Assembly (NCBI GenBank): GCA_015233485.1
Contig: JADFXO010000003.1
Location: forward strand, 1 to 33,024
DNA from: Nitrospirota bacterium
Lineage (GTDB): Bacteria > Nitrospirota > Thermodesulfovibrionia > Thermodesulfovibrionales > Magnetobacteriaceae
Length of the DNA: 33,024 bases
Reading direction: 5' to 3'
The first letter of the stretch is position 1; each line of letters opens with the position of its first letter. Positions 1 to 33,024 of the stretch are shown in pieces. Made by a program: the position numbers and the translations under genes. The notes beneath the pieces are model-generated. The model did not search any database and was not told where the DNA came from. It saw nothing but the letters and a program-made list of their open reading frames with translations.

Positions 1-1
1 T

Positions 2-694
2 GAGCTGCCCGATGGAAGCATATTGCATATAGAGATCCAAAGTGCATCGGACGGTACGATGTTGAAGCGGATGTATCTCTATTCGGCGCTAATATTTTGC
101 CAGTATGGGAGGCTGCCGAGGCAGATTGTCTTGTATGTAGGAAACAAGCCTCACAGCATGGAAAATCAAATAGGGCAGTATTCCTATGAGATAATAGATA
201 TTCGTGATATAAACTGTTCGGAATTATTACGGAGCAACAAACCTGAGGACGCGGTATTGGCGCTGCTATGCAACTCTGACAATATGGATGTAACAATATC
301 CATGATTTTAGAGAAGTTATCGGTGTTGCCGGAAAAAACCATGAATGATTACATCGTAAAATTGCTGAATCTGGCAGATTTACGGAAGATGTCTGAGAAA
401 GTAAGGAAGGAGGTAGAAAAGATGCCTATAACGATTGATGCAAGAGAGACCTGGCTTTATAAGGAAGGCTTAAGTGATGGTGAACTTAAAGGGTTAAGTG
501 AGGGAAAACTTGAGGGGCTGTTTGAGGGTATCGAATTAGGGCTTGAACTCAAATATGGCACTGCCGGGCTTGAATTGATGACCAGGGCCAGGGCTATAAC
601 TACCATTGATAAATTGGAGGAATTTAAGAATCTCATAAAGAAGGCCGCGTCAGTTGATGAGTTGAAAGGGTTCTTAGACAATAGCGTTGTGTGA
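2..694 (+). CDS. PD-(D/E)XK nuclease-family (Rpn/YhgA-like transposase-associated) protein, 5' end truncated by the window
   Basis: The provided ORF begins at a TTG (23), but the frame is open to position 2 (ELPDGSILHIEIQS...). HIEIQ resembles the E-x-Q nuclease core. The C-terminus has G-rich repeats (EGLSDGELKGLSEGKLEGL) typical of Rpn-type proteins. Confidence 0.7.
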   Translation, partial: ELPDGSILHIEIQSASDGTMLKRMYLYSALIFCQYGRLPRQIVLYVGNKPHSMENQIGQYSYEIIDIRDINCSELLRSNKPEDAVLALLCNSDNMDVTISMILEKLSVLPEKTMNDYIVKLLNLADLRKMSEKVRKEVEKMPITIDARETWLYKEGLSDGELKGLSEGKLEGLFEGIELGLELKYGTAGLELMTRARAITTIDKLEEFKNLIKKAASVDELKGFLDNSVV

Positions 695-736
695 AGCCGA
701 CACGACAGCACAGATTAAAAAGGTGGCCGCTACCGC

Positions 737-802
737 GATGCCGGTCATCTGCGCAGGGGATGCCGGTCATCTGCGCAGGGGATGCCGCTCACCTGCGAAC
801 GC
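737..802. repeat. Short tandem repeat, 22-bp unit GATGCCGGTCATCTGCGCAGGG (2 perfect copies plus 1 degenerate copy)
   Basis: Copies read directly at 737-758 and 759-780, with a degenerate third (GATGCCGCTCACCTGCGAACGC) at 781-802. Confidence 0.85.
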
Positions 803-1077
803 ATATCGAAACAGACCCTATAAGTAACAAAAATAACAGGAATACCGGCTGTCGCGGCGTTGGCTTTCAAACGGCGGCACGTCTCAAACCCGTCAATTCC
901 AGGCATCATAACGTCTAACAGAATTATATCGGGTTTGTCCTTTGCGGCCTTATCCAAAGCACGCAAACCATCTGTGGCAAAAGATAGTTTATACGTATCT
1001 TTCAATATCTGCCTCATGATTTGCCTGTTGCCGGCCTCATCGTCAGCTATAAGCACGCTCCATTTAACTTCCGTCAT
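745..1077 (-). CDS. Truncated response-regulator receiver domain protein (possible pseudogene)
   Basis: Has VLIADDE and IILLDVMMPGIDG, but homology stops after IPVIFVT. The conserved beta5 Lys and alpha5 region present in the neighbouring paralog (GAVDYVCKPF) are missing. The tail is encoded by the 22-bp repeat. Confidence 0.7.
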   Translation of the reverse strand: MTEVKWSVLIADDEAGNRQIMRQILKDTYKLSFATDGLRALDKAAKDKPDIILLDVMMPGIDGFETCRRLKANAATAGIPVIFVTYRVCFDMRSQVSGIPCADDRHPLRR

Positions 1078-2249
1078 TTTATATCTCCATGAGGTGTTGC
1101 AAGTGGCAGCTCTATGACAAACTGTGCTCCATCATCTATATTTGAAACAGAGATTTTCCCGTTCATTTTTCTCTCTATGATAGCTTTGGACATGTATAGG
1201 CCTATTCCTGTCCCTTCTTCTCCTTTAGTTGTTACATATGGTTCAAAGAGCTTCTCCATCACCGCATTGCCTATACCACCGCCATTGTCGCTTATGGAAG
1301 CAACAACTTTATCGTTTACCTCTTTAATCTCCACAGTAATCAGCCCATCATCTGTAAGAAGCCCTTTTTTTCTTCTTGTATTTATAGCGTCACGGCTGTT
1401 GTTTATCAGATTCAGGATAACCTGCTTTAGTTCATTGCGATAACCTATAGAATATATACGGCGTGTCTTTGGTGTATTTATCTGAACATGGATGGCGCTG
1501 CTTGTCAATAGATTTGAAAAAAGCGAAACTACCTCGTAAAAGGCCTCCGTTACATCGAATATGTCTTTTTGTTTGGATGGTTTAAGAAAGTTCCGGAAAT
1601 CATCCACGGTGTGGGACATTAGATTAATTAATCCCATTCCCTGGCTTACAAACTCCTCAAGATCCTTCTCATCTGCCTCCCCTGACGCGAACGATTCAGA
1701 AATCCACTGCATTATAAGGCCTAATTGATTTAACGGCTGCTTCCATTGATGGGCTATAGCGGAAATCATCTCGCCCATCGCCGCCATCTTGGACTGCTGA
1801 ATGAGCAGCTGCTCCTCTAATCTGCATTTGTTAACTTCCTCTTCCACCCTTTTTTCCAGGTGCCGTTGCAGGTTATATAACTTCAAATGGGTTTCTATAC
1901 GGGATATTACCTCATCGCTCTGAAATGGTTTACACACATAATCCACCGCCCCTCTTTTAAACGCGTTAACCTTCTCGGCGCTTTCTGTCAACGCGCTGAT
2001 AAAGATAACCGGAATATCAGAGGTTGTGGGGTTGGCTTTTAATTGATCACAAGTTTCATACCCGTCCATCTCCGGCATCAGGATATCAAGAAGGATTATG
2101 TCCGGCTTTACATGCTTTGCCGACTCTATCGCCATAGCGCCGCTCTGCGCGAACGATAGTTTATACTTATCTTGCAGCATCTGCCTTAGCAGATGCCTGA
2201 TGGTATGTTCATCGTCAACTATTAACACTGTCCATTTGGGTTCTGTCAT
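1074..2249 (-). CDS. Hybrid protein: N-terminal receiver, coiled coil, HisKA-like and HATPase_c (histidine kinase)
   Basis: VLIVDDE, ILLDILMPEMDGYE, CKPF; H-box AIAHQWKQPLN; N-box NLINNSRDAI; G boxes DNGGGI and GTGIGLYMSK. ATG at 2249 is preceded by AGGAGGT. ATGA overlap with the downstream truncated receiver. Confidence 0.9.
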   Translation of the reverse strand: MTEPKWTVLIVDDEHTIRHLLRQMLQDKYKLSFAQSGAMAIESAKHVKPDIILLDILMPEMDGYETCDQLKANPTTSDIPVIFISALTESAEKVNAFKRGAVDYVCKPFQSDEVISRIETHLKLYNLQRHLEKRVEEEVNKCRLEEQLLIQQSKMAAMGEMISAIAHQWKQPLNQLGLIMQWISESFASGEADEKDLEEFVSQGMGLINLMSHTVDDFRNFLKPSKQKDIFDVTEAFYEVVSLFSNLLTSSAIHVQINTPKTRRIYSIGYRNELKQVILNLINNSRDAINTRRKKGLLTDDGLITVEIKEVNDKVVASISDNGGGIGNAVMEKLFEPYVTTKGEEGTGIGLYMSKAIIERKMNGKISVSNIDDGAQFVIELPLATPHGDIK

Positions 2250-2416
2250 TTTGTACCTCCTGGGCCTGCCTTTCAAACAAATTATGGCGAAATCAGGATA
2301 ACCTTACATAGTCCGTCGATTTTTATCGTTCAGATAAAACTGTAGCAGGGTCGCATCATTTTTTAAAAATATCAAGTTTTGTATTCTTTATAATACATAA
2401 AAGCTCTAACGGTTAC

Positions 2417-3991
2417 TTACTCATTGATTAGTTTATCCTTGTGGAGTTTATACTCGATACTGTCCACAAGGGCGTGCCACGACGCCTCTATAACATTAGG
2501 GCTTACGCCTACTGTGCCCCAGCGTGAGCTGTGGTCGCCGGACTCGATAAGCACGCGCACCCCTGACGATGTCCCCGCGCCACCAGACAGCACCCTTACC
2601 TTATAGTCGTGCAGCGAGACTTCCTTCAGGGCGGGATAATATCTCTCAAGCGCCTTTCTCAGGGCATTGTCAAGGGCATTGACCGGGCCATTTCCTTCGG
2701 CGGCCGTATGCACCAGTTCGCCGTCGGGCAGTTTCATCTTTATAATCGCAGTGTTTGTTGATGTGCTTTCGTGACATGTTTTTTGGGTCATAAGCTGAAA
2801 ACCGAGAAACTCGAAGGCCGCCTTGTATTGGCCGGTTTCCTTTTTTATCATAAGCTCGAACGAGGCCTCCGCCCCCTCAAACTGATAACCCTGGTTTTCA
2901 AGTCCTTTCAGGAGATCAAGAATCTTATTGGCGTCCCCCATATGAACTCCAAACTCTTCGGCCTTTCTTTGAAGGGTGCTTTTACCGGCGAGATCAGAGA
3001 TCAGTATTCTTTGGGAGTTGCCGACCAGGGCCGGCTCTATGTGTTCATATGTGCTTGCGTGCTTTATGATGGCGCTTACGTGCATACCGCCCTTGTGCGC
3101 AAAGGCGCTGTCGCCGACATAGGGCTGACGCTTGAAGTGCGGCATGTTTGCTATCTCTGTCACGTAGCGCGATACGTCTCTGAGCTGTGTAAGTCCGGAG
3201 CTGCCGCTACCAAGACATTCATAACCCAGCTTGAGCTGGAGATTGGGTATGATGGAGCAGAGGTTGGCGTTTCCGCACCTCTCGCCAAGCCCATTAATCG
3301 TCCCCTGCACCTGCACGGCACCGGCGCGCACGGCCTCTAAGGTGTTTGCCACGGCGCAGTCTGAGTCATTATGGGCGTGAATGCCTATCGGAGCGGCTAC
3401 TGCCCTTATTACATCGGCGGTAATACGGTGAATTTGTTCGGGCAGACACCCGCCGTTGGTATCACAAAGCACCAGACAATCTGCCCCGCCATCAACGGCT
3501 GCCCTCAGACATTCAATGGCGTATCCGGGATTGTTGATATAGCCCTGAAAAAAATGCTCAGCGTCGAAAAATACCTTTTTTACATGCGATTTCAGAAATC
3601 TAAAGGAGTCGCGTATGATGCGCAAATTCTCCTCATTTTCTATCCCCAGTGCATGGCGGACGTGGAAATCCCAAGTCTTGCCGAATATGGTAACGCACCC
3701 TGTGCCTGCTTCGACAAGCGCCCTGAGGTTATTATCATCTTCCGCATTTACACCCGGACGATGGGTGCTGCCAAAGGCCGCGATAACCGCCGTTTTGAGC
3801 TTCATAGTTCTGATTTGCCTGAAATACTCCGCGTCTTTCGGGTTTGAGGCGGGCATACCGCCTTCGATAAAGTGAATGCCGAATGCGTCAAGCCTTTCTG
3901 TTATCAGGAGCTTGTCCTCAAGCGTGAGGGAGATGTCCTCGGCCTGAGTGCCGTCTCTTAATGTTGTGTCGTATATTTCGATAGTTTTCAT
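2417..3991 (-). CDS. cimA: (R)-citramalate synthase (CimA-type, 2-isopropylmalate synthase family)
   Basis: MKTIEIYDTTLRDGTQAEDISLTLEDKL; HAHNDSDCAVANTLEAV; GTINGLGERCGNANL; C-terminal LeuA dimer domain with SSGVRVLIESGD. Confidence 0.92.
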   Translation of the reverse strand: MKTIEIYDTTLRDGTQAEDISLTLEDKLLITERLDAFGIHFIEGGMPASNPKDAEYFRQIRTMKLKTAVIAAFGSTHRPGVNAEDDNNLRALVEAGTGCVTIFGKTWDFHVRHALGIENEENLRIIRDSFRFLKSHVKKVFFDAEHFFQGYINNPGYAIECLRAAVDGGADCLVLCDTNGGCLPEQIHRITADVIRAVAAPIGIHAHNDSDCAVANTLEAVRAGAVQVQGTINGLGERCGNANLCSIIPNLQLKLGYECLGSGSSGLTQLRDVSRYVTEIANMPHFKRQPYVGDSAFAHKGGMHVSAIIKHASTYEHIEPALVGNSQRILISDLAGKSTLQRKAEEFGVHMGDANKILDLLKGLENQGYQFEGAEASFELMIKKETGQYKAAFEFLGFQLMTQKTCHESTSTNTAIIKMKLPDGELVHTAAEGNGPVNALDNALRKALERYYPALKEVSLHDYKVRVLSGGAGTSSGVRVLIESGDHSSRWGTVGVSPNVIEASWHALVDSIEYKLHKDKLINE

Positions 3992-4096
3992 GTGGTTTAT
4001 AGTATCACACCGGCGGCTACCGCGTCTATTTGAAAGTTAAATATACCAGGGCAAACGCACAGCTCCTATCATTACTCATAAGGTTGCAACCTGGCC

Positions 4097-4831
4097 TTAG
4101 CTCGTCCCTTTTTGGAGTAAGATAGTAATGTACCCCGCCTGTTTTTTAAGTAACGGTATTCTTTCTAACAACACACTCTCTATCGGCATCAGCGCCTCCA
4201 GCATGTGGCTGAAAATACTGGTTTCAATAAACTCCGCGGTCGAAAAATGCTTCCTGAAAATATTAATATCAGAGGGGCTTAGAGGCACATCTGTGCCCTT
4301 GTACTCGTCTATAATGTTGTGCTTTATATAGCGCATGATGTTGATAGCAATATTTGCCGTGTATGGTTCGCAGAAGGCGGCCTTCCCCCCTGTCTTTAAA
4401 ACCCTTGCAATTTCAGGGACAACCCTGTCAAGTGTCACATGGTGGAGGACGGCATTGCCAAACACAAAGTCAAAGCGCTCGTCGCCGAAGGGGATTTCCT
4501 CCGCGTTGCCTATATATGGATTAATATTGTCTATTGAATTCACCCGCATTCGCTCTTTAAGCACCCCAATGCTGGAGGCGGAGATGTCAAAGGCGTCAAC
4601 CATCTTACAGACCTTCGCCAGCAGGCATGTTGTCCATCCTGCCCCGCAGCCCACATCCAGCAATGACGATTCCTTATTCTGCAGGTTGAAGAATTTAACA
4701 ATCGGCCTCAGGTTAATATGCCGCGCAAAAACCTCTTCGTATGTCTTTTCTATCTTCAGGCTATCAGGTTTTTTTAATAAATCACCGGCCTTTTTGTTCC
4801 ACTTAAGCTCTTCTTCGTCGTATTTTCCCAT
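4097..4831 (-). CDS. Class I SAM-dependent methyltransferase
   Basis: LLDVGCGAGWTTCLLA motif I; FDFVFGNAVLHHV; RVLKTGGKAAFCEP. Confidence 0.88.
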   Translation of the reverse strand: MGKYDEEELKWNKKAGDLLKKPDSLKIEKTYEEVFARHINLRPIVKFFNLQNKESSLLDVGCGAGWTTCLLAKVCKMVDAFDISASSIGVLKERMRVNSIDNINPYIGNAEEIPFGDERFDFVFGNAVLHHVTLDRVVPEIARVLKTGGKAAFCEPYTANIAINIMRYIKHNIIDEYKGTDVPLSPSDINIFRKHFSTAEFIETSIFSHMLEALMPIESVLLERIPLLKKQAGYITILLQKGTS

Positions 4832-5026
4832 CTTTAATTATCTCCTGAGTGTCTCTATCTCCTGTTTGAGCGTATCATAATCAGCAGCAGCTGTCAATGT
4901 CCTGCCGCGAATTATTATCTCTCGGTGTCATATTTCTGACGCGTTCTGAGGGTTGCCGGGAAAATTATTAACAGGCGGAATACGCCGAGGCGTGGTGTTT
5001 GGCGTGGTTGCTTGTTCTTGCGGCGT

Positions 5027-5042
5027 TGGCACAACAATTGCA
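5027..5042 (+). promoter_or_regulatory. Candidate sigma-54 (RpoN) -24/-12 promoter of the EPS operon
   Basis: TGGCACAACAATTGCA matches TGGCACRNNNNTTGCW at every defined position, about 49 bp upstream of the first EPS gene start (5091). Confidence 0.75.
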
Positions 5043-5090
5043 GGTGGGTGTCTAAAGGTCTGTAGTAATATTTGAGAGGAGGCATGGGAT

Positions 5091-5735
5091 ATGGCTGATT
5101 ATAAGAGACTGATAAGCGGCAACAAGCGGGAGCTGCTGAACTTTAAGGGTAATCTGTTGAGCACTGCTGCCGGTAAGACCGTGAAGTCAATCATGGTAAC
5201 GAGCGCGATGAATGGGGAGGGCAAGACAACTGCGGCTTTGAGTTTGGCGTATACGCTGGCAGTCAACGCAAAGGACAATGTTTATTTAGCGGACGGTTCA
5301 TGGAATTCTCCCAAGATGGATAAGATATTTAATATGGGAGAAGTGCCGGGCATCTCGGATTATTTTCGTGGTGAGATAGACCTGGATACGATTGTGCGGC
5401 AGACTCAGACTATAAATCTTTCCGTAATTCCATTTGGCAAGAAGACCAACAATTCTATGGAGATATTGAAGCCGGCGCTGTTAAAAGAGAAGATTGATGA
5501 GTTGAGAAGCAGGTGCGATTATGTTATTTTCGATTCCGCCTCCATAATGGGCTCAGCAGACATCGCTGTGTTGTCCACTTTCTTTGATGGAGTGATCCTG
5601 GTAGTAGAGTGCGAAAAGACAAAATGGCAGGTAGTGGATTTGGCTAAAAGCAAATTGGAATCCGCTGGTGCAAACATCATCGGAGCCGTATTAAATAAAA
5701 GAAAATTTTACATTCCGAGGTGGTTATATGGATAG
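5091..5735 (+). CDS. CpsD/CapB-like BY-kinase-type P-loop ATPase, stand-alone
   Basis: SIMVTSAMNGEGKTTAALSLA Walker A; A'-like VYLADGSWNSP; Walker B-like CDYVIFDSAS. GAGGAGG RBS upstream. Next to OPX and PCP genes. Confidence 0.82.
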   Translation: MADYKRLISGNKRELLNFKGNLLSTAAGKTVKSIMVTSAMNGEGKTTAALSLAYTLAVNAKDNVYLADGSWNSPKMDKIFNMGEVPGISDYFRGEIDLDTIVRQTQTINLSVIPFGKKTNNSMEILKPALLKEKIDELRSRCDYVIFDSASIMGSADIAVLSTFFDGVILVVECEKTKWQVVDLAKSKLESAGANIIGAVLNKRKFYIPRWLYG

Positions 5736-6915
5736 ACTTAGTTCAGCTCCAAAACGGTTTATAAACAGACGGGTTATTAGCAGTCTGTTTATTTGCATTT
5801 CTTTGTTGACGCTGGCAGTTGGCTGCTCAACGGTAGAGCCAAAAGGTGCTCAGGAAGGCAGCGTCGCTTTTACAAACTCAGGCTACAACAATGCAGCTAG
5901 CGACAACTTTACGGGTTTTAACACCTCGTATGACGTCTTCCCGGAATACCGCATAATGCCTGGAGATATACTGGAGGTCTTCTATAAGGTAGAGACCGGG
6001 AAGGTACAGGATTTCACGATTGAGGTTGATTACACTGTGACGGTTAAGTTCATCAATGCCCCTGAGATGAATGAAACACAGACAGTACGCCCGGACGGCA
6101 CCATTACGCTTCCATATATTGGTAATCTTTATGTCCTGGGGAAAACGCCGGATGCTCTTACCGCGGAGCTTAAAAAGTTCTACGCTAAGATACTGAAATA
6201 CCCTGATTTATATGTCTTAGTGCCGGATTTCAGGTCAACCCTGAAAGAATTCAAGGCGGATTTGCACACTGCCCCGCGCGGACTGAGCCGGCTTGTAACG
6301 GTCAGGCCGGATGGAATTGTTACGTTTCCCATTGTTGGCGATATGTTTGCGGCCAAAAGGTCGCTTAAAGAACTCAACGAAACACTCAACGGCTTCTACG
6401 AAAAGGTAATTCCCGGACTTCACGTAAATCTTTTCCTGGAAAAACAGTCGGGCTTTCTTGTCTACGTATTTGGCGAGGTGAAAAAACCTGGCGCGTTTCC
6501 TATTATAAAACCGATAAGCGTGTTAGAGGCGCTTGCCCTCTCGGAGAGCTTCCTGCCTTCGGCTAAAACGGCTAGTATCGTTGTGTTGAGAAAGACAAAA
6601 GAAAAGGTCATTGCTACGAAAGTTGCCCTTTCTGATTTGATAATCACAGCAGACAGGCAGGATATCATGATGCTTAATCCTGATGACATCGTGTATGTCC
6701 CAAGAAGGATTCTGTCCAACATGGCCGATGTAGCGAGAGACATATCTGATATAACGTTCTTCAGGGGCTGGGCGTTTGGCGGCAACTTGAGCTGGAATAT
6801 GTATAACGCGCCGACATCATCCGGGAGTAGTACTCCAGCAAATACGACCACTCAATCAACTTCAACGACGAACGCGATTACTGGCCAAACAACTACGACA
6901 ACTACGACTCGATAA
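5728..6915 (+). CDS. Outer-membrane polysaccharide export lipoprotein (Wza-like OPX, Poly_export/SLBB)
   Basis: Lipobox-like LTLAVGCS; YRIMPGDILEVFY; VRPDGTITLPYIGNL; GEVKKPGAFPI SLBB motif. Thr/Ser-rich C-terminal tail. Confidence 0.9.
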   Translation: MDRLSSAPKRFINRRVISSLFICISLLTLAVGCSTVEPKGAQEGSVAFTNSGYNNAASDNFTGFNTSYDVFPEYRIMPGDILEVFYKVETGKVQDFTIEVDYTVTVKFINAPEMNETQTVRPDGTITLPYIGNLYVLGKTPDALTAELKKFYAKILKYPDLYVLVPDFRSTLKEFKADLHTAPRGLSRLVTVRPDGIVTFPIVGDMFAAKRSLKELNETLNGFYEKVIPGLHVNLFLEKQSGFLVYVFGEVKKPGAFPIIKPISVLEALALSESFLPSAKTASIVVLRKTKEKVIATKVALSDLIITADRQDIMMLNPDDIVYVPRRILSNMADVARDISDITFFRGWAFGGNLSWNMYNAPTSSGSSTPANTTTQSTSTTNAITGQTTTTTTTR

Positions 6916-6928
6916 GGAGGATATAAAG

Positions 6929-9259
6929 ATGAGAGCTGAAAGTATGGTAGAAGATTACAAAAGAGCACTGCTGACTACGTTTTTTGTCCAGAAGCGGATT
7001 ATATACCTTGCGACTGCCGTGATATTTCTCTCCGCGGTACTGGTGTCTTTTCTATGGCCGAAGACCTATGCGGCCTATGGCTCGATACTGGTAAAGGGAA
7101 AGAAATCGGACAAAAGCCCCAATGCCATAGAAAAAGAGGAAATACGCCCAAATCCAGTTTCAAAAGAGGACCTTAACTCGGAATCTGAGATACTCGTCTC
7201 ACCTGACGTTATACGGAGCACTATCGTGCAGATGAGAGATAAGAATCAATATAAGCAGTCTCGCTCCATCGTATCCACTGTGATTGCCCTGCTTAAAAGC
7301 GCCAAGGGTACGGGGAAAGAAAAGGCTATACAGGAAAGCGAGATATATAAGATCAAAAAAAGTATAACTACAGAGATCATCCCAAGCACCAATGTTATTA
7401 AAATAACATTGAATGATAACGACCCCCAATACGCGGTTTTGTTATTGGATACACTTATGTCGCAGTTTTTAGTATACCGCTCGCAGATTTACAATCCAGA
7501 GGCAGCCAGGACGTTTTTCATTGATCAGGTAACCGATTCAAGGAAAAGTATAGAAGGCAAGGAAGACCAGCTTCTGGACTTGTCCAAAGAAGGCATCGGT
7601 GTAATGCCTGTTAAAGAAATAGAGAACAATCTTTCCCTAAAAAAGGACCTTGAGCAGGACCTCCACTATCTTAAACAGAATGCGATGGAGAAAAAACGCA
7701 TGATCGAATACATAGATAATGCGCTGAAGAGCAAGGAAATAAATTACTTTTCATTCATCGAAGGTAACGAGGCCATTACGAATTTAAGCAAGAACCTTCA
7801 GGAGCTTGTTGCCGATGGCGGGCCTATTGTAACCAGATACAACAAGGACACTGAAAAGGTCAACCTTTTTAACGAGCAGGTCAACAACATGTACAACTCG
7901 TTAAAAAGAGAAGTACAAGGTTATGTAAACAATATAAAGAGACAGCTTGAAACAATTAACGATAAGATTGATTCCGTCGAGAGGCGTATTGATAAGATTC
8001 AGGCTGAGGACGTCAAGCTTGAAAAGACATTAATAGACCAAGAACGCCTAAAGAGGGATATCGATATATACAAAGTATCCTATGATATCTTCTCTAAACG
8101 CAAGGAGGAATCCTCAGTATCGTCCTCCGCCGCGGCGGGCAACTTCCTGATAAGCATCATGGGTAAGGCCTTTCCATCAAGCGGCCCGATATTCCCCATC
8201 CCCGGCCTGTTAATACCCATAGGGCTTATAGCGGGCGCTATGACGGGCATGAGCCTCGGATTCCTGAAAGAGTATATGGATCAAACATTCAAAAGTCCGG
8301 AAGATGTTGTTAAATACGCGCAGATTCCAGTGCTTATATTCATACCATTCATGCCGGACATTGCCGCCGTGCAGACAGGCAAGGGCAAGACTGCATCGGC
8401 GCTCTCTAATAAAGCCGGTTTCCCTGATGCCCCATTCGATAAAACGGTATCTGATATGTTTACAGCACTAAAATCAAACATCAGGGTATTTACCTCATGG
8501 GTTTCCTCGCCAAAGACGGTTTATTTACGCCGGATAGTCATGGTTTGTTTGATTGTGATTGTTGTAGGATGCCAGGTGGCAAGTTTGTATGGTTCAGAGA
8601 TTAAACCTCTGGCCGTTTCTGTTAACACAAAGATTAATAATCTTATGACCAGCGCTAACACAGAGATTAATAATCTTATGACTATCGCTAACACAGAGAT
8701 TAATAATCTGGTGGCCTCCACCAGCGCAAAGGTTAGTGAGCTGGTGGTGTCAGCAATCAATCGCCTGCCTATTAACATATCAGTATCAATAGTGCCCTCA
8801 AGTTCTTCGCCGGCAGCCCAAAATGTCAACGCCGCACAGGCACAGGTTAATCAACCTGCAGCCGCGGCCGCAATTCCCGCACCCCAGCCGGCAGCATCTG
8901 CCCCTGTAACTGCCATGCCGCAGGAAGCCGCTAACCCGGCCACAGCCACTAAGACATCCGCTGCGGCCTCAAGCCAATTACCGGAAGCCGAAAAGGTCAG
9001 CGCCGCACAGACGCCGGGCAGCCCCGCAGTCGTCTCTACCGAGGTACTTCCCTCGGTAGAGGTTAAGTTTGATGTTGCCAATTTAAGAGCCATGCCCACA
9101 CCGCGCGCTAATGTAATAGCCTACCCTAAAAAAGGTGATAAAATGGCCGTCCTTCCTGGTTACAGGAAGGGTTGGCTCAGGGTAAAAACCACTGACGGCA
9201 CAGAAGGCTGGATTTCAGAGTTGGCCGTAGCCGCCAAGACAGAGACGGCAGGGTTGTAA
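6929..9259 (+). CDS. Wzz/GumC/Wzc-like polysaccharide co-polymerase with C-terminal hendecad repeats and bacterial SH3 domain
   Basis: N-terminal TM (IIYLATAVIFLSAVLVSFLW), long coiled-coil region, second TM with PIPGLLIPIGLIAGAMTGMSLGFLKEYMD, third TM IVMVCLIVIVVGCQVASLYG, C-terminal VANLRAMPTPRANVIAYPKKGDKMAVLPGYRKGWLRVKTTDGTEGWISE (SH3-like). RBS AAGGAGG. Confidence 0.85.
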   Translation: MRAESMVEDYKRALLTTFFVQKRIIYLATAVIFLSAVLVSFLWPKTYAAYGSILVKGKKSDKSPNAIEKEEIRPNPVSKEDLNSESEILVSPDVIRSTIVQMRDKNQYKQSRSIVSTVIALLKSAKGTGKEKAIQESEIYKIKKSITTEIIPSTNVIKITLNDNDPQYAVLLLDTLMSQFLVYRSQIYNPEAARTFFIDQVTDSRKSIEGKEDQLLDLSKEGIGVMPVKEIENNLSLKKDLEQDLHYLKQNAMEKKRMIEYIDNALKSKEINYFSFIEGNEAITNLSKNLQELVADGGPIVTRYNKDTEKVNLFNEQVNNMYNSLKREVQGYVNNIKRQLETINDKIDSVERRIDKIQAEDVKLEKTLIDQERLKRDIDIYKVSYDIFSKRKEESSVSSSAAAGNFLISIMGKAFPSSGPIFPIPGLLIPIGLIAGAMTGMSLGFLKEYMDQTFKSPEDVVKYAQIPVLIFIPFMPDIAAVQTGKGKTASALSNKAGFPDAPFDKTVSDMFTALKSNIRVFTSWVSSPKTVYLRRIVMVCLIVIVVGCQVASLYGSEIKPLAVSVNTKINNLMTSANTEINNLMTIANTEINNLVASTSAKVSELVVSAINRLPINISVSIVPSSSSPAAQNVNAAQAQVNQPAAAAAIPAPQPAASAPVTAMPQEAANPATATKTSAAASSQLPEAEKVSAAQTPGSPAVVSTEVLPSVEVKFDVANLRAMPTPRANVIAYPKKGDKMAVLPGYRKGWLRVKTTDGTEGWISELAVAAKTETAGL
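8588..8752 (+). repeat. 33-bp in-frame tandem repeat encoding 11-residue (hendecad) repeats
   Basis: 8621-8653 VNTKINNLMTS; 8654-8686 ANTEINNLMTI; 8687-8719 ANTEINNLVAS; 8720-8752 TSAKVSELVVS. A degenerate copy YGSEIKPLAVS precedes at 8588-8620. Confidence 0.88.
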
Positions 9260-9265
9260 GTCTAA

Positions 9266-10978
9266 ATGTTAAAAACTGTGCAGGACAAGAGTTTCAGAAA
9301 GAATATATATTTGGCGATAGCCGTGCTTATCGTGTTCTCGCCAAATATATATTACAGTATAATCAGCCAGGAGATAGTCTCTCCATCGAGAAAGATTGCG
9401 TTTATTGTCTTTTCCATAGGGCTGCACTTAATACCGGTTGTGTTCTTTGCGAAAAGAATAAAATGGTTTCTCGCGGTGTTCATTCCCCTGGCGTTTCTCG
9501 CGCCATTAGATATGTTTTTTATCTACCTGTATAAATACCCGCCGACAAACAGCGCGCTGCGTGATGTGCTTGAGACAAACACAAGCGAAGCGGCGGAGTT
9601 TATTCAGGGTTTTCGTGTACCGGCGGCGCTTACGGTGATGGCAGCCGTAGTCTTTGCCGCCGTCTTTATCTATTGCCTGAAGAGAATGAATAGCGCTGTC
9701 AACACAAAGGCGGCGGCCGGCCTGTCCCTCGTATTTGTAGCCGTTACTCTAACCACTTTTTTTACTCAACAGCACGGCGATGAAAATAAATATGTTTCCA
9801 AAACAGAGGTCTTTGAGACACGTATCGGAAAGGCATATCCAATTGGCGTCATAACCCATTTGACGAGGTTTTTTATCGAGCGGAGGCAGCTTGCCAGACA
9901 TCGAACGGCCGTCGGGAACTTTCGTTATAATCTTAAAAGGCCGCAGGATATGTCAGAAAAGGAGATATTTATCCTGATTATAGGAGAGGCCTCAAGGGCG
10001 GGTAATTATTCAATAAACGGATATTACAGAACTACTACGCCGAATATGAGCGCGACAAGTAATCTCATAAGTTTTCCAAACGTATGCGCACCGGCTACCG
10101 TTACCAGGATGTCGCTTCCTCTGATGTTAACCGGTACTAGTCCCGCGGATTACTCAAGCGCGTATGGAAAGCCCGGAGTCATAACCTTCTTTAAAAAAGC
10201 CGGCTTTGAGACGCACTGGATTTCCAATCAGATAGAAATGGGCATTTATGATAAGTCCGTAAAAAGCGTTTTTACAGAGGAGGCCGGCGACGTAACCGTC
10301 CTGAACAGCGCCAAAGGAGACGTCAGGGATAACAATATAAAATACGACGGGGAGATTATCCCGCCGCTTAAGAAATTTATCTCTGAAAGCAAGTCAAATA
10401 AATTATTTTTTGTCCTTCACACTATCGGCAACCATTACAGGTATGATTACAGATACCCCAATGAATTCGATGTCTTTAAGCCGTCGATGAAGGGAAGGGA
10501 CGACATCAGGATTAACGACGCCTTTGTCAAGGATTTAAAGATAAACAGTTACGATAATTCCGTCCTATATGTTGACAAGTTTATCTCTGATGTTATCAAA
10601 TATATTTCATCTTTAGATGTACCGGCGGCCATTGTTTTTCAGGCTGACCACGGGGAGGATATTTTTGACGACGAGAGAAATATGTTTGGCCATGGAAATA
10701 AGGTAGTAACCAAATATGTCGCCCATATCCCATTTATTGTGTGGTTTTCTGATGCATACGTGAAGAGCCACCCCAATAAACCCGCCGCTTTATTGTCAAA
10801 TAAAGACGCGAAGTTAGGCGGCGGCTTTCTCTTTCATTCCCTGCTGGACATGGCCGATATTTCATATGAAGACAGCGATTTGACAAAAAGTGTGTTTAGT
10901 GATAAACTATCACCGAACGCAAGAGATATTATAAATCCATCATACAAGGTAGTCGATTGCGATAAGCTGCTGAATTGA
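9266..10978 (+). CDS. Phosphoethanolamine transferase-like, alkaline-phosphatase/sulfatase superfamily (EptA/CptA/OpgE-like)
   Basis: N-terminal multi-TM region; FILIIGEASRAGNYSINGYYRTTTPN; VCAPATVTRMSLPLMLTG (catalytic Thr region); FFVLHTIGNHYRYDYRYP; QADHGEDIFD. Confidence 0.88.
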   Translation: MLKTVQDKSFRKNIYLAIAVLIVFSPNIYYSIISQEIVSPSRKIAFIVFSIGLHLIPVVFFAKRIKWFLAVFIPLAFLAPLDMFFIYLYKYPPTNSALRDVLETNTSEAAEFIQGFRVPAALTVMAAVVFAAVFIYCLKRMNSAVNTKAAAGLSLVFVAVTLTTFFTQQHGDENKYVSKTEVFETRIGKAYPIGVITHLTRFFIERRQLARHRTAVGNFRYNLKRPQDMSEKEIFILIIGEASRAGNYSINGYYRTTTPNMSATSNLISFPNVCAPATVTRMSLPLMLTGTSPADYSSAYGKPGVITFFKKAGFETHWISNQIEMGIYDKSVKSVFTEEAGDVTVLNSAKGDVRDNNIKYDGEIIPPLKKFISESKSNKLFFVLHTIGNHYRYDYRYPNEFDVFKPSMKGRDDIRINDAFVKDLKINSYDNSVLYVDKFISDVIKYISSLDVPAAIVFQADHGEDIFDDERNMFGHGNKVVTKYVAHIPFIVWFSDAYVKSHPNKPAALLSNKDAKLGGGFLFHSLLDMADISYEDSDLTKSVFSDKLSPNARDIINPSYKVVDCDKLLN

Positions 10979-11052
10979 TATCGAGAGGGATATGGATACC
11001 GGTACTTATAATTTTATGGTTATAAAACACAGTTGATTAGAGGGGTTTAGGA

Positions 11053-12168
11053 ATGGCATTGGTTAACATCAATATAACAACCGGTTATAAGGCGTTTTCC
11101 CATACATTAAGCCTTGTTTTTGACATTACCCTATCGGTATTGCTATTGGTCTTAGCCGCGCCTTTTTTTCTTGTTATTTCTATCGCTATAAAAATGACGG
11201 ACGGGGGACCGATTTTTTATCGTGGAGAGCGTCTGGGTAAAAATAAGGAGATATACACGATGTACAAGTTCCGGTCATTAGTGCCCGATGCAGAGCGTTT
11301 AATAGGCGCTGAGCTGCTGACGTCTCAGCGCGACATAGTAACCAAAGTCGGGAGATTTTTACGGGAGACAAGACTGGATGAGCTTCCCCAGCTTTTTAAC
11401 ATTTTAAAAGGCAATATGACATTTATAGGCCCAAGGCCTGAGCGTGCGGCGATATATGAGAAATTCTGTAAAGATATAAAAGGGTATGACAGGAGGTTCA
11501 TTGTTAAGCCCGGGCTTATTGGATATTCGCAGTTGTTCACGCCTCACAATACATCTAAGAGGCTGCGCACCCTTGTTGACAATATGTATATTGCAAAAAG
11601 GCAGAATATATTAGTTGACTATGTACTGATATTTTATACCGCATATCTGTCGGTAAAGTACGCGGTACTGAAGATAGTCCCCATAATATGGAGGAAAGTG
11701 GTATTGCGCGCCCTGGGACGCGCCACCGAGGACCATAGATACCTTGATAGGGTTTATCTTGAACACGGCAAGGTTTATTATGGACATAAGGGTCATTTGA
11801 CGCAGGATGATCAGTCAGCAGACGGTAAAGAGGCCGCCATGGCCGCCGTGGACAAACAGATCAAAAGGGTTTATTTTGGCAACAACGGTCAGTTAACCCT
11901 AGAGGGCATGTTGGTAAATATCAACGAGGACGCGTTTCTGATGTATACGGACAACAAGATGAGCCGTGATGAGCCGTATTTTTATAAACTCGAAATATTC
12001 TCAAAAAAGAAAAAGACGGCACTTTGTGACGGCGTGATATTTAAGGAATACCCTTCAGGCGATAAATTGCTGAAACATGCCTATGTAATTAACTTCACCC
12101 CTGCGTCTCCATTAAACGCGTATACGATACACCAGTACTTTTTACAAAAGAGTGTGGCTCAGATATGA
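11053..12168 (+). CDS. Initiating sugar-phosphate transferase (bacterial sugar transferase/WcaJ-WbaP-ExoY type) with about 160-aa C-terminal extension
   Basis: DGGPIFYRGERLGKNKEIYTMYKFRSL; FLRETRLDELPQLFNILKGNMTFIGPRPER; VKPGLIGYSQL. Confidence 0.9.
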   Translation: MALVNINITTGYKAFSHTLSLVFDITLSVLLLVLAAPFFLVISIAIKMTDGGPIFYRGERLGKNKEIYTMYKFRSLVPDAERLIGAELLTSQRDIVTKVGRFLRETRLDELPQLFNILKGNMTFIGPRPERAAIYEKFCKDIKGYDRRFIVKPGLIGYSQLFTPHNTSKRLRTLVDNMYIAKRQNILVDYVLIFYTAYLSVKYAVLKIVPIIWRKVVLRALGRATEDHRYLDRVYLEHGKVYYGHKGHLTQDDQSADGKEAAMAAVDKQIKRVYFGNNGQLTLEGMLVNINEDAFLMYTDNKMSRDEPYFYKLEIFSKKKKTALCDGVIFKEYPSGDKLLKHAYVINFTPASPLNAYTIHQYFLQKSVAQI

Positions 12169-12181
12169 GAGAACTTACTGT

Positions 12182-13579
12182 ATGAGAGGAGTTATTGCCG
12201 CGTTAACGACCCGCCCTCTGGAGAAGGTCTTGTATCTGGCGATGTTCCTTACGATAGCGTTCGTCATGACTACGCCGTATTATTATCTGGCAATCGTTCC
12301 GGCGCTGCTGATAATTTTTCTCGTAATATCATATAGTTATCCCGTTTATGGTTACTACGCGATTATATTTCTTATCCCGTTTGGCGCGTATAGAAATGTA
12401 TCGGAGGCGAGCTTCCTGAAAGTACACTGGATATTAGCGCTTATTCTTACTTTATACCTGCTTTTTAAGGCGTTTTACCAGCGGCACATGCCGTCGGAGG
12501 TGAAATCCAGGCTATGGCCTTTTGTGGCGCTTCTTTTTGTGGTTGACTTAATATCGGCGATGTTCTCACCTTATCCGGCAACGGCGTTTCACGATGTCGG
12601 CCTTTTTGCCGCCGGAGGGTTGTTTATCCTTATAAGCATGTTTTTTATAGACAAGGACGCGTTGTTTAAGTACCTTCCTGCTGTCGTGGTGGTTAGTGTT
12701 TCGTTGAGTTCGTTCTTTGGGGTTATAGGGTATCTTTTTAACATATCTTTTTTCGCGGAAAATATAGAAGCCGGCCAGTTTAAAAGAAGTCTCGGTGGCA
12801 GTACCGACCCGAATAATTACGTGCTTATGATTGCCTTTGCCCTGCCGCTTCTCGGTGCAATGTTTGATAAAGCCAGGAGACCGGGAGCAAAATTATTATA
12901 TCTGGGATTGATAGCTATAAACGTTTTGGCCGTTATATTTTCGTTTTCCAGAGGCGGCGCGCTTATAACGGCGGCGCTGTTGTTTGTGATGTTTTTCAAG
13001 TACATAAAGAAAATAAATGTGCAGCTTATGTTTGTGCAGGTATTTTTCGTTGCCCTTGCCGTTGTCCTGATTTGGGGGGTGCTGCCCCAGTCATACACTG
13101 ACCATTTCAAAAATATTGTCAACCCAAAGGCCGACCCGTCCATAGACAGACGAGCCACATATCTTACAGTTGGGATAGATTCATTTTTTAAGCATCCCAT
13201 AATTGGGACGGGGCTGGGTACTTTCAGGGACATCTATAGTGAATCCATTGATGCCCGCAGGTTTTCAAAGGAGGGCTTTACAAACAGACGTTACGCACAC
13301 AATACGTATCTTGAGTATATGGTTGGAACCGGCGTTATAGGCTTCTTACTTTTTGCCGGAATTATAGTGCGGTCGGCGAAGAATTTCATTGCCGCAAGGA
13401 AAAATTTTATAAGTACCGGGGATATGGAAAGCGCGTCTCACGCCGGGACATATATGTTGTCGTTTACGATTTTGATGATTTATTTATTTATTTACAGCGA
13501 TCCATTCCATAAGTACCTCCTTTTTTCGATAGGGCTTTCACAGGCCATGTACAGGTTATCTCTGCCGGAGAAGAAATGA
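12182..13579 (+). CDS. O-antigen ligase/polymerase family membrane protein (Wzy/WaaL-like)
   Basis: Multiple TM segments; periplasmic-loop motif HPIIGTGLGTFRDIY and NRRYAHNTYLEYMVGTGVIGFLLF. ATG at 12182 preferred over the ORF's upstream GTG. Confidence 0.82.
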   Translation: MRGVIAALTTRPLEKVLYLAMFLTIAFVMTTPYYYLAIVPALLIIFLVISYSYPVYGYYAIIFLIPFGAYRNVSEASFLKVHWILALILTLYLLFKAFYQRHMPSEVKSRLWPFVALLFVVDLISAMFSPYPATAFHDVGLFAAGGLFILISMFFIDKDALFKYLPAVVVVSVSLSSFFGVIGYLFNISFFAENIEAGQFKRSLGGSTDPNNYVLMIAFALPLLGAMFDKARRPGAKLLYLGLIAINVLAVIFSFSRGGALITAALLFVMFFKYIKKINVQLMFVQVFFVALAVVLIWGVLPQSYTDHFKNIVNPKADPSIDRRATYLTVGIDSFFKHPIIGTGLGTFRDIYSESIDARRFSKEGFTNRRYAHNTYLEYMVGTGVIGFLLFAGIIVRSAKNFIAARKNFISTGDMESASHAGTYMLSFTILMIYLFIYSDPFHKYLLFSIGLSQAMYRLSLPEKK

Positions 13580-14733
13580 TTACGTGGATTTTCGTGCTTT
13601 CGATATTCGCAATTACTTCATTCTTTTTTCTTAACCCGGCACTCGCCTACCTTACCTATCTGATAAAGCCCGTAAAGGAGCGCGTACGCAAGCCATACTC
13701 CGCCTCCGTGTCGTTAATAATAGTCGTGCACAATGGAGAGAAGATAATGGCGGCAAAATTAGCGAATTCACATTCACTTGATTATGGCTCTAACGATTAT
13801 GAAATCATTGTGGTCTCTGATGGTTCTTATGACAAGACTGATGAGATAATCAAAGGGGACAAGGACGAACATGTACGCTTTATAAGACTTGATGAGCATC
13901 TTGGAAAATACGCCGGAGTAAACGCGGGGGCGGAGGCGGCAAAAGGTGAAATATTAGTTTTTACCGACGCGGACGCTATCATCTCCAAAGACGCGATACC
14001 GGCCCTTCTGCGCAATTTTTCCAGCCCTGATATAGGGGGTGTTGCGGGACGGCGTATCATCGGCGACAGTGGAAATCTTAAAGACGCCCAGCGCTACTAC
14101 GTTGATTTTGACACCGCTATCAAACGGCTTGAGAGCCTTACGGGGAGCATTTCATCGAACGACGGCAAACTATACGCAATCAGAAAATCGCTCTATAAAA
14201 CAATTCCTCCCTCAGTTACAGACGACCTGTTTATTAATCTTGCCATTGTAAGTGAAGGCTTCCGGTTTGTCTACGAACACGGCGCCGCCGCCTTAATAAA
14301 TACGCCGTCAAGAAATCCAGAGCACGAAATCATACGGCGAAAAAGGATAGTCACCACAAGCCTCAGGGGAATCGCTATCCACAAAGAGCTATTAAACCCG
14401 TTTAGATTTGGCATGTACTCTGTAACCCTGTTTATTAATAAAATCATACGGCGCTTATTGCCGGTTTTTTTAATCACCCTGTTTGTAAGCTCCCTTTGGC
14501 TGGCAAGAGTGAACATATACTATGCGGTATTTTTTGGCCTTCAGGGCGCGTTTTATGCCTCCAATATTGTTTATCTTCTGGTATTGTCCAGAATAAGAAA
14601 AATTAAGCTGATTACGCGCCTATTTTCAGTCGCTTTTTATTTTACGTTAGGAAATTATGGTACACTGTTGGGTGTGATAGATTATTTGAGAGGCAAAGAG
14701 GTCGTTAAATGGGCACCCGTAAAAAATGACTAA
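13576..14733 (+). CDS. Glycosyltransferase family 2
   Basis: SLIIVVHNGEKIMAAKLAN; EIIVVSDGSYDKTDEII; ILVFTDADAI; C-terminal TM segments. Start overlaps the preceding stop. Confidence 0.9.
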   Translation: MITWIFVLSIFAITSFFFLNPALAYLTYLIKPVKERVRKPYSASVSLIIVVHNGEKIMAAKLANSHSLDYGSNDYEIIVVSDGSYDKTDEIIKGDKDEHVRFIRLDEHLGKYAGVNAGAEAAKGEILVFTDADAIISKDAIPALLRNFSSPDIGGVAGRRIIGDSGNLKDAQRYYVDFDTAIKRLESLTGSISSNDGKLYAIRKSLYKTIPPSVTDDLFINLAIVSEGFRFVYEHGAAALINTPSRNPEHEIIRRKRIVTTSLRGIAIHKELLNPFRFGMYSVTLFINKIIRRLLPVFLITLFVSSLWLARVNIYYAVFFGLQGAFYASNIVYLLVLSRIRKIKLITRLFSVAFYFTLGNYGTLLGVIDYLRGKEVVKWAPVKND

Positions 14734-15853
14734 CAGCCCAATGCTCGACACCCCGGCCATATTAATAATCTCGCTATCAATGCGCTTTGGCGGCGCGGAG
14801 GTGCGGGTTATTGAGACGGCGGCGCTTCTTCACGGCAGGTGCAAATACGGCGTTGTGACATTGAACGACACACCACTTCAGCATAAACTTCAGGAGCGAG
14901 GCCTCAATACATTTCCTCTTTCTATGAGCAAGGCGAATCCGCGTGTCCTTTTCAACATTTATAAGATAATCAGGGCAGGGGGATTTAACGTCGTTGACGC
15001 CCACAATCCACAGTCGCAGCTTTGGGGACTTTTCGCGGCCGTCTTTGCCCAAACGCCGCTTAAGATATGCACAGTCCACAGCAGTTATGGACTCACGGAA
15101 AAGGGAATCAGGAAGGTAATATACGAGCTGATTTTAAAGCTGAATATGTTTTTCGATGTTGCCTTTGTGTCTGTCTCTGAGGCAGTAACCATCTATCTCA
15201 CTGGCCTTGGGGCGAAACAAGACAGGATAACACTGACGCGCAATGGCATAGCGATGCCGCAGCAGGCCAGCCGGACGCTCAGACAGCAGCAAAGGACTGC
15301 CTTTGGCCTGGCGCAAGAGGATTTTGTTATAATCAGCGTGGGACGTCTTGAGCCGGTAAAGGGCCATATCTATTTGATAGATGCCGTTAGAGAGCTCCTT
15401 AAAGCAGGTAAGGCAGTGAAATGTCTAATAGTAGGCGAAGGCCGGGACGTTAACACCTTAAAAGAACGCATCGCGGCGCTGGGCATGTCGAACGAGGTGA
15501 CGCTGGTTGGGTTTCGCACTGATGTTGAGGCGCTGCTTCCTATGGCGGATGTCTTTTGTATGCCGTCTCTGTCTGAGGGGCTGCCCTATGCGCTTTTAGA
15601 GGCATGTGCCTTTGAGCTGCCGATTGTGGCCTCAGGGGTAGGGGGGATAGCTCATTTTCTAAAAAATGGGGAGACGGCAATTTTGGTGCAGCCTTCGAAT
15701 GTCCCTGAGCTTGTGGACGGGATAAGGTATGTTATTGATAATCCTCGTGAGAGTAAGGCGATGGGCGAGGCAGGGTACGCGCTCGTCAAAAATGAATTTT
15801 CAATAGAAACCATGCGCGGCCTCATGTTAGGTGTGTATGGTTTGAGGGGGTAG
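14726..15853 (+). CDS. Glycosyltransferase family 4 (GT-B)
   Basis: FGGAEVRVIETAALL; VVDAHNPQSQLWG; IISVGRLEPVKGHIYLIDAV; CMPSLSEGLPYALLEACAFELPIVASGVGGI. Confidence 0.92.
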   Translation: MTNSPMLDTPAILIISLSMRFGGAEVRVIETAALLHGRCKYGVVTLNDTPLQHKLQERGLNTFPLSMSKANPRVLFNIYKIIRAGGFNVVDAHNPQSQLWGLFAAVFAQTPLKICTVHSSYGLTEKGIRKVIYELILKLNMFFDVAFVSVSEAVTIYLTGLGAKQDRITLTRNGIAMPQQASRTLRQQQRTAFGLAQEDFVIISVGRLEPVKGHIYLIDAVRELLKAGKAVKCLIVGEGRDVNTLKERIAALGMSNEVTLVGFRTDVEALLPMADVFCMPSLSEGLPYALLEACAFELPIVASGVGGIAHFLKNGETAILVQPSNVPELVDGIRYVIDNPRESKAMGEAGYALVKNEFSIETMRGLMLGVYGLRG

Positions 15854-15854
15854 A

Positions 15855-16868
15855 ATGGTCAGGAAACTTATATTGACACTGTTAATGTTGCTATTAACTC
15901 AGGGGGTGTTATTTGCACTGGAGCCGGGAAGCCTGCCGGGGGATTGGCGGCCGTTTTCAGACGAATCACCGTGGAATAAGCCGATACCTGCTGACGCCAA
16001 AATACATCCCAATTCAGGGATAATCATGAAAACTCTTGAGACCGAGGCTAAAAACATACGCCTGGCGAAGATATTTGCTATTCCCGTATGGGTCGTCGAT
16101 GCAAAAAAGACGCCGCTGACAAAGGTCAGGAGTACGAAGATATTCGACACATGGGATAAAAAACAGGCCGGCATAAGCGATGTGGCAATCCCTGTGACTA
16201 AGGAGATGTGGGGAGAGCCGACAGATGACGGCCATATCTGCATAGTTGACCCGGCGGTAGGCACTTCATGGGAGATGTCTGTTTACAGATGGCGAAAAGA
16301 CGATGACACACCCAAATGCACAACATTTAATATCTGGGATCTGAAAGGAACAGGCGTTGCAAATCCTAAGGGCAGCAAAAGATGGTTTCTAATCGGCGGG
16401 CGTGGCTCAGGATTTCCACTAATCGCGGGACTTATACGTCCTGAGGAGGTGAAGCACGGTGAGATCAGACACGCAATGGTCTTCACGTTTCCCAAAAACA
16501 GGAAACCGGAGACGGGCGACGCCATATTCATCTCACCGGCTGCCAGAAGCGACGGGGCGGTTAAGGGTGTGGAATATCCGATTGAGGGGATGCGCTTCCA
16601 GCTTAATCCAGCCCTTACGGAGAAGGATTTTGATAGCTGGGGGTTAAACAAGGAAGGAAAAATTGTAGCGAAGGCGCTGCAAAAATATGGAATGTACTTG
16701 GGGGACAACGGCGGGGCGATGGCGGTTCAGGCACAGCTTCTTGCCCCGGACTCTGATGATAACCAAAAGAAGTGGAACGATTTATTACCGGGTTTTTATA
16801 AGAATGTTGAAAAGATACCGGCGAATCAGTTTCGGGTGGTATATACCGGCGAGCCTGTGGTTAAATAG
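15855..16868 (+). CDS. Secreted protein of unknown function, EPS-cluster associated
   Basis: N-terminal signal peptide (LILTLLMLLLTQGVLFALEP); DWRPFSDESPWNKPIPADAKIHPNS. Starts 2 nt after the GT4 stop. Confidence 0.7.
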   Translation: MVRKLILTLLMLLLTQGVLFALEPGSLPGDWRPFSDESPWNKPIPADAKIHPNSGIIMKTLETEAKNIRLAKIFAIPVWVVDAKKTPLTKVRSTKIFDTWDKKQAGISDVAIPVTKEMWGEPTDDGHICIVDPAVGTSWEMSVYRWRKDDDTPKCTTFNIWDLKGTGVANPKGSKRWFLIGGRGSGFPLIAGLIRPEEVKHGEIRHAMVFTFPKNRKPETGDAIFISPAARSDGAVKGVEYPIEGMRFQLNPALTEKDFDSWGLNKEGKIVAKALQKYGMYLGDNGGAMAVQAQLLAPDSDDNQKKWNDLLPGFYKNVEKIPANQFRVVYTGEPVVK

Positions 16869-16885
16869 CTTGCGAAAATAGGGGT

Positions 16886-16906
16886 GCAGGGGGGTTACCT
16901 CCCTGC
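16886..16906 (+). terminator. Candidate intrinsic terminator at the convergent ends of the EPS and ketosynthase operons
   Basis: GCAGGGGGGTTACCTCCCTGC hairpin (one mismatch) followed by GTCTTTAATCTTTT. Confidence 0.65.
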
Positions 16907-16910
16907 GTCT

Positions 16911-18212
16911 TTAATCTTTTTTCCCGGCCTTACGCACATCTTTAAAAACAATAGCCTTACGTGCTCCCCCGTCGTACAATCGTTTATTAATAGCCTCCGG
17001 GCTTTCGATTTCTAGCTCCGGGGTAACACGCGCCTTGGCGCGCAAATTCTCTATGATGCCGTCACGAAATGCCTTGTCTGTCCTCAATGAGCCGACTCTA
17101 AGGATAACCCTGTCCGACTGGTTTTCCCCCGCCACGGCCTCTATCTGGTAATTCACTACATCTTTCAGCTTACAAATAGCGTTTTCTATCGTCTTAGGAT
17201 ACAAGGTGACGCCCTTTATTTTAAGTCTTTGTTTTTTCCTGCCGATAATCGGCCCTATACGAAGGGAGTTTCGGCCACACTTGCAACCCTCTGTTATCTT
17301 AAACGTTATATCTCCCGTCTTGTACCTTATTAACGGCATTCCCTCGATTTGCAGGGTTGTCAGGACAAGCTCTCCTGTCTCGCCGTCGTTAAGCGGCACG
17401 CCCGCCTCATCAACCACCTCGGCAATCACAAGGTCTGGGTGGCTGTGCAGGCCTTCTTTTTGGCCGCATTCGCAAAACGACACCTGTCCCTCGGTTATGC
17501 CGTATGTGGAGTAACATATGTCGCCGAAGGCCTCCTCCACAAGTTCACCAAGGGCATTTGAGCGAAGCGACGTATCCCTTATGCTTTCCCCAATGAGCAC
17601 GGCCTTTTTAATGTTCAGCTCCTTTGGATTAATCTTAAGCTCGCGGGCGGCGCGCGCCATGTGAAGCATAAAAGACGGCACTGCCACTATTGCCGATGGC
17701 CTTAGTTTCTCTATGAGGTCGAATTGTCTGATAGTGTTCTGTGGGCCTACCCTGGCAACCGCCGCCCCAAGCCTTATCAGCCCCCTATAGTAGGCGGCGC
17801 CGGCTATGAACAGGTTGTCTCCGGTTACGGCAATGTGAAACAGGTCTCCTTCTTTTGCTCCGGTGTATGTGAAACTTCTCTGTTCGTTGTAGGCAAGCCT
17901 CTCGATGTCGCCTTCGGTCATTGCAATGAACTGCGGCTCGCCCGTTGTGCCTGTGGTTGAGACAATCTCTCTGATAGAAATTCTTTTAGTTGCCAAAAAA
18001 TCCCAGTTATGCCGCTGAAGGTCTTCTCTGGTAGTAAAGGGCAGCTCCCCGACTCCTTTTATCTTGTTAGTGGCGATATTATTTTTTCTGAATACATCTT
18101 TATAATATAGGCTCGTGCTCCCTACACGCCCTATCAACTCTGCAAGGAGCTTGTCCTGAACACTTCTGATATCAGCGGGGGATGAGAAATCTATCGAATC
18201 AAAGACTCTCAT
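16911..18212 (-). CDS. Phenylacetate-CoA ligase-like (PaaK family) adenylate-forming enzyme
   Basis: STTGTTGEPQFIAMTEGDIERL; YGITEGQVSFCECGQKEGLH; GMPLIRYKTGDIT; KIKGVTLYPKTIENAI. Confidence 0.87.
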   Translation of the reverse strand: MRVFDSIDFSSPADIRSVQDKLLAELIGRVGSTSLYYKDVFRKNNIATNKIKGVGELPFTTREDLQRHNWDFLATKRISIREIVSTTGTTGEPQFIAMTEGDIERLAYNEQRSFTYTGAKEGDLFHIAVTGDNLFIAGAAYYRGLIRLGAAVARVGPQNTIRQFDLIEKLRPSAIVAVPSFMLHMARAARELKINPKELNIKKAVLIGESIRDTSLRSNALGELVEEAFGDICYSTYGITEGQVSFCECGQKEGLHSHPDLVIAEVVDEAGVPLNDGETGELVLTTLQIEGMPLIRYKTGDITFKITEGCKCGRNSLRIGPIIGRKKQRLKIKGVTLYPKTIENAICKLKDVVNYQIEAVAGENQSDRVILRVGSLRTDKAFRDGIIENLRAKARVTPELEIESPEAINKRLYDGGARKAIVFKDVRKAGKKD

Positions 18213-18784
18213 TTAGTCAGACGGCAATACGCCTTCGCCCCTCTGTCCTTTGCAGCCTGTGCGTCCTCAAGTACAAAGAACTCCGCCTCATAGACATTCG
18301 TTCCTCTGCTGAGTACGCCCCCAGACACTGCGGTCTTCGTATATCCGTTTCTTATACACATCGCAGCGTATTCTATCACATCTTCACATGAATAGTTAAC
18401 AGGCGTCAACACGCACTCACCGCGAATATCAAACACAATAGTGATCTGAGCGGAGAAGGCGTTTGGTGATGTAAAGGGAAACATCAGCGGACTTGCGCCG
18501 TATATGCCGTTACCAAGCACACCCATGAAGAAATCGTCCTTTACGTCCTCGACCGAATCGTCAATCCCCATGAAGAGGCCAATATCGTCTCTGCCTGATG
18601 GAAAGGCGATCCCCGCGTCATCAAGGGCAAAGCTCACCGCAGTTACAGCGCTTTTTTCTATGTCATGGATAAACCTGGTCTTGCCGGTGCGTTGCCGGAT
18701 TGAATTCAGCGTCTCTTCAATAATGGTGTGGTCATCTGAATAAGAGTATCCCATTCCGGTTACAACTATTTCCATAGTTTTCAT
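18209..18784 (-). CDS. Ketosynthase N-terminal-half-like protein (degenerate, 191 aa)
   Basis: MEIVVTGMGYSYSD start; FPFTSPNAFSAQITIVFDIRGECVLTPVNYSCEDVIEYAAMCIRNGYTKTAVSGG aligns with the KS active-site region without the Cys. ATGA overlaps on both sides. Confidence 0.72.
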   Translation of the reverse strand: MKTMEIVVTGMGYSYSDDHTIIEETLNSIRQRTGKTRFIHDIEKSAVTAVSFALDDAGIAFPSGRDDIGLFMGIDDSVEDVKDDFFMGVLGNGIYGASPLMFPFTSPNAFSAQITIVFDIRGECVLTPVNYSCEDVIEYAAMCIRNGYTKTAVSGGVLSRGTNVYEAEFFVLEDAQAAKDRGAKAYCRLTK

Positions 18785-19956
18785 ATTTTGGTCGGCCTTC
18801 CGAAAATCACGGCGGCATTTTGCCCGCCAAACCCTGCCGAAAGGGACATTGCCGCCCCCACGGGCGTTGCCTTTGCTGTGTTTGGCACATAGTTGAGGTC
18901 ACATTGCGGGTCAGGGTAGCGATAGTTTATCGTCGGGGGGATTACCCCCGTTTTTATCGCCATCAGGGCACACAGGGACTCAATCACCCCTGAGGCGCCG
19001 AAGGCGTGCCCAAGCATTGATTTCGTCGAGGACACATATGTTGTATATGCCGCCTCTCCAAGTGCCAATTTTATCGCCTTAGTCTCCATCAAATCATTAT
19101 AAACGGTTGCCGTGCCGTGGGCATTAATATAATTTATATCATATTGGCGCAGGCCGCTTTGTGATAAGGCAGCGGTAATCGCGCTGGCAAGCCCCCGGCC
19201 TTCCCTGTGCGGCGCGGTCAGATGTGAGGCATCCGCCCGTGAGGCGTAACCTAGTACGCGCCCATAGCACTTCGCGCCACGCGCAAGGGCATGTCTTTCT
19301 GCTTCGAGGACTAAAAAGGCCGCCCCCTCGCCAAGCGCCAGTCCGCTTCTTTTCTTGTCAAACGGCCGCACCTTGTCCTCTGTGAGAGCCTGAAGGAGAT
19401 TAAACCCCGCAAGGGCGAAATCACTGAGCACGTCAACGCCGCCCGCTATAACCACCTCAGCCTCTCCAGTTTTTATTGTCCTTGCCGCTATCCCGACTGC
19501 GTCAGTGCCGGAGGCGCAGGCCGTTGATATGGCACGTAGACGGCCTCCAATTGCAAAGCGCTGTCCCAGACACCTTACGGGATATGACAGAGAGGCCTCA
19601 ACAGTCCTGTTTTGAATATTGCCGTCTATGAGCTGCCTTTCACGGCTGAGGACATTTCCCAGAATGCTGCCAATAACCATGTCAGCTCCCTGAAGCTCCT
19701 CAGCGCTCAATCTGGAATCCTCGATAGCCATTTTCAGCGCCGCCCCGGCTATATAAAAAAACTTATCCTCAGGCCTTAGAGCATTCCCTATTTCAATAGA
19801 AGCTGTAAGCCATCCTTTCTTTGTATTAAGAAGCGGGGGCGGCTGTAGTTTTATAGAGTCTTCACCGCTGGTGAGGGCGTCCCAAAAGGCATCTATAGTA
19901 TCAAACGGCCGCAGCGGCGCAACCAGTCCCATTGCCGTTACCCATACATCCGTCAC
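18781..19956 (-). CDS. Beta-ketoacyl-ACP synthase (FabF-like), catalytic residues present
   Basis: ISTACASGTDAVGIAA (Cys); NYINAHGTATVYNDLMETKAI (His); SSTKSMLGHAFGASGVIES (Lys/His). Confidence 0.92.
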   Translation of the reverse strand: MTDVWVTAMGLVAPLRPFDTIDAFWDALTSGEDSIKLQPPPLLNTKKGWLTASIEIGNALRPEDKFFYIAGAALKMAIEDSRLSAEELQGADMVIGSILGNVLSRERQLIDGNIQNRTVEASLSYPVRCLGQRFAIGGRLRAISTACASGTDAVGIAARTIKTGEAEVVIAGGVDVLSDFALAGFNLLQALTEDKVRPFDKKRSGLALGEGAAFLVLEAERHALARGAKCYGRVLGYASRADASHLTAPHREGRGLASAITAALSQSGLRQYDINYINAHGTATVYNDLMETKAIKLALGEAAYTTYVSSTKSMLGHAFGASGVIESLCALMAIKTGVIPPTINYRYPDPQCDLNYVPNTAKATPVGAAMSLSAGFGGQNAAVIFGRPTKI

Positions 19957-20954
19957 GATTTAGCCGCCATCCACAGACACTCATTAAGCGTTAGCGACTT
20001 TATGTCAAATCCAATCTCCCCCAAAAGCGCTCTCGTCTGCTTCGCTGAATAAAACCCCTGCCAGCCCTCGCACACGCTCTCGGCAAAGTCATGGCACAAG
20101 GCCGCCCTTTGATATAACTTATCTGAGCCGCACTGTGAGTCAGGGTAGCCGCGCGTTATTATGCCCATCAGGCCGTGGCGTGTTAAGACCCTATAGATGT
20201 CCTCATAGACAAATCTCTTATGACCTCCGGCAATATATGGATCGGCGCAGGAAAATACGGCAGCGTCAAAATAGCCGTCTTCAAAGGGCAGCGGGCTGCC
20301 AAACCCGCCCCATTTATCCGAATGTATCCACTGTACGGCGTCAGGTCTCAACAGTTTAGCCCTTGCAGCCTCGTAAAAAGCGCCGTTATAATCAACGGCG
20401 GTAATCTTCACGTCCTCTGAGTATCTTTGTAAGTGGCATATATCATAACCCGGCCCATAGCATAGCACAAGCACCCTGTCTAAGGCACGGCAGCCCTCAT
20501 ATAATTTCTTGGCCAAAACGCCGCGCGCGTACTCAAATTCGGGATTGCCGAGAAATTCGTCCCATGTATCCACACACCCGCCGTTAAAATCATAAAGGGG
20601 CTTGCCCCCTCTGAGGTATTCTCCTGCGTAGTCTATACACCGGCTAAAAAAATTGTATTCGCCCTCAAAGCTGTCCAGTGAGCCGTGTGCCGGTTCGCGA
20701 TTAACGCCGTCTGCGGTATATCGGCCCTGCCGCCGGTATCCGCACTCTGTAAGAAAATCCAGCAAAACAGCAATCATCCTTCGCCTGTTGCCATCTTTCA
20801 AGGTATAGCCATGAGAGTTTTCCAGCAATTCCACGATCCTTTCAAACTCATCACATTCATGCTGCCCGGACAATACCCCGGCAATCCCCTCATCAAATAT
20901 GAAGTCCAAAAAACGGCGATTTAACGCCGCATGAAATATTGCCAATGATTCCAT
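19953..20954 (-). CDS. Putative class I SAM-dependent methyltransferase with N-terminal extension
   Basis: RVLVLCYGPGYDICHLQRY (motif I-like), VKITAVDYNGAFYEAARAKL, FEDGYFDAAVFSCADPYI, RVLTRHGLMGIITRG. GTGA overlap with the next gene. Confidence 0.72.
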   Translation of the reverse strand: MESLAIFHAALNRRFLDFIFDEGIAGVLSGQHECDEFERIVELLENSHGYTLKDGNRRRMIAVLLDFLTECGYRRQGRYTADGVNREPAHGSLDSFEGEYNFFSRCIDYAGEYLRGGKPLYDFNGGCVDTWDEFLGNPEFEYARGVLAKKLYEGCRALDRVLVLCYGPGYDICHLQRYSEDVKITAVDYNGAFYEAARAKLLRPDAVQWIHSDKWGGFGSPLPFEDGYFDAAVFSCADPYIAGGHKRFVYEDIYRVLTRHGLMGIITRGYPDSQCGSDKLYQRAALCHDFAESVCEGWQGFYSAKQTRALLGEIGFDIKSLTLNECLWMAAKS

Positions 20955-20969
20955 CAACAGTTTGTCTTA

Positions 20970-21989
20970 TTAAGGTTTACTCACCCGCGATAAAATAACG
21001 GCTGAGGCGTCTCCATCTTCCTCTGTCGCGTATATAATAACATGATTGATTTCAGAATGTTTGGCGTATTTTTTTAGTTCGGTGGCAAATAATGGATTTA
21101 TGGGACAACCACCGCCGCAGGCCATGGCCGATAAGATTATATTCCACATAGTGGAGACACAAAAGGCATAACCGAGACAATCAAAAAAACTCAGCGTGGG
21201 GACATCTATCTGTACAGTTTTGTAATCTGAAACGGCCACGCCTATGTCTCCTACTGTAAGGCCAGCCATCGAAAGCGCGCCGTCTATTGCCCTTTGAAGC
21301 GCCTGCTGAGGTCTGTCCGGAATTGTATAAGCGGCATACCCGGATATCGTACACAACGTAACCGGATTAATTGGCCTTAGTTCGTCCGCCGGTTCTATTA
21401 AGAGAGCACCGGCGCCCTCCGAAAGCGCCCCTGCCGCGGAAGGGTTGAATCTTGAGTAACAAAACGAAGATAATTCGTTACGCTCCTCGGCACAAACCAC
21501 GATGGCATGTCTCGCCCTCCCGGTCTCTATAAGAGTTGCGGCCAGCATGAGCGCCTTAACGGCAACTGATGGGCCGCCTATAATGGAATGCACCGGGCCG
21601 CGAATATTAAAGACGATTGAGGCATTTCCAGCCGGGGCGTTTAGCACGGACTCAGAAAAAAGGGCGGGGCTTGCCGTCTCTTTTGCCTCGGCCACGATAG
21701 TGTGATGGAAGCCGGCGCTGAAATTAAGCGCGCCGTTTGTGACTCCGGCAATTAAGGCATAATCACCAAAGCCGCCGGCCCCGCGGTCTCGTAACGCCTC
21801 ATCTACGGCAGTAACGGCATATGAGGTGATAGTGGCGCATCGGCGGAGTTTTCTTAACACGGCCAAGCCGGTCTCGCTGATATGGCCGGCAGCAACGCGG
21901 CGACCAAGGGCGGTTGCCTCAGCCAATGCCCCTGCGCCAACGCCGGCAGGGCTTATGGCGCCAACTCCGGTAACCGCCAGCCTTATCAT
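20970..21989 (-). CDS. Degenerate ketosynthase-like protein (chain-length-factor/KS-beta-like)
   Basis: MIRLAVTGVGAISPAGVG; SVLNAPAGNASIVFNIRGPVHSIIGGPSVAVKALMLAATLIETGRA; GALSEGAGALLIE. No active-site Cys and no HGT motif. Confidence 0.82.
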   Translation of the reverse strand: MIRLAVTGVGAISPAGVGAGALAEATALGRRVAAGHISETGLAVLRKLRRCATITSYAVTAVDEALRDRGAGGFGDYALIAGVTNGALNFSAGFHHTIVAEAKETASPALFSESVLNAPAGNASIVFNIRGPVHSIIGGPSVAVKALMLAATLIETGRARHAIVVCAEERNELSSFCYSRFNPSAAGALSEGAGALLIEPADELRPINPVTLCTISGYAAYTIPDRPQQALQRAIDGALSMAGLTVGDIGVAVSDYKTVQIDVPTLSFFDCLGYAFCVSTMWNIILSAMACGGGCPINPLFATELKKYAKHSEINHVIIYATEEDGDASAVILSRVSKP

Positions 21990-23218
21990 CTGTACTCCCC
22001 GAAAATCAACGTGGCATTTGAGCCGCCAAACCCAAACGAATTGGATAGAACTGCCCTGATTTCCGCCGCCCTGCCAACCGTAACTATGCTTAGATTACAG
22101 TCGGGGTCAGGCGTTAGATAGTTTATATTCGCTGGAAGATAATTGCCGATGAGTGCCGCAACACTGACGACGGCCTCAACTGCCCCGGCTGCCCCCAGCA
22201 GATGCCCTATCATGGGTTTTATTGAGCTGACAGGAATATCCACATCGCCTTTGTTACCAGAGGAAAATACCTTTGTTATGGCGCGGGCCTCCATTAAATC
22301 GTTGTATTTTGTTGCCGTACCGTGGGCGTTGATATAGCCTATATCAGGGAATCCGGCCTCTTTCAACGCCATCGCCATCGCGTTTGCAGCGCCTTCGCCG
22401 CCGGGGTTGGGGCTTGTCATGTGGTAGGCGTCCGAGGCAACCCCGTAGCCGGTTATCTCGCAATACACCCTCGCATTGCGCCTTATGGCATGGCCTAGCT
22501 CCTCAATGGCCAATATGCCGGCGCCTTCACCAAGGATAAGCCCTGTCCTGTTTTTGTCAAATGGCCGGCAAATTTCCGGCGTAACGGCCATGAGCGAATT
22601 AAAACCCGCGAATGTGAACTCGCTCATCGTGTCATAACCTCCGGCAATGGCCACATCGTACCGTCCCGATGAGACAAGGCCAAAGGCATGGCCGATAGCA
22701 TTGGCCGATGATGCACAGGCATCAGAAAATACGGCGTAATCCCCTGTCAGCCCAAACTCTCTGAAGAGGTTTAGCGCCTGATAATGGGCAAGATAGTCGA
22801 GGGTCTTCGAAATCCTGGCCCTTGATATGCCTTTTTCTATTACCTCGCGATGAAAGGCCGCGCCGCTTAACATCCCGCCCAAAGTCGTTCCCAGCGACAA
22901 GAAGACATCAATGCCCGGCTTGATGAGGCCCGCAAGGCCAAGCGCCTCCCGCACCGCGTAAATAAGGAGATGCGACGCCCTGTCAAGTCTGCCGGCCCTC
23001 AAACGTGAAACCGGCGCGTGGGTATCACCTCTTATCTCTGCGCCAAGCCTGCCCCTGAATGGACTGGCATCAAATGCGGTTATCTCCCCCACAGAGGACT
23101 CTCCGGCCTTGATTTTCTCCCAATTAGCCTCAACTCCCGCGCCATGAGAGGTTATTATCCCCATGCCGGTCACCACTGCTCGTTTTCTCAATATTCCCCC
23201 GCAGGGACCCCCTCTCAC
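21986..23218 (-). CDS. Beta-ketoacyl-ACP synthase (FabF-like), catalytic residues present
   Basis: AVVTGMGIITSHGAG; FSDACASSANAIGHA; YINAHGTATKYNDLMEARAI; SSIKPMIGHLLGAAGAVEAV. The true start may be a TTG at 23191 (GGGGGA upstream). Confidence 0.92.
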   Translation of the reverse strand: MRGGPCGGILRKRAVVTGMGIITSHGAGVEANWEKIKAGESSVGEITAFDASPFRGRLGAEIRGDTHAPVSRLRAGRLDRASHLLIYAVREALGLAGLIKPGIDVFLSLGTTLGGMLSGAAFHREVIEKGISRARISKTLDYLAHYQALNLFREFGLTGDYAVFSDACASSANAIGHAFGLVSSGRYDVAIAGGYDTMSEFTFAGFNSLMAVTPEICRPFDKNRTGLILGEGAGILAIEELGHAIRRNARVYCEITGYGVASDAYHMTSPNPGGEGAANAMAMALKEAGFPDIGYINAHGTATKYNDLMEARAITKVFSSGNKGDVDIPVSSIKPMIGHLLGAAGAVEAVVSVAALIGNYLPANINYLTPDPDCNLSIVTVGRAAEIRAVLSNSFGFGGSNATLIFGEYR

Positions 23219-24004
23219 TTAGGGCTGCAAGTCGCCCTTGGCGTAGTAAAAACCATACGCCGCTAACTCATAAATACAGTCAAACGTACCTGCTATACCT
23301 TGCAGTGAGGGTACGAACGATGTCCATGAGAGTTTCCCCGCCGGCGGCTTGTTTGTCGAAAATATATCCGGTGTAAGGCCGAGGTTTTTGAACATGGCAA
23401 TTGATCTTCTCATATGCAGCCACGAGGTCACCAGCAGGAGCTTCGTTATTCGATTTCTCTGTACATAAGCCTTTACGCCCCTGGCCTCGTCCAAGGTTCT
23501 GTTTACCTTGGCGTAAAGGACAAGCTTGTTTTCATTAATCCCCTGAGACACCAGAAACAGCTTCACTTTCTCTGCCTCGTCAATGGATTTCTCCACCTTG
23601 TTAATGGGGCAGTATGTCCATTGCCCAAGCAGCAGTTCATCGGCATGGCCAGTCTTTACAAAGTGAACTCCAGCCAGTAATCTCTCGGTGCTGTTGGTCG
23701 TGTGTATGTAGTTTTTGGGTACGTAAAACAGCGAATCGTTTACGGAATACCATTCAACATCCAGCACCCCCGCTAAGACGACGGCCGCTTCATATTTTTC
23801 TTCAGGGTTATATGTATCCGCAACCCCCCACAAATTAGAAATCCAGTGAGGTGTAAACGATATGCTTAATAAATAAAAATACAGAGTCAGACAAATTGTA
23901 AAAATCCTTCTGTTTTTCTTTGTAACAACAAGAAAAACCATACCGGCAAAGACAAGCGTCAATGGGTTGATTAAAGTCAGCGCAACCATCTTAAATAAAA
24001 CCAT
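23219..24004 (-). CDS. DUF218/YdcF/SanA-like membrane-associated protein
   Basis: N-terminal hydrophobic segments; YEAAVVLAGV; RTLDEARGVKAYV; LLLVTSWLHMRRSIAMFKNLGL. Start uncertain (ATG at 24004 or 23989). Confidence 0.8.
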   Translation of the reverse strand: MVLFKMVALTLINPLTLVFAGMVFLVVTKKNRRIFTICLTLYFYLLSISFTPHWISNLWGVADTYNPEEKYEAAVVLAGVLDVEWYSVNDSLFYVPKNYIHTTNSTERLLAGVHFVKTGHADELLLGQWTYCPINKVEKSIDEAEKVKLFLVSQGINENKLVLYAKVNRTLDEARGVKAYVQRNRITKLLLVTSWLHMRRSIAMFKNLGLTPDIFSTNKPPAGKLSWTSFVPSLQGIAGTFDCIYELAAYGFYYAKGDLQP

Positions 24005-24007
24005 CAG

Positions 24008-24051
24008 CAATTATATACGAATTGGCAAATATATGCCAACAATTATATACT
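24008..24051. promoter_or_regulatory. Nearly symmetric divergent promoter region with TTGGCA-N6-TGCCAA palindrome and flanking CAATTATATAC direct repeats
   Basis: + strand: TTGGCA (24022-24027)-N18-TATACT (24046-24051). - strand: TTGGCA (24039-24034)-N18-TATAAT (24015-24010). Direct repeats at 24008-24018 and 24040-24050. Confidence 0.7.
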
Positions 24052-24071
24052 ATGCACAGAAGGAGGCCGAT

Positions 24072-25178
24072 ATGCTATTTGAACCATACGTCTTAAAAGA
24101 CATAAGGCTGGCTAACAGGCTGGTCCGCTCAGCCACATACGAAAAGGGAGCCGACGAAGAGGGGTTTGTCACGCCGGGGTTGATACAACGCTACGAGTAC
24201 CTTGCAAGGGGTGGGGTGGGCCTGATAATAACAGGAGGCGCGCCGGTACACCCATCAGGGAGGTTTGTGCCTCAGATGGTGGGGGCATACGACGATAAAT
24301 ATATAGACGGCCTAAGTGCGCTGGTCAGCGCCGTCCATGCCCTTGGCGGCAAAATAGCCATCCAAATCGCCCACGGTGGAAGGCAGTGCTACCCGGAGCT
24401 CCTGGGCGGCGAGCTGCCGGTTGCCCCGTCTGCCGTACATGAGCCTGTATTGAATATTACGCCCCGTGAAATGGCTGATGAGGAGATATGGGCGATGATA
24501 CACGCCTTTGGCGAGGCGGCAAGGCGGGCTAAGGCCGCCGGATTTGACGGCGTGCAGATACACGGAGCCCACGGCTATTTAGTAAACCAATTCCTGTCAT
24601 CTCATACAAACAGGAGGACAGACAAATGGGGCGGCGGCGAAGACAGGAGATTCCGTTTCCTTGAGGAAGTGTATAAGGCAATAAGAGAGGCGGTTGGCAG
24701 AGATTACCTCGTATTTATTAAAATGAACTCAAGCGACCACCTCTGCTGCGGCGGACTAAGGCCTGATGAGTCGCTGAGGATAGCGCAAAGACTTGAGACC
24801 CTCGGCATAGACGCGGTAGAGGTAAGCGGCGGCATGTATGAATCCAACCTAAGGCCGGCACGCACGAAGATACTGCATCCTGAGGACGAGGCATACTTTA
24901 AGGAACCGGCGGCATTATTTAAAATGTCGCTGAACATACCGGTGATACTCGTTGGAGGCATTAGAACGCGCGGCATTGCCGAGGAAATGCTGGTAAAAGG
25001 ATACGCCGACCTTATTTCGATGTCAAGGCCGCTGATAAGGGAACCTGACCTGCCGAATAAATTCAGGGCGGGCAAGGACAAGGCCGACTGCCAGTCATGT
25101 AACGCCTGCATGAATTTCAGAAAGCTTGATACGGTTAAATGTGTCCAGCTTCAAAAACTTAAGGAGCAGGGGCGGTAA
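24072..25178 (+). CDS. NADH:flavin oxidoreductase, Old Yellow Enzyme family, single-domain with C-terminal Cys cluster
   Basis: MLFEPYVLKDIRLANRLVRSATYE; GGKIAIQIAHGGRQ; GFDGVQIHGAHGYLVNQFLSSHTNRRTDKWGG; CQSCNACMNFRKLDTVKC. AGGAGG RBS at 24061 before ATG 24072. Confidence 0.9.
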   Translation: MLFEPYVLKDIRLANRLVRSATYEKGADEEGFVTPGLIQRYEYLARGGVGLIITGGAPVHPSGRFVPQMVGAYDDKYIDGLSALVSAVHALGGKIAIQIAHGGRQCYPELLGGELPVAPSAVHEPVLNITPREMADEEIWAMIHAFGEAARRAKAAGFDGVQIHGAHGYLVNQFLSSHTNRRTDKWGGGEDRRFRFLEEVYKAIREAVGRDYLVFIKMNSSDHLCCGGLRPDESLRIAQRLETLGIDAVEVSGGMYESNLRPARTKILHPEDEAYFKEPAALFKMSLNIPVILVGGIRTRGIAEEMLVKGYADLISMSRPLIREPDLPNKFRAGKDKADCQSCNACMNFRKLDTVKCVQLQKLKEQGR

Positions 25179-25194
25179 TCGCAGCCGCGGCAAT

Positions 25195-26805
25195 ATGATT
25201 AACGCTGATGATACCGCCAAAGACAAGGGCAGCCTGGCGGCAGAGATTATGTTTATCGCGCTGGTTATATGTTCAGTGTTAGTGAGGGTGGTTAACATCG
25301 CCTCGCCGATACTGGAAGAACACGCCTTTCGCCAGACACAGACCGCCATAACTATATGGACTTTCGTAAAAGAGGGGATCAGCTTTTTTTCATACCAGAC
25401 GCCGGTATTTGGCCCGCCGTGGCAGGCGCCTTTTGAGTTTCCATTGTTTCAGGCGGCGGCTGCTGTAATAGTCAAAGCGGGACTGTCCAGCATAGACGTA
25501 GCGGCAAGACTGACAAATATAATCTTTTTCTATCTGTCCGCGTTTTTCTTATTTATTTTGTGCGGGCGTTTTTTTAGAGAACGGGGGATAGCTTATACGA
25601 TTGTGTTGTGTTATGTGTTGTCGCCGTATACGATATTCTGGAGCCGTACCAGCATGATAGACTATGCCTCTGTCGCTTTTGCGCTTGGATATTTTTATTT
25701 TTTTTTGCGTTTGCTTGAAGAAAATGAAGGGCTCTTCGTGTTGGGCGGTGCGGTCGTCCTCGGCGCCCTTGGATATCTGATAAAGATAACCACTATGCCG
25801 ACGGTTGTGTTTCCTCTGGCTTATTTAATCGTGAAACAACTGTGGAATAATTACAACAAGGCAGGCGGCGCACTACTGTCTTACCTTTTCCATGAAAAGG
25901 TATTTTTCATAAAACTCTTAACGGCAATTGTCGTGCCGTTTGCCGCGGGTTACCTCTGGACGGTACACGCGGATAACGTCAAAAACTCTTCTTTATTTAC
26001 TGAATGGCTCACATCAGGACATCTGGAGGGCTGGAACTATGGCACATGGAAACAGAGGACTGAATTGAGCAACTGGATGACTATCTTAGGCCATGTAAAA
26101 CCGTTTATGCCCTTTACGTTTGTGCTTGTACCCGCCGGCCTTGTTTTCGCGCTAAAACATCCGCGAAGATACATGGAATTTATTTACACAGGCCTTTTCG
26201 GGACACTTTTGACAGTCTTTATATTTTTTAATTTATACAGGGCACATAATTATTACCCTATGGCGGTTACGCCGTTTTTAGCGGTGGCGGCGGGATTTGC
26301 CATTTACCACATCTTTTTCTTTTTGCTGAAGAATAAAAAAAACACAGCGGCTTTACACTTAAAGGTATGTATTGCCGCCGCTTGTCTTACGTTGCTCGGA
26401 TATTATTACATAAAAACCGCCACAGCATATTTAGAGCGCCCATTGATTACAAATAAATATAGCCCAAGCACGATAAGCGACTTCATAAGGACTATAACCC
26501 CCCCCGATGAGTACATTATTATTACAGATCACTTGTGGAATCCAAGCATTCTCTACTACGCCAGACGCAAGGGCTTTATGATAAACAAAGACTATGACTA
26601 CGGCGCCGGTCTTCTGACATTCTTCAAGGAGCACAAGTTTACCACGATTGTCACAGTCAGCGATTATCCGGAGTTGCTTGCCAACTGGAGGTATGTCGTA
26701 AGGCTCTCGCCACAAGGCTATAAGATTATTGGCTACAATATCTACAAGGTAACGGACGACCCGGCGGTATACGAGGATTATAAAAAAATCAACGAAAAGA
26801 AATAG
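25195..26805 (+). CDS. GT-C fold glycosyltransferase (ArnT/PMT, GT39-like) membrane protein
   Basis: EEHAFRQTQTAITIWTFVKEG in the first periplasmic loop; many TM helices; SPYTIFWSRTSMIDYASVAFALGYFYF. Starts 17 nt after the OYE stop. Confidence 0.8.
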   Translation: MINADDTAKDKGSLAAEIMFIALVICSVLVRVVNIASPILEEHAFRQTQTAITIWTFVKEGISFFSYQTPVFGPPWQAPFEFPLFQAAAAVIVKAGLSSIDVAARLTNIIFFYLSAFFLFILCGRFFRERGIAYTIVLCYVLSPYTIFWSRTSMIDYASVAFALGYFYFFLRLLEENEGLFVLGGAVVLGALGYLIKITTMPTVVFPLAYLIVKQLWNNYNKAGGALLSYLFHEKVFFIKLLTAIVVPFAAGYLWTVHADNVKNSSLFTEWLTSGHLEGWNYGTWKQRTELSNWMTILGHVKPFMPFTFVLVPAGLVFALKHPRRYMEFIYTGLFGTLLTVFIFFNLYRAHNYYPMAVTPFLAVAAGFAIYHIFFFLLKNKKNTAALHLKVCIAAACLTLLGYYYIKTATAYLERPLITNKYSPSTISDFIRTITPPDEYIIITDHLWNPSILYYARRKGFMINKDYDYGAGLLTFFKEHKFTTIVTVSDYPELLANWRYVVRLSPQGYKIIGYNIYKVTDDPAVYEDYKKINEKK

Positions 26806-26842
26806 CCGATGCCAAACCAGCCGGAGTACCCAAGCCGCCAAC

Positions 26843-26858
26843 GGGGGGATTATCCCCC
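26843..26858 (+). terminator. Candidate intrinsic terminator downstream of the GT-C gene
   Basis: GGGGGGATTATCCCCC hairpin followed by TTCGTCTTTAATCCTT. Confidence 0.6.
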
Positions 26859-26887
26859 TTCGTCTTTAATCCTTAGGCGGTGCCCGG

Positions 26888-26917
26888 TTGACATTGGATA
26901 GGGAAAAGTGCTACGCT
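26888..26917 (+). promoter_or_regulatory. Possible sigma-70 promoter of the two-CW gene
   Basis: TTGACA (26888-26893)-N18-TACGCT (26912-26917). The -35 is perfect and the -10 is weak. Confidence 0.4.
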
Positions 26918-26963
26918 GAAAATAGAGGGGTGTTTGGTTGGCTCCGCAAAGGAGGTACTTATA

Positions 26964-27773
26964 GTGCACGAGGACATGTCTGACGGTATAGAGGGTAACG
27001 GCGGCAACGGCGGCCAAAAGGTGTTAGAAGCCCCGCAGGATGAATTGTCTGATGAGATAAGGCCGGAGACTCAGCATTCGGGGATAGCCCTTGCGGCAGT
27101 ACCCGGAAAGGTAAAGTTAAATTGCTGGGAATTCAACAAATGCGGGCGTGAGCCGGGCGGTGTGAAGGTTGATGAGCTTGGTGTCTGTCCCGTAACCATT
27201 GCGACCTCGTTCGATGGACTTCACAGTGGTACAAATGCCGGCAGGGCATGCTGGGCGGTTCCTTTCGCGTGCGGAGATGCAGATGGCAAAATGAGTGTTG
27301 CCAGTAAAATCAGAAAATGTACTAAATGTGAATTTCACCACCTCGTTATCAAAGAAGAGGAAAAGTATCAAAGCGCCCTGAAACATCTGAAAAAATTCAA
27401 TAAAGAAGAAAAAGAAAAGATATCCAAAGAGAGAAAACCTGAGGTATTTAAAGAGCCTGGACTGGTAAGGCATATATTCGAAAAAAGTATGCACACCGCC
27501 TACGGAGAGGACGCGGAGGTGGATTCCTTGTTCATAACGCTGCTCATAGGATGGGTGAGCCTGTGCCCGTCGGTCAGTTTTCTGGAAGGCAGCAAGCGTA
27601 TCTGTAAGGATGATCTCGTTGATGAGTTAATGGTTATTGATGCCATCGCGGACAATCCAAGGAGGCGCGCGGCCAGGACCGTGGCCAAGACTATGCTCAG
27701 GGCCGTCGGCAAACAAATCACCAGATACTTTGATCCGCTTGTGGATATCGCAAAAAAGAAAATCAAGAAATAA
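26964..27773 (+). CDS. Two-CW domain-containing protein
   Basis: CWEFNKCGREPGGVKVDELGVCPVT...NAGRACWAVPFACGD...IRKCTKCEFHHLVIKEEEK. GTG start at 26964 with AAAGGAGG 8 nt upstream; the provided ORF begins at an earlier TTG. Confidence 0.8.
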   Translation: MHEDMSDGIEGNGGNGGQKVLEAPQDELSDEIRPETQHSGIALAAVPGKVKLNCWEFNKCGREPGGVKVDELGVCPVTIATSFDGLHSGTNAGRACWAVPFACGDADGKMSVASKIRKCTKCEFHHLVIKEEEKYQSALKHLKKFNKEEKEKISKERKPEVFKEPGLVRHIFEKSMHTAYGEDAEVDSLFITLLIGWVSLCPSVSFLEGSKRICKDDLVDELMVIDAIADNPRRRAARTVAKTMLRAVGKQITRYFDPLVDIAKKKIKK

Positions 27774-30414
27774 GAGTATTTCTAACTAAGGACATTTGCT
27801 GAGGCAGAGGAAGTTTTACCGTAAAGGTAGTGCCCTTGCCGGCTGTGCTGTCGACAAGTATATCGCCTTGGTGTTCCTTTATTATCTTGTAACTTATCGA
27901 AAGCCCTAATCCTGTGCCCACTCCCACCGGTTTTGTAGTGAAAAACGGGTCAAAAATCCTGGTCTGTATCTCTGGAGGGATTCCCTTGCCGTTGTCGGTT
28001 ATCGCAATCTCTATCTTTTCAGTATCGACAGACGTTCTAATCTTAACCTCACCTTCGCCTTCTATCGCCTGACACGCGTTTATCAACAGGTTCATAAATA
28101 CCTGGTTGAATTTTGCCGAATAACACTGCAGCACCGGAATCTCCCCGTATTCTCTTACTATAACAATCCTGTTTTTATACTCATGATAGAGCAGCTCCAG
28201 CGTTGTGTCCAGTGATTCGTTGATGTTCATATCGGTTATATCGCTGATGTCGAGCCTTGCGAAATTCCTGAGATCCTGTACTATTTTCTTGATACGGTCT
28301 ATGCCCTCTTTCGTTTTTATGATGAGGGGTGAAATCCTGGACACTAAATAACTATAATTGATTTCCTGTTTATATTTATCGATTTCCGATTTGTCCACGG
28401 CAGAGGACTCAATCTTGTCGTATTTTTCAAGCAGGCCAAACAGCCTTTGGAAAAACTTCTCAAGGTTCCCTATGTTAGCATAGACAAAGGCAAGCGGATT
28501 ATTTATTTCGTGTGCCACGCCGGCCGTTAATACCCCCAAAGACGCCATCTTTGCCGATTGAACCAACTGCTCCTGGCTTTGCTGCAACTCAGTTAATGTC
28601 TTGGATAATTCCGCTGTACGCGCCTGCACCTCCGCCTCAAGATGCTCACTGTGCTGCCTTATCTTTTCCTCCAAATGTTTTCTTTCGGTGATGTCCTCGC
28701 AGCTTGTGGCGACGGCGGCCACAGTCCCGTCGTCGTCCATTACTACGTCCGACATCAGTTGCACGGGAAATGTGCTTCCATCTTTTCGCGCGTTTATACT
28801 TTCACGTTTCCACCTCTTTGTGCTTTTGTCAGTATTCACCCGAAACGCTATCAGCTCATCCTCTGTCAACGGCTTGCTTAATTCCTTCGGGGCCAGCATC
28901 CTGATATTGCTTCCTATGAGTTCACTGACCGTGTAGCCATGTATAGCGGCCTCGGCCTCGTTTGTATAAATAATTACTCCGTCCGCGTCTGTAATCGTAA
29001 ATCCTACCTGTGTTGTTTCTATGGCCTTTTTCAATAACCTAAGATTCTTATTCATTGCCGTTTCGATTTTCTTGCGGTCAGTTATGTTATGGGCTATAAT
29101 GATTACGGAGACTACGTTGTTTGAGTCGTCCAGCTCTGGGACAGATACGGCATGAAACCACCGGACGCCGTTAATCTGCATCTCTTTTTCTTGTCTTTCC
29201 CGTGACTGTACGGTCGTCTGCGTCAGGTGTATCATATTTTGAACAAAATCCGCATCGAATCCCAGCTCAGAAAACCTAATGATATGCCTACCGATAAAAT
29301 CTTCGGGCTTGAGCATCAAATAGAGGCCGCAGCTTGGGTTCATATAGCGGCATATATAATCGCTGTCGATACGGATTATTATATCCTGGCTGTTTTCTAC
29401 TATCGCGCGGAAGCCCACACGGTATTCGTCTCTGCTCTGGCGCAACTCAATCTCAAGGTTTTTTCGTTCCGTTATATCCCTCGATACCGAAACCATTCCA
29501 AAGACTTTGCCTGTTTCGGTAAATATCGGGTTTTTGATCGTCTCAAGATAGATATCCCCTTCCCAGCCGCTTATCTTGCGTTCGGTTTGAACTGCCGGAT
29601 TCTTTTCCTGGCGTAGTATGGTTGATTCCCCATCATGCCCAATTATCTTGTGCTCAATCTGAACTGGCTTTAAGGTCTCCAATACCTCCCTGTCACTCTC
29701 CCGTTCTTTTGCCGCGAATAGAGGCGGGAAGAGATCATCATACGTCCTGCCTATGATTTCCTGCTCGTCAAGGCCCAAGAATTCTTTAAAGGCGTTGTTT
29801 ATTAAAACGAATTTCCCGCTGATGTCTTTAATGCTTATCATATCCTTGATAGAGGCAAGTAAGGTGGTTAATTGCGAGGTAGTCTTCATGTTTACCGCGA
29901 TAATCTCCTCAAGTCCCCTTTTATTATTCTCAAGGTTGATGATGGCCCGATATGTCCTTAGGGCCAGGAGCATTGCTATGTTAAACTTCTCGCTGGTCAA
30001 TTCGGTCTTTTCCCTGTAATCGTTGATATCGTACTGGACGATGACATCGTGTTTCGGCGCCTGCCCGGGCTGCCCTGTCCTTAGAATAATCCGCACGAGA
30101 TTGTTTCTCAGTTTTTCTCTGATATATTTTGTGACAAGCAGCCCTGAATGGTCCTCTTCCATAACGACATCTAAAAGAATGACCGCGGTGTCGGGGTGTT
30201 CCTCCATGAGACGGTTTGCCTCGGCGCCTGAGTAGGCACTGATAAACTCAAGGGACTTGCCGTCATAGACAAAGTGTTTTAGCGCCAGGCGTGTCATATC
30301 GTGTATCTCCTGCTCATCGTCCGCTATCATTATCTTCCACTTTCCAGCCGTGGCCGGCACTGTGCCTTTGCCGCTGTATTGATAGTAGAACATCCCGGAG
30401 TTATCGTCAATCAC
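27763..30414 (-). CDS. Multi-PAS hybrid sensor histidine kinase with N-terminal receiver
   Basis: IMIADDEQEI...AVILLDVVME; RIILRTGQPGQAPKHDVIVQYDINDYREKTELT; several PAS domains (SIKDISGKFVLINNAFKEFLG; VGFTITDADGVIIYTNEAEAAIHGYT); H-box VAHEINNPLAF; G-box GVGTGLGLSISYKIIKEH. Confidence 0.92.
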   Translation of the reverse strand: MIDDNSGMFYYQYSGKGTVPATAGKWKIMIADDEQEIHDMTRLALKHFVYDGKSLEFISAYSGAEANRLMEEHPDTAVILLDVVMEEDHSGLLVTKYIREKLRNNLVRIILRTGQPGQAPKHDVIVQYDINDYREKTELTSEKFNIAMLLALRTYRAIINLENNKRGLEEIIAVNMKTTSQLTTLLASIKDMISIKDISGKFVLINNAFKEFLGLDEQEIIGRTYDDLFPPLFAAKERESDREVLETLKPVQIEHKIIGHDGESTILRQEKNPAVQTERKISGWEGDIYLETIKNPIFTETGKVFGMVSVSRDITERKNLEIELRQSRDEYRVGFRAIVENSQDIIIRIDSDYICRYMNPSCGLYLMLKPEDFIGRHIIRFSELGFDADFVQNMIHLTQTTVQSRERQEKEMQINGVRWFHAVSVPELDDSNNVVSVIIIAHNITDRKKIETAMNKNLRLLKKAIETTQVGFTITDADGVIIYTNEAEAAIHGYTVSELIGSNIRMLAPKELSKPLTEDELIAFRVNTDKSTKRWKRESINARKDGSTFPVQLMSDVVMDDDGTVAAVATSCEDITERKHLEEKIRQHSEHLEAEVQARTAELSKTLTELQQSQEQLVQSAKMASLGVLTAGVAHEINNPLAFVYANIGNLEKFFQRLFGLLEKYDKIESSAVDKSEIDKYKQEINYSYLVSRISPLIIKTKEGIDRIKKIVQDLRNFARLDISDITDMNINESLDTTLELLYHEYKNRIVIVREYGEIPVLQCYSAKFNQVFMNLLINACQAIEGEGEVKIRTSVDTEKIEIAITDNGKGIPPEIQTRIFDPFFTTKPVGVGTGLGLSISYKIIKEHQGDILVDSTAGKGTTFTVKLPLPQQMSLVRNTLIS

Positions 30415-32717
30415 GCCGCATCCTCATTTTTCATAACGGGAAAAACAATAGTAAATGCCGTTCCTTTTGTCAGCTCGCTCTGGCATTCGATACTTCCGCC
30501 GAGGGTCTGTGTCACTATGTTATGCACAATATGCAGCCCCAGCCCTGTGCCTCCAGCCCCACGTTTTGTCGTAAAAAAAGGGTCGTATATCCTGCTGACG
30601 TTTTCATTAGGCATACCCTTGCCGTCGTCGCTGAACCTGATAACTACTCCATTTTCGGGATCGTCTTTGTTAACGCTTAGCTCAATCGTTATTGTGCCTT
30701 TGCTGCCCGGGTCATATGCATGTATAAGGGAGTTCATCAGCAGGTTTGTTATGATTTGCGCTATCGCCCCGGGATAGCTGTCCACCTCTGTGTCTTCCTT
30801 GCAGATGATTTCTATATTATGCTTGCGTCTCTTCATGTTCGGCTGAAGGCTGAGCAGTATTTCCTCTATGTATTCCTTTAATTTGAACACACGTCTCTCC
30901 TGCGTAATCTGGTCGGCAGACACCATCTTGAAACTTTTTATTAAATCGGTGGTACGCGTGAGACTTTTTAGTATAAGGGAACTGCCCTCTGCCACATCGT
31001 CAATATATTCCCCCAGCCGCTCCTTGCGCAGTGAGCCGTCATCAAAGGCGGCCTTTATATTTTCGGTATCTTTGGCGATAGTCGAAGAGAGGGTTATGCC
31101 AATGCCCACGGGCGTGTTTATCTCATGGGCGACACCGGACAGCATCTGCCCAAGGGAGACCAGCTTCTCCGCCTGGACTAATTGGGCGCGGCTCTCTTTG
31201 AGGTATTTATTGGCCGTCTCTAATTCCTGCAGGTGCATGTCGCGTACCCTTTGCATCCTCTTAAGCTGCGTTATATTCTGTGCCGAGCATACTATCTCAT
31301 CTATTGTCTTGCCATCGCTGCCATAAATAACAGACGCGGAGAAAATGACGGGGACTTTTAGCCCATATTCTGCCAGCAACACTACCTCCACATCCTTTAC
31401 ATACCCATTTTTCACTATCTCATTATACAATATTTCGGCAATAGTGTCGCTTTCAAATATCGCGTCTATGCGCCTTTTCAGCAGATCGTCCTCGCTCAGG
31501 CCTAACATGCGGCAAGCGGACTTATTAACCTTTATTATCCCGGCGTCTTCTGTCAACACAATCACGGCGCTTGCGATGGTCTCAATGATATTGCCGGTAT
31601 AGTCCTTTGCCTTGGTCAGGTCATTCCTGCTCTTTTCCAGCTCCATGAGCATATTATTAAACAAATCGGCCAGGACGCCGACCTCGTCTTTAGATTTAAT
31701 GCCGGTGATTTGAGAATAATTCCCTCTGGCTATCATATCCGTAAATGAAATAAATCTCTTCAGCGGATTGGTTATGTTATTGGTTATGTTTCTTGTGATG
31801 AGCGTAAAGATAACCCCGCTGACGGTTAATACTATAATTAACACGCCCGCGGTGGCATATTTTATCTTATTTACCCCGGCGTTAAACTCCGCAAAGGGAA
31901 TAACTACCATTACCGACCATTTGAGACCTTCTACGGGGGCTGAGGCCGCGATGCTGTCAACCCCTAATATGAACGCCCTCCTGACATTGACGCCTTTTGT
32001 TAACGGTGCTGTACTTATGTCTTTACCCTCTCCGCCGTTGGCGGCTTCAATCGATTTGCCTATTGTGAAAGGCCTTCTGCCGGCATATATGATTGTTTGT
32101 TTATCATCAAGCAATAAGGAAAACCCGGCCTTTTCGATCTCTGACCCGGATACAACGCCTGCGATGCTGGAAAGGGGTACGCTGCCCTTTATAAATCCAA
32201 TGAGTTTATCATCAAAAAAGCTATACTTTGCCATAGCTAAGGTAACCGCCGGCACGCCAAGGCCGATGTTGTTTTGCTCGTATGAGATAATAATCCCATG
32301 GGGGTCAGCAATTATTTCTTTGAGAATGGGTGAGTTTCTTATATCGCTTTTTCCTTCTAATATTATTCCATTTACTGCCCCGGCCTCCTCCTCTCCATCT
32401 AAGGTTACGTAGCTTAAAACGGGAAACTCTTTTGAGAACCTGGCCAGATATTGCGATAGAACGAGCCGGTTGTTGTTCTGTATATAAACATCTGATTCCC
32501 TGCCATCCAATATCCTTTGCAGCGTGGATTTCTTTTGGGCGACAACCGCAAGAATCCTTTCTCTAAGCGTATTGGCCATAAACTCAAGGTGCCTGGTTTC
32601 GTCGATGTTGACATAGGCCGTGATAAAATAATATCCGCTTCCCCCGATTGCCAGTCCAACGAGCAAAACCATCCCAAAATGAGCTATTAATATCTTATTT
32701 CTGATTGATAAAAACAT
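30411..32717 (-). CDS. Membrane sensor histidine kinase (Cache-like sensor, HAMP, PAS, HisKA, HATPase_c)
   Basis: N-terminal TM, extracytoplasmic domain, second TM (ATAGVLIIVLTVSGVIFTLI), HAMP (NPLKRFISFTDMIARGNYSQI), PAS, H-box VAHEINTPVG, G-box GGTGLGLHIVHNI. Confidence 0.92.
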   Translation of the reverse strand: MFLSIRNKILIAHFGMVLLVGLAIGGSGYYFITAYVNIDETRHLEFMANTLRERILAVVAQKKSTLQRILDGRESDVYIQNNNRLVLSQYLARFSKEFPVLSYVTLDGEEEAGAVNGIILEGKSDIRNSPILKEIIADPHGIIISYEQNNIGLGVPAVTLAMAKYSFFDDKLIGFIKGSVPLSSIAGVVSGSEIEKAGFSLLLDDKQTIIYAGRRPFTIGKSIEAANGGEGKDISTAPLTKGVNVRRAFILGVDSIAASAPVEGLKWSVMVVIPFAEFNAGVNKIKYATAGVLIIVLTVSGVIFTLITRNITNNITNPLKRFISFTDMIARGNYSQITGIKSKDEVGVLADLFNNMLMELEKSRNDLTKAKDYTGNIIETIASAVIVLTEDAGIIKVNKSACRMLGLSEDDLLKRRIDAIFESDTIAEILYNEIVKNGYVKDVEVVLLAEYGLKVPVIFSASVIYGSDGKTIDEIVCSAQNITQLKRMQRVRDMHLQELETANKYLKESRAQLVQAEKLVSLGQMLSGVAHEINTPVGIGITLSSTIAKDTENIKAAFDDGSLRKERLGEYIDDVAEGSSLILKSLTRTTDLIKSFKMVSADQITQERRVFKLKEYIEEILLSLQPNMKRRKHNIEIICKEDTEVDSYPGAIAQIITNLLMNSLIHAYDPGSKGTITIELSVNKDDPENGVVIRFSDDGKGMPNENVSRIYDPFFTTKRGAGGTGLGLHIVHNIVTQTLGGSIECQSELTKGTAFTIVFPVMKNEDAA

Positions 32718-32735
32718 ACTATTGCACCGTGATTA

Positions 32736-32765
32736 ATTATAGCTGATTATTGTCCGCGTTGTCCA
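32736..32765 (-). promoter_or_regulatory. Candidate sigma-70 promoter of the sensor kinase operon
   Basis: On the - strand: TGGACA (32765-32760)-N18-TATAAT (32741-32736), 11/12 consensus match. Confidence 0.55.
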
Positions 32766-32830
32766 AGGTCCACCAGGGCAAACGCATTAGAACAAATTGC
32801 CTATGCCTTCAGTTCCCAAAGATGGTTTTC

Positions 32831-32855
32831 TGGATTGCTGCTTTCGCAGGAATGA
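32831..32855. repeat. Possible copy of a short dispersed intergenic repeat with hairpin (TGGATTGCTGCTTTCGCAGGAATGA)
   Basis: CTGC-TTTC-GCAG hairpin embedded in a sequence resembling the widespread GGATTCCxGCTTTCGCxGGAATGAC intergenic repeat. Only one copy in this window. Confidence 0.35.
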
Positions 32856-33024
32856 CAAAAAAAGAAAAGGACTGCAGGGACATGCGGGTGTAGTGAAATC
32901 ACTACACAAAGTATTGAGTTGATACCCAAAAAAGCCTGTGCCCTTATTTGCCTGTGATATAAATCATCCCCTATCCACATGCCCGTACTGAAGACAAAGC
33001 ATAAGCCCACCCCACACAAAGGAT

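Follow-up and report, generated by a model that had tools for sequence, protein, structure and literature searches.

A polysaccharide co-polymerase with a third transmembrane helix and an SH3 domain: a putative cell wall anchor in magnetotactic Nitrospirota

The open reading frame at 6929–9259 of the window (the whole 33,024-nucleotide stretch of DNA analysed here, a single contig of the 4.2-Mb genome of the magnetotactic Nitrospirota bacterium Candidatus Magnetominusculus) encodes a polysaccharide co-polymerase (PCP) with an unusual C-terminal tail. The layout proposed in an initial sequence-only reading, in which a Wzz/GNVR core is followed by a third transmembrane helix (TM3), hendecad repeats, an alanine/proline-rich linker and an SH3 domain, is borne out by Pfam searches, hydropathy and a repeat in the DNA (Table 1). 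Its recurrence in three same-genus genomes and one from another genus, together with purifying selection on the SH3 domain, argues that this is not a chance arrangement. We think it rather probable that, by way of TM3, a spacer and a putative peptidoglycan-binding SH3 domain, the co-polymerase ring is anchored to the sacculus.

Architecture and fold of the co-polymerase

Standard PCP-2b proteins have two TM helices and a cytoplasmic C-terminus; with a third hydrophobic helix at residues 536–554, the window protein is a variant of this class rather than a standard member. The SH3_3 match scores 31.4 bits against a Pfam gathering threshold of 27, with the SH3_4 model likewise above cut-off, whilst the GNVR segment is sub-threshold in Pfam yet aligns across the co-polymerase family. 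No Pfam match to a P-loop was found in the chain. The four hendecads read VNTKINNLMTS, ANTEINNLMTI, ANTEINNLVAS and TSAKVSELVVS, and the DNA of this region contains a 33-bp tandem repeat (2.6 copies, 94%; 8623–8709).

Table 1 Features of the co-polymerase, its operon partners and the SPOR-bearing kinase genes of relatives
Feature	Locus	Residues	Position	Strand	Basis
Co-polymerase, PCP-2b-like, with third TM and SH3 (776 aa)	window		6929..9259	+	Pfam, hydropathy, Foldseek
Wzz domain	window	13–100	6965..7228	+	Pfam E 4e-8, above cut-off
TM1	window	24–42	6998–7054	+	hydropathy 2.56
GNVR segment	window	373–448	8045..8272	+	Pfam E 0.0013, below cut-off
TM2	window	421–439	8189–8245	+	hydropathy 1.87
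Predicted cytoplasmic loop	window	440–535	8246..8533	+	between TM2 and TM3
Third TM helix (TM3)	window	536–554	8534..8590	+	hydropathy 2.58
Four 11-residue (hendecad) repeats	window	565–608	8621..8752	+	
Ala/Pro-rich linker	window	609–714	8753..9070	+	
SH3_3 domain	window	715–763	9071..9217	+	Pfam E 2e-7, above cut-off
BY-kinase-like partner (214 aa)	window		5091..5735	+	TIGR01007 above cut-off
OPX outer-membrane polysaccharide export protein	window		5728..6915	+	
SPOR-TM-kinase gene	L066		3357–6968		in kinase-OPX-PCP operon
SPOR-TM-kinase gene	L103		5943–8003		in kinase-OPX-PCP operon
SPOR-TM-kinase gene	L104		5149–6657		in kinase-OPX-PCP operon
SPOR-TM-kinase gene	L064		5507–6925		in kinase-OPX-PCP operon
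SPOR-TM-kinase gene	L063		5310–6893		in kinase-OPX-PCP operon

An AF2 model built on 21 family members (mean pLDDT 66) has a well-modelled core and a long helix at residues 555–610; the pLDDT of TM3 is about 44–49 and residues 609–723 are of low confidence. A model of the SH3 domain alone, from four sequences, was uninformative (pLDDT 46). Foldseek searches with the core model returned Wza–Wzc and Wzc as top matches (E 5e-12 to 1e-9; 9r68, 9r64 and 7nhr best), and in a sequence search of the PDB the only co-polymerase chains were those of Pseudomonas PslE (9v75, 9v6l; E 8e-5). PslE is like the window protein over residues 12–475, but the alignment stops at the core and no counterpart to the tail was matched. 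Wzc (PCP-2a) has the core fold in common with the window protein, which differs in having no fused kinase and in its extra TM3 and predicted periplasmic SH3 domain. The best NCBIfam relatives are the XrtA/PEP-CTERM chain-length determinant (TIGR03007, 84 bits against a curated cut-off of 278.85) and EpsF (TIGR03017, 65 against 423), both scores falling far short. The operon neighbours also match XrtA-type models but, unlike in XrtA/PEP-CTERM systems, no exosortase was seen among the window genes scanned.

It had been suggested that the tail replaces the kinase module of Wzc-type proteins, and that residues 503–535 resemble the helix preceding the BY-kinase domain, which would make them a relic of it. 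Neither idea is supported. Most relatives end no more than about 40 residues past TM2 (L055, L059–L064, L066, L068, L070) and most have a separate kinase-like gene, the usual PCP-2b condition, so that the tail is an addition and not a substitute for a kinase. Against a nine-sequence profile of the BY-kinase helix, with shuffles of the loop as control, residues 503–535 score 9.0, compared with 34–51 for genuine members and 9.8 for one divergent paralogue; this is not clearly above chance, as 4.3% of the shuffles match it and one periplasmic stretch elsewhere in the protein reaches 13.6. The segment also drifts and is shortened or altered in two relatives (G006 and G017), and the relic was rejected. 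Within the loop, residues 441–475 are conserved whilst 476–535 drift, and by analogy with CapA/CapB and EpsV/EcpK (PMC12004946) the former are likely to be a docking stretch for the partner.

A separate kinase-like partner in the operon

The gene lies in a Wzx/Wzy-type exopolysaccharide locus, with the order BY-kinase-like protein, OPX, PCP, phosphoethanolamine-transferase-like protein, sugar transferase, Wzy-like ligase and two glycosyltransferases. The phosphoethanolamine-transferase-like gene (9266–10978; CptA/EptA type) adjoins the PCP gene, as it does in G003, G004, G005 and G006; none was found within the M. xianensis stretch examined. Further along the window, on the minus strand (16911–23218), ketoacyl synthases, a methyltransferase and an AMP-binding enzyme make up a polyketide- or aryl-polyene-like cluster.

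The proposal that the product of 5091–5735 supplies kinase activity in trans holds in part: a BY-kinase-like partner is indeed encoded separately, but its catalytic motifs depart from the canonical ones and it may not be a working kinase. Walker A is intact (SAMNGEGKTT), with G44, K45 and T46 invariant in the alignment, whereas Walker A' reads ADGSW in place of DxDxR and Walker B reads FDSAS in place of DxxP. The second Walker A' aspartate is missing in all 13 aligned partners and the Walker B proline in nearly all. The C-terminus has two tyrosines in its last 18 residues, the tyrosine tail being reduced to (Y/F)YIPxxLY, and YIPxxLY is widely conserved among partners. Given these departures from the catalytic motifs, the protein may be a scaffold or pseudokinase, or a weakly active kinase. 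Pseudokinase partners of co-polymerases, with a proposed scaffold role, have been described (PMC12004946).

The PCP-2b pairs CapA/CapB (Staphylococcus aureus), EpsV/EcpK and HfsA/HfsB likewise combine a two-TM Wzz/GNVR core lacking a kinase domain with a separate kinase-like protein and a conserved cytoplasmic stretch after TM2, and in the pseudokinase pairs EpsV/EcpK and HfsA/HfsB the kinase motifs of the partner deviate, as they do here (PMC12004946). Unlike EcpK, however, the window partner retains Walker A, and only in the window protein is the C-terminus, with repeat, linker and SH3 domain, predicted to go back to the periplasm via a third TM helix. Some relatives have other arrangements: at L055 there is an OPX–PCP pair with no BY-kinase-like gene found within the stretch examined, and the kinase-like partner at L059 (4876–6882; G008) lacks a TM helix and is extended at its N-terminus by 450 residues of repeated unknown domains.

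Predicted wall-binding modules on the co-polymerase or its partner

Three surveys all show the core family to be rare. In the window's phylum it was found at E 1e-30 in 25 genomes out of 396 (about 15 close members); at E 1e-60 the phylum of the Desulfovibrio MAG G405 has it in 12 genomes out of 395, and the phylum of G408 in 1 out of 241. TM3 is followed by an SH3 domain in the window, G003, G005, G007 and G017, by no SH3 domain in the same-genus G006 (locus L054), where it has been lost, and by no recognised domain in L058 and L067. In two lineages a SPOR domain follows TM3, above cut-off in both (L069, E 4e-7; L071, E 2e-6), and in L125, from the phylum of G405, a LysM-like domain does so, below cut-off (E 0.003). 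The number of repeats also varies. On a tree of the core (29 rows; deep forks weakly supported, L071 on a long branch) the PCP tail appears or disappears at least five times, and the SH3 proteins group with L054 in a single supported clade. A co-polymerase can do without the arm, since the SH3 domain is lost in L054, L058 and L067 have no domain and many relatives end after TM2. The tails of two PCP genes broken by runs of unknown bases (L038 8856–10474, G004; L057 3242–4500, G002) cannot be safely judged. At L127 (3821–9457) an ORF that by eye is L,D-transpeptidase-like accompanies an OPX and a PCP with TM3 and a LysM-like domain, and the Walker A lysine of the kinase-like protein is replaced (GEGATT).

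In Magnetocorallium and the Desulfovibrionia it is the kinase gene that carries SPOR: a hydrophobic segment or export signal at the N-terminus is followed by SPOR, a TM helix and the BY-kinase-like domain. This receptor-like layout, with one to three SPOR domains on the predicted periplasmic side, is present within kinase–OPX–PCP operons in L066 (Magnetocorallium, with three SPOR domains) and, in the class of G405, in L063, L064, L103, L104, L106, L107 and L109; it is weaker in L110 and L111. Pfam recognises SPOR in L066 (E 8e-15), L103 (E 9e-12), L104 (E 3e-9) and L064 (E 2e-4) and marginally in L063, and a profile made from the Pfam-supported domains matches L106 and L109, more weakly L107, and L110 and L111 marginally. 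Lysine and arginine counts on the two sides of the TM helix (15 versus 56) place the kinase side inside. The PCPs found in these loci end after TM2, and in none of the loci examined does a PCP tail occur together with a SPOR-kinase; strict mutual exclusion is suggestive but is confounded by phylogeny, hence we do not claim it. These domain assignments do indicate that a predicted wall-binding module can be carried by the co-polymerase or by its kinase-like partner.

A periplasmic anchor and its alternatives

That the C-terminus lies in the periplasm and tethers the complex to the cell wall, as first proposed, is a prediction supported by three alternating TM helices and by the replacement of SH3 at the equivalent place by SPOR, and probably by LysM, in relatives. 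Since these exchanged domains have peptidoglycan binding as their common trait, a periplasmic wall anchor suits the exchange better than other common functions would and is the best reading. Lysine and arginine counts around TM3 in 11 relatives that possess it (39 N-terminal to the helix, 25 C-terminal to it) show a modest bias.

A periplasmic SH3 domain might instead have OPX, the polysaccharide being exported or a peptidoglycan hydrolase as its ligand, and so help to assemble or gate the conduit. Bacterial SH3 domains have varied ligands, OPX and PCP adjoin and must meet in the periplasm, and OPX co-varies within the same operon. SPOR and LysM-like domains at the equivalent place, or SPOR on the partner, are however unrelated folds that have peptidoglycan, and not OPX, in common, and we regard a different ligand as unlikely.

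Selection along the protein was estimated as dN/dS (Nei–Gojobori) between the window protein and three same-genus relatives. Values are 0.08–0.15 for the core, 0.5–0.8 for the loop, 0.75–0.89 for TM3, 0.34–0.45 for the linker and 0.23–0.31 for the SH3 domain, which is under purifying selection; TM3 is retained although its sequence drifts. This pattern, with the head under constraint and the tether free to drift, fits an anchor for which neither length nor precise sequence matters much. Were the tail an addition peculiar to one lineage, close to neutral, tolerated and without an important role, the near-neutral drift of loop, TM3 and repeats, the variable repeat number and the loss of SH3 in G006 would be accounted for, but not the constraint on the SH3 domain nor the recurrence of wall-binding modules across several lineages, on one partner or the other, and we consider this quite improbable. 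It is most improbable that TM3 fails to insert and that a cytoplasmic linker and SH3 domain regulate the BY-kinase-like partner: model confidence for TM3 is low and the positive-inside signal weak, but the hydropathy of TM3 matches that of TM1 and exceeds that of TM2, the helix persists despite drift, and SPOR, found at the equivalent position, would have no cytoplasmic target.

Under the wall-anchor reading, a ring of Wzz/GNVR subunits would lie in the inner membrane beneath the OPX channel, and on its cytoplasmic side the BY-kinase-like protein encoded separately at 5091–5735 would serve it. TM3 would return the C-terminus to the periplasm, where the helical repeat and flexible linker, about 160 residues, would hold an SH3 domain that, judging solely from its substitution by SPOR and LysM-like domains, would bind peptidoglycan. 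To our knowledge, SH3_3 domains of Gram-negative bacteria are mostly without a proven ligand. With several such arms, each ring could presumably be held on the sacculus at the site of export. SPOR recognises denuded peptidoglycan glycans (PMC6895207), and such glycans occur where the wall opens; in relatives with SPOR, the module could therefore direct the exporter to sites of wall remodelling.

Assembly factors bound to the wall have a precedent in type II secretion: ExeA, which interacts with peptidoglycan, is required for secretin assembly (PMC4098917), and in the case of GspB/OutB, OutB holds the secretin to both the inner membrane and the wall (PMC9239104). These proteins have no sequence relation to the window protein, however, and in the present case it is the co-polymerase that would be attached to the wall.

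A search of open-access literature turned up no account of a co-polymerase that bears SH3, SPOR or another peptidoglycan-binding part, nor of SPOR with a BY-kinase. On the scope of this open-access search, both architectures (the co-polymerase with TM3 and SH3, SPOR or a LysM-like domain, and the SPOR-TM-kinase) are only provisionally new. The literature examined does not account for the passage of a Wza/Wzc-type conduit across the peptidoglycan layer or for its staying fixed there, and the repeated occurrence of wall-binding modules on either half suggests wall anchoring or sensing as a recurring, testable requirement. More tentatively, split co-polymerase/BY-kinase machines might have a wall-sensing input, a peptidoglycan-binding module on the co-polymerase (SH3, SPOR or LysM-like after TM3) or, in receptor-like form, on a SPOR-TM-(pseudo)kinase partner, through which the state of the wall, beyond tyrosine phosphorylation, would place or switch ring assembly and EPS export. 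The SPOR-TM-kinase form provides an experimental handle in the Desulfovibrionia, of which some are culturable, whilst the window's organism is not known to be.

In line with the wall-anchor reading, a gene at L049 (1797–3176; G017) encodes a protein of ExeA-like layout, with a cytoplasmic AAA ATPase, a TM helix and a C-terminal SH3_3 domain that is 38% identical to that of the window protein, and may represent a donor or a parallel case.
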